Of a stretch of 64,000 nucleotides of DNA, positions 1-64,000 are shown in pieces; the first letter of the stretch is position 1; every line of letters begins with the position of its first letter. A program made the position numbers and the translations under genes. Below the pieces are notes generated by a model that worked only from the letters and a program-made list of their open reading frames with translations, did not search any database and was not told the origin of the DNA. Source of the DNA: Phycicoccus sonneratiae (GTDB lineage: Bacteria > Actinomycetota > Actinomycetes > Actinomycetales > Dermatophilaceae); the NCBI RefSeq assembly GCF_016887965.1, contig NZ_JAFDVD010000012.1:124001-188000 (forward strand). Reading direction: 5' to 3'.

Positions 1-594
1 GCCGGGCTCACCGACTTCGCGCTCGGGGCCGCCGGCCTCGTCGTCCTCGACGACCTGCGCGGCGGGGTCGACCACGACGGCCGGCCGCTGGCCGTCACCG
101 CCCGGGCCGTCGCCGACGAGGTGGCGGCCGCCGCGGACCTCGTCAAGGGCAAGGCCGACGGGGTACCGGCGGCGCTCGTGCGCGGGCTGCCGGCGGAGTG
201 GTTCGCGCCCTCGCCGGCCGCCGCGGGTGCGCGCTCGCTCGTGCGCACCGGCGCGGGCGACTGGTTCGCCACCGGCCACGTCGAGGCGCTGCGGGCGGCG
301 CTCGGGGTGGCGCCGGGGTCGGCGGAGTCGGCGGCGGTGGGCATCCGGTCCGTGGCGCCCGAGCCGCTCGCCGAGCGCGTGGCCCGGGTCGTGGCGCTCG
401 CCCTGCACGATGTCGAGGACGGCTCGGCGGACGTGTCGGTCGGTGCGGACGCGGCCGAGGTCGTCCTCGCCGCGGAGGACCCCTACGACCTCGGGCGGCT
501 CGTCGTGCGCGCCGAGGTGGCGGCGGCGTCCGAGGACCTCGTCGCCGAGCTCGCCTCCCGCACACCGACGTCCGCCACCCTGCGCCTCACCTGA
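1..594 (+). CDS. cofE: Coenzyme F420-0:L-glutamate ligase, C-terminal part (5' end outside window)
   Basis: The frame is open from base 1 and ends at TGA 592-594, so only the last 197 residues are present. The segment DLVKGKADGVPAALVRGL and the preceding GAAGL...DDLRG stretch match the C-terminal half of CofE/FbiB, which adds glutamates to F420-0 using GTP in the cytoplasm. After the ligase domain ends, about 130 residues remain. This is shorter than the FMN nitroreductase-like domain of mycobacterial FbiB, so the protein seems to carry a shorter actinobacterial tail (inference). An F420-type LLM oxidoreductase lies at 52142-53203, so the cofactor is probably used. The gene faces the AbiEi-like gene and the two share the hairpin at 628-665. 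Confidence 0.85.
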   Translation, partial: AGLTDFALGAAGLVVLDDLRGGVDHDGRPLAVTARAVADEVAAAADLVKGKADGVPAALVRGLPAEWFAPSPAAAGARSLVRTGAGDWFATGHVEALRAALGVAPGSAESAAVGIRSVAPEPLAERVARVVALALHDVEDGSADVSVGADAAEVVLAAEDPYDLGRLVVRAEVAAASEDLVAELASRTPTSATLRLT

Positions 595-627
595 CCCGCG
601 CCGCCTGACGTCCGGTCCGAGCCCGGT

Positions 628-665
628 GGGAGTCTCGACCGGGTCCGGACCCGTTCATCTCTCCC
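628..665. terminator. Imperfect inverted repeat between convergent genes
   Basis: A core CGGGTCCGGACCCG and outer GGGAG/CTCCC arms form an interrupted stem of about 38 nt. It lies between the stop of the F420 ligase gene (594) and the stop of the convergent AbiEi-like gene (676), so it can act as a bidirectional terminator. No T-tract follows, as is usual at this GC content. It resembles the perfect hairpin at 1725-1762 on the other side of the AbiEi-like gene. Confidence 0.6.
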
Positions 666-675
666 ATCGCGGCAC

Positions 676-1656
676 TCAGCCGCGGACTGCGCAGCCCGCC
701 CGCCGGCAGGGCCCGGGACGGCCCGGCCACCCCCGGGCCGCGAGCACTGCGCCGACCTCGATGGCGGTGCGGCACGGCGTCAGGGCGACGTCCGGCCAGA
801 ACACCCGAGTGGTGAACTCGCCCTCCCCGGCCGCCAGCCGGTCACGACGTCCGTCGCGCACCCGCTCGGACCACCGCTCGTGTCCGAGGCGGCCGTCGAC
901 CTCGACCACCGTCGCGTACGCCTCGTACACCGTGTCGTGGGTGGCGCCGCGATCTCGAGCCACCTGACGGCGCCCCCCGGGGAGCCCGTGCGCGCGCTCG
1001 ACGTCACGGACGTAGCGGATCTCGGCGGCACTGTGCGTCCCGTCCCCGACGTCCCCGAGGACCTCGCGCAGCAGGCCGCCGTGGCGGTGACCTCGGCGTC
1101 GCGCCAGCTCGGTGGCGAGGGAGGTGGACGACACGAGGCCGGACTGGACGGCGCGACCCACCAGCGCCAGCGCGGCGTCCTCGTCGCCCTGGCCCGCGCA
1201 GTCGACCACGGTGACGGCGGTCGCCGTCCTCCACGGGTAGGCGGTGTCGTCGAGGGCGTCGTGGAAGCGGGTCATGCGACGGATGCGGGTGCCCGGTGGC
1301 GCGTCGACCCGACGACGGTGCGGCACACCGATCTCGATCACCGGAGGGGCCGCCCGGACCAGCCCCCGGACGTGTGCTGCCGACCGGCCGACGAGGGCAG
1401 CGTCGACCTCGGTTCCCGGTGACTGCACGGCGAGGAACGCCGCGCAGGCCCGGACGTCCCAGCCGGTCCGGCCAGGGGTGGTCTGGTACACGCCGCGATG
1501 GAGGGGGTGCCAGCGGCCCGAGGTGACGCGCCAGTCGATCGCGTCCCGGGTCAGCCCGGCATCGCGAGCCTGGCTCCGCGTGACCAGGCCGCACTGCGCA
1601 GCCGCCCAGACCCGGAGGGCACTCCCCGGGGCCGGCTGCCCTCGTTCGTCGAGCAT
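676..1656 (-). CDS. AbiEi antitoxin-like protein with C-terminal DUF559/Vsr-like domain
   Basis: 326 aa. Residues about 16-55 (CGLVTRSQARDAGL...GVYQ) match the AbiEi-type winged-helix domain of type IV antitoxins. The C-terminus (about 245-300, VEVDGRLGHERW...DRLA...TRVFWPDV) resembles the DUF559/Vsr-like nuclease fold. Many actinobacteria carry orphan genes of this architecture. No AbiEii nucleotidyltransferase toxin is adjacent, so a toxin-antitoxin role is not supported here. The start at 1656 is preceded by GGGGGAGGAACG, a good ribosome binding site. The gene is flanked by hairpins at 628-665 and 1725-1762, which suggests a self-contained, possibly mobile cassette. Function is unknown. 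Confidence 0.75.
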   Translation of the reverse strand: MLDERGQPAPGSALRVWAAAQCGLVTRSQARDAGLTRDAIDWRVTSGRWHPLHRGVYQTTPGRTGWDVRACAAFLAVQSPGTEVDAALVGRSAAHVRGLVRAAPPVIEIGVPHRRRVDAPPGTRIRRMTRFHDALDDTAYPWRTATAVTVVDCAGQGDEDAALALVGRAVQSGLVSSTSLATELARRRGHRHGGLLREVLGDVGDGTHSAAEIRYVRDVERAHGLPGGRRQVARDRGATHDTVYEAYATVVEVDGRLGHERWSERVRDGRRDRLAAGEGEFTTRVFWPDVALTPCRTAIEVGAVLAARGWPGRPGPCRRAGCAVRG

Positions 1657-1724
1657 CGTTCCTCCCCCGACAGGATGCCCGCCCCGCGAGACGGGCCCGA
1701 GCGGTCATCCACAGGCAGGCCGAC

Positions 1725-1762
1725 GGGAGGGTTCACCGGGTCCCGACCCGGTGAACCCTCCC
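1725..1762. terminator. Perfect 18-bp-arm hairpin ending the leftward polysaccharide/alkA operon
   Basis: Two perfect 18-bp arms, 1725-1742 and 1745-1762, flank a 2-nt loop. The arms begin GGGAGGGTTCACCGGG. The hairpin lies 25 nt beyond the stop of the AlkA-like gene and 68 nt upstream of the AbiEi-like start. Its position fits a strong intrinsic terminator for the five-gene leftward operon. The exact symmetry would also suit a protein-binding operator for the AbiEi-like gene. Confidence 0.75.
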
Positions 1763-1787
1763 ATCCGGCGGCCCGCGCTCGCGCGGG

Positions 1788-2726
1788 TCAGCGGCCGCGG
1801 GTCGGGAGGTGGGTCGGCAGCGACATCCGGGCGCCGCGGCGGGGCCGGTGGTGCCCACCGAGCTCGAGGAGCCGCTGCACCCGGTACCGGTGCCCCCGCC
1901 ACGGCTCGAGCAGCGCCTCGAGGGCGTCGTCGTCCTGCGGGGTGCCCGTGAGCGCCCAGGTGATGTCCTTCGCGACGTGGTAGTCGCCGAAGCTCACCTC
2001 GTCGGGGAGCCCGAGCGCCCGCTGGGCCACCTCGGCCCAGGTCCACCGCCCGATGCCCGGCAGCGCCGTGAGCCGGGCCCGCGCGGCCTCCGGCGACATC
2101 CCCACGCACTCCTCGAGGCGCCCCGCGTACCGGACGACCGCCGACACGGTGCGCGAGCGCCCGGGGTCGACCCCCGCCTCGAGCCACTCCCACGAGGGCA
2201 CGGCCGCCCAGTCCGCCGGAGTGGGCGGCACGGCGAGGTGCAGCTCCTCCCCCGGCCCGGGCGCCGGCTCGCCGAAGCGCCGCACGAGGCGCCGGTAGCC
2301 GGCGAACGCCTCCTTGCCGGTGACCTTCTGCTCGATGACCGACGCGACGAGGTTCTGCACGACCAGCCCCGAGCGCGGCACCCGCCAGCCCGGCCGGCGC
2401 CGCCACTCGTCCCGGACGAGCGGGTGGAGCGAGGGGTCGAAGCCCGAGGGGTCGTCACCCTCGCCGAGCAGCGCCGGCACCTGCTCGAGCATCCAGCCGG
2501 TGCCGGGACCCCACGCCTGCGCCGTGACCTCGTCGGCGACCCCGCCGGGTGCCGTGAGCCGCAGGGTGACCGGGCCGTCGGGGGTCCGCCAGGCGAACCA
2601 CCAGCCGGCGTCGTCGCGCCGGCTGGTGGGGTCGCCGCCGCCGCGCCGGAAGGTCGAGAGCACGGCATCGAGCGGCACCGGGCGCGAGGCGCGGACGACC
2701 CGCTCGGCCCCGCCCCCGACCTCCAT
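1788..2726 (-). CDS. DNA-3-methyladenine glycosylase II (AlkA-like, HhH-GPD)
   Basis: 312 aa. This base-excision enzyme removes alkylated bases. The helix-hairpin-helix ALPGIGRWTWAEVAQRA is followed by GLPDEVSFGDYHV, where the catalytic aspartate is expected. IEQKVTGKEAFAGYRRLV matches the family's conserved helix. The ATG at 2724-2726 overlaps the TGA of the upstream methyltransferase gene (TGATG), so translation is coupled. It is the last gene of an operon that otherwise serves surface glycans, an unusual place for a repair gene. The in-frame extension further upstream is antisense-type composition and was rejected. Confidence 0.85.
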   Translation of the reverse strand: MEVGGGAERVVRASRPVPLDAVLSTFRRGGGDPTSRRDDAGWWFAWRTPDGPVTLRLTAPGGVADEVTAQAWGPGTGWMLEQVPALLGEGDDPSGFDPSLHPLVRDEWRRRPGWRVPRSGLVVQNLVASVIEQKVTGKEAFAGYRRLVRRFGEPAPGPGEELHLAVPPTPADWAAVPSWEWLEAGVDPGRSRTVSAVVRYAGRLEECVGMSPEAARARLTALPGIGRWTWAEVAQRALGLPDEVSFGDYHVAKDITWALTGTPQDDDALEALLEPWRGHRYRVQRLLELGGHHRPRRGARMSLPTHLPTRGR

Positions 2727-3532
2727 CAGCCGACGTGGCGCGGGGGCACCCGCAGCGCCGGTCCGGCGGGTGCGGCCGCGCCCTTGAACGCCGCCCAGAC
2801 GTACGTGGGGACGAGCGGCAGGCCGGCGGCCAGCACCCGCCCGGGGACGCGGGCCGCCCACGCCGGGACGTTGTCGCCGGCCGAGAAGGCCGCGGGGTCG
2901 GCGAGCACCGGCAGCGTGTAGTCCCAGACGTCGTAGGCCGCGAAGAGGCGGCGCAGCCCGCGCGGCGTGTAGTAGTGCTCGTAGTACTCGGTGCCCTTGC
3001 CGGTGAGCCGCATGTACCGGTCGGCGGCGCGCTGGGGCAGCCACGACAGGAACGGCAGCCGGTGGTGTGGCTCGATGACCTGGAACCGGTGTCCGACACC
3101 GAGGTACAGCAACCCACCCGGTCGCAGCACCCGGTGGATGTCGGCGACGACGGCCTCGGGGTCGACGACGTGCTCGTAGATGTGGTTGAGGACGACGACG
3201 TCGACCGACTCGTCGCCGAACGGGAGGTCCTCGCCCCGGGCGAGCCGGAAGTCGACGCGCTCGCCGAACCGGGCACGCGCCTTCGCCAGGCCCGGCTCGT
3301 CGATGTCGACGCCGGTGGTGGCGGCCCCGGCCAGCGCCAGCTCGTCGGCGATGAAGCCCGCCGAGCAGCCGACGTCGACGGCCGTCAGGCCCTCGAGGCT
3401 CTCCACGCCCAGCGCGTGCCGCACGACGGCGATCAGCTTGGCCGCCTTCTGGCGGCGCGCCTGCTCGTCGAGCATCTTCGCCATCGACTCCGAGTAGGCG
3501 AGCTGCTCCTCGCGCTCCGGTCGCTCGCTCAT
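2726..3532 (-). CDS. Class I SAM-dependent methyltransferase
   Basis: 268 aa. The SAM-binding motif VDVGCSAGFIADEL is near residue 50, the acidic second motif is GVDIDEPG, and the post-motif is LNHIYEHV...HRVLRPGG. The N-terminus (MSERPEREEQLAYSES) is charged and soluble. The substrate is unknown. Position between glycosyltransferase, flippase-like and repair genes suggests modification of a polyprenyl-linked sugar or lipid (inference). The start overlaps the upstream stop in an ATGA, and its own stop overlaps the alkA start. Confidence 0.8.
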   Translation of the reverse strand: MSERPEREEQLAYSESMAKMLDEQARRQKAAKLIAVVRHALGVESLEGLTAVDVGCSAGFIADELALAGAATTGVDIDEPGLAKARARFGERVDFRLARGEDLPFGDESVDVVVLNHIYEHVVDPEAVVADIHRVLRPGGLLYLGVGHRFQVIEPHHRLPFLSWLPQRAADRYMRLTGKGTEYYEHYYTPRGLRRLFAAYDVWDYTLPVLADPAAFSAGDNVPAWAARVPGRVLAAGLPLVPTYVWAAFKGAAAPAGPALRVPPRHVG

Positions 3533-4464
3533 CCTCCGGATCCTAGGAGGTGGTGCCGACGTCCCCACGTCCAGCCCGCGCCGGCGACGACGAGGTCGGC
3601 CACGATCGCGAGGAACCGGGCGACGACGACGACCGCCGTCGCGGCCGAGACGGGCATGAAGGTGACGAGCAGGAGGGCCAGGACGCCGTCGCGCACCCCC
3701 ACGCCGGCCGGCACGAGCACGGACAGCTGCCCGACCGCCGACGCGAGCGCGAACCCGCAGACCACGCCGACGACGAGGTCGGCCGCGGTGACGTCGGTGG
3801 CGAGCGACAGGACGAGCACCGCGACCCCGATGCCGGCGAGGACCCACGCCGCCGCGAACCACAGGCAGGTGAGGACGATCGCCCGTCCGGACAGCGCGTG
3901 CTCGAGGGGCTCGCGGCGCAGGATGCGCAGCCCGAGCGCGAGCAGGGCGTTGAGCAGCCGCGGCCAGAGGAGCAGACCGCCGAGCAGGGCCGCCGCGACG
4001 AGCACCCACAGCGTGACCGGCGAGCCGCCGCGGGCCAGCAGCCGGGGCAGCGCGACGACGCCGAGCAGGCTGCCGACGAGGATGGCCAGGAGGATCGACA
4101 GCAGGCCGGTGACCGCCATCCGGCGCCGCGGCACCTCGAGCCGGGCCCCCATCTCGGCCTGGGCGAGGACGGTCCACACCGACCCGGGGACGTACTTGCC
4201 GAGCTGGCCGACGAAGAAGACGCTGGCCGCCGGTGCCATCGGCAGCCGGGTGCCGAGGTCGGCGAGCAGCACCCGCCAGCCGACGAGCGTGGCGACAGGT
4301 GCCGCCGTCGTGAGGACGAGCGCGGCGAGCACGGCCGGCCAGCTCATCCGGCCGAGCTCGCGCGAGACCTCGTCCCAGTTGCGCGCCAGGGCCCAGACGA
4401 CGGCGACGAGCACGAGCGCGAGCAACCCGTAGCGCACGACGACGAGGATGCGGGAGCGGGTCAT
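3529..4464 (-). CDS. Lysylphosphatidylglycerol synthetase/UPF0104 family membrane protein
   Basis: 311 aa with about eight predicted transmembrane helices. The conserved FFVGQLGKYVPGSVW segment (around residue 88) and VLVPAGVGVRDGVLALL (around 250) are hallmarks of the UPF0104/AglD flippase-like fold, which lacks the soluble aminoacyl-transfer domain of MprF. Such proteins often accompany glycosyltransferases and may flip or gate polyprenyl-linked sugars. The start at 4464 follows the upstream stop by 13 nt. The stop overlaps the methyltransferase start by 4 nt. Confidence 0.8.
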   Translation of the reverse strand: MTRSRILVVVRYGLLALVLVAVVWALARNWDEVSRELGRMSWPAVLAALVLTTAAPVATLVGWRVLLADLGTRLPMAPAASVFFVGQLGKYVPGSVWTVLAQAEMGARLEVPRRRMAVTGLLSILLAILVGSLLGVVALPRLLARGGSPVTLWVLVAAALLGGLLLWPRLLNALLALGLRILRREPLEHALSGRAIVLTCLWFAAAWVLAGIGVAVLVLSLATDVTAADLVVGVVCGFALASAVGQLSVLVPAGVGVRDGVLALLLVTFMPVSAATAVVVVARFLAIVADLVVAGAGWTWGRRHHLLGSGG

Positions 4465-4477
4465 CGGTGAGCGTCCG

Positions 4478-6406
4478 TCACCGGCGGCGGAACGTGAGCC
4501 GGAGCACGGCGTAGGCCGGGGAGTCGGTGCCGCCGAACGCGATCCGCGCGTCGCGCATCCGCCCGAGGACGTCGCCGTCGACGTCGCCGACGAGGGTGAG
4601 CCCGAGGTCGTCGGCGCGGGCGAGGATGCCGCGCACGTCGGCGGGCCGCACCGCGAACTCGGGGTCGTCGTCGCCGATGGGCACGGTGAGGAGCAGCAGG
4701 CCTCCCGAGCGCAGGGCCCACGACGCCTGGCCGACGACGTGGTCGACGTCGGTGGCGGTGCAGCCGCCGGGGTGCAGGCGGGCGACGACGTCGAGGCTGG
4801 CGGTGTCGACGTCGAGGACCTCGATGGCGGCGCGCGGGCCGGTGAGCTCGAGCTCGACGGGGGCGAACCCGAGCGCCCGGGCCCAGCGCGAGAACGGGCT
4901 GGCACTGCCGGACTCGTCGACGACGACCGCCGCGCGGGCCCGGTCGTCGAGGACGCGGACGAGGGCGGCGACGGCCCCGAGCGCGGCCCACGCCGCGACG
5001 GGGTCCTTGGCGCGCGGCAGCCCGAGGGCACGGGCGACGTCGGTGGCCTCGACGGCCTCGGCGTCGACGGTGAGCAGGTCGGTGGCGCGCACGCCCTCGG
5101 GGAGGTCGGCGGGGCCGAGGTCGAGGACGGGTCCGCGCCGCGCGCGCCACACGGCCGCCATCGTGCGCACGCGGGCGACGGGGTTGAGCGGCACGACGGG
5201 GACGGGCGGGTCGTCGTCGAGCACCGCCGAGGGCTCGGCGGCGAGCGCCTCGATCGCGCCGACGTAGTTCGCCCAGGGTCCGGTGAGGTCGGGCTCGCGG
5301 ACCGCGGTGGCGAGCGCCCGGACCGTGGCGGGGTCGGTGAGGCGGCGCAGCGCCTCGACGAGCGCTGCCCTGTCGGACGGGGGCACGAGCAGCCCGTCGA
5401 CGCCGTCGCGCACCTGGACGGGGAAGGTGCCGACCGCCGTGGCCAGCACCGGCACGCCGTGGCGCCGGGCGAGGAGGACGTTCTGCGAGGCCGTCGCCGA
5501 CCGGTACGGCAGCGCGACGACGTCGTGACGGGCCATCAGTCCGGCGATGCGGTCGGCGGGCACGTAGCCGCCGTGCACCTCGACCCGGTCGCGCAGCCGC
5601 GGGTCGGCGGCGAGCTCGCGGACGCGGCGGCCGGCATCGCCCCACAGCTCGCCCGCGACGGTGAGGGTGGGACCCTCGACCTCGCGCAGCGCCTCGAGGA
5701 GCAGGTCGACGCCCTTGTAGTCGCGGACGATGCCGAGGCTGAGCAGGCGCACGGGGCCGTCGTGGTCGGGCCGCGGCTCCGGGTCCCCGCCGGGCAGGTG
5801 CGGGGGCAGGTCGACCTCGCGGACCCGGCGGGCGCCGAGGTCGGCGGCGACCCGCGCCTGCTCGTCGGAGTGGACGACGACGGCGTCGGCGCGGCGGAGA
5901 AGGGCGGCGACGAGCTGCCGGTCGCCGGGGTTGGTCTCGTGCGGGAGGACGTTGTGGGCGACGACGACCGCGCGCGGGCCCCGGCCTCCCCCACCGGCAC
6001 CCGCGGCCCGGAGCAGGGCGAGGTGGGCGGGCACGACGGCCGGGACGACGTGGACGAGCACGACGACGTCGACGTCGCGCAGCCGCCGGCCGGCGCGCAG
6101 CCAGGTGTCGGGGCGGGCCCACGACAGGACCCGCAGGGTGCGCGGGAACGGGTCGACGTCCGGGGCGCCGCCGGGGACGGCCTGCTCGCCCGGGTAGAGG
6201 AACGACGGGTAGAGGTGGCTCCACGACACGAGGGTGACGTCGTGGCCGGCGTCGGCGAGCTCGTGGGCGAGGGTCGTCGTGTGCGCCGCGACCCCTCCCT
6301 TGAACGGGTGCGTCGGGCCGACGAGTGCGACGCGCAGGGCGGCGCCCGATGCCGCGGAGGCGTCCTCGCCCGTCCCCCCGTCGACACCGGTCACGGTGTC
6401 AGACAC
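4478..6406 (-). CDS. GT4 family glycosyltransferase fused to a C-terminal methyltransferase-like domain
   Basis: 642 aa. Residues about 25-395 form a GT-B glycosyltransferase: VGPTHPFKGGVAAHT at the N-terminus, LSLGIVRDYKGVDLLLEAL at the start of the nucleotide-sugar half, and ALPYRSATASQNV near the donor site. Residues about 420-642 are a second domain with a Rossmann-type methyltransferase look (SWALRSGGLLLLTVPIGDDD, then a C-terminal strand pair), but no clear glycine-rich SAM loop is visible. The GTG start at 6406 overlaps the upstream stop by 8 nt (GTGTCTGA). Donor and acceptor sugars are unknown. Confidence 0.8.
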   Translation of the reverse strand: MSDTVTGVDGGTGEDASAASGAALRVALVGPTHPFKGGVAAHTTTLAHELADAGHDVTLVSWSHLYPSFLYPGEQAVPGGAPDVDPFPRTLRVLSWARPDTWLRAGRRLRDVDVVVLVHVVPAVVPAHLALLRAAGAGGGGRGPRAVVVAHNVLPHETNPGDRQLVAALLRRADAVVVHSDEQARVAADLGARRVREVDLPPHLPGGDPEPRPDHDGPVRLLSLGIVRDYKGVDLLLEALREVEGPTLTVAGELWGDAGRRVRELAADPRLRDRVEVHGGYVPADRIAGLMARHDVVALPYRSATASQNVLLARRHGVPVLATAVGTFPVQVRDGVDGLLVPPSDRAALVEALRRLTDPATVRALATAVREPDLTGPWANYVGAIEALAAEPSAVLDDDPPVPVVPLNPVARVRTMAAVWRARRGPVLDLGPADLPEGVRATDLLTVDAEAVEATDVARALGLPRAKDPVAAWAALGAVAALVRVLDDRARAAVVVDESGSASPFSRWARALGFAPVELELTGPRAAIEVLDVDTASLDVVARLHPGGCTATDVDHVVGQASWALRSGGLLLLTVPIGDDDPEFAVRPADVRGILARADDLGLTLVGDVDGDVLGRMRDARIAFGGTDSPAYAVLRLTFRRR

Positions 6407-7487
6407 CGTCCCTGGACCGGACGACGAGGTCGGACAGGAGGGCCAGCGACCCGATCATGATGCCGCTGACGACGAGGAGGACGGTGCTCGCCGGGAAGTA
6501 GAACGGGTGGCGCACCATGTCGACGACGGCCTTGACGACCCCGATGACGACGAGCCAGAGCGCCGGCGGCATGAGCACCTTGAGCGGGTCGAAGTACATG
6601 ACCATCCGCAGCACCTGGAGGATGTAGCGGTAGGCGTCGTTGACGAAGTGGAACTTGCTGACCCCGGCGCGCTTGGCGTAGCTCGTCTCGACGTACCTGA
6701 TGTCGTGCTGGTTCGACAGGAACGCGATGGTGATCGTCGTGACGCACGAGAAGCCGGCCGGCAGCAGCCGGAGGTAGGGCAGCGAGACGTCGCGGCGGAA
6801 CGCGCGCAGGCCCGAGTTGAGGTCGGGGATGCGGGTCTTGGTCAGCCACTCGGCGATCTTGCGGATGAGCCACTTGGCCGGCACCCGGGCCCACTTGTGC
6901 GTGCCCTCCTCGGTGGTGCGGGCGCCGACGACCTGGTCGTACGTGGGGTCGTCGCGCAGGATCCGGACGAGGTCGGGGATCTTCTCGTTCTCGTAGGTCA
7001 TGTCGGCGTCGGTCCAGACGACGATCTCGCCGCGGGCCTGCTGGGTGCCGATGCGCCGGGCGGTGCCGGAGCCGCCGTTGCGGCGGAAGGGCAGCACGCG
7101 CAGGTGGGGGTAGCGCTGCTGGGCGGAGCGCAGGACCTCGAGGGTGTCGTCGGTGCTCGCGTCGTCGATGCAGAGGATCTCGTAGGTGAAGTCCGCGGCC
7201 TCGAGGACGCGGGAGCAGCGGTCGAGCTCCTGGAGGACGTGCGCGCCCTCGTTGTAGCAGGGCAGGACGAGCGTGACGTAGGGGGCGGGCCCGGGGCCGT
7301 CCGGGCCGTCCTCGATGACGTGGCCGCCGGCCGCGCGGGGGCGCACGGTGCCCGCGGTGCCCGCGGTGGACGGGTCGGTGCTGCGCCCGGCCAGCTCGCC
7401 GGTGCGGACGTCGATCTGCTCGGTGGGTGCCGCGTGGACGGCGTCGTGGTCGGCGTGGGCGGCCGCGGCCTCGGGGTGCTCGTTCAT
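6399..7487 (-). CDS. GT2 family glycosyltransferase, polyprenyl-phosphate sugar synthase type
   Basis: 362 aa. A poorly conserved 70-residue lead is followed by the GT2 domain: VTLVLPCYNEGAHVL, the DD motif in CIDDASTDDT, and TDADMTYENEKI around the metal-binding acid. Two hydrophobic segments near residues 310-355 would anchor it in the membrane, as in GtrB/dolichol-phosphate-mannose synthase relatives that charge a polyprenyl phosphate. It is the first gene of the leftward operon running to 1788. A TAGGCT -10 box (7496-7501) sits 8 nt from the ATG, pointing to a leaderless transcript. Confidence 0.85.
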   Translation of the reverse strand: MNEHPEAAAAHADHDAVHAAPTEQIDVRTGELAGRSTDPSTAGTAGTVRPRAAGGHVIEDGPDGPGPAPYVTLVLPCYNEGAHVLQELDRCSRVLEAADFTYEILCIDDASTDDTLEVLRSAQQRYPHLRVLPFRRNGGSGTARRIGTQQARGEIVVWTDADMTYENEKIPDLVRILRDDPTYDQVVGARTTEEGTHKWARVPAKWLIRKIAEWLTKTRIPDLNSGLRAFRRDVSLPYLRLLPAGFSCVTTITIAFLSNQHDIRYVETSYAKRAGVSKFHFVNDAYRYILQVLRMVMYFDPLKVLMPPALWLVVIGVVKAVVDMVRHPFYFPASTVLLVVSGIMIGSLALLSDLVVRSRDGV

Positions 7488-7495
7488 CGCCCGCG

Positions 7496-7501
7496 AGCCT
7501 A
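7496..7501 (-). promoter_or_regulatory. Leaderless -10 box TAGGCT for the leftward GT2-alkA operon
   Basis: TAGGCT on the minus strand ends 8 nt before the ATG at 7487, so transcription should begin at or beside the start codon. The palindrome array at 7584-7684 lies 83-188 bp upstream of this box. Confidence 0.6.
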
Positions 7502-7583
7502 CCGGCGGGGCGACGGGTCACCGCACCGGCGGGCGCCCAGCACCCGGAGGGACACCGTGTGCCTCCAGCCCTCCATGCCGCTC

Positions 7584-7684
7584 GCAAGGGATCCCGTGCG
7601 CCCCGCAAGGGATCCCTTGCCAAGCGCAAGGGTTCCCTGACGTCCGGCAAGGGATCCCTTGCGCTCGGCAAGGATCTCCGGAGC
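7584..7684. repeat. Five-unit 21-bp-period palindromic repeat array
   Basis: Units begin at 7584, 7605, 7626, 7647 and 7668, an exact 21-bp period. Units 2 (7605-7620) and 4 (7647-7662) are the perfect 16-bp palindrome GCAAGGGATCCCTTGC. Unit 1 has one change, unit 3 has several, and unit 5 is degenerate. The 5-bp spacers are not conserved. Two helical turns separate neighbouring palindromes, so they would all lie on one face of the DNA. The array is intergenic, upstream of the GT2-alkA operon and just beyond the end of the topoisomerase gene. It is not CRISPR-like because the spacers are too short. Confidence 0.85.
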
Positions 7685-7767
7685 GCACACCGTCACCTCG
7701 GCCTCGCCTGGGTCCTCTCGGCCTCACCCCCGCGCGCGCCACGTCGGGCCGCTCGCCCCGCGCCGAC

Positions 7768-8772
7768 TCACGCCCCGTCGATGAGCCGCGCCACCGCCTT
7801 CTCGATGGCCGCCTGCCGCTTGGCGTCCTCCCGGTACCGCTTCGCCAGCGTGCCGGCGATCGTCACGCCGTCCTCGTACTGGTCGATGACCCGCGGGTCG
7901 ATGTAGGACTTGCGCGCGATCGTCGGGGTGTTGCCGAGGTAGGCCGACACCTCCTCGACCGCCGCCTTGACCGCCCGCTTCCGCGAGGCGACCGTGTCAC
8001 CCTTCTCCGGCGACTCGGCGAGCGCCACCGCCGCCAGCACCGTCGCGTGCCACGTCCGGAAGTCCTTGGCCGTGAGGTCCTCGGCGACCATCTGCGAGAT
8101 GTACTCGTTGACCGCCGACGCCTGCAGGTCGGCCCACTTCGCCTCGCCGCGGTAGGCGAGCAGCCGTTTCGACCCACCCCGCCGGCGCCGCATGTAGTTC
8201 AGCGAGTCGATGACCTGCGGATCGCTCACCGAGATCGAGTGCTCGATGCCGGACTTGCCGACGAAGGAGAAGACGAGGTCGGTGCCCTGCCGCCGGACGT
8301 GCCGCCGCTCGAGCGTCGTCAGCCCGAACGACCCGTTGGCGTCGGTGTAGGCGTCCGACCCGATCCGGAAGTACCCGAGGTCGAGCAGCCGGGTGGCCGT
8401 CGCCGCCGCGCGGGCCAGCGGCATCCCCTCCCCCGCGAGGTCCTCGATGATGCGCTCGCGCGCCTTGGCCAGCCGGGTGCCGGCGGCCTTGACGCGGTCG
8501 AACTTCAGCTCGTCGCGGGCGGTGCGCCAGTCCGGGTGGTAGAGGTACTGGCGCCGGCCCGCGGCATCGGTGCCGATGGCCTGGATGTGACCGTTGGGGT
8601 GTGGGCAGATCCACACGTCCTGCCACGCGGGCGGGATGGCGAGCGAGCGGATCCGCTCGACCTCCTCCTTCGGGAGCGCGTCCCCCCCGGCGTCGCGGTA
8701 CGAGAAACCCTTCCCGGCCCGCTTCCGCGTCCACCCCGCCGACCGCGGGGACACCCGCCGCAACCTCGCCAT
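7768..8772 (-). CDS. DNA topoisomerase IB (eukaryotic/poxvirus type)
   Basis: 334 aa, a usual length for bacterial TopIB. It relaxes supercoils through a 3'-phosphotyrosyl intermediate. The catalytic tyrosine is in RKSYIDPRVI near the C-terminus, the catalytic histidine/arginine region is KDFRTWHATVLAAV, and the N-terminal domain has IPPAWQDVWICPHPNGHIQA. All landmarks of the family are present. A minus-strand TAGGGT (8779-8784) lies 6 nt before the ATG, again suggesting a leaderless mRNA. It is transcribed alone. Confidence 0.9.
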   Translation of the reverse strand: MARLRRVSPRSAGWTRKRAGKGFSYRDAGGDALPKEEVERIRSLAIPPAWQDVWICPHPNGHIQAIGTDAAGRRQYLYHPDWRTARDELKFDRVKAAGTRLAKARERIIEDLAGEGMPLARAAATATRLLDLGYFRIGSDAYTDANGSFGLTTLERRHVRRQGTDLVFSFVGKSGIEHSISVSDPQVIDSLNYMRRRRGGSKRLLAYRGEAKWADLQASAVNEYISQMVAEDLTAKDFRTWHATVLAAVALAESPEKGDTVASRKRAVKAAVEEVSAYLGNTPTIARKSYIDPRVIDQYEDGVTIAGTLAKRYREDAKRQAAIEKAVARLIDGA

Positions 8773-8889
8773 GCCCGGACCCTACCCACGACCGGACGGG
8801 GCCAAGCCCGCAGGTCAGCACAGGTTCGACGGCGCGGGTCCGACGGCGCGGTTTGGGCGGCGGACCCGCCGTGTGGGACCGTGACCCCC

Positions 8890-9687
8890 ATGCCCGGCCT
8901 CTCGACCGACGCCGTCGCCGACCTCCTGCGCGAGGTCGCCGCCGAGGTCATCACCCCCCGGTTCCGCTCGCTCTCCGAGGGCGAGGTCATGGAGAAGAAC
9001 CCCGGCGACCTCGTCACCGTCGCCGACCGCGAGGCCGAGGTCGTCATCACCCGGCGCCTCACCGAGGCCTACCCGGACGCCGTCGTCCTCGGCGAGGAGG
9101 CCTTCGCCGGCGACCACGCCCTGATGGACCGCTACCTCGCGGCCGACCACGCCTTCACGGTCGACCCCGTGGACGGCACGAAGAACTTCGTCCACGGCTC
9201 CCCCGACCACGCGGTGATGGTCGCCGAGGTGGTCCGCGGCGAGACGGTCCGCGCGTGGGTCCACCAGCCCGAGCACGGCCGGACCTGGGTGGCGGAGAGG
9301 GGATCCGGCACGTTCCGCGACGGAGAGCGGATGCGCACCACCCCCGTCCCCGACGACCGCGCACCGCAGGGCGTCACCTCGATGTGGTCCCTGCGCGACC
9401 AGTCCCTCGGCGACCTGCCCGCGATGCGCCTCTCGTGGGTCTGCTGCGGCGTCGACTACCCGAAGCTCGTCGAGGGCGCCACCGACTACATCGTCTACTC
9501 GCGCTCCAACCCCTGGGACCACGCGCCCGGCACGCTGCTCGTCACCGAGGCCGGCGGCGCCGTCGTGCACCCCGACGGCTCGCCCTACGGCCCGCGGTCG
9601 ACCCGGCCCGGGCTCGTGGTCGCCGTCGACGCCCACACCTGCCGCGCGGTGCAACGGCGCGCGGCCGACCAGTTCAGCCGGGCCTGA
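8890..9687 (+). CDS. Inositol monophosphatase family phosphatase
   Basis: 265 aa. The metal-binding motifs of the lithium-sensitive phosphatase family are intact: GEEAF, DPVDGTKNFVHG and, in the C-terminal half, WDHAPGTLLVTEAGG. In actinobacteria such enzymes act on inositol-phosphate, histidinol-phosphate or fructose-1,6-bisphosphate; the sequence alone does not choose between them. An in-frame GTG at 8881 is an alternative start. ATG 8890 is preferred because a GACCGT element ends 7 nt before it. The gene converges with the membrane protein at 9695 and the two stops share a short stem (9684-9698). Confidence 0.8.
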   Translation: MPGLSTDAVADLLREVAAEVITPRFRSLSEGEVMEKNPGDLVTVADREAEVVITRRLTEAYPDAVVLGEEAFAGDHALMDRYLAADHAFTVDPVDGTKNFVHGSPDHAVMVAEVVRGETVRAWVHQPEHGRTWVAERGSGTFRDGERMRTTPVPDDRAPQGVTSMWSLRDQSLGDLPAMRLSWVCCGVDYPKLVEGATDYIVYSRSNPWDHAPGTLLVTEAGGAVVHPDGSPYGPRSTRPGLVVAVDAHTCRAVQRRAADQFSRA

Positions 9688-9698
9688 GCGCGACTCAG
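9684..9698. terminator. Short hairpin embedding both convergent stop codons
   Basis: CTGAG (9684-9688) and CTCAG (9694-9698) pair around CGCGA. The TGA of the phosphatase gene and the TGA of the facing gene (9695-9697 on the minus strand) are opposite each other in the stem. It is short, so termination strength is uncertain. Confidence 0.4.
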
Positions 9699-11728
9699 CC
9701 GGCCGGCACCTCGGCCACCGACACCCGCACCCCACCCCGGTCGGTCTTCCGGGGCGGACGGTCGAGCGCGTGCTCCTCCTCGGGGAACCGGATGTCGACG
9801 ACCGATCGCGGCGCCAGCCCCAACCCCTCGATCGCCTCGGGCCCGTCGGCGGCGAGCACGACGAGCCGGCGTCCCGACGCGGACGCCCCGCGCGCCATCT
9901 CGGCGACGACGTCGGCCAGCCGTGCCGGGTCCTGGCGCACCGGCGTCGTCGCGACGAGGTAGGGCACGCCGCACATCCCGCGCACGGTCTGCGGCCACTC
10001 CGAGGACGCGCGGCTGTCGATGCCGAGCACGACGTCGTCGGGGCGCAGCACCCCGCACACGTCGTCGACGGCGGCCAGCGACCCGCGCTCGACCCCGACA
10101 CCGCGGAACGGCCACGTCGCCAGCACCGCGGGCACCCCCACGGCCAGAACCGTCAGCACGGCGACCACCGGTGTGCCCCAACGCTTCCCGGAGGACGACA
10201 ACCGACGCGCCGACCACGCCGCCGCCACCACGACGAGGAGGACGACGAACGGCAGCGCGACGAGCAGCCGCCGGTCGGCCCACGGGTGGTCGGGCGTGAT
10301 GCCCGGGCGCAGCAGCGTGAGCACGGTGGACGCGGCCGCGACGAACAGCGCCGGAGCCCACGGTTCGAGGCGCCCACCACCGAGCCCGGCCAGCGCCCGA
10401 CGCAGCAGCAGCGCCAGCGCGACGAGGGCCACGACGAGCGCCACCCACCCGACGTACCAGGACAGCCAGTCGACGGTGTGCTCGGCGTAGGTGCGTCCGC
10501 CGTCAACGGGCAGGCCCTGCCGGCGCTGCATCCCCGCGACGTAGCGCGACCCCGGGTCGTCCGGGTCCTGGCGCACGGTCATCCACCACGGCCGGCTCCA
10601 CAGGACGAGCCCGGTGAGGACGACCAGCCCGGCCAGCACGTCCGGGGCCCGCCGGACGACCGGACCCGGCAGCCGCCGCCCCCGCCGCCACAGCCACAGG
10701 CCCCCGAGCGAGCCCGCGAGCACGACGACCGCGATGGCCACGAGCGGCAGCAGGCTCGCGTGGATGTCCCCGAGGTACCGGTACGAGAGCCCGACCGCGA
10801 GGGCCCACGCCACCACTGTCGAGCCCGCGATCCCGAGGACCGCCGGACGCACCCAGCGTCGCCCCAGCGCCGCGCCGACCGCGAGGAACGGCACGAGGAG
10901 CAGCACCTCGCGCAGCGCGTCGACCCGCGCGAGGGCCGTGCCCCCGACGAGCACCCCACCGAGCAGCGCGAGCCGCCGGGTGGCCGGGTCGTCGTCCTCG
11001 CCCCCCACCGCGAGGGTGAGCGCCAGCAGCCCGCCGAGGAGCGTGAGCAGCGCGAGCTGCTCGGAGTAGGTGCCGCGGGCGACGTTGAGCACCGGGAAGA
11101 GCACCGCCGTGAGCCCGGCGGCGGCCACCCCCCACCACGACCCCGCGAGGTGCGCGCCGAGCAGCCCGACGAGGAGCACCCCGAGGGCCATGACGACCGC
11201 CGGCAGGAGCTGGGCGAGCGACGGCCCGCCGGCCCACACCCCGAAGCCGTAGACGACCGCCGGCGCCATGAGGAACTGCGGCTGCACGGCCGGCTCGTCC
11301 ACCGACCCCACCTGGTAGAACGCCGCGCTGGCCAGCGTCACGTCACCGCGCGCCAAGGCCGCCCCCGCCCCGAGCGCCGCGACGTCGACCGGCACCACCC
11401 GCTCGTGCGTGCGCGCCAGGCTCACCGCCGCCTGGAGGTTGCTCGCGGCGTCCCGCCGGGGCAGCACGTGCTCGGAGTGGGTGACCCCCGCGTACACGGC
11501 GAACCCGACGACCAGCGCGACGAGCGCCGCCCCGGCCGCCGGCCCGAGACGCACCCCCGGGACCCCCCGCACGAGCACGGCCGCCCCCGCCGCGACGAGC
11601 ACCGCCACCGGCCAGGCCACCCACGGCGACCACCAGCCGAGCGCCGCCAGCACCCCGCCGACGGTCGTGACGCCGACGACCCACAGGCCCGCGGCGAGGG
11701 CCGAGGCCGTGACGGCCCGGCCGGTCAC
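9695..11728 (-). CDS. Large multi-pass membrane protein, GT-C glycosyltransferase-like
   Basis: 677 aa. About a dozen hydrophobic helices are followed by a soluble C-terminal region of about 130 residues. The first extracytoplasmic loop (HSEHVLPRRDAASNLQAA) contains the acidic/arginine pattern often seen in GT-C enzymes, which use polyprenyl-phosphate sugars outside the membrane. No family could be named with confidence. The GTG at 11728 overlaps the tagD stop (GTGA), so it is translationally coupled to CDP-glycerol synthesis and may act in teichoic acid decoration (inference). Confidence 0.65.
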   Translation of the reverse strand: MTGRAVTASALAAGLWVVGVTTVGGVLAALGWWSPWVAWPVAVLVAAGAAVLVRGVPGVRLGPAAGAALVALVVGFAVYAGVTHSEHVLPRRDAASNLQAAVSLARTHERVVPVDVAALGAGAALARGDVTLASAAFYQVGSVDEPAVQPQFLMAPAVVYGFGVWAGGPSLAQLLPAVVMALGVLLVGLLGAHLAGSWWGVAAAGLTAVLFPVLNVARGTYSEQLALLTLLGGLLALTLAVGGEDDDPATRRLALLGGVLVGGTALARVDALREVLLLVPFLAVGAALGRRWVRPAVLGIAGSTVVAWALAVGLSYRYLGDIHASLLPLVAIAVVVLAGSLGGLWLWRRGRRLPGPVVRRAPDVLAGLVVLTGLVLWSRPWWMTVRQDPDDPGSRYVAGMQRRQGLPVDGGRTYAEHTVDWLSWYVGWVALVVALVALALLLRRALAGLGGGRLEPWAPALFVAAASTVLTLLRPGITPDHPWADRRLLVALPFVVLLVVVAAAWSARRLSSSGKRWGTPVVAVLTVLAVGVPAVLATWPFRGVGVERGSLAAVDDVCGVLRPDDVVLGIDSRASSEWPQTVRGMCGVPYLVATTPVRQDPARLADVVAEMARGASASGRRLVVLAADGPEAIEGLGLAPRSVVDIRFPEEEHALDRPPRKTDRGGVRVSVAEVPAG

Positions 11729-12129
11729 GACCCGAGGCCGGCGATGTGCTCGATGATGCCCGTCGTCGAGACCGAGGGGGTGCGCGGCAGGTAGACGACC
11801 TCGCACACGTCGGAGACCCAGTCGAACTTGCCGGCCCAGTCGTCGCCCATGACGAGGACGTCGGCGCCGTGCCCGACGACGTAGTCGCGCTTGGCCTCGA
11901 GCGACTCCTCGACGAACACCTCGTCGACGACGCGCAGGGCCCGGACGATCTCCATCCGCTCGTCCTGCGTGTACACCGGCGGACGGCCCTTCTTGCTGAC
12001 GTTGAGGGCGTCGGCGGAGACACCGACGACGAGCCGGTCGCCGAGCGCGGCGGCGCGCTCGAGCACGCGGACGTGTCCGACGTGGAAGACGTCGAAGGTC
12101 CCGAACGTGATGACGGTGCGCCCACTCAT
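11725..12129 (-). CDS. tagD: Glycerol-3-phosphate cytidylyltransferase
   Basis: 134 aa, the normal length for TagD. It makes CDP-glycerol from CTP and glycerol-3-phosphate. The HxGH nucleotidyl-transfer motif is HVGH within TFDVFHVGHVRVL. The conserved C-terminal RTPSVSTTGII corresponds to the family's RTxGISTT motif. CDP-glycerol would feed the CDP-polyol phosphotransferases at 25839-29428, 34925-36082 and 37191-39515. A minus-strand TAGGCT (12138-12143) lies 8 nt before the ATG. The promoter is back-to-back with that of the TIGR03089 gene. Confidence 0.88.
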   Translation of the reverse strand: MSGRTVITFGTFDVFHVGHVRVLERAAALGDRLVVGVSADALNVSKKGRPPVYTQDERMEIVRALRVVDEVFVEESLEAKRDYVVGHGADVLVMGDDWAGKFDWVSDVCEVVYLPRTPSVSTTGIIEHIAGLGS

Positions 12130-12137
12130 GGTCAGCG

Positions 12138-12166
12138 AGCCTAGTCGGTGGCCGCGTTGCTACCGT
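12138..12166. promoter_or_regulatory. Divergent leaderless promoters of tagD and the TIGR03089 gene
   Basis: Minus-strand TAGGCT (12138-12143) serves tagD. Plus-strand TACCGT (12161-12166) lies 7 nt before the ATG at 12174. Only 17 bp separate the two -10 boxes, so the -35 regions must interleave. Confidence 0.5.
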
Positions 12167-12173
12167 GCGGGCG

Positions 12174-12899
12174 ATGGCCCCCTCCGCCCGCACCCCCGCC
12201 GCCCTGCTCGCCGACCTCGTCGCGGCCGACCCGGGCCGCCCGCGGGTCACCGTCTACGACGACACCGACGGCCCGACCCGGGGCGAGCGCGTCGAGCTGT
12301 CGGCCCGGGTGCTCGCCAACTGGGTCGCCAAGGCCGGCAACCTCCTCCAGGACGAGCTCGACGCCGGGCCGGGCACCGTCGTGCGGCTCGCGCTGCCGCC
12401 GCACTGGCGCACCCTCTACTGGGCGCTCGCGGCGTGGTCGGTCGGCGCCTGTGTCGAGGTGGCCGGGCCGGACGAGGACGGCAGCGGCGCCGACGTCGTC
12501 GTCACCGACGACCCCGCGCGCGGGGCCGGCGCGGGCGACCTCGTCGTCGTCACGCTCGCGGCGCTGGCCCGTCAGGCCGCGGTCGAGGTGCCCGCCGGAG
12601 CGGTCGACGAGGCCCGCCAGCTGGCCACCCACGGCGACGTGCTCGTCGCCCACGAGGAGCCGGACGCGGACGACGTCGCCCTGCGCACCGGCAGCACGCG
12701 GCTCACCTTCGCCGGGGTCGTCCCGACGGACGCCACGGGCGGCCGGGTGCACACGCAGACCACGGACCCCGCCGGGCTGCTGCGCACCGCGCTCGCCGCC
12801 TGGGCGGGCGACGGGTCGGTCGTGCTCACCCGGGGCACGCCGCAGCCGGACGCCCTCGCCGCGAGGCTCGCGAGCGAGGGCGTCACCGCCACGGCCTGA
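12174..12899 (+). CDS. TIGR03089 family protein (AMP-binding-related)
   Basis: 241 aa from the preferred ATG. A GTG three codons upstream (12165) is possible, but the TACCGT box at 12161-12166 would place the transcript start at the ATG. The protein resembles the N-terminal part of acyl-adenylate-forming enzymes (RVTVYDDTDG...ELSARVLANWVAKAGNLLQDEL...VRLALPPHWRT). It lacks the ATP-binding P-loop and the C-terminal catalytic domain. TIGR03089 is an actinobacterial family of unknown function, and activity as a ligase is unlikely. Confidence 0.75.
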   Translation: MAPSARTPAALLADLVAADPGRPRVTVYDDTDGPTRGERVELSARVLANWVAKAGNLLQDELDAGPGTVVRLALPPHWRTLYWALAAWSVGACVEVAGPDEDGSGADVVVTDDPARGAGAGDLVVVTLAALARQAAVEVPAGAVDEARQLATHGDVLVAHEEPDADDVALRTGSTRLTFAGVVPTDATGGRVHTQTTDPAGLLRTALAAWAGDGSVVLTRGTPQPDALAARLASEGVTATA

Positions 12900-12909
12900 G
12901 CCGCCGCGG

Positions 12910-14745
12910 TCAGCGGGAGCGGGCCTCCACGGCCTTCCACGTGAGGGTCGCGACGACGCCGGTCTGCGCGAGGTGCGAGGCCTTCTGGGCCGCCTTGACC
13001 GCGGCCTCGGTCGCGGGGCCGTAGGAGCCGTCGGCGGTGATGCGCAGGGCCTTCTGGAGGGCGACGACTCCGGCTCCGTGCGAGCCGCGCCGCAGGACGG
13101 TGTTCCAGTACGGCAGCAGCGGGTGGGCGCTGCGCTCGACCGCGTCCCACGTCGCCCGGTCGACGACACCGGTCGCCTTGAGGCCGGCCGCGCGCTGGAA
13201 CGAGACGACGCGGGCCTGGGTCGCCGAGGAGTACCGGCCGTCGACCGCGAGCCCGCCGAGGGCCTGCTGGAGCACCTTCACCGCGCTGCCGGTGGAGCCG
13301 GTGCGCAGCGTCGTGCCCTTGACGGGCGTGAACTCGGTCGCCGTGACGGCGGACGAGGAGGCGGGGGCGGCCGTGGCCGGCGCCACGGTCTTCGCCGCGG
13401 ACGAGCCGCCCGCGAGGACCTTCCAGTCCTTGGCGTCGATCACCCCGTCGACCGCCAGACCCTTCGACTTCTGCCAGGTCTTGACCCGGGCGAGGGTCTT
13501 CGGGCCGAACGACCCGTCGACGACGAGCCCGCCGACCGCCTTCTGGAGGGCCTTGACCGCCTCGCCCCGGCTGTGCAGCCGCAGGACGACGCCGGAGTAC
13601 TTGGCGAGCGGGCTGGTGGTCGTGCTCGAGCCCGAGGCCTTCTTGCCCATGAGCGCGTTCCAGACCCGGCTGTCGACGACGCCGTTCTGGGTCAGGCCCT
13701 TGGACTTCTGGTACGCCTTGACCCGCGCCTCGGTGGCCGGCCCGAACGACCCGTCGACCGCGAGCTTGCCGATCGCCTTCTGCAGGGCCTTGACGGCCTC
13801 GCCGCGCGAGCCGCGGCGCAGCACGGTGCCGGCGTACTTGGCGAGCGAGGACGAGGTCGAGGAGCCCGACCCGGCCGGCCCGGTCGTCCCCGGTGCCGCG
13901 ATGAGCGCGTTCCAGACGCGGCTGTCGACGATGCCGTTCTCGGAGAGGCCCTTGGACTTCTGGTACGCCTTGACCCGCGCCTCGGTGGCCGGCCCGAACG
14001 AGCCGTCGACCGCGAGGCCGCCGATCGTCTTCTGGAGCACCTCGACGGGCTTGCCGCGCGAGCCGCGCCGCAGCGTGACCTTGACGTAGTCCTTGGGGTC
14101 GTTCGACATCTGCTGCGGCGTGCTCGGCGGGCCGGTGAGGTAGGTCGTCACGGCCGTGCCGGTCCACCACGAGGTGCGCTTGACCGCGCCGTCCCAGGTG
14201 AACGAGATGTGGATGTGGTCGGTGTGCGGCGAGGAGCCGGTGTACTTCGTCCAGCCGCGCTCGGGCGCCCACGCCTTCCACTGCTGCCGGTTCCAGATGA
14301 GGTAGTTGACGCCGAGCCGGCGGGCCATCGCGCCGGGACGGCCCTGGGCGTCGGGGGCGGCCAGCCAGCGGGTGATGGCGTTGCCGAGGGCGAGGTCGGA
14401 GGCCTTGTTCGCGTTGAGCATCCAGTCCAGCGCCCGGCCCTCCCCGTGCTCCTGGTCGCACTTGCGGAGGACGCCCCAGACGTGCTTGCCGTAGGTGGCG
14501 TCGAGGAGCTTGGCGAACGCCACCGGGCCGACCTGGTTCTCGGTGAGGCAGAGCGTGCCCGGCTGGTACGGCGGTGCGACGTCGAGCGCGCTCGGCAGGG
14601 TCCGGTCCGGCTTCGGCAGCGGGATGGTGGCCGCCTCGGCCGTGCCCCCCGCGAGGGGGAGGACGATGACGGACGCCGAGAGCGCACCGAGGGTGCGCAC
14701 GGGGACCCGTCGCAGCGGCGACGGGTCGGGGCTGGGCAGGGTCAC
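12910..14745 (-). CDS. Secreted peptidoglycan-binding protein with five PG-binding repeats and a LAS-peptidase-like domain
   Basis: 611 aa. An N-terminal signal sequence ending around GGTAEAA is followed by an ARB_07466-like domain (residues about 55-210). It contains EHGEGRALDWML and PHTDHIHISF, whose H/D/H spacing resembles the zinc site of LAS-type peptidases. Five PF01471-type peptidoglycan-binding modules follow, each with the core VDGSFGPATEARVKAYQKSKGL or a variant; repeats 1 and 2 are nearly identical. The GTG at 14745 has the site GGAGGAGCC just upstream; the longer frame to 14796 lacks one. It probably cuts or remodels the wall. Three 9-bp repeats lie 64 nt upstream of the start. 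Confidence 0.85.
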   Translation of the reverse strand: MTLPSPDPSPLRRVPVRTLGALSASVIVLPLAGGTAEAATIPLPKPDRTLPSALDVAPPYQPGTLCLTENQVGPVAFAKLLDATYGKHVWGVLRKCDQEHGEGRALDWMLNANKASDLALGNAITRWLAAPDAQGRPGAMARRLGVNYLIWNRQQWKAWAPERGWTKYTGSSPHTDHIHISFTWDGAVKRTSWWTGTAVTTYLTGPPSTPQQMSNDPKDYVKVTLRRGSRGKPVEVLQKTIGGLAVDGSFGPATEARVKAYQKSKGLSENGIVDSRVWNALIAAPGTTGPAGSGSSTSSSLAKYAGTVLRRGSRGEAVKALQKAIGKLAVDGSFGPATEARVKAYQKSKGLTQNGVVDSRVWNALMGKKASGSSTTTSPLAKYSGVVLRLHSRGEAVKALQKAVGGLVVDGSFGPKTLARVKTWQKSKGLAVDGVIDAKDWKVLAGGSSAAKTVAPATAAPASSSAVTATEFTPVKGTTLRTGSTGSAVKVLQQALGGLAVDGRYSSATQARVVSFQRAAGLKATGVVDRATWDAVERSAHPLLPYWNTVLRRGSHGAGVVALQKALRITADGSYGPATEAAVKAAQKASHLAQTGVVATLTWKAVEARSR

Positions 14746-14808
14746 GCAGGGCTCCTCCGACGAGCGGGCGCGCCCGGGGCAGGGGGCCGGGCGCACCCGG
14801 AATCCGTC

Positions 14809-14835
14809 GTCACAGACGTCACATCCGTCACCACT
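14809..14835 (+). promoter_or_regulatory. Triple 9-mer direct repeat GTCACA-NNN, MtrA-box-like
   Basis: GTCACAGAC, GTCACATCC and GTCACCACT follow each other with an exact 9-bp period. The site is 64-90 bp upstream of the leftward peptidoglycan hydrolase start. It resembles, from memory, the 9-mer direct repeats (GTCACAgcg) reported as MtrA targets in mycobacteria. MtrA controls wall-hydrolase genes in actinobacteria. A two-copy version at 19827-19844 precedes the second hydrolase gene. Confidence 0.5.
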
Positions 14836-15054
14836 GGATCACCGGGCACACCTGTTCTCTCATCGAGCGTGGCGCCTGCGCAACCGTTTCCGTCGAATTA
14901 CACACGTGTACTTGTGCGGGTCGGACCGTTCGGACGATGCCGCAGGTCAGCGGCCCGCGGGCGACCCCGGAGCCGCCCCGGGTGTCGCCCCGACCCGCTC
15001 CCCCGGCGCCCCTGTGTGGCCGGCACCCGTCGCCGGGGCCCGGTGGCCCCGCGC

Positions 15055-15060
15055 TAGGGT
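15055..15060 (+). promoter_or_regulatory. Leaderless -10 box TAGGGT of the CoA-transferase operon
   Basis: TAGGGT ends 7 nt before the ATG at 15068. No ribosome binding site precedes the ATG, which supports a leaderless transcript and fixes the start. The hairpin 15035-15050 occupies the -35 position. Confidence 0.6.
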
Positions 15061-15067
15061 GCCGAGC

Positions 15068-15850
15068 ATGGACAAGGTCGTCACCACGCCAGCCGAGGCC
15101 GTGGCCGGGATCTCCGACGGGGCCACCCTCGCCGTCGGTGGGTTCGGGCTCTGCGGCATCCCCTCGGTCCTCATCGCCGAGCTCCACCGGGCCGGCACGA
15201 CGGACCTCGAGGTCGTCTCCAACAACTGCGGGGTCGACGAGTGGGGGCTCGGCATCCTCCTGGCGAGCAAGCAGATCCGCCGGATGGTCTCCTCCTACGT
15301 CGGGGAGAACAAGGAGTTCGCCCGCCAGTACCTCGAGGGCGAGCTCGAGGTCGAGCTGACGCCGCAGGGCACGCTCGCCGAGCGGCTGCGGGCCGGCGGC
15401 GCCGGCATCCCCGCGTTCTTCACCCCGACCGGCGTCGGGTCCCAGGTCGCCGACGGCGGCCTGCCGTGGAAGTACGACGGCTCCGGCGGGGTCGAGAAGG
15501 CCTCCCCCGCCAAGGAGGTCCGCGTCTTCGCCGGCGCCGACGGCACCGAGCGCGAGTACGTCCTCGAGCACGCCATCGTCGCCGACTTCGGCCTCGTGCG
15601 CGCCTGGAAGGGCGACCGCCACGGCAACCTCGTCTTCAACAAGTCCTCCCGCAACTTCAACCCGCTGTGCGCGATGTCCGGCCGGGTCACCGTCGCCGAG
15701 GTCGAGGAGCTCGTCGAGCCCGGCGAGCTCGACCCCGACGAGGTGCACCTGCCCGGCATCTACGTCCAGCGCGTCCTGCCGCTCACCCCAGAGCAGGCCG
15801 CCGACAAGCACATCGAGAAGCGCACCGTCCGCGCGACCCAGGAGGCCTGA
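15068..15850 (+). CDS. 3-oxoacid CoA-transferase subunit A
   Basis: 260 aa. This is the alpha subunit of a family I CoA-transferase of the succinyl-CoA:3-ketoacid type, which activates acetoacetate. The N-terminal [17 protein letters not shown] is the CoA-binding glycine-rich signature. [14 protein letters not shown] and [15 protein letters not shown] are also family-typical. The beta subunit follows after 2 nt. Both subunits are full length, so the enzyme should be functional. The long upstream frame in the same phase is non-coding. Confidence 0.9.
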
Positions 15851-18800
15851 GCATGCCGCTGACCCGTGAGCAGATGGCCGCCCGTGCCGCCGCCGAGCTC
15901 GAGGACGGCGCCTACGTCAACCTCGGCATCGGCCTGCCGACCCTCGTGCCGAACTACGTGCCCGACGACGTCGAGATCGTCCTGCAGTCCGAGAACGGCA
16001 TCCTCGGCGTGGGCGCCTACCCCACCGAGGACGCCGTCGACCCCGACCTCATCAACGCCGGCAAGGAGACCGTCACGGTCCGCCGCGGCGCCTCCTACTT
16101 CGACTCCGCCCTGTCCTTCGGGATGATCCGCGGCGGCAAGGTCGACGCCGCCATCCTCGGTGCCATGCAGGTCAGCGCCACCGGCGACATCGCGAACTGG
16201 ATGATCCCCGGCAAGATGGTCAAGGGGATGGGCGGCGCGATGGACCTCGTCCACGGCGCCAAGAAGGTCGTCGTCCTCATGGAGCACGTCGCCAAGGACG
16301 GCTCGCACAAGATCGTCGCCGAGTGCAGCCTGCCGCTCACCGGCAAGCAGGTCGTCCAGCGGATCATCACCGACCTCGCCGTCATCGACGTCACCGACGA
16401 CGGCCTCGTCCTGCGCGAGCTCGCGCCCGACGTCACCGAGGAGCAGGTCCGCGAGGCCACCGGCGCCCCGCTGGCCGTCGACCTCGCCTGAGGTCGACGG
16501 CCCGGCGGGTCCGGGGCAGGACGACCCCCGGGGCCCGCTGCCCCCGGGCGCGGTGCCCGGGACGTCCGACGGCGCGGCGGAGAAGTGGCCCGCCCCGTCC
16601 CCGACGAGCACGACGAGCGCCCCGTTGGCGCGGCGCCCGACCATGTCGTTCCGGCCGTCGCCCGTCACGTCACCGGGCCCGAGGATGTCGGTGAAGCCGG
16701 CGACCGACGGGGCCACCACGACCGGCGCGGACAGCCGTCCGTCGCCGGTGGAGGCCGCCGCGTAGAGCAGCATCGCGTTGTCGCTCGAGCGGACGGCGAC
16801 GACGTCGGGCAGGCCGTCGCCGGTCACGTCGCCGGGCGAGACGAGGAGCCGGTACGCGCCGAACCCCGTGCCGATGAGCTGGGTGCCGACGACCCCGCCG
16901 CGCCCGTTGCCCCGGTAGATCTTCAGCTGGCCGTTGACCTGGCGGGCGAGGAAGTCGGTGTGCCCGTCCTGGTCCATGTCGCCGACGCCGCCGACCCAGT
17001 CCACGCCCTCCCAGCCGGAGCTGATCGGCAGCCGGGGGAAGAGCCCGGAGTCGCCGTCGCCCGGGTGGTAGTAGAGCGTGCCGCCGTCGCGCTCGACGAC
17101 GTCGTGCCGGTTGTCGCCGTCCCACGAGCCGACGTTCGCGACGAGCGAGACCTTCGACCAGTCGGTGCCGGCGAGCGGCGAGCTCGAGAAGCCGCCCGCG
17201 CCGTTGCCCGCGACGATGGTCAGCCGGCGCGAGGCGTCGACGGCGAGCAGGTCGCCACGTCCGTCGCCGGTGAGGTCCTTGGGGAAGGACGCGGCCGACT
17301 GCGACGGGGCCGAGGTGACGGTCCACCAGGTGCTGCGCAGGCCGAGCTTGCCCCGGAAGGAGTCACCCGAGACCGTGCTCGTGCCCGAGAGCCCCTCGAC
17401 CGTCACCGACTCGATGCGACCGCCCCACGTGGACACCCCGTTGCGGCCGTTGATGCGCAGCGAGGTCAGCCGGCCGACGCTCGGGAAGGCCTTCTCGACC
17501 GCGGCGATCGACATGCTCGTCGTCCACTGGTTCGGGCTGCCCGACGGCACGCCGTCGTACGGGTCCTTCGTCGACACCTGGTAGGCGAGCGAGGAGGCGA
17601 CGGTGTAGCCGCCGTTCGAGGACGAGAACTCGGTGAGCGCGGGCGCACCGCCGTAGTACACGGCCCGACCGCTCGTCGCCCCGACCGCCGCGGTCGTCGC
17701 GGGGTTCTCGAAGGGGATGACGCCACCGCTCGAGGTGTAGCCGTGCAGGCCCTTGAAGACCTGGCAGGACGTGCTGTCGCAGACGTCGTAGAGCGACCCG
17801 CTCGGCCGGTGCGCCTTCTGGTAGAGCGCGTAGGTGCGCGCCGCGACGGCCTGGGACCGCAGGGCGGCCGCGGACCACGAGGCGGGCATCTCCGACGGCA
17901 CGACGCTCTGGAGGTAGTAGTCGAGCGACAGCACGTTGGTCGTCAGGGCCCCCGAGCCGTTCCGCGTCGTCTCGACGGTGCGCCGGTAGGCCCGCTCCTC
18001 GCCGCCCGGCAGGACGACGTGGACCTTGCCGGCCTTGGCGTCGCTCAGCTGGACGCCGCCGGTCATGCCCTTCCACGACGAGGTGCTGCGCCACGTGCCG
18101 TTCTCGAGCCACTGGAGGACCAGCCCGGTCGAGTCCGGGACGAGGCGCCAGCGGTCGCGGACGCTGCCGTCGGCGTTGCGGCCGTAGACCGTGGCCGTGC
18201 GGCTGCCGTACCTCATGACGAGATCGGGCGTCGAGCGCACCGAGGTCCCACCGCTGCCCGCCACCGACAGCCACACCCGGAGCGTGGGGTTGCCGACCGT
18301 CGAGACGAGCGAGGTCTTCGGGTAGTAGAACGCGAGGATCGACTCGGTCGACAGGCCCTTGAGCGCGGCACCGTAGGCGCCGTACTGGCTCATCCCGCGG
18401 CCGTGGCCGAAGCCCTTGCCGGACAGGGAGAACGACGAGGTCTCCGGGCGTCCGTACACCTCGTCACCGGCCGTGCCGGCCACGGTGTTGCCCGTGCTCG
18501 CGAGGTAGTCCTGGTAGCGCGTGGCCACCGAGGACCGCAGCGAGGGCAGGAGGTCGTAGTAGAGGTTGCCGGGGCAGGAGGTGAGGCTGAAGTCCTGGTG
18601 CCCCGACACCCGGTTGCGGGTGATCTTCGTGCCCGGCGAGTACTTGTCGGCGCCCGAGCCGGCGACGAAGGTCGTCGAGGTGCGCGGGTCCCAGCCGTTG
18701 AGCCAGGCCTTCCACGCGATGACGTTCGTGACGGTCTTGAGGACCGCGCTCGACGGCTTGGTCGCCCCCGACTCGGAGCTCGCGTGCGTGCCGATCGACG

Positions 18801-19746
18801 CGATGCCGACCGTCTGGGAGTTGAACCCGCCGGTCTGCGCGCCCTGGACGTTGCGGCCGACACCGCCGTAGCGGCCCTCGTAGAGCCGGCCGAACCGGTC
18901 GACGAGGAAGTTGTACCCGATGTCGCACCAGCCGTTGGAGCGCGTGTGGTACGCGTAGATGCCGCGCACGAGACCGGCCGCCTGCGACGACGAGTAGTCG
19001 TTGGCGTTGACGGTGTGGTGGACGACCGCGCCCTCGATCTCGTCGTTGTAGGTCGGCGAGCAGCCGCGCAGGCTCTCGTCGGCTCCCCACTGCTTGCGGG
19101 TGATCATGGCCGGGGCGAGGCCCGCGGCGTTCGCGGCGCCGAGCGGCTGCTGCCCCACCGAGGCGTCCGCCGGGCTGTCGCCCGCGTCGACGAGGGCGGC
19201 GGTGGCCTTGCGCAGGTCGACCCCGCGCGGCGCGCGCACCCGGATCTGCACGTCGTCGGAGCCGGACACCGCGACCGGCTCGGTCGCGACCCGGGCCCGG
19301 CGGGCCTCCTCGGTGCCACCGTCCGGGCCGTGGGCGTCGAGCTCGGCCTCGACCCAGGCGTTCCAGCGGCCGTCGACCCGGGTCCGCACCTCGACGGTGG
19401 TCCGCGCCGCCGAGGCCTCGTCCGGGAAGCTGACGCCGACGACGTCGAGGTCCGCGCCGTCGCGCTCGAGGAGGCTCTGCTGCTCGCCCGTCGCCGCGGA
19501 CGGCGTGGCCGTCGTCGGCGTCGGCGAGGCCACGGCGGCCGACCGGCTCGGCGTCGCGTCCGGGGTGGCCGAGGCCGTCGGGGTCGGGGCCGTGGGCTCC
19601 GCGGACGGGGTCGGCGTGGCCGTCGGCATCGGCACGTCCTCGACCCGCGGCGGGACGGCCCGCGCGACCACCGGCGCCGCGATCGGCGCGACGACGGCGA
19701 CACCGGAGAGGAGGGTGGACGCGGCGAGGATTCGGAGAGTTCTCAT
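15760..19746 (-). CDS. Secreted amidase_2/PGRP + SpoIID/LytB + VCBS-repeat protein (3' end anomalous)
   Basis: The open frame is 1328 codons. Residues 1-29 are a signal peptide, then a Pro/Thr/Ala-rich linker. The amidase_2/PGRP domain (about 210-395) has [11 protein letters not shown] and [13 protein letters not shown] with zinc-type residues. The SpoIID domain (about 430-790) has [17 protein letters not shown] and [17 protein letters not shown]. Four or more VCBS/FG-GAP repeats ([13 protein letters not shown] and similar) end near residue 1060. The remaining 265 residues are antisense to the CoA-transferase genes and look non-native, so the genuine stop seems lost. Real protein is probably about 16490-19746. 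SpoIID is a lytic transglycosylase needing amidase-stripped glycans, so the fusion would do both steps. A 9-mer repeat lies upstream. Confidence 0.7.
15853..16491 (+). CDS. 3-oxoacid CoA-transferase subunit B
   Basis: 212 aa. The catalytic glutamate that forms the glutamyl-CoA thioester lies in [26 protein letters not shown] is the N-terminal signature. It pairs with subunit A for ketone-body or acetoacetate use. The stop codon TGA (16489-16491) begins in the loop and ends in the stem of the hairpin at 16474-16501. The opposite strand is open in exactly aligned codon register because the gene avoids TTA, CTA and TCA codons, which lets the facing amidase frame run through it. Confidence 0.9.
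16474..16501. terminator. 12-bp-arm hairpin overlapping the scoB-type stop codon
   Basis: Arms GCCGTCGACCTC (16474-16485) and GAGGTCGACGGC (16490-16501) pair perfectly around GCCT. The stop of CoA-transferase subunit B overlaps the second arm. It should end the CoA-transferase transcript and, in reverse, the amidase transcript from 19746. Confidence 0.7.
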
Positions 19747-19826
19747 GGGGGATCCACAGAGGTGACTAGAGGGTCCCCGGTGGCGCGACGAGGCCCACCG
19801 AGGGATGGCAGGGTGCTTCGCAGTGT

Positions 19827-19844
19827 GTCACACCCGTCACTCGC
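19827..19844 (+). promoter_or_regulatory. Two-copy 9-mer direct repeat GTCAC-NNNN, MtrA-box-like
   Basis: GTCACACCC and GTCACTCGC are adjacent with a 9-bp period, 81-98 bp upstream of the amidase start at 19746. Orientation relative to the gene is the same as for the triple repeat at 14809-14835. Both genes encode exported peptidoglycan-active proteins. Confidence 0.45.
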
Positions 19845-19895
19845 GTACCGGGGTTTCGGTGAGGTCCACAGCACCCGCGCGGGTATGCTGCGCCG

Positions 19896-21377
19896 GTGTC
19901 GTCCGCGCCCCCGCAGCCGGAGCCGCCGTCCGGGGGACCGCCCGCCGGCGGGCTGCGCGACCACGCCGCGCTGAGCACCTACGCCACCGCCGTCCAGGGC
20001 GCCGCCCGGCTCGCCTACAGCGTCGTCATCGGCCGTCTCGGGTCCCGCGAGCTGCTCGGCCAGGCGAACAGCGCCCTGTCGATCTCGGTCCTCACGAGCC
20101 TGGCCTGGGCCGCCCCCGCCGCCAACGCCGGCACCCGCTTCGTCGCCCTCCGTCGCTCGCTCGACGACGAGGAGGGTGCCCTGCGGGTCGCCCGCCACAT
20201 CGCGCTGCGCTCCCTCCTCGTCGCCACCGTCCTCCCGACGACCACCGGCCTGCTCGGCGCCCGGTGGCTCGGCCTGGCACCGGTCCAGGTCGTCGCGAGC
20301 GTCGTCCTCTGCTGGGCGTACTCGGTCTACGTGACGACCCGCGGCATCCGCTTCGGGCTCTTCGGCTTCCGGCAGGTCGCGCTCTGGGACACCATCGCCG
20401 CGGCGACGTCGCTCTCGGTGCTGGCCGTCGTCCTCGTGCTCGACCTCGACCTGCTGACCCTCCTGCCGCTCGCCGTCGGCTACGCGCTGTTCGCGGTCGC
20501 GACCTGGCCGGCCCGCGCGCACGGCCGGCTCGAGAAGGCCGCGCGGCGCGAGGTCGACCAGTGGATCGCCTTCTCCGCGGTCGGCGTCCTCGCGAGCGGG
20601 GGCCTGCTCCAGGCCTCCCAGCTCGCGGCCCACCACTGGGGCGGCGAGGCCGGCGCGGGCGACTTCGCGGCCGCGCTCTCCCTCGCGACCCCGATGTCGA
20701 TGTTCTCCATCGCGCTCATCACCGCCCTCGTGCCCCCGCTCGTCGCCGCGGCCGGCCGCGAGGACCACGCCGCCGTCACGCGCCACAGCGACGCCATCGC
20801 CCGCCGGCTCGTCGCGATCTTCGTCGGCGCCATCGGCGTCCTCGTCATCGTCAGCCCGCTCGGCATCTCCGTCGTCTACGGCGCCTCCTTCACCCGCTCG
20901 GCGACCGTCCTGCCCGTCCTCCTCGGCGCGGTGATGCTCACCTCCGTGGCCCTCGGCGGCGCGACCGCCCTCCAGTCCACCCGGCGGCGCGGGCCGCAGG
21001 TCGTCGCCGCGATCAACCTCGGCGGCCTCGTCCTCGGTGTCGCGACGTGGTTCGTCCTCGCCCCCTCCCTCGGGGTCGACGGCGTCGCCCTCGGGTACCT
21101 CGTCGGCGCGGGCTGTGCGTCGCTCGGCACGATGGGCGCCGTGTGGTGGCTCGAGCGCCAGTCCTGGGCCGACCTCGTCGCCCGGCTCGTCGCCGGGGTC
21201 GTCCTCGTCGCCGTCCTCGCGGTCGCCACCCGCGGCCTCGACGGCGTCGTCGGGGCGGTGGCCCAGCTCGGGGCGGCGGCGGTCTTCGCCGCGGCGTGGT
21301 GGTGGCTCAACCGGCGCGAGGTGGCCAGCCTCTGGGCGACGCTGCGCGGCGGCGGTGGGGACGCCCCTCCCTCCTAG
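19896..21377 (+). CDS. MOP-superfamily polysaccharide flippase (Wzx-like)
   Basis: 493 aa with 12-14 hydrophobic helices. The pattern (LSTYATAVQGAARLAYSVVIGRLGSRELLG at the start, then repeated membrane pairs) fits lipid-linked oligosaccharide flippases. It would move undecaprenyl-linked glycans to the outer leaflet. TATGCT at 19884-19889 is 6 nt before the GTG, so the transcript is probably leaderless. Glycosyltransferases follow in the same direction (21388, 22221, 23059) and probably build the flipped glycan. Confidence 0.78.
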   Translation: MSSAPPQPEPPSGGPPAGGLRDHAALSTYATAVQGAARLAYSVVIGRLGSRELLGQANSALSISVLTSLAWAAPAANAGTRFVALRRSLDDEEGALRVARHIALRSLLVATVLPTTTGLLGARWLGLAPVQVVASVVLCWAYSVYVTTRGIRFGLFGFRQVALWDTIAAATSLSVLAVVLVLDLDLLTLLPLAVGYALFAVATWPARAHGRLEKAARREVDQWIAFSAVGVLASGGLLQASQLAAHHWGGEAGAGDFAAALSLATPMSMFSIALITALVPPLVAAAGREDHAAVTRHSDAIARRLVAIFVGAIGVLVIVSPLGISVVYGASFTRSATVLPVLLGAVMLTSVALGGATALQSTRRRGPQVVAAINLGGLVLGVATWFVLAPSLGVDGVALGYLVGAGCASLGTMGAVWWLERQSWADLVARLVAGVVLVAVLAVATRGLDGVVGAVAQLGAAAVFAAAWWWLNRREVASLWATLRGGGGDAPPS

Positions 21378-21387
21378 ACTGCTCGCC

Positions 21388-22224
21388 GTGCCCCCCACCG
21401 TCACCGTCCTCATGACGACCTACCACGGGACCTCCGTCGCCGACTTCGAGCGCTCGGTCGACTCCGTCGTCGGGCAGACCCGGCCGCCCGAGGAGTTCCT
21501 CGTCGTCGTCGACGGACCCGTGCCCGACGCCCTCGACGCGGCCATCGGCCGCGCGCAGGAGGCGCACCCCGCGCTGCGGGTCGAGCGCCTGCCGCGCAAC
21601 GTCGGCAGCGGGCTGGCCTCGGCGCGCGGCCTCGAGCTCGCCACCCAGGACTTCGTGGCCCGCCACGACAGCGACGACGTGTCGCTGCCGACCCGCCTCG
21701 AGCGCCAGCTCGAGCGCGTCGAGGCCCACGGCCTCGACCTCGTGGGCTCCTCGATGCTCGAGTTCCGCGGCGACCCCGAGCACGTGCTCGGCCTGCGCGC
21801 GGTACCCACCTCGCACGCGGCGATCGTCCGTCGGCTCCCGATGAACAACCCGGTGAACAACCCGACGTCGGTGTTCCGCCGCGAGCTGGCCCTCGGCGTC
21901 GGCGGGTACGCCGACCTGCGCTACATGCAGGACTACGACCTCTTCGCCCGGATGCTCGCCGCCGGTGCGCGGGCCGAGAACCTCGACGAGCCGCTCGTGC
22001 TCTTCAACGCCGGCGACGAGATGATCTCCCGGCGGGGCGGCTGGCGGATGCTGCGGCACGAGTGGGCGATCCAGCGCCGGCTGCGCGAGGCCGGCGTCAT
22101 CGGCACCCCGCGGCTGGCGCTCAACCTCGTGCTCCGCGGGGCCTTCCGGCTCGTCCCCGGGCGGCTGCTCGGACCGGTGTACGCGCTGCTCTTCCGGCGC
22201 CGGGCGAGCGAGGTCGGCGCGTGA
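21388..22224 (+). CDS. GT2 family glycosyltransferase
   Basis: 278 aa. GT2 landmarks are VLMTTYHGTSVADFERSV, the HDSDDVS acidic motif and the ED-like acceptor region YMQDYDLFARML. It is cytosolic with no membrane helix. The GTG start at 21388 is preceded by TAGACT (21375-21380) with a 7-nt gap, which rules out the longer frame from 21037. The stop overlaps the start of the next glycosyltransferase (GTGA). Confidence 0.82.
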   Translation: MPPTVTVLMTTYHGTSVADFERSVDSVVGQTRPPEEFLVVVDGPVPDALDAAIGRAQEAHPALRVERLPRNVGSGLASARGLELATQDFVARHDSDDVSLPTRLERQLERVEAHGLDLVGSSMLEFRGDPEHVLGLRAVPTSHAAIVRRLPMNNPVNNPTSVFRRELALGVGGYADLRYMQDYDLFARMLAAGARAENLDEPLVLFNAGDEMISRRGGWRMLRHEWAIQRRLREAGVIGTPRLALNLVLRGAFRLVPGRLLGPVYALLFRRRASEVGA

Positions 22225-23024
22225 GCACCCCACCGGCCCTCACCTGGGTGGTCGTCTCGTACGGCGGGGTCGACGACGCCCGCGGCCTCGTCGCCTCGCT
22301 CGGCGCCGACGCGCCCGTCGACGTCGTCCTCTGCGCCAACAAGCCCGGCGACGCGGCGGCCGCCCGCACGGCCTTCGCCGACGACACCCGGGTGCGCGTC
22401 CTCGACTTCGAGGACAACCCGGGCTACCTGCCGGCGCTGCACCGGGCGCTGCCCGAGCTCGACCCCGCCCTCCCCCTCGTGCTGTCGAACTGCGACCTCG
22501 TCGCCGACCCCGGCTGCGTCGACGCCCTCCTCGCGGGCGTCGCCGAGTTCCCCGACGCCGGGTGGCTGGCCCCCTCGGTCATCGGCTCGCTCGGGCAGGA
22601 CCAGAACCCCAACCTGCTCTCCCCGCCGGGCGCCCGGTGGCTGCGGATGCTCGCCGCCGTGCACCGCGTCCCCGCCGTCGCCGACGTCATGCTCCTGCGC
22701 CGCGAGGGCCACAGCTCGCGCACCGTCGACGGCGTGGCCCCGGGCACGGCGGTCTTCGCCGGCCACGGGTCGTGCGTCGTCCTCACCCCCCGCTACCTCG
22801 CCGAGGGCGGACGCACCGACTACCCCTTCGCGCTCTTCGGCGAGGAGCTGTGGTTCGGCAGCGAGTGCGCCCGGCTCGGGCTCACCGTCCGCTACCTCCC
22901 GAGCGCGGTGCTGCGGCACGCCGAGCACGTCGCCACCGGGCGCCGGCGGCGGGGGCACGTGGCCCGCGTCAAGTACGAGGGCCTGCGCTGGTGGGCCCGC
23001 CGGGCCGCGGACGCCGGGTGGTGA
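22221..23024 (+). CDS. GT2 family glycosyltransferase (rhamnosyl/galactofuranosyl-type)
   Basis: 267 aa. WVVVSYGGVDDARGLVASL opens the domain, LSNCDLVADPG carries the DxD-like metal site and FALFGEELWFGSE the acceptor-side acids. The whole shape resembles actinobacterial rhamnosyl or galactofuranosyl GT2 enzymes, but the sugar cannot be fixed from sequence. It is translationally coupled to the preceding gene by a GTGA overlap. Confidence 0.78.
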   Translation: MSTPPALTWVVVSYGGVDDARGLVASLGADAPVDVVLCANKPGDAAAARTAFADDTRVRVLDFEDNPGYLPALHRALPELDPALPLVLSNCDLVADPGCVDALLAGVAEFPDAGWLAPSVIGSLGQDQNPNLLSPPGARWLRMLAAVHRVPAVADVMLLRREGHSSRTVDGVAPGTAVFAGHGSCVVLTPRYLAEGGRTDYPFALFGEELWFGSECARLGLTVRYLPSAVLRHAEHVATGRRRRGHVARVKYEGLRWWARRAADAGW

Positions 23025-23058
23025 GGCCGGCGGGCCGGGCCCCGTACGCTGGTCCCCG

Positions 23059-23748
23059 ATGAACACCACACGGCAGGTCGACACCGCGGGCGTCTGGCTG
23101 GTGATCCCGCTCTTCAACGAGGCCTCGGTCATCGGGGACGTCGTCGCCCAGGCCCGCACGGTCTTCCCCGACGTCGTCGTCGTCGACGACGGCTCGTCCG
23201 ACGGCGGGGCCGACGCCGCCCGGGCCGCCGGGGCGGTGGTCGTCCGCCACCCGGTCAACCTCGGCCAGGGCGCGGCCCTGCAGACCGGCTTCGAGTTCGT
23301 CCGCACCCGCCCGGACATGCGGTGGGCGGTCACCTTCGACGCCGACGGCCAGCACCAGACCGACGACGTCCTCGCGATGCTCGACAAGGCCCGCGCCGAG
23401 GACCTCCAGGTCGTCTTCGGCTCGCGCTTCCTCGACGACCGCACCAGCCCGAGCCTCGCGAAGAAGCTCGTCCTGCGGGCCGCGGTCGGGTACACGAACC
23501 TCACGACCCACACCCGGCTCACCGACGCCCACAACGGCCTGCGCCTGCTGCGCCGCGACGTCGTCGAGCGCCTCGACATCACCCAGAACCGGATGGCCCA
23601 CGCCTCCGAGCTCGTCGCGCAGATCGGGTCGATGGACGTGCGCTACGGCGAGAGCCCGGTGCACATCCTCTACACCGACTACTCGCGCTCCAAGGGCCAG
23701 TCGCTGTGGAACTCGGTCAACATCCTCGTGGAGCTGATCCTCCGATGA
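23059..23748 (+). CDS. GT2 family glycosyltransferase, dolichyl-phosphate-mannose-synthase-like
   Basis: 229 aa. VIPLFNEASVIGDV, VVDDGSSDGG, NLGQGAALQTGFE and TFDADGQHQTDDV are the standard GT2 motifs of polyprenyl-phosphate hexose synthases. It has no transmembrane anchor itself. The next gene, coupled by ATGA, is a small DUF2304 membrane protein that commonly accompanies such enzymes and may anchor them. TACGCT (23045-23050) lies 8 nt before the ATG. Confidence 0.85.
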   Translation: MNTTRQVDTAGVWLVIPLFNEASVIGDVVAQARTVFPDVVVVDDGSSDGGADAARAAGAVVVRHPVNLGQGAALQTGFEFVRTRPDMRWAVTFDADGQHQTDDVLAMLDKARAEDLQVVFGSRFLDDRTSPSLAKKLVLRAAVGYTNLTTHTRLTDAHNGLRLLRRDVVERLDITQNRMAHASELVAQIGSMDVRYGESPVHILYTDYSRSKGQSLWNSVNILVELILR

Positions 23749-24131
23749 AGGTGCTGCTCATCCAGGTCATCCTCGTCGCCGTCATCGGCGCCGTCGTCGC
23801 CCGGCTCTTCCGCTCCCGGGGCGCGCGCTCGCAGGCCATCCGGCGCCTCGGGCTGCTCGTCTTCGCGGCCTTCGCGGTCGTCTCGGTCTTCTTCCCCGAC
23901 CTCTGGAGCCGCATCGCCCGGGCGGTCGGCGTCGGTCGTGGCACCGACCTCGTGCTCTACGCGCTCGTCGTCGCGTTCCTCAGCTACACGGTGACGAGCT
24001 ACCTGCGCTTCCGCGACCTCGAGAGCCGGTACACGCGCCTCGCCCGGCGGATCGCCCTCGACGAGGTGGCCGGCACGCTGCCGACCCCCGAGCCGCCGGC
24101 CCGCGACGAGCAGGACCCCGGGCGGGCCTGA
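23745..24131 (+). CDS. DUF2304 family membrane protein
   Basis: 128 aa with three hydrophobic segments (residues about 3-20, 35-52, 65-85) and an acidic cytoplasmic tail. DUF2304 proteins are found directly after GT2 polyprenyl-phosphate sugar synthases across actinobacteria and are presumed partners. The ATG overlaps the preceding stop (ATGA). The gene converges with the ABC exporter ATPase, and both stops are paired in the hairpin 24128-24144. Confidence 0.8.
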   Translation: MKVLLIQVILVAVIGAVVARLFRSRGARSQAIRRLGLLVFAAFAVVSVFFPDLWSRIARAVGVGRGTDLVLYALVVAFLSYTVTSYLRFRDLESRYTRLARRIALDEVAGTLPTPEPPARDEQDPGRA

Positions 24132-24144
24132 GCGCTGCGCTCAG
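24128..24144. terminator. Hairpin embedding both convergent stop codons
   Basis: CTGAGCG (24128-24134) and CGCTCAG (24138-24144) pair around CTG. The TGA of the DUF2304 gene and the TGA of the exporter ATPase gene (24141-24143, minus strand) lie opposite one another in the stem. The hairpin is thus within the last codons of both genes. Confidence 0.6.
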
Positions 24145-24887
24145 CCGGCCTCGAGGTCGGCGTTGTACCGGTCGAGGACCTCGCCCATCGGGCCGTCCAT
24201 GACCAGCTCGCCGGAGCGCAGGTACAGGGCCCGGTCGCCGAAGCGGCGCAGGTCCTTCTCGCTGTGGCTCACGAGGAAGAGCGTGCGCCCCTCGGCGAGC
24301 AGCCCCTCCATCCGGTCGTAGCACTTGTCGCGGAAGGCCTTGTCCCCCACCGCGAGCACCTCGTCGACGAGGACGATGGGCTCGTCGAGCGTCGTGACGA
24401 CGGCGAAGCCGAGCCGGACCTTCATGCCCGAGGAGAAGTGCCGGTACGGGGTGTCGAGCCCGGCCCGCACCTGGGGCCCCGCGAAGTCGACGATCTCGTC
24501 GAAGCGCTCGTCGATGGTGCTCTTGGGCAGGCCGTGCAGCCCGCCCATGAGGTAGACGTTGTCGCGGGCGGTCAGCTCGCCGACGAACCCGCCGGTGAGC
24601 TCGATGAGCGGGGCGACACCGCCGCGGACGGTGACCGTGCCCTCGTCGGGGAGCAGCACCCCGGCGAGCATCTTGAGCAGGGTCGACTTGCCGCCGCCGT
24701 TGCCCCCGACGACGCCGACCGCCTCGCCGGGCATGATGTCGAACGAGACGTCGCGCAGCGCCCAGAAGGTCTCGCGCGGGGCGCCGGTGCGCCCGCGGAA
24801 CAGCATCTCGCGCAGCTGCATCCGCCGCCGACGCGAGCGGTAGAACTCGACGCCGAGGCCCTCGACGGAGATGACCGGCTCGGACAT
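24141..24887 (-). CDS. ABC transporter ATPase for surface polysaccharide/teichoic acid export (TagH/Wzt type)
   Basis: 248 aa. Walker A is VGGNGGGKSTLL, the ABC signature is HFSSGMKVRLGFAV (the SSGM form typical of Wzt/TagH rather than LSGGQ), and Walker B is PIVLVDEVLAVGD. There is no C-terminal carbohydrate-binding domain, so it is a TagH-like minimal ATPase. It pairs with the permease encoded immediately upstream; their stop and start share one base (TGATG). Neighbouring CDP-polyol phosphotransferases suggest it exports lipid-linked teichoic acid. Confidence 0.85.
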   Translation of the reverse strand: MSEPVISVEGLGVEFYRSRRRRMQLREMLFRGRTGAPRETFWALRDVSFDIMPGEAVGVVGGNGGGKSTLLKMLAGVLLPDEGTVTVRGGVAPLIELTGGFVGELTARDNVYLMGGLHGLPKSTIDERFDEIVDFAGPQVRAGLDTPYRHFSSGMKVRLGFAVVTTLDEPIVLVDEVLAVGDKAFRDKCYDRMEGLLAEGRTLFLVSHSEKDLRRFGDRALYLRSGELVMDGPMGEVLDRYNADLEAG

Positions 24888-25696
24888 CAGATCTCCTTGA
24901 GGACGGGCCGCTCGAGCCGGCGGAAGACCGCCACGCCGACGAAGAGCAGGACGACCGAGACGACGACCGAGGTGCCGATCGCGCCCCAGACGATCGGGTA
25001 CCTGTCGTGGCGGAAGAAGCCGGCACGCATCAGCTCGAGGATGCCGGTCATCGGGTTGAGCCAGAAGATCTTGTCGTACGGCGCGTCGACGAGGTGCGTC
25101 GTGTAGATGACCGGGGTGGCGTAGAAGAGCATCCGCAGGACGATGCGCACGACCCGCTGCATGTCGGTGACGAGGACCGTGACCGGCGCGAGGATGAGCC
25201 CCAGCCCGAGCAGCGCGACGGCCTGGAGGACGAGCGCGAGCGGGAAGAGCACGAGCCACCCGTTGAGGTGCGCGTGCCCGCGCACGAGGTAGAAGACGAG
25301 GAAGACGAGCAGCACGGGCAGGGAGAGGACGAACTCGACGCCTTTGCTCGCGATGACCCGCACGACCCAGATCTCGCGCGGCAGGTTCGTCGAGCGGACG
25401 AGCTTGGCCTCGGAGATCAGCGCCCTGCTGGTGTCGGTGAGCGAGGCGGAGAACCACTGCCAGCTGAGCAGGCCGATGACGAGGAAGAGGAAGTACGGCT
25501 GGTGCCCGAGGTCGCCCCGCTTGAGGATGAGGACGAAGACCACGTAGTAGATGAGCGACATGAGCAGCGGGTCGAGGACCGTCCAGACGTACCCGAGGGC
25601 GCTCTGCGCGTAGCGGACCCGCAGGTCACGGGTCACGAGGGTCGACAGGACGCCACGACGGGCCCACAGCGCGCGCGTGCGGCGGACGAGTTCCAT
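24887..25696 (-). CDS. ABC transporter permease for polysaccharide/teichoic acid export (TagG type)
   Basis: 269 aa with six hydrophobic helices, ABC-2 type. LVTRDLRVRYAQSALGYVWTVLDP is the classic N-terminal signature of Wzm/TagG permeases. RSTNLPREIWVVRVI and the C-terminal FWLNPMTGILELMRAGF also match. The ATG at 25696 has GAGGAGCC upstream, and a minus-strand TAGCGT box lies at 25736-25741. The longer frame to 25870 lacks these signals. Confidence 0.87.
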   Translation of the reverse strand: MELVRRTRALWARRGVLSTLVTRDLRVRYAQSALGYVWTVLDPLLMSLIYYVVFVLILKRGDLGHQPYFLFLVIGLLSWQWFSASLTDTSRALISEAKLVRSTNLPREIWVVRVIASKGVEFVLSLPVLLVFLVFYLVRGHAHLNGWLVLFPLALVLQAVALLGLGLILAPVTVLVTDMQRVVRIVLRMLFYATPVIYTTHLVDAPYDKIFWLNPMTGILELMRAGFFRHDRYPIVWGAIGTSVVVSVVLLFVGVAVFRRLERPVLKEI

Positions 25697-25838
25697 GGCT
25701 CCTCGGGTGGTCGGTGGCCGGCTGCCAGCGGTACACGCTACCCGGCGGGGGGCCCGCGCCCGTGACGGACCGGCGGCGCGCTCCCGTCTACGATCGACAT
25801 CGGCTTCCCGTCCGTCCCCGCCGAGAGGTGCCCGCCGC
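25697..25838. promoter_or_regulatory. Divergent promoter region between the exporter and phosphotransferase genes
   Basis: 142 bp. Minus-strand TAGCGT (25736-25741) would serve the exporter. Plus-strand TACGAT (25788-25793) would serve the phosphotransferase pair at 25839. Both leave untranslated leaders with ribosome binding sites, unlike most promoters in this window. Confidence 0.45.
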
Positions 25839-27629
25839 ATGCAGTCCCTGCGCGACCCCGCCGTCCGCACCGCCGCCCTCGGTGCCCTCGGGTGGTTCGT
25901 CGCCGTCGGGCTCGCCGTCGTCGCAGCCGTCCTCGGCCTGCCGTGGCTCGGCTTCGTCGCCGTGGCCCTCTTCTACGCCGGCGAGGCGGCGCTCGCGGCC
26001 GGCGACCCGCGCGTCGACCTCTGGCTCGGCGAGCGCGAGATGGCGCCGCTCCAGCGGGCGATGCTCCGCGACGCGGTCTCGGTGCTGGCCTGGCTGCTCA
26101 CCGTCGAGCCGGCGATCCGGCTCGTCGTCCCCGTCGTCGTCACCGTCCTCGCCGTGCCGGCCGCCCACCTCGGGTACCGGGTGCTCACGGCGCACCACGC
26201 GTCGGTGCGCCGCGGCCGGCTGGCCTGGCAGCGCCTCGACGTCGAGGGCGAGCTCGAGGGCCCGCTGCGGCTGCCGCCGATCCTCCCCGTCGTCGGCCCG
26301 TTCAGCGGCCGGCTCGTCCTGCTCCTCTGCGACGTGTTCGTCGTCGTCGGGCTGTGGGCCGTCGTCGCGGGCGCGGGGTCGGTGGTCCTCGCCGTCGGGG
26401 CCGCGCTCACCCTCCTCGCCCTCGCCGCCTGCATCCTGGCCGGCGTGCGTCGCAGCGCGGTCGTCCGCCACCTGCCCTCGGCGACCGAGGACAACGAGCG
26501 GCTGCGCCGGGCGGTCGAGGACTTCGCCCCCGAGGTCGTCGTGTACTTCAGCGGCCCGATCGGCACCACCTACCAGCTCAACGTGTGGCTCGAGGCCCTC
26601 GAGCGCGTCCGCCGCCGGACCCTGCTCGTCGTCCGCGAGCGCCACCACCTCGACGACCTCCTGCCGACGACGCTGCCCCTCGTCATCGCACCGAGCGCCG
26701 TGCACGTCGAGTTCGTCCACACCGACTCCGTGCTCGTCGCGCTCTACCCGACGACGGTCATCCGCAACAACCACATGATCCGGCTGCCCGGCGTCCGGCA
26801 CGTGTTCATCAACCACGGCGACGGCGACAAGGCGGTCACGTACAGCCCGCTGCACCGGGTCTTCGACGAGATCTGGGTCGCCGGGCGCGCGGCGTGCGAC
26901 CGGTACCTCACGAAGGGCGAGGGGGTGCGCCTCGACCAGCTCGTCGTCGTCGGTCGCCCGCAGCTCGCGCACGTCGGACTGCGGTCCGGCGCACCGGTGG
27001 AGCAGCCCCCGACCGTCCTCTACGCCCCGACGTGGGAAGGCAACTTCGACGACGTCGACTACTCCTCGGTCGCCTCGATGGGCGTCGGGCTGGTCCGCGA
27101 GCTGCTGCGCGCCGAGCCGCCCGTCCGGGTCCTCTTCAAGCCGCACCCGGCCACCGGCAACCGGCGCTCGGACGCCGCGGGCGCGCTCGCCGAGGTCACC
27201 GAGATGGTCCGCCGCTCGCCGCGCGGCACGCTCGTCGCCCCGGGCCCGGACGCCCTCTACGACGCCTTCAACGCCTGCGACGTCCTCGTCGCCGACGTCT
27301 CGAGCGTCGTCGCCGACTTCCTCGCCTCCCGCAAGCCGTACGTCGTGACGAACCCGCGGCGCCGCGACACCGCGGCGATGCAGCGCGACTTCCCCTCGAC
27401 CTCGGGCGGCCCGGTCCTCTCTCCCGGCGACCGCGTCGTCGACCTCGTCCGCGAGGCCGTGACGACGGACCCGTACCGCGAGCGCCGCGAACGGCTCGCG
27501 GAGTACTTCCTCGGGGAACCGTCCCCGGACCCGATCGGCCGCTTCGCCGACGAGGTCGAGGCCGCGTGCCTGCGGGCCGCCGAGCGCCACGACCACGTCC
27601 TCGAGACGAACCGGGAGGCCCCCCGGTGA
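25839..27629 (+). CDS. Membrane-anchored CDP-glycerol/ribitol phosphotransferase
   Basis: 596 aa. The first 220 residues contain about five or six hydrophobic helices. The rest is a CDP-polyol phosphotransferase (Glyphos_transf, TagF/TarL-like) domain. Diagnostic motifs are HVFINHGDGDKAVTY, VLYAPTWEGNFDDVDYSS, RVLFKPHPATGN and DVLVADVSSVVADFLAS. TagF-type polymerases are normally peripheral, so the built-in membrane region is unusual. AGAGGTG lies upstream of the ATG. Its stop overlaps the start of its paralogue by GTGA. It probably polymerises or primes polyol-phosphate chains. Confidence 0.83.
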   Translation: MQSLRDPAVRTAALGALGWFVAVGLAVVAAVLGLPWLGFVAVALFYAGEAALAAGDPRVDLWLGEREMAPLQRAMLRDAVSVLAWLLTVEPAIRLVVPVVVTVLAVPAAHLGYRVLTAHHASVRRGRLAWQRLDVEGELEGPLRLPPILPVVGPFSGRLVLLLCDVFVVVGLWAVVAGAGSVVLAVGAALTLLALAACILAGVRRSAVVRHLPSATEDNERLRRAVEDFAPEVVVYFSGPIGTTYQLNVWLEALERVRRRTLLVVRERHHLDDLLPTTLPLVIAPSAVHVEFVHTDSVLVALYPTTVIRNNHMIRLPGVRHVFINHGDGDKAVTYSPLHRVFDEIWVAGRAACDRYLTKGEGVRLDQLVVVGRPQLAHVGLRSGAPVEQPPTVLYAPTWEGNFDDVDYSSVASMGVGLVRELLRAEPPVRVLFKPHPATGNRRSDAAGALAEVTEMVRRSPRGTLVAPGPDALYDAFNACDVLVADVSSVVADFLASRKPYVVTNPRRRDTAAMQRDFPSTSGGPVLSPGDRVVDLVREAVTTDPYRERRERLAEYFLGEPSPDPIGRFADEVEAACLRAAERHDHVLETNREAPR

Positions 27630-29428
27630 GGCGCGACGTCCTGCCCGTCCTCGGGGTCACCGGCGTCGGCCTGGCCCTCGGCCTGCTCGCGGTGCTCCTC
27701 TCCGGCACCACCTCGGTCGCCGGGCCGCTGCTCGCGCTGGCCGCGCTCATCGCGGTGCTCGCCGAGGTCCTCCTCGAGCGCAGCCCCCGCGTCGCCCGGT
27801 CGCTGGAGTCCGCTCAGGTCGGCGCCACCGTGCGGGCCGGGGCGCGTGACGCGCTGCTCGTCGGCTTCGCCGCCTCGTGGCTGCGCGACGACCGCTCCGC
27901 CTTCCTCGTCGTCGCCGGCGCGGTCGGCCTCGTCTGGCTGCTGCGTGGCGGCACCGAGGTGCTCCGGCACGACACCGTCCTGCGGCGCGAGGTGCGCGTG
28001 TCGTGGCGCAACCTCGACGTGCCGGCGGCCGGGGTGTCCCGCCCGCTCGCCCCGCGCCTGCTCGCCCGGCGCGACGTCGCCCTCTCCGTCGTCCTCCTCG
28101 TGCTCTCGGTCATCGCGGCGGCCCGCGAGCTCGGCGCCCCGGACGCGGTGCTGTGGACCGGTGCCGCGGTGGCCGTCGCCGTCGCCGCCGGGCTCGCCGC
28201 CCTGGCCGCCCTCGACGCCCTCCGCGTGCGCCGCGAGCCCGGCCCCGAGCGGCTGGCCTCCCTCGTCGGCGAGCGCCTCGCCGCCCTCGAGGCCGAGGTC
28301 GTCCTCTACTACAGCCGCCCCGAGGCGATCGGCTACATCGCCAACGTCTGGATGCCGGTGCTCGAGCAGCTCGACCGCTCGGTCGTCGTCATCGCCCGCG
28401 AGCAGTACAACGCCGACCTCGTCGAGACCTCGACGATCCCCGTCGTCTGCGTCACGAACGCCACCGACATCGAGCGCGTCGTCCCGCCGTCGGTGCGCCT
28501 CGCGATGTACCCCTCGAACGTCGCGAAGAACAACCACCTCATCCGGATGCCCGGCATCGTCGACGTCTTCATCGGGCACGGCGACAGCGACAAGGGCGGG
28601 AGCGCGACGACCCTCACCCGCATCTTCGACGAGGCCTGGGTCAGCGGACCGGCGGCCCGCGAGCGGTACCACGTCGAGCAGGTCGGGGTCCGCGACGACC
28701 AGATCCGCGAGATCGGGCGTCCGCAGCTCGCCGAGATCGAGCGGGTCGTGGCCCGCGAGGCCGTCGCCGACGAACCCGTCCTCGAGGACGTGCCCGACGA
28801 CGTGACGACCGTGCTCTACGCCCCGACCCGTGAGGGCTTCTTCGCCACCTGGCAGTACTCGTCGATCCTCGCCCAGGGCGCCACGATCCTCGAGAGCCTG
28901 CTCGCGATGCCGCGGGTGCGCGTGCTCTTCAAGCCCCACCCGGGCACCGGCACCGACGACCCGGCGTTCGGCGCCGAGGTCGAGCGCCTGCTCGCGCTCG
29001 TGCGGGCGGCTGGCGAGCCGCACGAGGTCGTCGAGTCCACCGAGGGGCTCTACACCGCGTTCAACCGGGCCGACGTGCTCGTCAGCGACATCTCGAGCGT
29101 CATCACCGACTTCCTCGCCTCCGGCAAGCCGTACGTCGTCACCGACCCGAGCGACGGCGACGTCGACGAGTTCCGCGCCGCGTTCCCGTCGGCCGCGGGC
29201 GCGTGGGTGCTGGCCGGCGACGGGTCGGGTGTCGTCGAGGCCGTCGAGGACGCGCGCGGCCCCGACCGCCACGCGAGCGAGCGCGCCCGCACGGCCGTGC
29301 ACCTGCTCGGCGAGAGCACGGCCGACCCGGTGGCCCGGTTCGACGCCGCCATCGACGAGGCCGTCGTCGCCGTCGCCGAGCGACAGCGACTCACCTCCGA
29401 GGAGGCCTCGGCGGCCGGACGCCCCTGA
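27626..29428 (+). CDS. Second membrane-anchored CDP-glycerol/ribitol phosphotransferase
   Basis: 600 aa, a diverged tandem paralogue of the preceding protein. An N-terminal membrane region of about 200 residues precedes the phosphotransferase domain with DVFIGHGDSDKGGSATT, VLYAPTREGFFATWQYSS, RVLFKPHPGTGTD and DVLVSDISSVITDFLAS. Here HGDSDK differs from HGDGDK of the first copy, which may reflect a different role (primase versus polymerase, or glycerol versus ribitol). Coupled by a GTGA overlap. The gene meets the TarS-like gene tail-to-tail with 3 bp between stops. Confidence 0.83.
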   Translation: MRRDVLPVLGVTGVGLALGLLAVLLSGTTSVAGPLLALAALIAVLAEVLLERSPRVARSLESAQVGATVRAGARDALLVGFAASWLRDDRSAFLVVAGAVGLVWLLRGGTEVLRHDTVLRREVRVSWRNLDVPAAGVSRPLAPRLLARRDVALSVVLLVLSVIAAARELGAPDAVLWTGAAVAVAVAAGLAALAALDALRVRREPGPERLASLVGERLAALEAEVVLYYSRPEAIGYIANVWMPVLEQLDRSVVVIAREQYNADLVETSTIPVVCVTNATDIERVVPPSVRLAMYPSNVAKNNHLIRMPGIVDVFIGHGDSDKGGSATTLTRIFDEAWVSGPAARERYHVEQVGVRDDQIREIGRPQLAEIERVVAREAVADEPVLEDVPDDVTTVLYAPTREGFFATWQYSSILAQGATILESLLAMPRVRVLFKPHPGTGTDDPAFGAEVERLLALVRAAGEPHEVVESTEGLYTAFNRADVLVSDISSVITDFLASGKPYVVTDPSDGDVDEFRAAFPSAAGAWVLAGDGSGVVEAVEDARGPDRHASERARTAVHLLGESTADPVARFDAAIDEAVVAVAERQRLTSEEASAAGRP

Positions 29429-29431
29429 GCG

Positions 29432-31348
29432 TCAGCGCCCGAGGGCGCGCTTGAGCCGCGAGAGCGCCCGGCGCCACGCCGGCCGCCCGGTCGGCCGGGC
29501 GGCCGGCGTCGCGGCGGCGGGGGCCTGGACGGTGACCCGTCCGCGACCGTCGACGGCGAGGGTCGTCTCGAGGACGACCTCGGCACCGCCGAACCCGACG
29601 ACGAGACGGTGCGTCCCGGTCGGCAGCGCCGGACCGGTGGCCCGCAGCCGTCCGTCGGCGCCCGCGGCGCTGGTCCAGCCCTCCCCCGCGGACCCGCGGG
29701 GTCGCAGGGTCGGCCCGGGGCCCGACGCGGCGGCCAGGACGACCTCCGTGGGCGTCGCGGACGCGACCCGCAGCAGGCGGACCCGCTCGCGCAGGCCGCC
29801 CTCGCCGGGCGCGACGTCGAGGCTGAGGTTGCCGTGCGGGTCGGTGTCGTACGCGAGCACGACCCGGCCCGAGGAGTCGGTGGACGGACCGGCCGCGACG
29901 AGCCCGCCGGCGCGGTCGGCGCCGAGCCGCTGGCTGCGCGCCCAGGCGAAGGCCCCGACCCGGACGTAGAGGTCCTGGACCCCGTCGCGCAGCGGGTGCC
30001 CGAGCGCGGCCGTCGCGGCGTCGAGGAGGACGCTGCCGCGCAGCACGACCTCGGGGCCGGACGGGCCGTCCTCGATGCCGCCGGTGAGCCGGGGCCCGAC
30101 GAACCACTCGTCGAGGGAGGACCGGTGCTTGACGACGACGTCGCCCGCGATGGTGTCGAGCTGGTCGTCGACCCGGCGCTCGTCGTCGGTGGGGAGCGAC
30201 CCGACGACCGAGCGCGGCAGGGCCAGCCGGTCGCCGACGCGGTCGAGGACGAGCGGGTCGCCGCGGAAGGTCCAGCGGACCTCGACGTCGATGCGCTGCG
30301 CGCTGCCCTCGACCCGCTGGTCGACGAGCATGGCGACGGCCTTGACGGCGTTGTAGCGGCGGGCGAGGTCGCGGACGTCGTCGCGCGTGCCGCGCCGGAC
30401 GACACCGGTGCGCGAGCGCATCGCCGCCCCCATCCCGGCGGCGACCGAGTCGGCGAACCGGCCGTCGAGGAGGCCCCGGACCTCGCGCAGCAGCGCGTCG
30501 AGGTACTCGTCGTCGTGCCTGAGCGCCTTCTTGCCCCCGAGCCGGCCGAGCAGCTCGACCCGCAGGAAGCGCCGGTAGAAGTCGTCGCGCTCGCGGCCCG
30601 GCGGCACGTGGGCGTCGACGACGTCGAGGACCTCGGCGAGGTTGGCGTAGTAGACGGCCGGGTCGAACCGCTTGGAGCCGGCGTTGCCGCCGTCGGGCCG
30701 GCGCAGGTACCGGTAGCAGACCCGGTCCGAGACGATGGTCGCCGCACCGGCCGCGAAGTAGGCCTGGGCCATGAACAGCTGGTCCTCGAGCCGGCGCGGG
30801 CCCTCGGGGTAGCGGATGCCGTGCTCGCGCAGGAAGTCGCGGCGGAAGGCCTTGTGCGGCGTCAGGCTCTCCATGAGCGGCGCGTCGTGCACGGTGCACG
30901 AGGGCCGGTCCTCGCGGTAGACCTCGTGGTTGACGCCGCGGAAGTCGCTGATGACCTTGCCGATGACGACGTCGCTGCCGTGGGCGGCGCCGACCGAGGT
31001 CATCCGCTCGAGGGCGTCGGGCTCGACCCGGTCGTCCTGGTCGACGTACATGACGTACTCGCCGCGCGCCTCGTCGGTACCGATGTTGCGCGGCTTGCCC
31101 GGCCAGCCCGAGTTGGGGATCGGGATGACCCGGACGTTGGCGTGCGCGGCCTCGAAGGCCCGGGCCCGCTCGAGCGTGTCGTCGGTGGAGCCGTCGTCGA
31201 CGAGGAGGATCTCGAGGTCCTCCGGCGCCATCGTCTGGGCCGCGAGCGACTCGAGGCACGGGTCGAGGTACTCGCCCGGGTTGTAGAGGGGGACGACGAC
31301 GGTGACCCTGGGCCGCGGGCCGGCGGTGCCGGGCGTGGTCGTGCTCAT
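29432..31348 (-). CDS. TarS/TarP-like poly(ribitol-phosphate) glycosyltransferase
   Basis: 638 aa. The GT2 domain (about 14-330) has VVPLYNPGEYLDPCL, LLVDDGSTDDT, NSGWPGKPRNIG and MYVDQDDRVEPD. The later block GPRRLEDQLFMAQAYFAAGA matches the catalytic acid region of S. aureus TarS. The NSGxPGKPRN motif is particularly characteristic. The C-terminal 300 residues are beta-rich, like the tandem C-terminal domains of TarS. It would add a sugar to ribitol-phosphate chains. It is coupled (ATGA) to the upstream CDP-ribitol synthase, which supports that assignment. Confidence 0.75.
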   Translation of the reverse strand: MSTTTPGTAGPRPRVTVVVPLYNPGEYLDPCLESLAAQTMAPEDLEILLVDDGSTDDTLERARAFEAAHANVRVIPIPNSGWPGKPRNIGTDEARGEYVMYVDQDDRVEPDALERMTSVGAAHGSDVVIGKVISDFRGVNHEVYREDRPSCTVHDAPLMESLTPHKAFRRDFLREHGIRYPEGPRRLEDQLFMAQAYFAAGAATIVSDRVCYRYLRRPDGGNAGSKRFDPAVYYANLAEVLDVVDAHVPPGRERDDFYRRFLRVELLGRLGGKKALRHDDEYLDALLREVRGLLDGRFADSVAAGMGAAMRSRTGVVRRGTRDDVRDLARRYNAVKAVAMLVDQRVEGSAQRIDVEVRWTFRGDPLVLDRVGDRLALPRSVVGSLPTDDERRVDDQLDTIAGDVVVKHRSSLDEWFVGPRLTGGIEDGPSGPEVVLRGSVLLDAATAALGHPLRDGVQDLYVRVGAFAWARSQRLGADRAGGLVAAGPSTDSSGRVVLAYDTDPHGNLSLDVAPGEGGLRERVRLLRVASATPTEVVLAAASGPGPTLRPRGSAGEGWTSAAGADGRLRATGPALPTGTHRLVVGFGGAEVVLETTLAVDGRGRVTVQAPAAATPAARPTGRPAWRRALSRLKRALGR

Positions 31349-32829
31349 CGGTCGGCCGCCGCGTCGGCGCCCTCGGGCATCTCGTCGTGCGGCTCGGTCT
31401 GGTGCATGTCGTCGGCGACCTGCGCGGAGAGCTCGTGGCTCGCGAACGGGTCGGCGCGCCGGACGTCGATGACGTAGCCGGTCTGCGGGGAGAGCATGAC
31501 CCGCAGGGCCGCCCGCGCGACCGTCCGCGAGTCGAGGAGGGTGTCGGGCGACTCCGCGCCGAAGGCCTTGGTGCGCATGGGAGTCCCCGTGCGCTCCGGG
31601 TTGACGCAGTTGACGCGGACGCCCTCCTTGGCCCACTCGTCGGCGAGCGCCTGGGTGAGGTTGACCGTCGCCGCCTTCGCCGAGGAGTAGAGGCTGTAGC
31701 CGGAGCGACCGCGGGTGTACGAGCTGGACGTGAAGAGCAGCAGCGACCCGGAGGTCTCGCGCAGCCAGGGGTAGAACTCCTGGGCGATGAGGATCGGCGC
31801 GATGTAGTTGATCTCGGTGGCGGCGTAGATCGTGTCCTCGCTCGTCTCCTCGAGCGTGCCGCGCGGGAGGACGCCCGCGGTGTTGACGACGAAGTCGACG
31901 CGCCCGGTCTCCTCGAGGACCTCCTCGCGCGCCCGCCGGATGTCGGAGCGGCGCTCGACGTGCGTGCGCGTCGAGGAGCGGCTGAACGAGCGGACCGTGG
32001 CCCCGAGCTCGGTGGCCAGCTCGACGATGTCGGCGCCGATGCCGTAGCTGCCGCCGAAGACGACGACCGTGCGCCCCTCGAGCGCGGCCCGCAGCTCGTC
32101 GTCGGTGCGGTCCTGGGGCAGGTCGTGGCTCGTCAGCTGGAAGAGCTTGTCGGCGAGGTAGACGTCGATCGGCTCGGTGACCTTCATGTTCCGCTCGTCG
32201 CCGGCGACGACGTAGATCGGCACGTCCGGCTGGTAGCGCAGGACGACCGTGCAGTCGTCGGTGGCGGTGAAGTCGGGGTCCTGCGCGGCGATCTCGTAGG
32301 CCCGGGAGATGACCGAGCGCCGGAAGCCCTGCGGCGTCTGGCCGCGGCGCAGCATCGCGCGCGGTGGGACGTCGCGGATCACCTCGCGCTCGTCGACCTC
32401 GATGATCGTGTCGGCCGAGGGGATGGCGGTGTCGACGGCCTCGTAGGTGGCCAGGGCCGCGACGCACTCCTCGATGATCCGCTGGCTGAGCAGCGGGCGG
32501 ACGGCGTCGTGGAAGAGGACGTTGCACTCCTCGTCGCCGATCGCCTCGAGGGCCCGCACGGTGGTGCCGTTGCGGGTGTCGGCGCCGGGCAGGACCTTCG
32601 TGACCTTGGCGTACCCGCCGCGGTCGACGAGCTCCTGGACCGGGTCGAGGTGGCCCGGCGTCATCATGACGATGATCTCGTCGACGAGCGGGCTCGCGTC
32701 GAGGGTCTCGATCGTGTGCTCGATGATCGGGCGGCCGGCGATCTTGATCAGCTGCTTGGGGATGCTCAGGCCCACGCGGCTGCCCACTCCACCGGCCAGG
32801 ACGACGGCCACGGTCCGCAGTTCGCTCAC
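31345..32829 (-). CDS. Bifunctional CDP-ribitol synthase: cytidylyltransferase + SDR reductase (Bcs1/TarIJ-like)
   Basis: 494 aa. The N-terminal 235 residues are an IspD/TarI-type cytidylyltransferase (VVLAGGVGSRVGLSIPKQLIKI, LFHDAVRPL, TDDCTVVL). Residues about 255-480 are a short-chain dehydrogenase (VVFGGSYGIGADIV, VVNTAGVL, YSLYSSAKAA with the catalytic Tyr/Lys). This order matches Haemophilus Bcs1, which reduces ribulose-5-phosphate and makes CDP-ribitol. S. aureus splits the functions into TarI and TarJ. GTG at 32829 is chosen because TAGGGT (32837-32842, minus strand) lies 7 nt before it. Confidence 0.85.
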   Translation of the reverse strand: MSELRTVAVVLAGGVGSRVGLSIPKQLIKIAGRPIIEHTIETLDASPLVDEIIVMMTPGHLDPVQELVDRGGYAKVTKVLPGADTRNGTTVRALEAIGDEECNVLFHDAVRPLLSQRIIEECVAALATYEAVDTAIPSADTIIEVDEREVIRDVPPRAMLRRGQTPQGFRRSVISRAYEIAAQDPDFTATDDCTVVLRYQPDVPIYVVAGDERNMKVTEPIDVYLADKLFQLTSHDLPQDRTDDELRAALEGRTVVVFGGSYGIGADIVELATELGATVRSFSRSSTRTHVERRSDIRRAREEVLEETGRVDFVVNTAGVLPRGTLEETSEDTIYAATEINYIAPILIAQEFYPWLRETSGSLLLFTSSSYTRGRSGYSLYSSAKAATVNLTQALADEWAKEGVRVNCVNPERTGTPMRTKAFGAESPDTLLDSRTVARAALRVMLSPQTGYVIDVRRADPFASHELSAQVADDMHQTEPHDEMPEGADAAADR

Positions 32830-32836
32830 CCGGCCG

Positions 32837-32902
32837 ACCCTACCGGGGCCCGTCGCGGCCAGCACCCACGCCCTCGGGCGGCCGAGCGGCCCACCCTAGA
32901 AT
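32837..32902. promoter_or_regulatory. Divergent leaderless promoters: CDP-ribitol synthase and leader ORF/membrane protein
   Basis: Minus-strand TAGGGT (32837-32842) lies 7 nt before the GTG at 32829. Plus-strand TAGAAT (32897-32902) lies 7 nt before the ATG at 32910. Both transcripts should lack 5' leaders. Confidence 0.55.
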
Positions 32903-32909
32903 CCCTGCC

Positions 32910-32957
32910 ATGCGAGACCAGGTGACCCCGCGGCGCTCCACGGGGCCGGTCCCGTGA
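32910..32957 (+). CDS. 15-residue leader peptide coupled to the 644-aa membrane protein
   Basis: The short frame MRDQVTPRRSTGPVP begins 7 nt after a TAGAAT box, so its ATG would be at the 5' end of a leaderless mRNA. Its TGA (32955-32957) overlaps the GTG start (32954) of the next gene as GTGA. The large gene has no good ribosome binding site, so ribosomes would have to arrive through the leader. The peptide has several arginines and prolines but no amino-acid run typical of attenuation. Confidence 0.55.
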   Translation: MRDQVTPRRSTGPVP

Positions 32958-34888
32958 TCTCACCCGACGTCCAGTCGTGGTCCGGCGCCGCCCCCGTGCT
33001 GCTCGCGACGCTCGCGCTGCTCCTCCTCCCGGGAGGGGTGGCGCTGCGGCTGGCCCGGGCCGACCGGGTGGTCGTGCTCGGCGCCGCGGGGCCGCTGACC
33101 GTCGGGGTCCTCACCCTCGCGGGGGTCCTCTCCTCGGTGGCCGGCCTCGCGTGGTCACCGCTCGTCCTCGTCGTCGTCACCCTCCTCGCGTGGGGTGCGG
33201 GCGCCGCGGTCGGCCGGGCCCGCCGGTCCGTGCCGCCGCCGGCCACCGCCCCCACCCCGTGGGCCCTCGTGGCGGGCAGCGGCGTCGCCGCCGTCCTCGC
33301 GGCGTGGCCGCTGCTCACCGTCACGGGGGCCGCCGACGCGCTGCCCCAGCAGCCCGACACGATCTTCCACCTCGAGACGATCCGGGCCATGGTCGAGCAG
33401 CACGACGTCTCGACCCTGCACGCGCAGTCCTTCGTCCGACCGGACCAGACCGGCTTCTACCCGGCGGCCTTCCACGCGGTCGCGGCCACCGTCGTCCAGC
33501 TGACCGGGTGCGACGTCGCGGTCGCCGCGGGCTCGCTCGCCGTCGTGTCGGCGGCCCTGCTCTGGCCGGCGGCCATGACGCACCTCGCGACGACGGTGCT
33601 CGGCCGCCGCGACGCCGTGGCCCTCCTCGCCCCGGTCGTCTCCGTGGCCTTCACCGCCTTCCCGACCTGGCTGGCCGGGTACGGGGTGCTCTGGCCCAAC
33701 CTCCTCGGCCAGGCCCTGCTGCCCGCCGCGCTCGCCGTCGGTCTCGGGCTGCTGCGCTCGCCCCGCTCGCCGGCCGGGTGGGTCCTGCTCGTCCTCCTCG
33801 TCGGGGGCCTGGGCGCGGCGCACCCCAACGCCGTCGCCGGGCTCGCCGTGCTCGGCGGGGCGGCGCTCGGCTGGACGCTCGTCGTCCTCGCCGTGCGCGC
33901 CCCGCGGCCGGGACACCGGCTGCTCGCGGCCGCGGCGGCCGTCGTCCTCGTCGCCGGGGGCGGCGCGGCGTGGTACCTCGGGGGACGGCTCGCCCCGTCG
34001 ATGCGCGAGTCCAACCCGCCCGGCCCGGAGATGTCGTGGCGCAGCGGACTCGTCGACGTCCTCTTCTCGGCCCCGCGCTCCTCCCCCGCCCTGTGGGTCA
34101 CCGGCGCGCTCGTCCTCCTCGGGCTGGTGCTCGCCCTGCGCCGGGCCCGCACCGCCTGGGTGCCGCTCGCCTGGCTGGTCGTCGGCGCGCTCTACCTCGC
34201 GGTCGCCGTCGTCGACTCCCCGCGGACCCGGCTGCTCACCTGGCCGTGGTTCAACAACTCCCCGCGGCTGGCCGTCCTCCTCGTCGTGCCGATGGCCCTG
34301 CTCGTCACGGCGGCCCTCGTCGCGCTCGCCGGGGCGGGACGCCGCGTCGCGCGCGAGGACGGCCGCCGAGGCCTCGTCCGGGCCGCCGCCGTCGGCGCCG
34401 CCTTCCTCCTCGTGACGCTCGGGGCCAACGCCTCCGCACGCGCCGAGGTCCTGCGGCCCTACTTCCCGGCCGACGACCGCGCGACGTGGGTCAGCCGGGC
34501 CGAGCTGCGCGCCCTCGACGACCTCGGCGCCGACCTGCCGGCGGGCGCGGTCGTCGCCGCCAACCCCTGGCGCGGCGGCTCCTACCTCGGGCTCCTGCAC
34601 GACGTCCGGATGCTCTTCCCCAACGAGAAGACGCTGCCGACCGACCCGGTGCAGCAGCTCCTCGGGCGGCGGCTCGACGAGGCGGCCTCCGACCCGGAGG
34701 TCTGCGCCGCGGCCACCCGGCTCGACGTCGGCTGGGCGATCACCGGCGGCGAGCCGGCGAGCAGCTCGCGGGGGGCCACCCGGCCCTACGAGGGGGTCGA
34801 CGGCGTCGACGGCGCCCAGGGCTGGGAGCGGGTGCGCACCGCGGGGCCGTACACCCTGTACCGGTTCGCCGGCTGCGCCGACGGCTGA
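32954..34888 (+). CDS. Multi-pass membrane protein, DUF6541/GT-C-like
   Basis: 644 aa with about 12-14 hydrophobic helices and a soluble C-terminus of about 140 residues. The first large loop, PQQPDTIFHLETIRAMVEQHD, contains the D..H pattern of actinobacterial DUF6541 proteins, thought to be GT-C-like glycosyltransferases using polyprenyl-phosphate donors outside the membrane. The GTG start overlaps the stop of the 15-codon leader. Its substrate is unknown, but its place among teichoic acid genes suggests glycan decoration. Confidence 0.7.
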   Translation: MISPDVQSWSGAAPVLLATLALLLLPGGVALRLARADRVVVLGAAGPLTVGVLTLAGVLSSVAGLAWSPLVLVVVTLLAWGAGAAVGRARRSVPPPATAPTPWALVAGSGVAAVLAAWPLLTVTGAADALPQQPDTIFHLETIRAMVEQHDVSTLHAQSFVRPDQTGFYPAAFHAVAATVVQLTGCDVAVAAGSLAVVSAALLWPAAMTHLATTVLGRRDAVALLAPVVSVAFTAFPTWLAGYGVLWPNLLGQALLPAALAVGLGLLRSPRSPAGWVLLVLLVGGLGAAHPNAVAGLAVLGGAALGWTLVVLAVRAPRPGHRLLAAAAAVVLVAGGGAAWYLGGRLAPSMRESNPPGPEMSWRSGLVDVLFSAPRSSPALWVTGALVLLGLVLALRRARTAWVPLAWLVVGALYLAVAVVDSPRTRLLTWPWFNNSPRLAVLLVVPMALLVTAALVALAGAGRRVAREDGRRGLVRAAAVGAAFLLVTLGANASARAEVLRPYFPADDRATWVSRAELRALDDLGADLPAGAVVAANPWRGGSYLGLLHDVRMLFPNEKTLPTDPVQQLLGRRLDEAASDPEVCAAATRLDVGWAITGGEPASSSRGATRPYEGVDGVDGAQGWERVRTAGPYTLYRFAGCADG

Positions 34889-34928
34889 CCGGCGGCCTCC
34901 GACCGGCCGCCCCGTGCCCGCGGGTCAG
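34885..34928. terminator. Nested hairpin between convergent genes
   Basis: An inner stem GGCGGCC (34891-34897) / GGCCGCC (34905-34911) is enclosed by CTGACC (34885-34890) and GGTCAG (34923-34928). The outer arms contain the stop codons of both facing genes (34886-34888 and 34925-34927). It is likely a bidirectional terminator. Confidence 0.6.
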
Positions 34929-36082
34929 GACCGCAGGGCCTCGAGCACCGCCGCCCGGAAGCGGGCCGTCGCGGCGCCGGGCGTCGTGTCCCCGACGTAG
35001 TGCTCGACGACCTCGGACCACCCGGCGGGCATCTCCTCGCCGAGCGAGCGCAGCAGGGCGGGGGCCCTCGACGCCTCGGAGGCGGCGAGCCGTGGCACCG
35101 CGTCGAGCAGGCGTGAGCCGTCGGTGGGGGTGGCCGCGGCGCCGGGGAGGGTGACGACGAGCGGCTTGCCGGTGGCCGCCCAGTCGTAGGCGACCGAGGA
35201 GACGTCGGTGACGCAGACGTCGGCGAAGGCCCGCTGCCACCCGTACGGACCGGTGTCGACGAGGTGGTCCGGCGACTCGAGCAGCGCGCGCACCTCGTGG
35301 TCGGCGCGCCGGTAGGCGTCGGAGGTCGTCCCGGACCGCGGGTGCGGGCGGTACACCACCCGGAAGCCGCCGTCCTCGACGAGCGCCCGGACCAGCGCCA
35401 CGCCGTGGGTCGCGACCGAGCCGTAGGACATCGCCGGCCGGTCCCCCTCCCACGTCGGGGCGTAGAGGACGCGGGTGCGGCCGTCGCGCTCCCAGGAGGG
35501 TGCGCCCGGCGAGTCGTGGTCCAGCTGGGGGCGCCCGACCATCGGCGCCCGGACGGCGGCGTCGTAGCCGCGCAGGACCCGCTGCAGCCGGTCGCGGCCG
35601 GCGGGCCCGGCGACGAACGAGTAGTCGTAGGCCTTGTTCTGGTTCGAGATGCTCGAGTCCTTGTCGCTCTCGCCGTGGCCGAGGTAGACGTGGACCGGCT
35701 CGGCGAAGCGGAGCATCCGGAAGTTGCGCTCGAGGTGGTTGACGTAGAGCACACCGCGGACCCCGTCGGAGCGGACGAGCCGCTCGAGGTCCGGGGCACC
35801 CTTGGCGAGGCGCACCGGGAGGCGGGTGGCCGCCATCGCCGCGCGGGCGCCGTCGGGGCGGGTGCAGACGACGACGAGCGGCACGACCTCGTCGAGGTCC
35901 TCGAGCACGGGCAGCCAGTCGGCGAGCTGGTAGAGCTCGACCGGGCCCCCGGCGAAGAACACGGCGACGGGGGCGTCGGGCAGCGGCGTGGCGGCGGTGG
36001 CCGCCCGGGCCGTGGAGTCGGCGCGCCACCAGTTGCTCGCCTGGACCCGCAGCTGGCGGATGACGTGGCCGATCGTGCTCAT
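34925..36082 (-). CDS. CDP-glycerol/ribitol phosphotransferase family protein (soluble)
   Basis: 385 aa, essentially only the phosphotransferase domain. Motifs are HVYLGHGESDKDSS, RVLYAPTWEGDRPAMSYGS, RVVYRPHPRSG and DVCVTDVSSVAYDWAAT. HGESDK replaces HGDGDK of its relatives. The N-terminal VIRQLRVQASNWW is amphipathic and could bind the membrane. A single-domain short version may act as a primase or adaptor (TagB-like role; inference). A minus-strand TATGCT (36091-36096) lies 8 nt before the ATG. Confidence 0.8.
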   Translation of the reverse strand: MSTIGHVIRQLRVQASNWWRADSTARAATAATPLPDAPVAVFFAGGPVELYQLADWLPVLEDLDEVVPLVVVCTRPDGARAAMAATRLPVRLAKGAPDLERLVRSDGVRGVLYVNHLERNFRMLRFAEPVHVYLGHGESDKDSSISNQNKAYDYSFVAGPAGRDRLQRVLRGYDAAVRAPMVGRPQLDHDSPGAPSWERDGRTRVLYAPTWEGDRPAMSYGSVATHGVALVRALVEDGGFRVVYRPHPRSGTTSDAYRRADHEVRALLESPDHLVDTGPYGWQRAFADVCVTDVSSVAYDWAATGKPLVVTLPGAAATPTDGSRLLDAVPRLAASEASRAPALLRSLGEEMPAGWSEVVEHYVGDTTPGAATARFRAAVLEALRS

Positions 36083-36149
36083 CGAGGGGGAGCATACGGG
36101 TCCGGTAGCGTGACCTGCCCGCTCCCCCGCTCCCGTCGACAGGTGCCCG

Positions 36150-37169
36150 GTGTCCAGCCCGTCCGTCTCCTACCTCGTCCCCGTGCTCAACGAGGCCTCC
36201 CGGCTGGCCGAGGCCGTTCAGGCCGCTCTGGGCCAGGAGTACGCCGGGGAGCAGGAGGTCGTCGTGGCGGTCGCCCCCTCGAGCGACGGCACCGAGGAGG
36301 TCGCCGCCGCGCTCGCCGCCGCCGACCCCCGGGTGAGGGTCGTCGACAACCCGGCCACCGACATCCCGGCCGGCCTCAACCGCGCGCTCGCGGCCTCGAC
36401 CGGCGAGGTCGTCGTCCGCGTCGACGCGCACTCGGCGCTGCCCGAGGGCTACACGCGGCGGATGGTCGAGGTGCTCGTCGAGACGGGGGCGGCCAACGCC
36501 GGGGGCATCATGCGGGCCGAGGGTCGCACGCCGCTCCAGGAGTCCATCGCCCGCGCGTACAACAGCGGGCTGGGCCTGGGCGGCGGCGTGCACCACGCCG
36601 GGTCCGCCGCCGGGCCGGCCGAGACCGCCTACCTCGGGGTCTTCCGGCGCTCGGCGCTGCTCGCCGTCGGCGGCTACGACGAGACGCTGCGCCGCGGCGA
36701 GGACTACGACCTCAACGAGCGCCTGCGCTCGGCCGGGTACGAGGTGTGGTTCGTCCCCGACGTCGAGGTCACGTACTGGCCGCGCGAGGACTGGCGGCCG
36801 CTCGTGCGGCAGATGTGGGCCACCGGCGTGTGGCGCGGCGAGATGGTCCGCCGCAACGGCCGCACCCGGCTGCGCTACCTCGCCGCGCCGGCCGTCGTCG
36901 CCGGGCTCGGGACGAGCGCCGCGGTCGCCCTCTCCGGGCTCGACCGGCGCCACCCCCTGCCCTTCGCGCTGGCCCACCTCGCGCCGGTCGCCTACGCCGG
37001 CTTCCTCGGCTGGGTCGCCGCCACCGCCGGGGCCACCGCCCCCCGCGACCGGGCCCGGGACGCCGCCGTCGTCGCCACCATCCAGGCCAGCTGGGGCGCG
37101 GGGTTCCTCAAGGGCGTCACCCGCGGGGCGGGGACCACGGTCGACCGCAGCCGGGTCCGTCGCCGCTGA
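36150..37169 (+). CDS. GT2 family glycosyltransferase with C-terminal membrane region
   Basis: 339 aa. YLVPVLNEASRLAEAV opens the domain, VVRVDAHSALPEGYTRRMV carries the metal-binding acid, and RRGEDYDLNERLRSAGY the ED acceptor motif. Two hydrophobic segments near residues 250-300 follow, as in exopolysaccharide GT2 enzymes. The GTG has AGGTG about 8 nt upstream. TAGCGT (36106-36111) gives a short leader of about 30 nt. The end of the gene lies in the hairpin 37161-37199. Confidence 0.82.
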   Translation: MSSPSVSYLVPVLNEASRLAEAVQAALGQEYAGEQEVVVAVAPSSDGTEEVAAALAAADPRVRVVDNPATDIPAGLNRALAASTGEVVVRVDAHSALPEGYTRRMVEVLVETGAANAGGIMRAEGRTPLQESIARAYNSGLGLGGGVHHAGSAAGPAETAYLGVFRRSALLAVGGYDETLRRGEDYDLNERLRSAGYEVWFVPDVEVTYWPREDWRPLVRQMWATGVWRGEMVRRNGRTRLRYLAAPAVVAGLGTSAAVALSGLDRRHPLPFALAHLAPVAYAGFLGWVAATAGATAPRDRARDAAVVATIQASWGAGFLKGVTRGAGTTVDRSRVRRR

Positions 37170-37199
37170 CGCCTCCCCCGGAGGTCGTCGTCAGCGGCG
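37161..37199. terminator. Nested hairpin embedding both convergent stop codons
   Basis: Outer arms CGCCGCTGACG (37161-37171) and CGTCAGCGGCG (37189-37199) are a perfect 11-bp match and contain both facing TGA codons. An inner stem CCTCC (37172-37176) / GGAGG (37180-37184) continues it. This is one of the clearest examples of a terminator built from the last codons of two genes. Confidence 0.75.
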
Positions 37200-39515
37200 C
37201 GGCAGGGCGCCGAGCGCCAGCAGCCGGGCGACGACCCGCTCCGAGGCGCGGCCGTCGTCGAACGGGTTGAAGTCGGCGCGCCACTGCGCGTACCGCGTCG
37301 CCCAGCGCTCGCGCTCGTCGGGGTCGTCGGCCCGGGCCACGGCGTCGGCCACCTCCTCGGTGGTCCGCACGAGCGGACCGGGGGCCCGCTCCGCGAGGTC
37401 CCACGCGAACCCGCGGACCTCCTGCTCGTAGCGCTCGGCGTCGGCGACGTGGAAGACCATCGGCCGGCCGGTGGCGCTGAAGTCGAACATCACCGACGAG
37501 TAGTCCGTGACGAGCACGTCGGCCAGGGCCAGCAGGTCACTGACGTCCGGGTGGGCGGTGACGTCGAGGACGCGGTCGGCGGCCACCTCGGCCCGCAGCC
37601 CGAGGGTGCGGGCGTGGCCGCGGACGAGGACGGTCCAGTCCGGGCCGAGCCGCTCGGCGAGGGCCGTCGGGTCGAGGGGGTCGGGCGCCTCGAGGGCGTC
37701 GTCGCGCCAGGTCGGGGCGTAGAGGACGACCCGGGAGGTGGCGACGCCGAGCTCGCGACGGGTCTGCTCGCCCGACGAGGTGACGACGACGTCGTTGCGC
37801 GGGTAGCCGAGGGTCCACATCGGGCGCACGACGGCGTAGCTGCGGCGCAGGGCGCGGGCGCCGAAGTCGTTCTGCGCCAACATCGCCGACCACCGGCTCG
37901 ACTGCTTGACGACCGCCGCGAACAGGCGCGGCGTGCGGTCGCGCCGGCCGAGGGCGATGCGCTTGAGGGGCGTGCCGTGCCACGTCTGGAGGACGAACTG
38001 GTCGCGGCGCGGGCGCCACGAGTCCTCGATCCAGTCGTTGAGGACGAGGAGGTCGGCGCGGTCGCGCGCGGCCCGCCACTCCGGGGTGCCGACCCGGACC
38101 GCGGTGGCGCCGGCCGGCACCTCGACGCCGTCGCGCGAGACCGACCACACCCGCTCGACGTGGGGCGCCACCCGGGCCAGCTCGCGGTCGATGGCCGCGG
38201 GGTTGCACGAGACGTTGCGGCCGTGGAAGGACTCGAAGAACGCGGTGCCGCCGACGGACCCCTGCGCCGCGGTGGCCGGGGCGGCGCCGAGCAGCGCGTC
38301 GACCCGCTCGACGACGCGCGCGGCGGCCCGCCCGTCGCGGCGCTCGTGGTACCGGTCGGCGAGGGCCCGCGTGTGGGCGAGGGCCGCCTCCCGTGCCGGC
38401 CCCCCGGGCCACGTGGCGGACAGCCGCTCGAGCGCCTGTGCCCACGAGCGTTCGACGTGCCCGCCCGTCGTCTCCTCGTACGGCGCGTAGAGCCCGTGCC
38501 GGCGGGTGTACTGCTCGAGGTCGGGGGCGAGGAAGACGAGCGGGACCCCGGTGACCGCGGCGTCGAGGACGACCGAGCTGTAGTCGCTGACGACGGCGTC
38601 GGTGGCCCAGAGGACGCGCATCACCTCCGGCTCACCGGCTGCGTCGAGCAGCCGGACGGCGTCCGAGCGGTACGACCAGTCCCCGACGGCCAGGGGGTGG
38701 GGGCGCACGAGGAGCACGGCGTCGTGGTCGGCCAGCCACTGCTCGATCTCCGCCCACTCGGCGGGCGTCGGGACCACGGGGTCGGCCGCGCCGTCGCGCC
38801 AGGTCGGGGCGAGCAGGACGACGCGCCGCCCGCCGAGGTCGCCCACGGCCGCCTCGACACGGGCGCGGGCGGTTCTCCGCCGGTCCTCCTCGGTGCCGCG
38901 GAAGAGGACGTCGGCACGGGGCTCGCCGAGCACCTCGACCCGCTGCGGGTCGGCCCCGAGCGCGCTCGCCATCAGCGGGGCGACCGTCGTCGACGACACC
39001 GGCAGCAGCCCGATGCGCTGCCCCCCGCGCCGGTACATCGAGGCGAGCAGCCGGGGCACCGGGCCGCGGTCGCCGACGACCGGCAGGCGCATCGCCGCCG
39101 GGCTGTCGAGGTGCATCCGCTTGAGCGGACTGCCGTGCCAGAGCTGGACGACGAGCGCTCCACCGGTGCCGAACCGGCTCGCGTCGCCGTACCCGTGGGT
39201 GAGGACGACGACCGCCGCCCGGGTCGCCGCGCGGAACGCTGCCCACGAGCCGTGCTCGAGGACGCGGACGCCGAGGGCCCGCGCGTCGGCCGCCTCCCGG
39301 GGGCTGCGGGCCAGCCACGTGACGCGGTCGGCCCGGCCGCGGGCGACGAGCTCCTCGACGAGGGCCCGCGCCCCGTCGTGCACGCCGTACGCGCTGCCGA
39401 CGACCCAGGTGTCCCGCCGGCGCGGCACGAGGCGCGTCACGAGGTCGCCGAGGGCGTAGCGCGGGAGCCAGAGGACCTTCTCGACGTTGCGTCGGGCGAA
39501 GGCGGTGTCGGGCAC
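37191..39515 (-). CDS. Tandem-domain CDP-glycerol/ribitol phosphotransferase
   Basis: 774 aa with two full phosphotransferase domains. Domain 1 (about 30-400) has VVQLWHGSPLKRMHLD, VVLLAPTWRDG, VLLVRPHPLA and DAVVSDYSSVVLDAA. Domain 2 (about 410-765) has VLQTWHGTPLKRIALG, VVLYAPTWRDD, TVLVRGHA and DVLVTDYSSVMFDFS. Both keep WHG(S/T)PLKR and the DYSSV signature. Bifunctional teichoic acid polymerases and primase-polymerases have this layout. GTG 39515 is chosen because a minus-strand GATACT (39523-39528) lies 7 nt before it; the frame to 39563 lacks signals. Confidence 0.85.
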   Translation of the reverse strand: MPDTAFARRNVEKVLWLPRYALGDLVTRLVPRRRDTWVVGSAYGVHDGARALVEELVARGRADRVTWLARSPREAADARALGVRVLEHGSWAAFRAATRAAVVVLTHGYGDASRFGTGGALVVQLWHGSPLKRMHLDSPAAMRLPVVGDRGPVPRLLASMYRRGGQRIGLLPVSSTTVAPLMASALGADPQRVEVLGEPRADVLFRGTEEDRRRTARARVEAAVGDLGGRRVVLLAPTWRDGAADPVVPTPAEWAEIEQWLADHDAVLLVRPHPLAVGDWSYRSDAVRLLDAAGEPEVMRVLWATDAVVSDYSSVVLDAAVTGVPLVFLAPDLEQYTRRHGLYAPYEETTGGHVERSWAQALERLSATWPGGPAREAALAHTRALADRYHERRDGRAAARVVERVDALLGAAPATAAQGSVGGTAFFESFHGRNVSCNPAAIDRELARVAPHVERVWSVSRDGVEVPAGATAVRVGTPEWRAARDRADLLVLNDWIEDSWRPRRDQFVLQTWHGTPLKRIALGRRDRTPRLFAAVVKQSSRWSAMLAQNDFGARALRRSYAVVRPMWTLGYPRNDVVVTSSGEQTRRELGVATSRVVLYAPTWRDDALEAPDPLDPTALAERLGPDWTVLVRGHARTLGLRAEVAADRVLDVTAHPDVSDLLALADVLVTDYSSVMFDFSATGRPMVFHVADAERYEQEVRGFAWDLAERAPGPLVRTTEEVADAVARADDPDERERWATRYAQWRADFNPFDDGRASERVVARLLALGALPRR

Positions 39516-39564
39516 GGGCGTCAGTATCGCGCACCGGGCCCGCCGGCCGGCCGCGCCACCCACC

Positions 39565-39673
39565 GGTCGAGGTGAAACCCGACCGCGAGAAGGTCCCCTT
39601 TCACCTCGACCCCCGGCATCCTCCTCCCGTTGAGGTGAAACCCGACCGCCAGAGGGTCCTCTTTCACCTCGAC
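39565..39673. repeat. Duplicated stem-loop, 63-bp period
   Basis: Copy A pairs GGTCGAGGTGAAA (39565-39577) with TTTCACCTCGACC (39599-39611). Copy B pairs GAGGTGAAA (39632-39640) with TTTCACCTC (39662-39670). Both loops are 21 nt and similar in sequence (CCCGACCGC at the start). The copies are offset by exactly 63 bp. The element lies between the LCP gene end (39693) and the promoter of the tandem phosphotransferase gene, so it could be a double terminator of the LCP transcript or a duplicated operator. Confidence 0.75.
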
Positions 39674-39692
39674 CCGGAGCGGGGGACCGACG

Positions 39693-41204
39693 TCAGCCGG
39701 CCGAGCAGACGCTCGCGAGGTCGCCGGTGTTGGCGTCCGGGTCGGTGCCGGGTCGCTCCATGACCGCCGGCGTCGAGGCCTCGGGCTTCGGCGTGCTCTT
39801 GGCCGTCGGCGCGGCCTTCGCGGTGGAGGCGGCGGTGGGCTTCGGTGCGGCCGGGCCTTTCTCGGACGCCGCGATGGCCGCGCTGACCGTCGAGCGCACG
39901 ACCGCCGGGTCGTAGTCCCACGGCTTGATGAGCGGCGGGACGAAGTTCACCGAGGTGATCTTCTCCTGCTTGGTCTTCACCGCGACGTCGGCGAGGCCCG
40001 CGAGCGCGTCCTGCGGGATGTCGGTGCGGAACACGCCCTTGGTGGCCGCCGCGAGGTCGCCGAAGTGCAGGAGGACGGTCTGCGGGTCGAGCTGCTTGAC
40101 GAGCGCGGTGACGACGCAGCGCTGGCGGGCCATCCGCTCGTAGTTCGTCGACTTGGTCCGGCTCCGGGCGTACCAGAGCGCGTGGTAGCCGTCGAGGTGC
40201 TGGGCGCCGGGCTCGATCCAGTCGAAGATCTCGCGCGACCCCCCGCCCATCGGGGTCCGGCGCTGGACGGTGATGTCGAGGCCGCCGACGGCGTCGACGA
40301 CGCTGCTGAAGCCCTTGAGGTCGACCATGACGTAGTACTGGATGTCGAGGCCGGTGAGGCTCTCGACCGCCTCGCGGGTCGCGAGCAGGCCGGGGTCCTT
40401 CGTACCCGCCGGGAACCGGTCGGCGTGGTCGTGGCCCCAGGTGTAGAGCGCGTTGAGCAGGCACTCGTCGCCGCAGGTCCAGCCCTCGGGCATGAGGCCG
40501 GCCATCACCGAGCCGGGGCGGAAGTGGATGTTCTCGGTCTCGCGGGAGAAGCCGAAGAGGACGGCGCGGCCGGTGTCGGCATCGACGCTCGCGAGCTGGA
40601 TGGAGTCCGGACGCATCCCGATGCGGCCCGCCCCGCTGTCGCCGCCGAGGAGGAGGACGTTGTAGCGCCCGTCGACGGCGCCCGCGGCCTCGCCGGTGCC
40701 GAAGACCGAGGTCATCGCGGCCCGGGCGGTGCCGACGGTCGAGCCGAGCCAGCCGACCAGCCCCGGGACGAGGAGCAGGACGAGCAGGAGGACGAGCAGC
40801 CGCCGCCGGTCGCGCGAGGGCAGCCGGTCGGGACGGCCGAGCCGCCAGGCGTCGACGAGGAGGACGACCCAGAGGACGGCGAGCCCGACGAGGAGGACCT
40901 GGAGGAGGACGAGGCTGACGCGGTGGGTGAGCAGGGTGAGCAGCGCGGTCCGGCTCGCGAGGCCGACGAGACCGAGCACGAGGGCCAGCGCGACGGCCCC
41001 GCCGAAGGCGCGCAGCGCGACGCGGCCGAGGGCCCGGTTGCCGGCGGCCACCTGGGCGCTGCCGGGCAGGACGAGGGTGAGGAGCAGGAGGGTGACGGCG
41101 CGCCGGCGGTCACGGCCGCCGCCGCGGCGCTGGCGCGTGTCGACGCGCACGGTGTCCTCGGCGACGTCGCGCTCGAGCACGCCGGTCCCACGTGGCTCTC
41201 CCAT
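39693..41204 (-). CDS. LCP (LytR-CpsA-Psr) family protein with four N-terminal helices
   Basis: 503 aa. Four hydrophobic segments lie within residues 40-165. The LCP domain (about 180-430) follows, then an Ala/Pro/Thr/Lys-rich tail. LCP enzymes transfer lipid-linked glycopolymers to peptidoglycan outside the membrane. NVLLLGGDSG and GMRPDSIQLASVD keep the phosphate-binding R and D, but the usual SIPRDT is FGFSRETENI, a D-to-E change. WYARSRTKSTNYERMARQR carries the arginine pair. A minus-strand GATACT (41213-41218) lies 8 nt before the ATG. Two other LCP genes start divergently at 41337 and 42690. Confidence 0.85.
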   Translation of the reverse strand: MGEPRGTGVLERDVAEDTVRVDTRQRRGGGRDRRRAVTLLLLTLVLPGSAQVAAGNRALGRVALRAFGGAVALALVLGLVGLASRTALLTLLTHRVSLVLLQVLLVGLAVLWVVLLVDAWRLGRPDRLPSRDRRRLLVLLLVLLLVPGLVGWLGSTVGTARAAMTSVFGTGEAAGAVDGRYNVLLLGGDSGAGRIGMRPDSIQLASVDADTGRAVLFGFSRETENIHFRPGSVMAGLMPEGWTCGDECLLNALYTWGHDHADRFPAGTKDPGLLATREAVESLTGLDIQYYVMVDLKGFSSVVDAVGGLDITVQRRTPMGGGSREIFDWIEPGAQHLDGYHALWYARSRTKSTNYERMARQRCVVTALVKQLDPQTVLLHFGDLAAATKGVFRTDIPQDALAGLADVAVKTKQEKITSVNFVPPLIKPWDYDPAVVRSTVSAAIAASEKGPAAPKPTAASTAKAAPTAKSTPKPEASTPAVMERPGTDPDANTGDLASVCSAG

Positions 41205-41336
41205 GGTCAGCCAGTATCGACACGGGTGTCCCGGTCGTCGTCGAGGCGCGCCGGGGCCGCCGGGGCCGGCTCGCCGCCGGTCCCCACCCCGGGCCGTCAT
41301 ACTGGGTGGCCGCACCGAGCCGGAGGTGGAGCGTCC
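41205..41336. promoter_or_regulatory. Divergent promoters between two LCP genes
   Basis: Minus-strand GATACT (41213-41218) serves the leftward LCP gene with no leader. Plus-strand CATACT (41298-41303) is followed by a 5' leader with GGAGGTGGAG just before the ATG at 41337. Confidence 0.4.
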
Positions 41337-42587
41337 ATGAGCGACGACGAACGAGCCCGCCCGATCCCCCAGGGGTCCGGGCGGGACGACGACGTCTACG
41401 TCGTCGACACCCGCCGGCGCGTCCGCCCGTCCGCCGCCGGGCGCGCCCCGCAGCCCGTCACGGCTCCCCCGCCCGCGCCGGCCGGGGGCTACGACGAGTA
41501 CGGCCGCCCGTTGCCGGCCGGTGGCGGCACCGGCGCCCGTCCGCCACGCGGCGGACGCCCCGCCCGGGAGCCCCGCGGGCCGCGCGAGCCCACCGGCCGC
41601 CCGCGCCGCCGGGGCCGACGCGTCGCGAGCCTGCTCGTCCTGCTCCTCGTCGGGTGGGTGGCGTTCACGGCCGTCGCACCGTGGCACGCGTGGTCCACCG
41701 TCAGCCGCGAGGACACCGAGCCCTCCGGCGAGCGCCCGGCCGCCGGCGACGGCCACACCTACCTGCTCGTCGGCTCGGACAGCCGCGAGGGCCTGACGGC
41801 GGCCCAGAAGAAGGCCCTCGGCACCGGCAGCGCCGAGGGCCGGCGCACCGACTCGATCATCCTCGTCCACGTGCCGTCGGGCTCGGGCAAGCCGGCCCTC
41901 ATCTCCATCCCCCGCGACAGCTACCTCCCGATCCCCGGCAAGGGCAAGAACAAGGTCAACGCCTCGTTCGCGTTCGGCGGCCCGAAGCTGCTCGTCCAGA
42001 CCCTCGAGCAGGCCACCGGGCTACGCATCGACGGGTACGTCGAGATCGGCTTCGGGGGCTTCGCCACCGTCGTCGACAGCCTCGGCGGCGTCGACATCTG
42101 CGTCCCGCGGAACATCACGGACAAGAAGGCGCACCTCAAGGTCACGAAGGGGTGCCAGACCCTCGACGGCCCGACCGCGCTCGGGTACGTCCGCGCCCGC
42201 TACTCCGACCCCAAGGGCGACCTCGGCCGCGCCGAGCGCCAGCGCCAGTTCCTCGGCGCGGTGATGAAGAAGGCGGCGACCCCCGGCACGGTCCTCGTCC
42301 CCTGGCGCTGGTGGTCCTTCACCCACGCGGCCGCCTCGAGCGTCTTCGTCGGCGAGGACACCTCGCTCCTCGACGCGTACCGGATCCTGTCGACGATGCG
42401 GAAGGTGTCCTCCGACGAGGCCCTGAGCCTCGTCGTGCCCGTCTCGGACCTCAACGCGACGACCTCGGCCGGCTCCTCGGTCCTCTGGGACGACCAGCGG
42501 GCGAAGGACCTCTTCGGGATGCTGCGCGACGGCACCCCGCTCGAGGCCCCGCCCGAGGGCACCGACGGCAAGCCCACCGGGGGCTGA
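41337..42587 (+). CDS. LCP family glycopolymer transferase
   Basis: 416 aa. A cytoplasmic proline/arginine-rich N-terminus of about 95 residues precedes one transmembrane helix (about 98-118) and the LCP domain. LLVGSDSREGL, GRRTDSIILVHV, ISIPRDSYLPIP and GYVRARYSDPKGDLGRAERQ keep all catalytic arginines and aspartates. It should attach a teichoic acid or other polymer to peptidoglycan C6-OH. The start follows GGAGGTGGAG. It is the most canonical of the three LCP proteins here. Confidence 0.9.
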   Translation: MSDDERARPIPQGSGRDDDVYVVDTRRRVRPSAAGRAPQPVTAPPPAPAGGYDEYGRPLPAGGGTGARPPRGGRPAREPRGPREPTGRPRRRGRRVASLLVLLLVGWVAFTAVAPWHAWSTVSREDTEPSGERPAAGDGHTYLLVGSDSREGLTAAQKKALGTGSAEGRRTDSIILVHVPSGSGKPALISIPRDSYLPIPGKGKNKVNASFAFGGPKLLVQTLEQATGLRIDGYVEIGFGGFATVVDSLGGVDICVPRNITDKKAHLKVTKGCQTLDGPTALGYVRARYSDPKGDLGRAERQRQFLGAVMKKAATPGTVLVPWRWWSFTHAAASSVFVGEDTSLLDAYRILSTMRKVSSDEALSLVVPVSDLNATTSAGSSVLWDDQRAKDLFGMLRDGTPLEAPPEGTDGKPTGG

Positions 42588-42689
42588 GGCCCCCCACCTG
42601 CACTCTCAGGGAGCACCCAGACCGGGCCGTTAGACTCGCCCGGTCCCGCGCCCGCGGGGCCTCGACGAGCACGTTGACAGGGAGGGCCG

Positions 42690-44213
42690 GTGGACGGCGC
42701 CGCACCCCGCGGGGACGAGCACGACCTCGGCCCCGACGACGCCTTTCCCAGCCGCCGCGAGGTGCACGGCAAGGAGCGCCGGCCGTGGCGCCGCCGGCTC
42801 GTCGTCGCGCTCGTGCTCGTGCTCGCCCTCGGCGGCGCCGGCGCGGCGTGGGCCACGTGGCACCTCAACGCGAACATCACGAAGGTCGACGTCTCGCAGG
42901 CCGTGGGCACCGACCGCCCGACGCAGGCCCCGCAGGCCCGCGGCGCCGTGAACATCCTGCTCGTCGGCTCCGACACCCGCGAGGGTGACGGGAACGACGC
43001 CATCGGCAAGGTCGTCGAGGACCCGGGGCAGCACTCCGACACCAACCTCCTCGTCCACCTCTCCAAGGACCGCACCTGGGCGACGGTCGTCTCGATCCCC
43101 CGCGACTCGATGACCAAGGCGCCCCCGGAGTGCTCGCCGAAGGCCCCGAAGGACCAGTGGGTCACGCGGCAGTGGAACCACAACTACAAGATCGGTGGCA
43201 TCGGCTGCCTCATCCGCACCCTCGAGGGCAACACCGGCGTGCGTGTCGACCACTACGCCGTCGTCGACTTCCGCGGCTTCCAGTCGATGGTCGACGCGCT
43301 CGACGGCGTCAAGGTCTGCACGAGCGAGCCCATCGACGACCGCGAGTCGGGCCTGCGCCTCTCCGCCGGGACGCACACCCTCAAGGGCAAGCAGGCGCTC
43401 GCGTACGTGCGCACCCGCAAGTCGGTCGGTGACGGCTCCGACCTCGGCCGCATCCAGCGCCAGCAGGCCTTCCTCTCCTCGATCGCCCAGAAGGCCACCT
43501 CGAGCAAGCTGCTCTTCCAGCCGACGGCCCTCTTCGGCTTCCTCGACGCGGCGACGAAGTCGCTGACCACCGACCCCGACTTCGGGCTCGGCACGATGAA
43601 GGACCTCGCCGAGAGCGTCCGGGGCATCGGGCTCGACAAGATCGAGTTCGTCACCGTCCCTAACGAGTCCTACGCCCCCGACCCCAACCGGGTGCAGTGG
43701 CAGCCCTCGGCCGACGTCATCTGGGAGGCCTTCCGCGAGGACCACCGGCTCGGCGAGAAGCCGTCCGCGTCGGCGTCGCCCTCCCCCACCGCGAGCCCGC
43801 TCACCGTCTCCCCCGCCGACGTCTCCGTCGACGTCCGCAACGGCGCGGGGGTCTCGGGGCTGGCCAGCCAGGCGGGGGCCGCGCTCGAGGTGCAGGGCTT
43901 CACGGTCGCGGGCACGGGCAACGGCGAGTCGCGCACCGGCACGCTCGTCGAGTACTCCGCCGGTCAGGAGGAGGCCGCCCGCACCGTCGCCGCGGCCTTC
44001 CCCGGCGCGACGCTCGAGGAGGCCACCGGGCTCGGGAAGACCGTCCGGGTCACCCTCGGCGCCGGCTCGAAGAACGTCGTCGAGGTCGAGAACCGCACCG
44101 GCACCCAGGCGCTGCCGAAGCAGCCGGTCAAGGCCCCGACGCCCGCCCCCACCCCGACGCCGACCATCGAGGCGCGCGCGGCCGACGCCGACATCTGCTC
44201 GGCCTCCTCCTGA
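42690..44213 (+). CDS. LCP family glycopolymer transferase with LytR_C domain
   Basis: 507 aa. One transmembrane helix (about 36-56), then the LCP domain with LLVGSDTREGDG, DTNLLVHLS, VSIPRDSM and AYVRTRKSVGDGSDLGRIQRQ. A Ser/Pro linker leads to a LytR_C domain (about 372-460, VDVRNGAGVSGLASQAGAAL), common in actinobacterial LCP proteins. The last residues ICSASS echo the C-terminal VCSAG of the leftward LCP protein. GGGAGG precedes the GTG. TAGACT at 42631-42636 is the probable -10 box. Confidence 0.9.
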   Translation: MDGAAPRGDEHDLGPDDAFPSRREVHGKERRPWRRRLVVALVLVLALGGAGAAWATWHLNANITKVDVSQAVGTDRPTQAPQARGAVNILLVGSDTREGDGNDAIGKVVEDPGQHSDTNLLVHLSKDRTWATVVSIPRDSMTKAPPECSPKAPKDQWVTRQWNHNYKIGGIGCLIRTLEGNTGVRVDHYAVVDFRGFQSMVDALDGVKVCTSEPIDDRESGLRLSAGTHTLKGKQALAYVRTRKSVGDGSDLGRIQRQQAFLSSIAQKATSSKLLFQPTALFGFLDAATKSLTTDPDFGLGTMKDLAESVRGIGLDKIEFVTVPNESYAPDPNRVQWQPSADVIWEAFREDHRLGEKPSASASPSPTASPLTVSPADVSVDVRNGAGVSGLASQAGAALEVQGFTVAGTGNGESRTGTLVEYSAGQEEAARTVAAAFPGATLEEATGLGKTVRVTLGAGSKNVVEVENRTGTQALPKQPVKAPTPAPTPTPTIEARAADADICSASS

Positions 44214-44236
44214 CCCCGGCAGCGCCGGAGGGTCAG
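44210..44236. terminator. Nested hairpin embedding both convergent stop codons
   Basis: CTGACCC (44210-44216) pairs with GGGTCAG (44230-44236), and inner CGGC (44217-44220) pairs with GCCG (44224-44227). The stops of the LCP gene (44211-44213) and of the AlgX-like gene (44233-44235) are both within the outer stem. Confidence 0.65.
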
Positions 44237-45396
44237 TCCGCCGCGCGCAAACCCGCCTCGAGGCGGTCGACGAACGCCTCGTCGAAGACCCCGAGGTCAC
44301 CGGTCGCGATGTCCCGCTCGACGAGCTCGAGGACGACGGTGTCCGACTCGACCATCTCGTGGAGCACGAGGTCGGGCTCGGTCTTGACCCAGTGCCGGGT
44401 CGTCGAGCGCTCGAACCACGGCGTCCACGCCGCCCGCGAGTTGAAGGTGAACGAGTCGCCGATGATCGCCGTGCGCCCGCGGACCAACGCGCCGGGGTCG
44501 TCGGAGGACTGCTGGGTGCGGAAGGTGAAGTCGCCGCTGCGCGACTCGGAGTCCAGCCGCACCTCGGGGCGCACGACGTCCCACCCGGGCACCTCGTCGA
44601 CCCGGTCCTCCAGGAGGACGCTCGCGAGGTCGCCCTGCTTGCGGAACGGCGCCCCGGCGCGCACCTCCGACTGCTCCCACGTGCCGGGGGCGACGTGGTC
44701 GACGACCGCGCGGGCGTAGACGAGTGCTCCCGCCGGGGTCCAGTGCGAGTCCGAGCGCAGGTAGGCGCGCCCGGGGCCGGCGTCGGCCTCCTCGAGGGCG
44801 GGGCGCAGGTCGAGGAAGTCGGGGTCCCGACCGGTGTACGCGGACCAGAAGGCGTCCTTGCGCTCCGCGGCACAGGCCCGCCCCAGGTACCGCGCCGGGA
44901 GACCGTCGTCGACGACGGTCGACTTGTCCGGGACGACGACGACCGCGACCGTCCGGCCGTGCTCGCGCAGCAGCGTCGTCATCCGCTCCAGCCGCTCGAC
45001 CGTCTCCTCGACCCCGAGCTGCGGGTGGCAGGCGTTGACGAAGTCGCCGCCCGCGTAGAGCCACCGGTCCCGCCCCTCGACGACCGAGGGCCACGCGACG
45101 CCGTCGACGACCCGCGTCGGCTCGACCGCGTGGTCGCCGAAGACCCCGCGCACGACCTCGCTGCGGGCCTGCACGGCCGCGGTCCGGACGGGCAGGTGGT
45201 CGCTGACCCACAACGACGCCTCGTCGAAGACCTTCCAGCCGGCCGAGAGCGACGGCCGGTCGGCGAGCGGGCGGTTCTCCAGGGCCGTGGCGCGCGCGCC
45301 GGCCAGCCCGGCGACGAGCGGCCCGAACACGAAGACCCCTCCCGCGACGACGACGGGCAGGAGGCGGCGGTGCTGGCCGGGGCGGGTCACGGTCAC
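44233..45396 (-). CDS. AlgX/AlgJ-type SGNH acyltransferase (O-acetylation)
   Basis: 387 aa. An N-terminal signal anchor (about 10-32) precedes an extracytoplasmic SGNH hydrolase-like domain. The nucleophile serine is in IIGDSFTFNSRA, and the catalytic Asp/His block is SDSHWTPAGALVYA. AlgX/AlgJ proteins receive acetyl groups from an MBOAT partner and transfer them to a polysaccharide. The MBOAT gene ends 4 nt before this gene's GTG, so they form a pair. Acceptor is probably the teichoic acid or another surface polymer made nearby. Confidence 0.82.
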   Translation of the reverse strand: MTVTRPGQHRRLLPVVVAGGVFVFGPLVAGLAGARATALENRPLADRPSLSAGWKVFDEASLWVSDHLPVRTAAVQARSEVVRGVFGDHAVEPTRVVDGVAWPSVVEGRDRWLYAGGDFVNACHPQLGVEETVERLERMTTLLREHGRTVAVVVVPDKSTVVDDGLPARYLGRACAAERKDAFWSAYTGRDPDFLDLRPALEEADAGPGRAYLRSDSHWTPAGALVYARAVVDHVAPGTWEQSEVRAGAPFRKQGDLASVLLEDRVDEVPGWDVVRPEVRLDSESRSGDFTFRTQQSSDDPGALVRGRTAIIGDSFTFNSRAAWTPWFERSTTRHWVKTEPDLVLHEMVESDTVVLELVERDIATGDLGVFDEAFVDRLEAGLRAAD

Positions 45397-45400
45397 GCTC

Positions 45401-46825
45401 CTAGAACTGGAAGTAGAGGAAGGGGCTGAGGGTGCCGACGGCGACGAGCACCCCGGCGGCGGGAGCGGCGACCCAGCTGGCGATGGCGCGGGCGGCGGCG
45501 GCCCCGACGCCGCGACCGGTGTCGAGGACCCGGCCGAGGACGAGGTCGCGCGGCATGAGCACGACGAGGGCCGCGAGGGCGAGGACGACGACGCGCTGGT
45601 TGGTCAGCGACACCGCGACGACGTCGGAGAGGCCCTCACCGGTCGGTACGACCATGACGCGCAGCACCTCGAGCGCCTGCTCCATCGACCCGGACCGGAA
45701 GAACACCCAGCCGACCATGACGAGGAGGAAGGTGACCGCGCGCGGCAGGACCGTCGCGAGCCCGCTCCACTCCCGGCGCCCGAGCCCGGTGAGCCGCTCG
45801 ACGACGAGGAGCATCCCGTGGAAGAGGCCCCAGACGAGGAAGGTCCACGCGGCCCCGTGCCAGAACCCGGTGAGCACGAAGACGGTCAGCAGGTTGAGGT
45901 ACGTGCGCCCGGTCCCGGACCGGTTGCCGCCGAGCGGGATGTAGACGTAGTCACGGAACCACCGGGACAGCGACATGTGCCACCGGCGCCAGAAGTCGGT
46001 CACGGACACCGCGGAGTACGGGCGGGCGAAGTTCTCGGGGAACCGGAAGCCGAGCATCCGGGCCAGCCCGATCGCCATGTCGGAGTACCCGGAGAAGTCG
46101 AAGTAGATCTGGATCGTGTACGCGAGGACGCCGACCCACGCCGCCGTCGTCGTCAGCGGCTGCCCCGAGAAGGCGGCGTCGGCGACCGGTGCCACCGTGT
46201 CGGCGACGACGACCTTCTTCGCCAGCCCCATGCCGAAGCGAGGGAAGCCGGCCGCGAAGTCGGCGAACCGGTCCTTGCGCACCTCGTGGAGCTGGTCGGC
46301 GATCTCGTGGTAGCGGACGATCGGGCCGGCGATGAGCTGGGGGAACATCGCGATGTACGTGACGAAGGTCAGCAGGTTGCGCTGCGCGCGCTTGCTGCCG
46401 CGGTAGACGTCGACGACGTACGAGATGTGGTGGAAGGTGAAGAACGAGATGCCGATCGGCAGCCCGAGGGTGATGACCGGGCTGCTCCCGCCGAACAGCT
46501 CGGCGAGCGCGTCGACCTGCCGGGAGGCGAAGCCGGCGTACTTCCAGACCCCGAGGAGGCCGAGGTCGAGGGCGACGACCGTGACGAGCGCCACCCGGCG
46601 GGCCCGCGGTCCGAGCCCGCGCTCGGTGTCGACGAGCAGGCCCCCGACGAAGTTGGCGACGATGCAGGCCAGCAGGCCGAGGACGAAGGGTCCGCCGCCC
46701 CAGGTGTAGAAGACGAGGCTGGCGAGCGCGACGACCCCGTTGCGCCACCGGGCCGGCAGCGTCCAGACGAGGACGAGGACGACCGGGAGGAAGACCCACA
46801 GGAACATGGGGGTGGCGAAGGACAT
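45401..46825 (-). CDS. MBOAT family O-acyltransferase (AlgI-like)
   Basis: 474 aa with about 11-12 hydrophobic helices. The invariant catalytic histidine lies in VLTGFWHGAAWTFLVWG. FFTFHHISYVVDVYRG, FPQLIAGPIVRYHEI and TDFWRRWHMSLSRWFRDYVYIPLGG are family landmarks. It moves acyl groups from cytoplasmic acetyl-CoA across the membrane for the AlgX-like partner encoded just downstream. A minus-strand TAGCGT (46878-46883) is the likely -10 box for the two-gene operon. Confidence 0.9.
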   Translation of the reverse strand: MSFATPMFLWVFLPVVLVLVWTLPARWRNGVVALASLVFYTWGGGPFVLGLLACIVANFVGGLLVDTERGLGPRARRVALVTVVALDLGLLGVWKYAGFASRQVDALAELFGGSSPVITLGLPIGISFFTFHHISYVVDVYRGSKRAQRNLLTFVTYIAMFPQLIAGPIVRYHEIADQLHEVRKDRFADFAAGFPRFGMGLAKKVVVADTVAPVADAAFSGQPLTTTAAWVGVLAYTIQIYFDFSGYSDMAIGLARMLGFRFPENFARPYSAVSVTDFWRRWHMSLSRWFRDYVYIPLGGNRSGTGRTYLNLLTVFVLTGFWHGAAWTFLVWGLFHGMLLVVERLTGLGRREWSGLATVLPRAVTFLLVMVGWVFFRSGSMEQALEVLRVMVVPTGEGLSDVVAVSLTNQRVVVLALAALVVLMPRDLVLGRVLDTGRGVGAAAARAIASWVAAPAAGVLVAVGTLSPFLYFQF

Positions 46826-46933
46826 GCCTCGGACTTCGTGCAGGGTGCGGGGGACGGTGGCCGACGGGGCCGCCGAGCACGCTAGCAGGGCCGGGGTGGT
46901 GCCCCGGCCGCGGGGAGCGGACCGTCCGCGGGG

Positions 46934-48100
46934 TCAGCCCTTGAGCAGCTGGCGGGCCATGACGATGCGCTGCACCTGGTTGGTGCCCTCGTAGATCTGG
47001 GTGATCTTCGCGTCGCGCATCATCCGCTCGAGCGGGAAGTCGCGGGTGTACCCGGCGCCCCCGAGGAGCTGGACGGCGTCGGTGGTCACCTGCATCGCGA
47101 CGTCGGAGGCGTAGGCCTTGGCCGCGGCGCCGAAGAACGGCAGGTCGGCGTCGCCGCGCTCGGACTTGGCCGCCGCGACGTAGACGAGCTGGCGGGCGGC
47201 CTCGAGCTGCATCGCCATGTCGGCGAGCATGAACTGCACGCCCTGGAACTCGGCCACGCTCCTGCCGAACTGCCGGCGCTCCTTGACGTAGGCGACGGCC
47301 TGGTCGAGGGCGCCCTGGGCGATGCCGACGGCCTGCGCGCCGATCGTCACGCGGGTGTGGTCGAGGGTGGCCAGCGCGATCTTCAGGCCCGCGCCGACCT
47401 CGCCGACGACGCGGTCGCCGGGGATGCGGCAGCGGTCGAAGTGGAGCTCACGCGTCGGGGAGCCCTTGATGCCGAGCTTGCGCTCCTTCTCGCCGAACGA
47501 GAACCCCTCGTCCGACTTCTCGACGACGAACGCCGTGATGTTGTTGCCGCGCGGGCCGTCGGGGTCGGTGACCGCGAGCACGGTGTAGTACTCGGAGACA
47601 CCGGCGTTGGTGATCCACGACTTCTGCCCGGTGAGCACCCAGTCGTCGCCGTCACGCACGGCCTTGCACTTCATTGCCGCGGTGTCCGAGCCGGCCTCGC
47701 GCTCGGAGAGCCCGTAGGAGAAGGTCGACTCCCCCGCCGCGAGCGGCGTGAGGTAGCGCTTCTTGACGTCGTCGGACGCGGCGAGCAGCAGCGGCATCGA
47801 CCCGAGCTTGTTGACGGCGGGGATGAGCGAGGAGGACGCACACACCCGGGCGACCTCCTCGATGACGATGCACGTCGCGAGGGCGTCGGCCCCGACCCCG
47901 CCGTACTCCTCCGGCACGTGCGGCGCGAAGAAGTCGGAGGCCACGAGCGCGTCGTGGGCCTCCTGGGGGTAGCGCGACTCCTCGTCGACCGCGGCCGCGT
48001 AGGGCGCGATCTTGTCCTCGGCCACCGCGCGGACCGCCTCGCGGATCGCCTCGTGGTCCTCGGGGAGCCGGTAGATGTCGAAGTCCGGGTTGCCGCTCAT
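46934..48100 (-). CDS. Acyl-CoA dehydrogenase
   Basis: 388 aa, full length. This FAD enzyme performs the first step of beta-oxidation or branched-chain acid breakdown. YGLSEREAGSDTAAM and WITNAG form the flavin/substrate region, and the catalytic glutamate is in KITQIYEGTNQVQRIVMAR, the position used by short-chain enzymes. ATG 48100 is chosen over 48109 because a minus-strand TAACAT (48108-48113) leaves a 7-nt gap to it, matching other genes here. It is transcribed alone. Confidence 0.9.
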   Translation of the reverse strand: MSGNPDFDIYRLPEDHEAIREAVRAVAEDKIAPYAAAVDEESRYPQEAHDALVASDFFAPHVPEEYGGVGADALATCIVIEEVARVCASSSLIPAVNKLGSMPLLLAASDDVKKRYLTPLAAGESTFSYGLSEREAGSDTAAMKCKAVRDGDDWVLTGQKSWITNAGVSEYYTVLAVTDPDGPRGNNITAFVVEKSDEGFSFGEKERKLGIKGSPTRELHFDRCRIPGDRVVGEVGAGLKIALATLDHTRVTIGAQAVGIAQGALDQAVAYVKERRQFGRSVAEFQGVQFMLADMAMQLEAARQLVYVAAAKSERGDADLPFFGAAAKAYASDVAMQVTTDAVQLLGGAGYTRDFPLERMMRDAKITQIYEGTNQVQRIVMARQLLKG

Positions 48101-48134
48101 GCCGGGCATGTTACTCGCCGGTACCGACGGGCGC

Positions 48135-49544
48135 TCAGGCGGTGATGTTCCCGCCCTCGAAGCGCCCGGTGGAGGTGCCGTCGCCGTTGTCGGCGACGTG
48201 GGCCAGCGGGAAGCCGTACCGGCCCGCCGGCCCACCGGCCGCCTGCCACTGCTCGAGCACCGGGCCCCACACCCCGTAGCAGGGGGCACCGGCGAGGCTC
48301 CAGAGACCACCGTGCTCGAAGCCCTGGGTGGTGCCGCGGGCGATGTCCTGCCGGTCCCCCGTCGGGAAGCCGAGGACCCCGCCCTCGCGGCCGAGCTCGA
48401 GCCACGCCGTCCACGCCCAGTTGTGCACGAGGGCGCGCGGCGTCGTGATGCCGCTGACGATCGCGCCCTTCTGGAAGCGCTGGATCCAGCCGCCGGCCGG
48501 GAAGTTCTCGACGAGCGCCACCGGCCAGCGCAGCGGCCCGTTCTCGCGTCCGCTCTGGTTCCACATCGTCCAGCGCCAGCCCCAGACGCACTGGGTGGCC
48601 GTGACCGTGCTGTCGACGATGGCGCCGTTCTGGAAGCGCTGCACCCACCCGCCGTCGCGCAGGCCCTCGAGGCGGGGGCCGGTGGGAAAGCCGATGACGT
48701 CGGGGCCGCCGTACTCGGCGTACTTCGAGAGCACGAAGCTCGTCATCGCCGCGGCTCCGGTGGCGCTGGTCCACCAGATGCGTCCGCCCTGGTAGTTCAC
48801 GTACTTCGCCCGGCCGTCGATGGTGTTCTTGATCGGCGAGGTCGAGGCCTTGAGGTAGGAGCGCTGGCCGCCCATCGCGGTGTAGAGCTGCTCCATCGGT
48901 CCCCACTGCGGCAGGTACGGCGAGCTGTGCTCGGCGGTGGCGTCGGAGCGCAGCGACGTCGTCGAGCAGTTGTCCCACCGGTACGGCGGGACGCAGGACA
49001 CGACGCGGCAGTGCACGCCCCCGCTGCACTTGACCTGGGTGTTGCACTGGCCGTAGCGGAAGTCGTTGCAGCACACGCGCCGCTGGTCGCAGGTGGCCTT
49101 CGAGCCCGCGCCGCACGAGCAGTTCCAGCACTTGCTGTCGCAGATGTGGTCCGAGCATCCGCTCGTGCACCTCGTGCACTTGGCGTTGCAGTCGACGATG
49201 TACCGGTACCCGCCACCGCACCACGACGAGTCGGCGGCCTTCCACCAGCCGGCGGTGAAGCTGCCGGGCGGGCAGCCGTTGACGCCCTTGTTGATCGTGG
49301 CGCAGAAGATCGTCCACCCGCCGGCGGCGGTGTTCGACGGGCCGCAGATCGTCGCGTACGCGGACTGGGGACGCAGGGCGTAGGCCTTGGGATCGGTGGC
49401 CAGGGCCGAGCCGGCCACGGCCGCACCGACGAGGACGCCGCGCCGGCTGACGCCCCGACCGCGGGCCAGCCGGTCGACGAGCCCGGCGAGACCGCGGGGG
49501 CGGGTGAGGACCTCGTCGAGGGTCGTGCGGTTCGTCGTCGTCAC
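48135..49544 (-). CDS. Tat-exported cysteine-rich protein (methylamine dehydrogenase light-chain-like) with LGFP repeats
   Basis: 469 aa. SRRGVLVGAA (33-42) is a twin-arginine signal. Residues 67-193 hold 20 cysteines. Within them, CPPG (91-94), W100/W101, W108-C109 and YIVDC (115-119) resemble the CPPGT...SWVASC...YRDCC block of the MauA light chain. The second tryptophan context that forms the TTQ cofactor (IIWCFG) is not seen. LGFP wall-binding repeats fill about 265-460 (IGFPTGPRLEGLRDGGWVQRF and relatives). The upstream operon genes encode MauD/MauE-like redox proteins, presumably for its disulfides. The GTG overlaps the upstream stop (GTGA). Function unknown. Confidence 0.7.
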   Translation of the reverse strand: MTTTNRTTLDEVLTRPRGLAGLVDRLARGRGVSRRGVLVGAAVAGSALATDPKAYALRPQSAYATICGPSNTAAGGWTIFCATINKGVNGCPPGSFTAGWWKAADSSWCGGGYRYIVDCNAKCTRCTSGCSDHICDSKCWNCSCGAGSKATCDQRRVCCNDFRYGQCNTQVKCSGGVHCRVVSCVPPYRWDNCSTTSLRSDATAEHSSPYLPQWGPMEQLYTAMGGQRSYLKASTSPIKNTIDGRAKYVNYQGGRIWWTSATGAAAMTSFVLSKYAEYGGPDVIGFPTGPRLEGLRDGGWVQRFQNGAIVDSTVTATQCVWGWRWTMWNQSGRENGPLRWPVALVENFPAGGWIQRFQKGAIVSGITTPRALVHNWAWTAWLELGREGGVLGFPTGDRQDIARGTTQGFEHGGLWSLAGAPCYGVWGPVLEQWQAAGGPAGRYGFPLAHVADNGDGTSTGRFEGGNITA

Positions 49545-50077
49545 AGGACCACTCCCTTGCGGCGCATCGCGACCGCGGACTCGACACCCATCGAGCGGAC
49601 GACCCCGGCCGCCCGCGGGACGGTGGCCATCCGGCGGCTGTGGCTGCCGATGACCGTGTACAGGCAGAAGGCGCGCCCCCCGACGCTGAAGAAGTGCTGG
49701 CTCGCCGAGCGGCCGGGCAGCTGCCGGGGCATCCGGCCGGGCGAGAACTGCGAGGGCGCGAGCCGGGGCCAGCCGGAGCGGGCGAAGAGGCCGGTGCCGG
49801 CGAGGTCGGAGCCGTACTCGACGAGCGCGACGAAGACGTCCTCGGAGGCCAGCTCCTCGACGAGCCCGGAGCCGAAGTCACCGGTGCCGGTGGGGATGGC
49901 GCGCGAGCAGACGTGGAGCACCGGGAGCGTGCGCTCGACGGGCCCGCCGTCCGCGGCGTCCGGCGGGGCGATGCCCCGCGCGGCGGCGTCGGCCCCGGCG
50001 TCCGTGGGTCGGCGGGCGATGCTCGAGGCCCAGCCGGCCGGCACGTCGAGGGTGATGCCGTACCCGGTCCGCCTCAT
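49541..50077 (-). CDS. Hypothetical protein of the Mau-like operon
   Basis: 178 aa. No family was recognised. It has a possible early strand/amphipathic motif GYGITLDVPAGW, then HVCSRAIPTGTGDFGSGLVEEL, DVFVALVEYG and SVGGRAFCLYTVIG. There is no signal peptide or transmembrane segment, and only two cysteines. The composition suggests a compact alpha/beta domain. ATG 50077 overlaps the stop of the upstream membrane protein (ATGA), and GGAGTG is nearby. A role as chaperone or maturation factor for the cysteine-rich protein is only a guess from location. Confidence 0.7.
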   Translation of the reverse strand: MRRTGYGITLDVPAGWASSIARRPTDAGADAAARGIAPPDAADGGPVERTLPVLHVCSRAIPTGTGDFGSGLVEELASEDVFVALVEYGSDLAGTGLFARSGWPRLAPSQFSPGRMPRQLPGRSASQHFFSVGGRAFCLYTVIGSHSRRMATVPRAAGVVRSMGVESAVAMRRKGVVL

Positions 50078-50679
50078 GACACTCCACCCATGGCCGTCCA
50101 CACGAGGGCCGCGGCCCCCGTCGAGAGGCCCACCCTAGCCACGACCTCGGCGGCCCGCGCGCCGAGCTCGACGCGGCGCAGCACCGCCCACAGCTGCTCG
50201 CGCGAGTGCACGCCCGCCATGCCGACGAGCGGCAGGGCGCGGACGAGCCCGAAGACCAGCCCGAGCAGCGCCCCGGCCCACGGCGTGCCGCCGAGGGCGG
50301 CGAGGACGAGCACGGCGTAGGTCGTCGAGCTGGTGACGATGGTGACCACGCCGAGCCCCAGCTGGGCACCGAACCCGACCCCGACGACCCAGCCCCGGTA
50401 CCGCCCGATCCACGCCTCGTCGACCTGCCGGCGCCACGACGGGAGCCGTGCGCCGCCGACGCCCAGGTCGAGCAGCAGGCCGACGACGAGGAGCAGCGCG
50501 GCGAGCCCGAACCCGGCCCCGGACCAGCGCCACCGCTCGGGGACGAGGGTGCCGAGGAGGGCGGCGAGCAGCCCGACGGCGGTGCCGCCGAGGGCGGAGG
50601 ACAGGACGTAGGCCGTGGTGGTCAGCCACCAGCGGGAGGCGCGGGCCCGCTCACCGAACGGGCTGATGCTCGTGAGCAT
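50074..50679 (-). CDS. Polytopic membrane protein, possibly CcdA/MauF-like
   Basis: 201 aa with five or six hydrophobic segments, including WLTTTAYVLSSALGGTAVGL and GLVFGLVRALPLVGMAG. The latter loosely resembles the GRGLPLL segment of CcdA/DsbD-family transporters and MauF. It has no cysteines, so it could not itself carry disulfide exchange as CcdA does. The assignment rests mainly on its place between MauD-like and light-chain-like genes. The ATG lies 9 nt after the microprotein stop; the gene's stop overlaps the next start by 4 nt. Confidence 0.6.
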   Translation of the reverse strand: MLTSISPFGERARASRWWLTTTAYVLSSALGGTAVGLLAALLGTLVPERWRWSGAGFGLAALLLVVGLLLDLGVGGARLPSWRRQVDEAWIGRYRGWVVGVGFGAQLGLGVVTIVTSSTTYAVLVLAALGGTPWAGALLGLVFGLVRALPLVGMAGVHSREQLWAVLRRVELGARAAEVVARVGLSTGAAALVWTAMGGVS

Positions 50680-50688
50680 CGACTCGCC

Positions 50689-50769
50689 TCAAGGGCTCCA
50701 GGTGGCCCGGACCGCCGCGAGCACCGCCATCGGCACCCCGACGGCGAGCACGACGGCGAGCGCGGTCAC
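50689..50769 (-). CDS. 26-aa single-pass membrane microprotein
   Basis: The frame MTALAVVLAVGVPMAVLAAV followed by RATWSP begins with a GTG (50767-50769). That GTG overlaps the stop of the MauD-like gene as GTGA, and the frame ends at 50689. Nearly all of it is one hydrophobic helix with a short positive C-terminus. The coupling and its place inside a tight operon argue that it is a real gene; it is below the usual annotation size limit. It may stabilise one of the neighbouring membrane redox proteins. Confidence 0.6.
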   Translation of the reverse strand: MTALAVVLAVGVPMAVLAAVRATWSP

Positions 50770-51590
50770 GACCGGGGGTCCGCCGCGTCGTCGGGGTCCG
50801 GCGGGGTGTGCAGGCTCGGGTGGCCGGGCGTGATGCCGGCCGCGAGGAGCTCGGTGTCGATCCGGCTGAGGTCGTCGCGCTCGCCGCGGTCGACGATGCC
50901 CGCCGCCCCGGCCGCACCCACCGAGCCGGGGCCGCTGCGCCCGGCCGCGGCGCGGGCGTGCGCGCTCTCGGCGACGGCCTGCGCGAGCAGGTCGCTGACG
51001 GCCGGCCACGAGGTCGCCGACCCCTCGCCGGTGACGGTGCCGTCCTCGACGAGGACGAAGTACGGGGAGCCCGGGATGTCGTAGTCGGCCCACGCGGCGC
51101 TCGACGCGACGACCCGGGTGCCGGGACGGGCCAGCCGCGCGAGGGTGGCCGGCGACTCGTCGGGGGTGTCCTTGACGACGACGACGACCCGCGCACCGGC
51201 CGGGGCCTCGGTGTCGCCGTCGAGCTCGTTCCAGAAGGTCAGGCAGACGCTGCACCCCGAGGTGAGGAACGCGAAGAGGGTGGCCGGCGCCCCCGACCCG
51301 GACACCTCGACGACCGAGTGCCGGCCCTCGAGGTCGGTGCCGACGACGTCGTGCGAGGTGCTCGAGGAGGACCGGGTCGCCGGGACCACACCCGGCTCGA
51401 TCTGCACGGGGACGGCGCCGGGCGGGCCGTCGTGGCCCCCGCCGTCCGCGGCCGCCTCGCGCTCGAGGTCGAGGCCCGCACCCAGCTCGTGGAGCGCCTT
51501 GAGGATGAGGGCGTGGCTGCGCAGGAGCCCGAGGACGAGGACCCCGAGCAGCGCGATGGCCACCCCCTCGGCGACGACGACCCAGACCAT
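50766..51590 (-). CDS. MauD-like membrane-anchored thioredoxin-fold protein
   Basis: 274 aa. An N-terminal transmembrane helix (about 3-24) is followed by a linker and a thioredoxin-like domain. FLTSGCSVCLTFW (Cys113 and Cys116) is the CxxC active site, and DIPGSPYFVLVEDG holds the cis-proline. MauD is needed for disulfides in the methylamine dehydrogenase light chain. A long Ala/Gly/Asp-rich tail is unlike MauD. The start lies 1 nt after the MauE-like stop. Alternative reading: a general TlpA/ResA-type protein. Confidence 0.78.
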   Translation of the reverse strand: MVWVVVAEGVAIALLGVLVLGLLRSHALILKALHELGAGLDLEREAAADGGGHDGPPGAVPVQIEPGVVPATRSSSSTSHDVVGTDLEGRHSVVEVSGSGAPATLFAFLTSGCSVCLTFWNELDGDTEAPAGARVVVVVKDTPDESPATLARLARPGTRVVASSAAWADYDIPGSPYFVLVEDGTVTGEGSATSWPAVSDLLAQAVAESAHARAAAGRSGPGSVGAAGAAGIVDRGERDDLSRIDTELLAAGITPGHPSLHTPPDPDDAADPRS

Positions 51591-51591
51591 C

Positions 51592-52140
51592 TCAGACCCT
51601 CCTCGTGCTCGCGCTGCGGACCGCCCGGACGTCGACCGACGGCAGGACCGCCATCACCTGCCACGCGAGGAAGCCGACGAGGGCGGCGAGCCCCGCGACC
51701 CCCGCGGCGGTGCCCGGACCGACACCCTGCCACGGGTCGGTGGGAGGCGCGACGGCGAGGACCGCACCGACGAGGGCGGCGAGCCCGGTGAGGAGGGCGT
51801 GCACCCGGGTCGGCGGGGTGTCGGCCTTCCCGAAGCAGCCGCAGCTCGAGAGCACGCCCCCGCGGCCGAGCGCCCGGACGACGAACGCGGTGAAGCCGGC
51901 GTAGAGCAGCGCGACGAGCACGGCCGTCGAACGACCCGGGACGAGCAGCGCCGCGAGCCCGACGGCCACCTCGACGGCCGCGAAGGCCCGGACCCCGGCC
52001 GCCGGGGCGGGCAGGCCGGCCGAGCGCAGCGCCCGCCGGAGGTCCCCGGGTCGCACCACCTTGGGGGCGCCGGCGAGGACGAGCAGGGCCGCCGCCGCGA
52101 GGAACGGCACGCCGAGGACGCCCCAGGCGCCGCCCGTCAC
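51592..52140 (-). CDS. MauE/DoxX-type redox-associated membrane protein
   Basis: 182 aa with four hydrophobic helices. LSSCGCFGKAD (Cys100 and Cys102) is the CGCFG signature of the MauE branch of the DoxX-like family. MauE is essential for forming active methylamine dehydrogenase in methylotrophs and passes electrons for disulfide formation. GTG 52140 is preceded by GGGGAG and lies 1 nt after the upstream LLM oxidoreductase stop. The longer frame to 52233 overlaps that gene and was rejected. Confidence 0.82.
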   Translation of the reverse strand: MTGGAWGVLGVPFLAAAALLVLAGAPKVVRPGDLRRALRSAGLPAPAAGVRAFAAVEVAVGLAALLVPGRSTAVLVALLYAGFTAFVVRALGRGGVLSSCGCFGKADTPPTRVHALLTGLAALVGAVLAVAPPTDPWQGVGPGTAAGVAGLAALVGFLAWQVMAVLPSVDVRAVRSASTRRV

Positions 52141-52141
52141 G

Positions 52142-53203
52142 TCACTCCCCGCGCAGCAGGTGCCACAGGTGGCCGTGCTGCTCGCGGTCGCCGAGCTCGG
52201 GGAGCACCTCGCGCTCGAAGAGCTGGACGCCACTGAGGTCGTAGGCCTGCTCGACGAAGTACGTGATGGCGTAGGTCATGCCGCGCGACTCGAGGTCCTT
52301 CAGCCGCTCGAGCACCTGCTCCGGCGTGCCGACGAGCGGCCCGGTCTCGAACGAGCGCACCGTCTCCTCGACGACGTCGGCGGGCAGCCCCGCGGACTCG
52401 TAGTGGTTGCGGATCCAGGCCAGCCGCTCCCGGACCTCGCGCTCGTCGCGCCCGATGACGACGTTGTAGTTGGCGCTGCGGACGATCTCGCCGAACTCGC
52501 GGCCGACGTCGCGGCAGTGCTGCTCGAGGATCGCGCTCTTGGCGCTGAACCCCTCCGGGCTGCCGTCGAAGTTCGTGTAGTCGGCGTACTCGGCCGCGAT
52601 GCGCAGCGTCTTCTTCTCGCCGCCGCCCGCGACCCACATCGGGATGCCGTTGGCCCGGCTGCCGGGGAGCGAGGTCCCCTGGAGCGGCTGCGGGAAGCAC
52701 ATCGCGCCGTCGACCGTGTAGTGGTCGCCGTCGAGCGTCGCCCGCCCGGTGGTCCACATCTGGCGCATGACCTCGACGCCCTCGCGCAGCCGGGCGAGGC
52801 GCTCGCCGGCCCGCGGGAAGCCGTAGCCGTACGCGCGCCACTCGTGCTCGTACCAGCCGGCGCCGATGCCCATTTCGAGCCGCCCCTCGGAGACGACGTC
52901 GACGGTGGCGGCGACCTTCGCGAGGTAGGTCGGCTCGCGGTAGGACATGCAGGTGCACATCTGGCCGAGCCGCACCCGGCCGGTCACCCCCGCGAACGCG
53001 GCCATGAGCGACCACGCCTCGTGCACACCGGCCTCCGTGGGCCGCGGCACCGGGTGGAAGTGGTCGTACACCCAGATCGACGTCCAGTCCTCGATCCCGT
53101 CGGCGCGGCGGGCCAGGCCGGCCATGACGCCCCAGTGCTGGGCCGGGTCGATGCCGACGAGGTCGTGGCGCCAGCCCTGCGGGATGAACAGTCCGAACTT
53201 CAT
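52142..53203 (-). CDS. LLM-class F420-dependent oxidoreductase
   Basis: 353 aa. The luciferase-like fold is clear: MKFGLFIPQGWRHDLVGID at the N-terminus, SIWVYDHFHPVP, GQMCTCMSYREPTYLAKV and MGIGAGWYEHEWRAYGYGFP. These fit the F420-using subgroup. AAGGAGCG lies upstream of ATG 53203. It is the first gene of the Mau-like operon, with 1 nt between its stop and the MauE-like start. Substrate unknown. An F420 glutamyl ligase gene at the left end of the window shows the cofactor is made. Confidence 0.85.
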   Translation of the reverse strand: MKFGLFIPQGWRHDLVGIDPAQHWGVMAGLARRADGIEDWTSIWVYDHFHPVPRPTEAGVHEAWSLMAAFAGVTGRVRLGQMCTCMSYREPTYLAKVAATVDVVSEGRLEMGIGAGWYEHEWRAYGYGFPRAGERLARLREGVEVMRQMWTTGRATLDGDHYTVDGAMCFPQPLQGTSLPGSRANGIPMWVAGGGEKKTLRIAAEYADYTNFDGSPEGFSAKSAILEQHCRDVGREFGEIVRSANYNVVIGRDEREVRERLAWIRNHYESAGLPADVVEETVRSFETGPLVGTPEQVLERLKDLESRGMTYAITYFVEQAYDLSGVQLFEREVLPELGDREQHGHLWHLLRGE

Positions 53204-53282
53204 GCGCGCTCCTTGCGGTGGTGGTGCCACCGATCATGCCCCAGCGGGCCCCGCCCGGCTCCGGCGCGGTGCAGGGCCACCG

Positions 53283-53288
53283 TAGGCT
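53283..53288 (+). promoter_or_regulatory. Leaderless -10 box TAGGCT of the UDP-glucose dehydrogenase gene
   Basis: TAGGCT ends 6 nt before the GTG at 53295. No ribosome binding site precedes the GTG, which supports both the start and a leaderless transcript. Confidence 0.6.
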
Positions 53289-53294
53289 GGGCCG

Positions 53295-54464
53295 GTGGCA
53301 CACACGATCTGCGTCGTCGGCACCTCCTACGTCGGCCTCTCCCTCGCCGTGCTCCTCGCCCGGCAGCACGACGTCGTCGCCTACGACATCGACGAGTCGC
53401 GCGTCGCGACCCTGCGCGAGGGACGCAGCCCCATCTCCGACCCCGACATCGAGAGCCACCTCGCCGCGGGTGGGCTGCGGCTCACCGTGACGACGGACAA
53501 GGAGGAGGCCTACCGCGGGGCCGAGTTCGTCGTCGTCGCCACCCCGACGAACTACGACGAGCGGACCAACTACTTCGACACGAGCAGCGTCGAGCAGGTC
53601 GTCGGCGACGTCCGGCGCATCGCGCCCGAGGCCACGGCGGTCGTCAAGTCCACGGTCCCCGTCGGCTTCACCCGCGCCCTGCGCGAGCGGCTCGGCACCG
53701 ACCGGGTCGTCTTCAGCCCCGAGTTCCTCCGCGAGGGCAAGGCGCTGCACGACAACCTCCACCCCTCGCGCATCGTCGTCGGCGACCGCGGGCCGGCCGG
53801 GGAGCGCTTCGCCCGCCTCCTCGCCGACGCCGCCCTCGACGACGACGTGCCCGTGCTCCTCACCGACAGCACCGAGGCCGAGGCGATCAAGCTCTTCGCC
53901 AACACCTACCTCGCGATGCGGGTGGCCTACTTCAACGAGCTCGACACCTACGCCGCGACGCACGGGCTCGACACGCGCCAGATCATCGACGGCGTCGGCC
54001 TCGACCCGCGCATCGGCACCCACTACAACAACCCGAGCTTCGGCTACGGCGGCTACTGCCTGCCCAAGGACACCAAGCAGCTGCTCGCCAACTACGCCGA
54101 CGTGCCGCAGACCCTCATCCAGGCCATCGTCGACGCCAACACGACGCGCAAGGACTTCGTGGCGAGCGACATCCTCGCCCGCGAGCCGAGGGTCGTCGGC
54201 ATCCACCGGCTCATCATGAAGGCGGGCTCGGACAACTTCCGCAGCAGCAGCGTGCAGGGCGTCATGAAGCGGCTCAAGGCCAAGGGCGTCCAGGTCATCG
54301 TCCACGAGCCCGAGCTGCACGAGGACTCCTTCTACGGCTCCCCCATCGTCTCGCTCGCGGAGCTCAAGGAACGCTCGGACGTCATCGTCGCCAACCGGCT
54401 CGTCGACGAGCTCGCCGACGTCGCCGACCGCGTGTACACGCGCGACCTCTTCGGCGGCGACTGA
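53295..54464 (+). CDS. UDP-glucose 6-dehydrogenase family protein
   Basis: 389 aa. It oxidises a nucleotide sugar twice to the uronate. The NAD-binding loop is [10 protein letters not shown], with Ser in place of the usual middle Gly. [28 protein letters not shown] and [19 protein letters not shown] are the family's helices. The catalytic cysteine is in [14 protein letters not shown]. The short length and [10 protein letters not shown] fit the Ugd branch rather than GDP-mannose dehydrogenase. UDP-glucuronate could feed surface glycans. Confidence 0.87.
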
Positions 54465-54542
54465 CCCCAGGCCCCCGCCGACGGGTCCAACCCCTCGGAT
54501 TCTCGAAAGTCTTGCGCTGCAGCAGAATTCCGCAGTCTTCTC

Positions 54543-54571
54543 TTGTCATTCGAACGTCGGTTCGATACGAT
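54543..54571 (+). promoter_or_regulatory. SOS promoter: LexA box between -35 and -10
   Basis: TTGTCA (54543-54548) and TACGAT (54566-54571) are spaced by 17 bp. The spacer contains TCGAAC-GTCG-GTTCGA (54550-54565), a perfect match to the actinobacterial/Bacillus-type LexA operator TCGAAC-N4-GTTCGA. LexA bound here would cover both promoter elements. The downstream gene at 54599 encodes a DUF222/HNH protein. Confidence 0.85.
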
Positions 54572-54598
54572 TGAGCCCTCGCAGGGGAGGGGGAGCCG

Positions 54599-56167
54599 AT
54601 GGCCAGGACAGTGCAACTGGTGGACGTCGCGCGGGCGGCCCGCACGCTCCTCGCGGAGTCCACGGACACCCCTCCGCCCACCGGCTCGCTCGCCGAGTGC
54701 GCCGAGCTGCTCGGTGAGCTTCAGGCCCTCGTGAACGTGGCGACCGCCCTCCAGGACACCGCGGTCGTGGCCCTGGCCGCGGTGGAGACGGAGGTCGCCG
54801 AGGACGGCACCCTGGCCGAGGTGCGGCACAGCAACGGTCACGTCGCGCTCGATGCGCCCGCGGTCGTCTCCGGGGTGATGTGCGTGTCGGCCGTCCACGC
54901 GGAGCGGCGGGTGCGGGACGCGGTCCGGCGGGCCGCCGACGGTCCGGAGGGGACCGGAACCTGTACGGGGCTCGGTGGTCTGCATGCGGCGATGGCGGCG
55001 GGGCGTCTCGATCCCTACCGCGCGGGGGTCGTGGCCTTCGAGCTGGAGGAGGTCCCGGCCGAGATCGCCGCCACCATCGTGGTCTCGCTCTCGGAGTGGT
55101 TCGACAGGGAGGACGCGAGCCACCTGCGTCGGAGGACGCGCCGGCTGCTGGCCCGGATCAGCCCGGACCTGTTGCGCCAGCGAGCGGTCCGCGCCCGGGA
55201 GGCCTCCGGGCTGCGGCGGTGGGTCGACGAACCCGGAGTCGACACCTGGCTGGGGACCTTCCCCTCCGAGGAGGCGTGCACCGCGTGGGCCGCGATCGAC
55301 GCCCTCGCCCAGCAGTACCTCACCGACGGGACCTGCGAGCGGGTCGACCGGGCGCGCGCCAAGGCCCTGACCGACCTCGTCACGAGCAACGCCACCATCG
55401 ACCTCCAGGTCGTCCTCACCACCGCGGCCGGGGACCCAGTACCCGGCGCGGAGGCCGGCCGCCCCGCCGACCTCGTCGAGGTCAGCGGCGCACGGGCCGG
55501 GGAACCGGTCCTCGTCCACCGCGCCTGGCTCGACCGGGCGATCGAGCGCACCGTCGTCTCCGGTCGCGACCCGCTCGGGCGGCCCCGGCTCCTGCCCTGC
55601 GATCCCGGCACCGGTGCCCCCGTCGATCCCACCGGCGAGCTGAGCACCACCGCCTACCGGCCGTCGGCCCGGCTCGTCGCGTTCGTCCGCGCCCGCGACC
55701 AGCACTGCCGCTTCCCCGGCTGCTCGGTCGCCGCCCGCTTCTGCGATCTCGACCACGTCCGCCCCTCCCCGGCCGGCCCGACCAGTGTGGCGAACCTGGC
55801 CTGCCTCTGCCGCCGCCACCACCGCGTCAAGCAACGCCCCGCCTGGCGAGCCACCCTCCACCCCGACGCCACGATGACCTGGACCGACCCCACCGGCCGC
55901 ACCCGGATCACCCACCCACCCGACGCCCTCCATCCGATCTCTCTCCCCGACACCGGAACCAACCGTCCACCACCGCCGACGAACCACTCGCTCGTCGTGC
56001 CCGACGGGCCGCACTCCGCCCTCGAGCACCACCTCGAGCACGAGGCCGCCGGCCCCACCACCTGCCGCGCCCACGTCGTCCGCCCCTCCGTCCCGGTTGC
56101 CCATGACGCCCGACCCCACCCGCCGCCCCGGTGCCGGACGAGCACGAGCGGCCGGCCTCCCTTCTGA
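54599..56167 (+). CDS. DUF222/HNH endonuclease-motif protein (13E12 repeat family type), LexA-controlled
   Basis: 522 aa. A long helical DUF222 region precedes an HNH motif near residues 375-415: HCRFPGC, CDLDHV, GPTSVANLACLCRRHHRVK. The two CxxC-like pairs and DH..H residues needed for zinc and metal are present. The C-terminal 100 residues are Pro/His/Arg-rich and look disordered. GGGGAGGGGGAG precedes the ATG. In M. tuberculosis several 13E12 genes of this family belong to the SOS regulon. The operator at 54550-54565 says the same here. Its role after DNA damage is unknown. Confidence 0.88.
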   Translation: MARTVQLVDVARAARTLLAESTDTPPPTGSLAECAELLGELQALVNVATALQDTAVVALAAVETEVAEDGTLAEVRHSNGHVALDAPAVVSGVMCVSAVHAERRVRDAVRRAADGPEGTGTCTGLGGLHAAMAAGRLDPYRAGVVAFELEEVPAEIAATIVVSLSEWFDREDASHLRRRTRRLLARISPDLLRQRAVRAREASGLRRWVDEPGVDTWLGTFPSEEACTAWAAIDALAQQYLTDGTCERVDRARAKALTDLVTSNATIDLQVVLTTAAGDPVPGAEAGRPADLVEVSGARAGEPVLVHRAWLDRAIERTVVSGRDPLGRPRLLPCDPGTGAPVDPTGELSTTAYRPSARLVAFVRARDQHCRFPGCSVAARFCDLDHVRPSPAGPTSVANLACLCRRHHRVKQRPAWRATLHPDATMTWTDPTGRTRITHPPDALHPISLPDTGTNRPPPPTNHSLVVPDGPHSALEHHLEHEAAGPTTCRAHVVRPSVPVAHDARPHPPPRCRTSTSGRPPF

Positions 56168-56219
56168 TCCGACGCGTCAGCTCACCGCGTAGCGGCAGAT
56201 GAGGCCGCCGTCGACCGCG

Positions 56220-56450
56220 TCAGTGGCGGTCGAGGACCTTCGTGACGAGGTAGATCAGGACACCAACAGCGACCGACACGGCAACGGTCGCTGCGCCCGC
56301 AAGGGTCGACTCCCCCTCGGAGAACATCCTGACGACACCGATGACCACGCCCGCAGCAGCGGCCAGCAGACCGATCCACCCGATCCCGTACACCCGGATG
56401 TCCTCAGGCTCGTCGACGTCGACACGCACACTCCGATGAGAGTCAGCCAT
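56220..56450 (-). CDS. Small two-helix membrane protein
   Basis: 76 aa, of unrecognised family. A charged N-terminus (MADSHRSVRVDVDEPED) is followed by two hydrophobic segments separated by RMFSEGEST. Start 56450 is chosen because a minus-strand TACCAT (56457-56462) leaves a 6-nt gap; the frame to 56492 would begin upstream of that box. It lies alone between the HNH gene and the CoA-binding gene. Confidence 0.6.
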   Translation of the reverse strand: MADSHRSVRVDVDEPEDIRVYGIGWIGLLAAAAGVVIGVVRMFSEGESTLAGAATVAVSVAVGVLIYLVTKVLDRH

Positions 56451-56604
56451 GCGGCGATGGTAGGGCTCGCTGGACGCGCTGCCACCCGACATGGGGCTGC
56501 TGTGAGCGTGCGGACTGCCCGAACATCCGTGCCGTCACGGGGCCGACGCTCCGCCGTCCCCGGTCGACCTGCCGTCCTCCCCCCGGCGCGCGCACCGGAG
56601 GAGC

Positions 56605-57072
56605 ATGATGGCCGCCATGGGAGCCCTCACGCACCAGAACGACCCGGACCTCGTCCGCGAGCTGCTCATGGACCCCGGCATCTGGGTCGTCGTCGGGCTC
56701 TCGGGCAACCAGCAGCGCCCGGCGTGGGGGGTCTCGCGCTGGCTCACCTACGAGCTCGGCAAGCCGATCATCCCCGTGCACCCCAAGGCCGAGACGGTGC
56801 ACGGCGCGCAGGGCTACGCCTCGATCGCCGACATCCCGGACCAGGACCTCAAGGTCGTCGACTGCTTCGTCAACTCCTCCCGGGTCGGCGCGGTCGTCGA
56901 CGAGGCGATCGAGCACAAGGACCGGCTGATGCTCGACGCGATCTGGATGCAGCTCGGCGTCGTCGACCAGGCGGCGGCCGAGCGGGCCCGGGCGGCGGGG
57001 CTCGACGTCGTCATGGACACCTGCCCGAAGATCGAGTGGCCGAAGATCCGCAGCGACGGCATGCAGCGCTGA
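56605..57072 (+). CDS. CoA-binding domain protein (YccU/CoA_binding_2)
   Basis: 155 aa. WVVVGLSGNQQRPAWGVSRWL is the Rossmann nucleotide-binding segment, IPVHPKAETVHG and the C-terminal MLDAIWMQLGVVDQAAAERARAAG match the YccU family, which binds CoA. Its physiological role is not known. GGAGGAGC lies just before the ATG pair at 56605-56610; a third ATG at 56617 is also possible. Confidence 0.82.
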   Translation: MMAAMGALTHQNDPDLVRELLMDPGIWVVVGLSGNQQRPAWGVSRWLTYELGKPIIPVHPKAETVHGAQGYASIADIPDQDLKVVDCFVNSSRVGAVVDEAIEHKDRLMLDAIWMQLGVVDQAAAERARAAGLDVVMDTCPKIEWPKIRSDGMQR

Positions 57073-57100
57073 GCCGCCGGCGGGCTGGTCCGCGGCGGGC

Positions 57101-57619
57101 TCAGCCCCGCCGCTCGCGCAGGGCCGCCCCCTTGCGGTGGGCCTCGTCGCGCAGCCCCTCGCGGAAGGTCGCGAGCGCGGCGCGCAGCCGCTGCGCCTCG
57201 GCGCCCTCTCCCGCCCCGAGGATGCGGGCCGCCAGCAGCCCGGCGTTGCGCGCACCGCCGACCGAGACCGTCGCCACGGGCACGCCGGCCGGCATCTGGA
57301 CGATGGAGAGCAGCGAGTCCATCCCGTCGAGGTACTTCAGGGGCACCGGGACGCCGACGACCGGCAGCGAGGTGACCGAGGCGAGCATCCCCGGCAGGTG
57401 GGCGGCCCCGCCCGCGCCGGCGACGAGGACCCGCAGCCCCCGCTCCTCGGCGGTGCGGCCGTACTCGACCATCTCCTCGGGCATCCGGTGGGCCGAGACG
57501 ACGTCGACCTCGCAGGCCACCCCGAGCTCGTCGAGAACGGTGACGGCGGCCTCCATGACCGGCCAGTCGGAGTCCGACCCCATGACGACGCCGACGACGG
57601 GCGTGCTGCTGCTGCTCAT
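57101..57619 (-). CDS. purE: N5-carboxyaminoimidazole ribonucleotide mutase
   Basis: 172 aa. PurE shifts the carboxyl of N5-CAIR to give CAIR in purine synthesis. [15 protein letters not shown] and the active-site SAHRMPEEM are intact, and [14 protein letters not shown] follows. ATG 57619 overlaps the purK stop (ATGA), so the pair is coupled. Full length with no changes in key residues. Confidence 0.95.
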
Positions 57620-58800
57620 TCGGTGACCACTCCCTGGATGTAGTCGGCGGCGTGGCCGGCCCGCTCGCGCAGGTCGGCGAGGTCGTCGCCGGAGACGTTG
57701 ACGTGGCCGATCTTGCGGCCGGGGCGCACGTCCTTGCCGTACAGGTGCACCTTGGCCCCGGGGTCTCGCGCCATGACGTGCCGGTAGGTCGGGTAGAGGT
57801 CCGGGTACTCGCCGCCGAGGACGTTGGCCATGACGGTCCAGGGGGCGCGGGGGGTCGGGTCGCCGAGCGGCAGGTCGAGGACGGCCCGCAGGTGCTGCTC
57901 GAACTGCCCGGTGACGGCGCCGTCCATTGTCCAGTGCCCGGAGTTGTGCGGCCGCATCGCGAGCTCGTTGACGACGAACGAGGCCTCGCCGTCGGCGCCT
58001 ACGACCTCGAAGAGCTCCACGGCCAGCACGCCGGTGACCCCGAGCTCGCCGGCGACCCGAAGGCCGGCCTCGACGGCCCGCGCCGAGAGGTCGGGGTCGA
58101 GGTCGGGCGCCGGGGCGAGCACCTCGGTGCAGATGCCGTCGGTCTGGACGGTCTCGACGACCGGCCACGCGGCGGCCTGCCCGGAGGGACTGCGGGCGAG
58201 CAGCACCGCGAGCTCGCGGCGGAACGGCACCTTCTCCTCGAGGAGCAGCCCGGTGCCGGCCTCCTGCGCGCGGGCCAGCCAGCCGGTGAGCTCGGCGGCC
58301 GACGCCACGACGGCGACACCCTTGCCGTCGTACCCGCCGCGGGGGGTCTTCGCGACGAGTGGCCAGCCGACCTGGGCCGCGAAGGCCTCGACGTCGGCCG
58401 CGGTGTCGGCGCGCACCCATCGGGGGCACGGCACGCCGAGCGCGGTCAGCCGCTCGCGCATCGCGAGCTTGTCCTGGGCGAACCGCAGCGCCTCGGGGGT
58501 CGGGTGCACCGGCACGCCGCTCGCGACGAGCTCGGCGAGCACGTCGGCCGGGACGTGCTCGTGGTCGAAGGTGACGACGTCGCAGGCGGCGGCGAAGGCG
58601 AGCACGGCCTCGGCGTCGGTGTGCTCGCCCACCGGCGAGCTCGGCACGACGAGGGCGGCGCTGGCGTCCGGGCCCTCGGCGAGCACGCTGAGGGTCAGGC
58701 CGAGCTCGGCGGCGGGGCCGGCGCACATGCGGGCGAGCTGGCCACCGCCGACGATGCCGACGACGGGGAATCCTCCGGGGGCGCGGCGAGGGGTCGTCAC
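57616..58800 (-). CDS. purK: N5-carboxyaminoimidazole ribonucleotide synthase
   Basis: 394 aa. This ATP-grasp enzyme makes N5-CAIR from AIR, bicarbonate and [18 protein letters not shown] is the N-terminal PurK signature, [15 protein letters not shown] is the ATP-grasp loop, and [19 protein letters not shown] the metal-binding region. GTG 58800 is preceded by a minus-strand TATCCT (58807-58812) with a 6-nt gap. The longer frame to 59307 is antisense to gtrA and was rejected. Confidence 0.95.
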
Positions 58801-58806
58801 CGGGCG

Positions 58807-58836
58807 AGGATATCGACAGGGGTGCGTGGGTAGGCT
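58807..58836. promoter_or_regulatory. Divergent leaderless promoters of purK and the GtrA gene
   Basis: Minus-strand TATCCT (58807-58812) lies 6 nt before the purK GTG. Plus-strand TAGGCT (58831-58836) lies 6 nt before the GtrA GTG at 58843. The whole intergenic space is 42 bp. Confidence 0.55.
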
Positions 58837-58842
58837 GCGTGG

Positions 58843-59319
58843 GTGACCGCCCAGGACGCCCCGAGCCGGGGACGCGTGAGCCGGGCCCTCGACGGGGTCC
58901 GGGGCGCGGTCGACGTCCTGTACCGCGAGGCCATCAAGTTCGGCGTCGTCGGCGCGGTCGCGTTCGTCATCGACCTCGGCCTCGCCAACCTCCTCTGGCA
59001 CGGCCCGCTCGCCGACAAGGTCACGACCGCCAAGATCATCTCCGGCGCGGTCGCCACCCTCGTCGCGTGGCTCGGCAACCGGCAGTGGACCTTCCGGCAC
59101 CGGCGCAGCCGGCCCGTGCACCACGAGGTCGGGCTGTTCTTCGGCGTCAACCTCATCGCCCTCGGCATCTCGGCGGTCACCCTCGCGGTGTCGCACTACG
59201 GGCTGGGCTTCACGACCCGGCTGGCCGACAACATCGCCACCGTCGTCGGCATCGGCCTCGGCACGCTGTTCCGGTTCTGGGCCTACCGGCGCTGGGTCTT
59301 CTCGCACGAGCCGCTCTGA
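58843..59319 (+). CDS. GtrA family membrane protein
   Basis: 158 aa with four hydrophobic helices. [20 protein letters not shown] and the NRQWTF and [11 protein letters not shown] motifs are typical of GtrA proteins, proposed to help move polyprenyl-phosphate sugars across the membrane. It could serve the GT2/GT-C enzymes encoded elsewhere in the window. A leaderless TAGGCT box precedes the GTG. Confidence 0.87.
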
Positions 59320-59325
59320 GCCGAT

Positions 59326-59347
59326 CGAGCCTCCTGCAGGAGGCTCG
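59326..59347. terminator. Palindromic hairpin after the GtrA gene
   Basis: CGAGCCTCC and GGAGGCTCG (9-bp arms) pair around TGCA, 6 nt after the GtrA stop and before the convergent histidine kinase end at 59389. It probably terminates both transcripts. Confidence 0.7.
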
Positions 59348-59388
59348 TCCGGCGCGAGGCGGCTCGTCGGCGTCGTTGCCCGGCGCCC

Positions 59389-60372
59389 TCAGGTCTGGCT
59401 GACCGACAGGAAGAGCGCGAAGACCGGCGGGGTGGCCCGGGCCAGCTCGAGGCGCCCACCGGCGGCCTCGGCGAGGTCGCGCGCCAGCGAGAGCCCGAGC
59501 CCGGACCCCGACGACGACACCGACCGCTCGAAGATGTGCGGCGCCATCGTCGCCGGCACACCGTCGCCCTCGTCGGTGACCTCGATGACGACCGACGGCC
59601 CGGCCCGGCGGGCGTTGACCTCGACCGTGCCGCGCCCGTAGGCGAGCGAGTTCTCGAGCAGCGTCGTGAGGATCTGGCCGAGGGCCACCGGGGTCGCCCG
59701 CACGACGAGGCCGCGCTCGCCGCTGACCTTGACGCTGCGGCGCGCGCCCGCGAAGGCGGGCTGCCACTCGCGCTGGAGCGAGGCGAGGACCGAGTCGAGC
59801 GAGACCGACGGGTTGGCCTCGGCGCCGTGCCGGGTGCGGGTCATGAGGTCGTCGACGACCTTGCTCAGCCGCTCGACCTGCCCGATGGCGATCGTCGACT
59901 CCTCGGCGACGACGGCGAGGTCGTCGGTGAGGTTGATCTCCTCGAGGCGCATGAGCAGCGCCGTCAGCGGCGTGCGCAGCTGGTGCGAGGCGTCGGCCGC
60001 GAAGTCGCGCTCGGAGGCCAGCCGCTTGGCGCCCTGCTGCGCGCCCCGGATGAGGGCGGCGTCGAGGGTGTCGACCTCCTCGATGCCCGAGCCGAGGGGC
60101 ACCGGCCGGTCGCCCTGGTTGAGCCGCTCGACCCGCTGGCGCAGCGTGCCGAGCAGCTCGGCGAGGCGGGCGGCGAACCGGTCGGCGATCCAGACCGTGC
60201 CGAGGCCGGCGACGCCGAGCGCCGCGAGCAGGGCGATCCCGGGGACGACCCAGGTCTGCGGGTCGTCGGCCCGGGCCCGGGGACCGAAGACGATGACGAC
60301 CGCCGCGGTGGCCGCGCAGACGGCCGTGAGGACGGCCACCCGTCCCGCGACCTCGAGGACGATGCGACGCAC
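59389..60372 (-). CDS. Sensor histidine kinase
   Basis: 327 aa. Two hydrophobic helices (about 12-30 and 40-62) bracket only a short loop, so there is no large sensor domain. A HAMP-like segment precedes the H box ASHQLRTPLTALL. The N box TTLLENSLAYG, G1 DEGDGVP and G2 GSGLGLSLARDLAEAAGG are intact. It lies 6 nt downstream of the response regulator gene, an unusual RR-first order with a GTG start. Its signal is unknown. Confidence 0.9.
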   Translation of the reverse strand: MRRIVLEVAGRVAVLTAVCAATAAVVIVFGPRARADDPQTWVVPGIALLAALGVAGLGTVWIADRFAARLAELLGTLRQRVERLNQGDRPVPLGSGIEEVDTLDAALIRGAQQGAKRLASERDFAADASHQLRTPLTALLMRLEEINLTDDLAVVAEESTIAIGQVERLSKVVDDLMTRTRHGAEANPSVSLDSVLASLQREWQPAFAGARRSVKVSGERGLVVRATPVALGQILTTLLENSLAYGRGTVEVNARRAGPSVVIEVTDEGDGVPATMAPHIFERSVSSSGSGLGLSLARDLAEAAGGRLELARATPPVFALFLSVSQT

Positions 60373-60378
60373 CGGCGC

Positions 60379-61059
60379 TCAGTCCTCCGGTGCGTCGAAC
60401 CGGAAGCCGAGACCGCGGATCGTCGTGATGTACCGCGGGTGCGCGGCGTCGTCGCCGAGCTTCCGGCGCAGCACCGAGATGTGCATGTCGAGGGTCTTCG
60501 TCGAGCCGTACCAGGCGCTGTCCCAGACGTCGCGCATGAGCTTCTCGCGGGAGACGACCTTGCCGGCGTTGGCGACGAGGACGCGCAGCAGCTCGAACTC
60601 CTTCCCGGTGAGCTGCACCTCCTCGCCGCGCAGGAAGACGCGCCGGCCGTCGGGGTCGATGTCGAGGAGCGGGTCCTCCTCGTTCTCGGTGGGCTCGACG
60701 ACGCCGCGCCGCAGCAGCGCCCGGGCCCGGGCGAGCAGCTCGGCGAGCCGGAACGGCTTGGTGACGTAGTCGTCGGCGCCGGCGTCCAGCCCGACGACGG
60801 TGTCGACCTCGTCGGCCCGGGCGGTGAGGACGAGCACCGGCACGGTGCTGCCCTCCTGGCGGAGCCGGCGGCAGACCTCGAGGCCGTCCATCTTCGGCAG
60901 CCCGAGGTCGAGGACCAGCAGGTCCGGGGAGCGCAGGGCGTGCTCGAGGGCGGACTCGCCGTCGGTGCACACCTCGACCTCGTAGCCCTCGCGCCGCAGG
61001 GCGCGGGCGAGCGGGTCGGAGATGGCGGGGTCGTCCTCGGCCAGCAGCACCTTCGTCAT
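60379..61059 (-). CDS. OmpR/PhoB-type response regulator
   Basis: 226 aa. The receiver domain has the acidic pocket AEDD, phospho-acceptor aspartate in LLVLDLGLPKMDG, and DDYVTKPF with the conserved lysine. The C-terminal winged helix has GKEFELLRVL and TLDMHISVLRRKLG. Together with the downstream kinase it forms a two-component system. A minus-strand TACGAT (61066-61071) lies 6 nt before the ATG. Confidence 0.92.
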   Translation of the reverse strand: MTKVLLAEDDPAISDPLARALRREGYEVEVCTDGESALEHALRSPDLLVLDLGLPKMDGLEVCRRLRQEGSTVPVLVLTARADEVDTVVGLDAGADDYVTKPFRLAELLARARALLRRGVVEPTENEEDPLLDIDPDGRRVFLRGEEVQLTGKEFELLRVLVANAGKVVSREKLMRDVWDSAWYGSTKTLDMHISVLRRKLGDDAAHPRYITTIRGLGFRFDAPED

Positions 61060-61072
61060 GCGGCGATCGTAG

Positions 61073-62194
61073 TCACGAAGAGGCGTTCGGCACGGCGGGA
61101 CGCCGCCCGAGGGGCGCGCGTCGCAGCTCGTGGAGCGTGACGACCCCGATGCCGCGCAGCATCCGGCGCCGCCGCTCGACCGCCGTGAACCCCGACACCG
61201 AGCCGAGCGCCCGCGCCATGTCCTCGTCGACGTAGACCGTCCCGGACGGGGTGACGGCGGTGATCCGGCTGGCCTTGTTGACGGTGACCCCGAAGACGTC
61301 GCCGAGCCGGGAGATGACCCGGCCGTGGGCCATCCCGACCCGCACCGGGGGCAGCAGGTCGTCGCCGGCCATCGCGTCGACGAGGTCGAGGGCGATGGCC
61401 GAGGCCGCCGCGACCTCGGTGTGGACGAAGAGGACCTCGTCACCCACGGTCTTGATGACCCGTCCGCCGTGCTCGGCGACGACGTCGCTCGCGAGCAGCT
61501 CGAAGTGCTGCACCAGCCGGGCGAGCTGGCGCTCGCTCATCCGGCGCACGAAGGAGGTGAAGGACACGAGGTCGGCGAACCCCACCGCCCGGAAGGGCGC
61601 CGAGGGGTCCGAGCGCAGCGCGGGGTCGGCGTCGGCGAGCATGCGCTGGATGGCGTTGGTGAGGTGCCGCCGCCACACGTAGACGAGGAGCGGCTCGATC
61701 TCGTCGACGGTGCGGGCGAGGAGGTTCGCGGCGTCGGCGGCGATGCGCGGCTCGGGCACCGACCGGGTGTCCTTGCCCTCGAGCTCGTCGGGCGTGTCGG
61801 CGGTCAGCGACTCGGCGACGAGCTGGGTCTGCCACACGGCGAGCCGGTCGGCGGTGCGGGCGAAGGCCCGGGTCATCCCGAGCGCGAGCTCCTCGCTGAC
61901 CCGGCCCCGGCGGACCAGCTCGGTGACCCGGGCGAGGGCCTCGCGGTCGGCGTCGGTGAACATCGCCTCGTCGTCCTCGACGACCTGGAAGCCCATCGCG
62001 TGCCAGAACCGGCGGGCCTCGGTGGGGTCGACGCCGGCACCCTCGCTGACCTCGGCCCGGGCCATCGAGGCGGAGCGGCCGAGGAGGGCGCGCTCGACGC
62101 GGCCGGCGAGGTCGTCGGCGTCGTCGGCCGCCGGGGTGGTGGCCGGGACGTCCTCGTCGCCCGGGGCGGTCCCGCCCGGCTGCTCGTCCGACAT
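61073..62194 (-). CDS. Class III adenylate cyclase with N-terminal regulatory domain
   Basis: 373 aa, no membrane helix. Residues about 30-185 resemble the pH-sensing regulatory domain of Rv1264-type cyclases (RFWHAMGFQVVEDDEAMFTDAD). The catalytic domain has both metal aspartates (FADLVSFTS and TVGDEVLF), the substrate lysine in VIKTVG, and the transition-state N and R in VNKASRI, so it should be active. GAGGAGGTGGG precedes the ATG. It lies 13 bp from the response regulator start; the cause of that pairing is not evident. Confidence 0.88.
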   Translation of the reverse strand: MSDEQPGGTAPGDEDVPATTPAADDADDLAGRVERALLGRSASMARAEVSEGAGVDPTEARRFWHAMGFQVVEDDEAMFTDADREALARVTELVRRGRVSEELALGMTRAFARTADRLAVWQTQLVAESLTADTPDELEGKDTRSVPEPRIAADAANLLARTVDEIEPLLVYVWRRHLTNAIQRMLADADPALRSDPSAPFRAVGFADLVSFTSFVRRMSERQLARLVQHFELLASDVVAEHGGRVIKTVGDEVLFVHTEVAAASAIALDLVDAMAGDDLLPPVRVGMAHGRVISRLGDVFGVTVNKASRITAVTPSGTVYVDEDMARALGSVSGFTAVERRRRMLRGIGVVTLHELRRAPLGRRPAVPNASS

Positions 62195-62207
62195 CCCACC
62201 TCCTCGG

Positions 62208-62975
62208 TCAGCGCGGCCGGACGTGGACGACGTCCCCGGCGGAGACGCTCGTGCTCGCGCCGTCGGTGCGCACGGTCAGTCTGCCCTCCGCGTCGACCCC
62301 TGTCGCCCTCCCCCGTCGGACGGTTCCGTCCGGGGCGTGCACCTCGACGTCGCGCCCGACGGTGGAGCACGCGTCGCGGTAGGCGGCGACCGCCGGCCCG
62401 GCCGGGCCGGTGTCCTCGCGCAGCACGAGGGCGAGGTGGTGCAGGTAGGCCTCGAGCAGGGCGGTGCGCTCGACGCCGGGGGCGCCCGCGGCCCGCAGCG
62501 AGGTCGCGGTGTCGAGCGGCAGGTCCGCGCGCTCGGTGTCGACGTTGACGCCGCAGCCGACGACGCCCCCCTCCGGCGTCCACTCGCAGAGCAGGCCGGC
62601 CAGCTTGCGGTCGCCGTCGCCGGGGACGAGGACGTCGTTCGGCCACTTGAGGGCCGTCCGGGTGCCGGAGACCTCGGTGACGGCGCGGTGCAGCGCCAGG
62701 CCGGCGAGGAGCGGCACCCATCCGGCCCCGGACGCCGGCACCGGGACGAGCACCGACACCGCGAGCGCCGTGCCCGGTGTCGTCGTCCACGCCCGGCCGA
62801 GGCGTCCGCGCCCGGCCTCCTGGACGTCGGCGACGACGACGCGGCCGGGGCGCGGGTCGCGCCGCAGCTCGTCGTTCGTCGAGCCGAGCCGGTCGAAGAC
62901 CTCGACGGGCAGCCACGGGTCTCCGGGTGTGACGGACGCCGCGTCCAGCGGGCGCCGTGGGGGCTTTTCGCTCAC
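62208..62975 (-). CDS. birA: Biotin--[acetyl-CoA-carboxylase] ligase
   Basis: 255 aa. GRGRLGRAWTT is the biotinyl-AMP-binding loop, KWPNDV and KLAGLLCE are the other catalytic motifs. There is no N-terminal helix-turn-helix, so it is a monofunctional ligase without the E. coli repressor role. It attaches biotin to carboxylase carrier proteins. It is divergent from an acyl-CoA carboxylase beta gene only 23 bp away. A minus-strand TAGCCT (62983-62988) is 7 nt before the GTG. Confidence 0.92.
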   Translation of the reverse strand: MSEKPPRRPLDAASVTPGDPWLPVEVFDRLGSTNDELRRDPRPGRVVVADVQEAGRGRLGRAWTTTPGTALAVSVLVPVPASGAGWVPLLAGLALHRAVTEVSGTRTALKWPNDVLVPGDGDRKLAGLLCEWTPEGGVVGCGVNVDTERADLPLDTATSLRAAGAPGVERTALLEAYLHHLALVLREDTGPAGPAVAAYRDACSTVGRDVEVHAPDGTVRRGRATGVDAEGRLTVRTDGASTSVSAGDVVHVRPR

Positions 62976-62998
62976 GGCGCCAAGGCTAGGCTCGGAGC
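62976..62998. promoter_or_regulatory. Overlapping divergent leaderless promoters of birA and the carboxylase gene
   Basis: Plus-strand TAGGCT (62987-62992) is 6 nt before ATG 62999. Minus-strand TAGCCT (62983-62988) is 7 nt before GTG 62975. The two -10 boxes share two base pairs, so RNA polymerase cannot use both at once. Each -35 region must lie inside the other gene. Confidence 0.65.
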
Positions 62999-64000
62999 AT
63001 GGCGACGAGCGACCTGCACGGCATCGGCGGGACGGACGTCCCCGCCGACATCGACACCACCTCCACCGCCGGCAAGCTGGCCGACCTCAAGCGCCGCGTG
63101 GCGGAGGTCGCGAACGCCGGCTCCGAGCGGGCGGTCGAGAAGCAGCACGCGCGCGGGAAGAAGACCGCCCGCGAGCGCCTCGAGCTGCTGCTCGACGAGG
63201 GGTCGTTCGTCGAGATGGACAAGTACGCCCGGCACCGGTCGGTCTCCTTCGGGCAGGACAAGAACCGGCCGTACGGCGACGGCGTCGTCACCGGCTACGG
63301 CACGGTCGACGGCCGCACGGTCGCCGTCTTCGCCCAGGACTTCACCGTCTTCGGCGGCTCGCTCGGTGAGGTCTTCGGCGAGAAGATCGTCAAGATCATG
63401 GACTTCGCGATGAAGGTCGGCTGCCCGGTCGTCGGACTCAACGACTCGGGCGGGGCGCGCATCCAGGAGGGTGTCGTCTCGCTCGGCCTGTACGGCGAGA
63501 TCTTCCGGCGCAACGTCCACGCGTCCGGGGTCGTCCCGCAGATCTCGCTGATCATGGGCCCGTGCGCCGGCGGCGCGGTGTACTCCCCCGCGGTCACCGA
63601 CTTCACGGTGATGGTCGACCAGACGTCGCACATGTTCATCACCGGCCCCGACGTCATCAAGACCGTCACCGGCGAGGACGTCGGCTTCGAGGAGCTCGGC
63701 GGCGCGCGCACGCACAACACGAAGTCCGGTGTGGCGCACTACATGGGCACCGACGAGGAGGACGCCGTCGAGTACGTCAAGGCGCTCCTGTCGTACCTGC
63801 CGAGCAACAACATGGAGGACCCGCCGGTCTTCGGCGACGAGCTCGACCTCGAGGTCACCGACGACGACAGGTTCCTCGACACCGTCATCCCGGACAGCCC
63901 GAACGTGCCGTACGACATGCACGCGGTCATCGAGAAGATCGTCGACGACGGCGAGTTCCTCGAGGTCGCACCGCTGTTCGCGCCGAACATCATCACCGGG
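62999..64000 (+). CDS. Acyl-CoA carboxylase beta (carboxyltransferase) subunit, 3' end outside window
   Basis: 334 codons are present. The protein is the propionyl/acetyl-CoA carboxylase beta type (AccD/PccB), about 520-530 aa in full. [10 protein letters not shown]...[36 protein letters not shown] and [17 protein letters not shown] mark the crotonase-fold oxyanion sites. The beta subunit transfers carboxylate from biotin to acyl-CoA. The partner biotin ligase gene is divergent. The substrate (acetyl or propionyl) depends on residues not resolved here. Confidence 0.93.

Follow-up and report, generated by a model that had tools for sequence, protein, structure and literature searches.

What is the array of near-palindromes that stands between a glycosyltransferase gene and a topoisomerase gene in Phycicoccus sonneratiae, and how did it come to be there? 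It was found in a window of 64,000 nucleotides, the whole stretch of DNA analyzed, from the 4.11-Mb genome of this species (G000 below; coordinates without a prefix are positions in the window). A preliminary description had read the array as the binding site of a cooperative repressor or a chromosome-organising protein ahead of a polysaccharide/alkA operon. The analyses described here lead us to regard the array as probably belonging to a family of intergenic elements, restricted to one lineage and similar to MITEs and BIMEs, whose units a putative trans-acting protein would recognise and keep uniform within each species.

Results

The window array and its neighbours

The array spans positions 7584–7662 and consists of four 16-bp near-palindromes at a step of exactly 21 bp. 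Two of them are perfect, as the preliminary description had stated, namely units 2 (7605–7620) and 4 (7647–7662), both reading GCAAGGGATCCCTTGC; unit 1 (GCAAGGGATCCCGTGC, 7584–7599) has one mismatch to this 16-mer and unit 3 (GCAAGGGTTCCCTGAC, 7626–7641) has three. Five units had been counted originally, and the 21-bp step held for four; the supposed fifth is the first 16 bases of an inverted terminal piece, the right arm, on the minus strand at 7668–7700. Its inverted counterpart, the left arm (GGAGGGACACCGTGTGCCTCCAGCCCTCCATGC), lies on the plus strand at 7546–7578. The segment GCAAGGATCTCCGGAG at 7668–7683 corresponds in inverted orientation to CTCCAGCCCTCCATGC at 7563–7578, and the likeness of the arms runs on outwards to about 7546 and 7700, which makes their outer limits approximate. 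With up to three mismatches allowed, the 16-mer had four matches in the window, whereas 100 shuffled sequences averaged 0.17 matches and never exceeded 1, and TRF assigned the array a period of 21 with a score of 98.

The element lies between two genes on the minus strand, both outside it. Downstream is a glycosyltransferase family 2 gene (6399–7487), whose ATG at 7487 is 97 bp from the beginning of the array; upstream is a DNA topoisomerase IB gene (7768–8772, with the start at 8754 by the coding-score call), whose end at 7768 precedes the array. Operator arrays of cooperative repressors consist of palindromes in helical phase, a property that the window array shares. The distance of 97 bp to the first gene of the polysaccharide/alkA operon likewise favors the repressor operator originally proposed, and the array was correctly placed upstream of that operon; it is the operator role that found no support. 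A consensus scan detected no sigma-70-like promoter in 7300–8000, a result that says little for an actinobacterium.

The window site in relatives

The same glycosyltransferase and topoisomerase genes are present without an array in six of the seven aligned relatives (G010, G008, G003, G005, G011 and G001); in the seventh, G009, the alignment stops after the first gene. Hence, the array is not conserved upstream of the orthologous operons. The gap between the two genes measures about 57 bp in G010 vs. 281 bp in G000; it is also short in G003, G005 and G001, and in G008 and G011 it is longer and filled with unrelated sequence. This seven-relative alignment places the DNA present in G000 and missing from the shortest gaps at 7519–7745, an approximate extent because its exact ends are blurred by the diverged flanks and by the absence of the end motif CTGAGAG from the window copy.

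A motif-blind scan for three palindromes stepped by 21 bp was applied to the window site and five other array sites, and 55 of 56 regions could be scored (L152 was too short; L175 and L156 end at contig ends and may miss the array position). Known arrays scored 53–71 and shuffles up to 49, and the nine window-site regions, from nine genomes, scored 46–52. Two regions alone fell within the range of the known arrays: L146 (56), which is a simple 7-base repeat, and L169 (59), which is coding DNA. The L146 repeat, AGCCAGG at about 222–280 in G011, stands at the orthologous position of the L018 array. The L021 site was found only in G010. As a separate observation, the window glycosyltransferase segment has two 92% matches in G001, located on two contigs (L188; G001:C19:42913). 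Since the array is missing from relatives that keep both genes, it can hardly serve the glycosyltransferase operon as an operator.

Eleven elements in the genome

When the 16-mer was searched with up to two mismatches, 38 places in the G000 genome were retrieved, and all 38 fell inside 11 dispersed, intergenic elements of the form arm–array–arm, their units stepped by 21 bp; reversing the pattern as a control gave 0 matches. The preliminary description had held that two things would speak against its reading, absence of the array from close relatives and scatter of the repeat through the genome in non-promoter positions, and this is largely what we observed. The 10-mer GCAAGGGATC occurs exactly at 34 places, 33 of them within the 11 arrays; the remaining one (C30:118357) belongs to a lone degenerate unit. 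The G000 arrays contain three to seven units each (42 units were counted in this genome and 36 in G010), and inverted arms with the consensus TGTGTGCTCCnGnnCTCCnTGC, some of them degenerate, are found at both ends in 11 of 11. TCC-n-TGC was invariant in the 28 arms of G000 and G002, and a search with an arm-only pattern performed no better than its reversed control. Adjoining the array in L027 (4104–4215) is a tandem repeat of about 25 bp, CCTCGGCCCGAGCGCGGCCCGTCAC.

The 21-bp step is strict. In five species of the genus, 85 steps of 16–26 bp separate consecutive cores matched by regex, and 81 of them are exactly 21, a count that omits the second-type units and the shifted stretches of G003. 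The recurrence of this step and of a GG-N4-CC core in the five species supports the original proposal that the constraint is on the palindromes and not on a reading frame. A coding heptapeptide repeat (21 bp being seven codons) was rejected, given that gene prediction places the arrays in intergenic DNA and that the frame shifts within the arrays of relatives. The 5-bp spacers, described as unconserved, do vary from array to array, but those of a single array are often copies of one another, as with GACCG, which was found seven times in L020.

Copying of units and spacers within arrays is what a neutral minisatellite would display, that is, tandem duplication of a chance palindrome in 21-bp steps with no factor involved; a period of 21 bp also preserves any reading frame and would be harmless under read-through. 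We nevertheless consider a minisatellite of this kind improbable, as a single unit type is combined with a single type of inverted arm at 11 places, and the core and arms are common to species whose outer letters differ.

Gene context and the possibility of an RNA-level element

By coding-score gene calls in four species, all 27 arrays examined are intergenic (11 from G000, three from G002, nine from G010 and four of the 15 fetched from G003). The gaps in which they lie are co-directional in 15 cases, convergent in eight and divergent in three, and one is cut by a contig end, while the remaining gaps of these loci, where 60 bp or longer, comprise 36 co-directional, seven convergent and 16 divergent ones; these are raw counts in which orthologous arrays figure more than once. 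A gene start is present on at least one side of 18 of the 26 classed arrays, and eight of the 26, those between convergent genes, have none on either side. Pfam searches with 30 neighbouring proteins (22 beside G000 arrays, six beside G010 arrays and two beside G003 arrays) revealed no common theme, and three of the 30 had no match; among the neighbours are GMP synthase, alanine racemase, G6PD, topoisomerase IB, a DUF3516 helicase and glycosyltransferases. Unlike repressor operator arrays, the element is tied to no gene class, and eight of 26 classed arrays lack a flanking gene start. With ten more arrays beside unrelated genes, four of the 11 G000 arrays between convergent genes, and the window site devoid of an array in relatives having the same gene pair, an operator dedicated to the glycosyltransferase/alkA operon is very improbable, and we rejected it as a candidate.

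The eight convergent gaps, set beside only three divergent ones, would suit an element acting at the RNA level, such as a bidirectional terminator or an mRNA stabiliser in which the transcribed arms and units would pair into a long hairpin where genes end. In agreement with this idea, 7540–7705 folds as one long hairpin, with z-scores of -8.0 on the plus strand and -8.35 on the minus strand. However, the stems are not kept in G010, where unit positions 2 and 4 show pairing of 0.11 and 0.22; the window spacers facing each other across the axis are, by eye, not complementary; no terminator-like site was detected in 7300–8000; and a search of 15 loci against Rfam at gathering scores gave no match, the window yielding only sub-threshold animal miRNA models. 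Tests of pairing and of unit perfection in G010 did not support selection for a strict palindrome or hairpin. Perfect palindromes account for 2 of 19 unique units in G000, 0 of 22 in G010 and 0 of 30 in G003 (G[GC]NWWN[GC]C core). The halves of the units are unequal, and the strongest departure from random half pairing, out of 24 positions tested, was at position 8 in G003 (P 0.0005). A function in RNA thus appears unlikely to us.

Occurrence in other genomes

Exact GCAAG-type pairs, the spelling of the window units, were found in two of 19 genomes, G000 and G002, and these two remained the only ones among 12 genomes of the genus when up to three mismatches were allowed. Among named genome contigs, the sole match to the GCAAG-type pattern was the MAG Micrococcales bacterium DE15.012, which was taken as G002. 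For a wider search, a profile (R1) covering the arm, the spacer and the unit was built from 47 sequences of G000, G002, G003 and G010, so that these four match by construction. Across 186 genomes of the family, R1 gave 39 matches in G000, 34 in G003, 22 in G010 and 15 in G002; outside the building set, there were 10 in G008 and, in another genus, 23 in G431 and 11 in G432. The element is accordingly present in five of the 12 genus members and in two genomes of another genus. In G000, all of the matches listed lie inside the 11 arrays. Seven of the 12 genus members gave no match at E 0.01, with filters that lose some weak matches, and 17 further genomes of the family had one match each, with best E-values of 0.001–0.01. 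At the level of the order, five of 395 other genomes had one weak match each, and the five sequences, inspected by eye, contained no array. An order-wide pattern of SGATCS repeated three times was uninformative: 125 of 396 genomes matched, and the matches inspected appear to be coding DNA or simple repeats. No match was obtained with the GCAAG-spelling pattern against viral contigs, with the window element against plasmids and phages, or with one G003 element against plasmids. Titles and abstract beginnings in the open-access literature, subscription journals being outside this scope, revealed no paper on such an element, and a literature search with unit strings returned one Enterococcus paper with a 12-base piece.

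Shared sites and species-specific spelling

Across species, the arms, the core (GG-N4-CC in most) and the 21-bp step are constant, and the outer letters of the half-sites vary. The units of G000 and G002 are spelled GCAAGSGATCSCTTGC (GCAAG type); those of G010 have the outer letters GAC, GTC, GGG or AGG around MGGKATMCC; G003 has GSAAGG...CCTTSC together with a second, interleaved unit type; G008 has GGGAGG...CCTCCC; and G431 and G432 have GCAAGGAATCCCTTGC. The second near-palindromic unit, GCAACCAnnTGGTTGC-like, is interleaved in L255 (3943–4256) and L256 (3734–4008) of G003 and in L242 and L247 of G008, giving a two-unit mosaic.

Many of these differently spelled arrays occupy the same sites. 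Six of the nine G010 arrays share their site with a G000 array, at flank identities of 76–91%; five of these six pairs align on both sides and L024/L132 on the right side only. Flanks also align between L025 (G000) and L075 (G002), between L017 (G000) and L252 (G003), and between six of the seven fetched G008 loci and G003 loci. Sharing across genera was observed at two loci, L130 (G010)/L226 (G431) and the L022 site. The latter carries arrays in six species of two genera (G000, G010, G003, G008, G431 and G432), each in the spelling of its species or genus, and the right-hand flank CTGTGGATGACG is common to G000, G003, G008 and G010, at about 28–47 bp from the arm in G000, G003 and G008 and about 85–90 bp in G010. 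The common flank sequence suggests that L022 represents one old insertion. Just beyond the array end in L225 of G431 (4090–4145) is a seven-base tandem repeat, GAGCACC/AAGCACC. Another dispersed intergenic repeat, GCCGTGCCGACCCGACCTCGCC- or GGGTCGGCCGG-like, was seen beside or inside L250 (3900–4010), L243 (4200–4400), L245 (3730–3990) and L021 (4176–4290).

A two-gene tree placed G000 and G010 as sisters (98/97) and G003 and G008 as sisters (100/100), the remainder being poorly resolved. For the six G000/G010 site pairs, the 7-mer overlap was 0.016–0.118, which falls inside the span obtained for unrelated arrays from these two genomes (0.014–0.127) and well short of the within-species means of 0.234–0.400; three site pairs lay slightly above and three below their own cross mean. 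Orthologous arrays of G003 and G008 overlapped by 0.078–0.317 and exceeded the cross mean in five of six cases (0.176–0.343 within each species; array limits approximate), which indicates that spelling shifted in this pair without erasing the common origin. An alignment of L247 with L251 displays GGGAGG vs. GGAAGG in the same frame.

One G010 locus, L132, has a GCAAG-type relic (profile match, E 7.3e-5) beside an array of the new type. The shared sites may also have arisen by homing, that is, independent insertion into the same gaps as an alternative to inheritance, and old and new arrays side by side in L132 favor it; such a relic would equally result from an insertion beside an older copy. 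When the G010 and G008 loci were searched by regex for more GCAAG relics, none was retrieved, and the L132 relic was missed too.

Ends of the element

In the 63 fetched loci, CTGAGAG/CTCTCAG occurs 25 times, in 19 loci, and 23 of these occurrences are near array ends; the two exceptions are in L130 at 3948 and in L242 at 1276. Most arrays are devoid of the motif. In G000 only L017 and L022 (2 of 11) keep it, at one end each, and the window copy has it at neither end. Both ends are kept in four elements: L252 (274 bp, flanked by GAAC/GAAC), L255 (314 bp, GATC/GATC) and L256 (275 bp, AATC/GATC) of G003, and L230 (247 bp, TTTC/AATT) of G431. A 4-bp flanking duplication is thus exact in two of the four, matches in three of four letters in the third and is absent from the fourth. 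The kept ends and flank repeats make a transposon-like origin with a 4-bp duplication likely, judging from sequence, for the best-preserved copies, and we do not extend it to the window copy.

Discussion

The element is best placed by comparison with known repeat families. REP, REPIN and BIME sequences are described as extragenic imperfect palindromes in mosaic or tandem clusters with species-specific spelling, presumed to be non-autonomous and linked to RAYTs, and located mostly between co-directional and convergent genes (PMC3733652, PMC3116915, PMC2817692). Our element is similar in being made of extragenic imperfect palindromes in mosaics and tandem clusters, in being presumably non-autonomous, in its species-specific spelling and in lying mostly in co-directional and convergent gaps; it differs in having about 10 loci as opposed to more than 100 copies, and in that no Y1 gene was found in the genus. 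Further differences are the strict head-to-tail 21-bp units within inverted arms, the CTGAGAG ends, and sites that are common to several species and, at two loci, to two genera. The RAYT-type domain Y1_Tnp (PF01797) was absent from 12 of 12 genus genomes, whereas control matches were obtained in 5 of 14 genomes, and by eye no GTAG or CGTC tag, which in REPs marks one end of the palindrome, was seen in the unit or arm consensus. With no Y1 transposase found in the genus, we do not file the element as REP: a true REP spread by a RAYT, to which the mosaic palindromic arrays, the approximately 10 dispersed loci and the species-specific spelling would otherwise point, is the least probable of the readings that we weighed.

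MITEs, or miniature inverted-repeat transposable elements, are short, non-coding and dispersed, with inverted ends and a flanking duplication. The present element resembles them in being short, non-coding and dispersed, in its terminal inverted repeats (11 of 11 G000 arrays) and in the 4-bp duplication of two of the four complete copies; it is unlike them in that the interior is a variable tandem array whose units are re-spelled by species at shared sites.

A different account would have a nucleoid or chromosome-organising protein bind the arrays as a platform, with array positions kept because they matter and a spelling that tracks the specificity of the protein. The strict 21-bp step, the clustering of sites, the approximately 10 dispersed loci per genome, the sites common to species and the genome-wide difference in spelling are all compatible with such a platform. 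The seven of 12 genus members without a profile match, the variation of sites between sister species, and the arms, CTGAGAG ends and flanking duplications, which resemble those of a mobile element, argue against it, and there is no candidate protein. We regard a platform of this kind as unlikely, if somewhat less so than a function in RNA.

We return to the MITE/BIME-like element as the preferred explanation. It would have entered many intergenic sites at an early date and then been largely inherited in place, with arrays lengthening locally through tandem duplication of the 21-bp unit. Most likely the units are what the putative trans-acting protein recognises, and this protein is probably what copies or homogenises the element. 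A homogenising protein would explain why each genome has one spelling and yet sister species differ at the same sites. Point mutation and selection at some 70–80 half-sites hardly seems an efficient route to a new genome-wide spelling; a single source that is copied, or fresh insertion beside existing copies, would fit better. What the sequences show directly is the element with its dispersal, its shared sites and its species-specific spelling, whereas the protein, what it does, how homogenisation proceeds, and inheritance as opposed to reinsertion at the shared sites are inferred. Several findings count against this explanation: no mobility or binding protein was identified; the 4-bp duplication is exact in two of the four complete elements only; CTGAGAG is kept in two of the 11 G000 arrays, at one end each, and is missing from the window copy; the 7-mer test on the G003/G008 pairs does not indicate replacement; L132 favors homing; and the regex search brought up no further relics.

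The usual accounts of bacterial interspersed repeats invoke RAYTs, MITEs derived from insertion sequences, or drift. We tentatively put forward, as a possibility short of an even chance, that each of these genomes holds about 10 ancient, position-conserved arrays whose recognition letters are rewritten together in each species by a putative non-RAYT binding or copying protein, which would maintain the arrays and possibly structure the chromosome. The family itself, with no Y1 gene found in the genus, sites common to species and recognition letters that differ genome-wide between sisters, offers a testable system for the joint change of specificity of a repeat family and its partner protein, in which the two sister pairs may serve as a handle on the putative protein.
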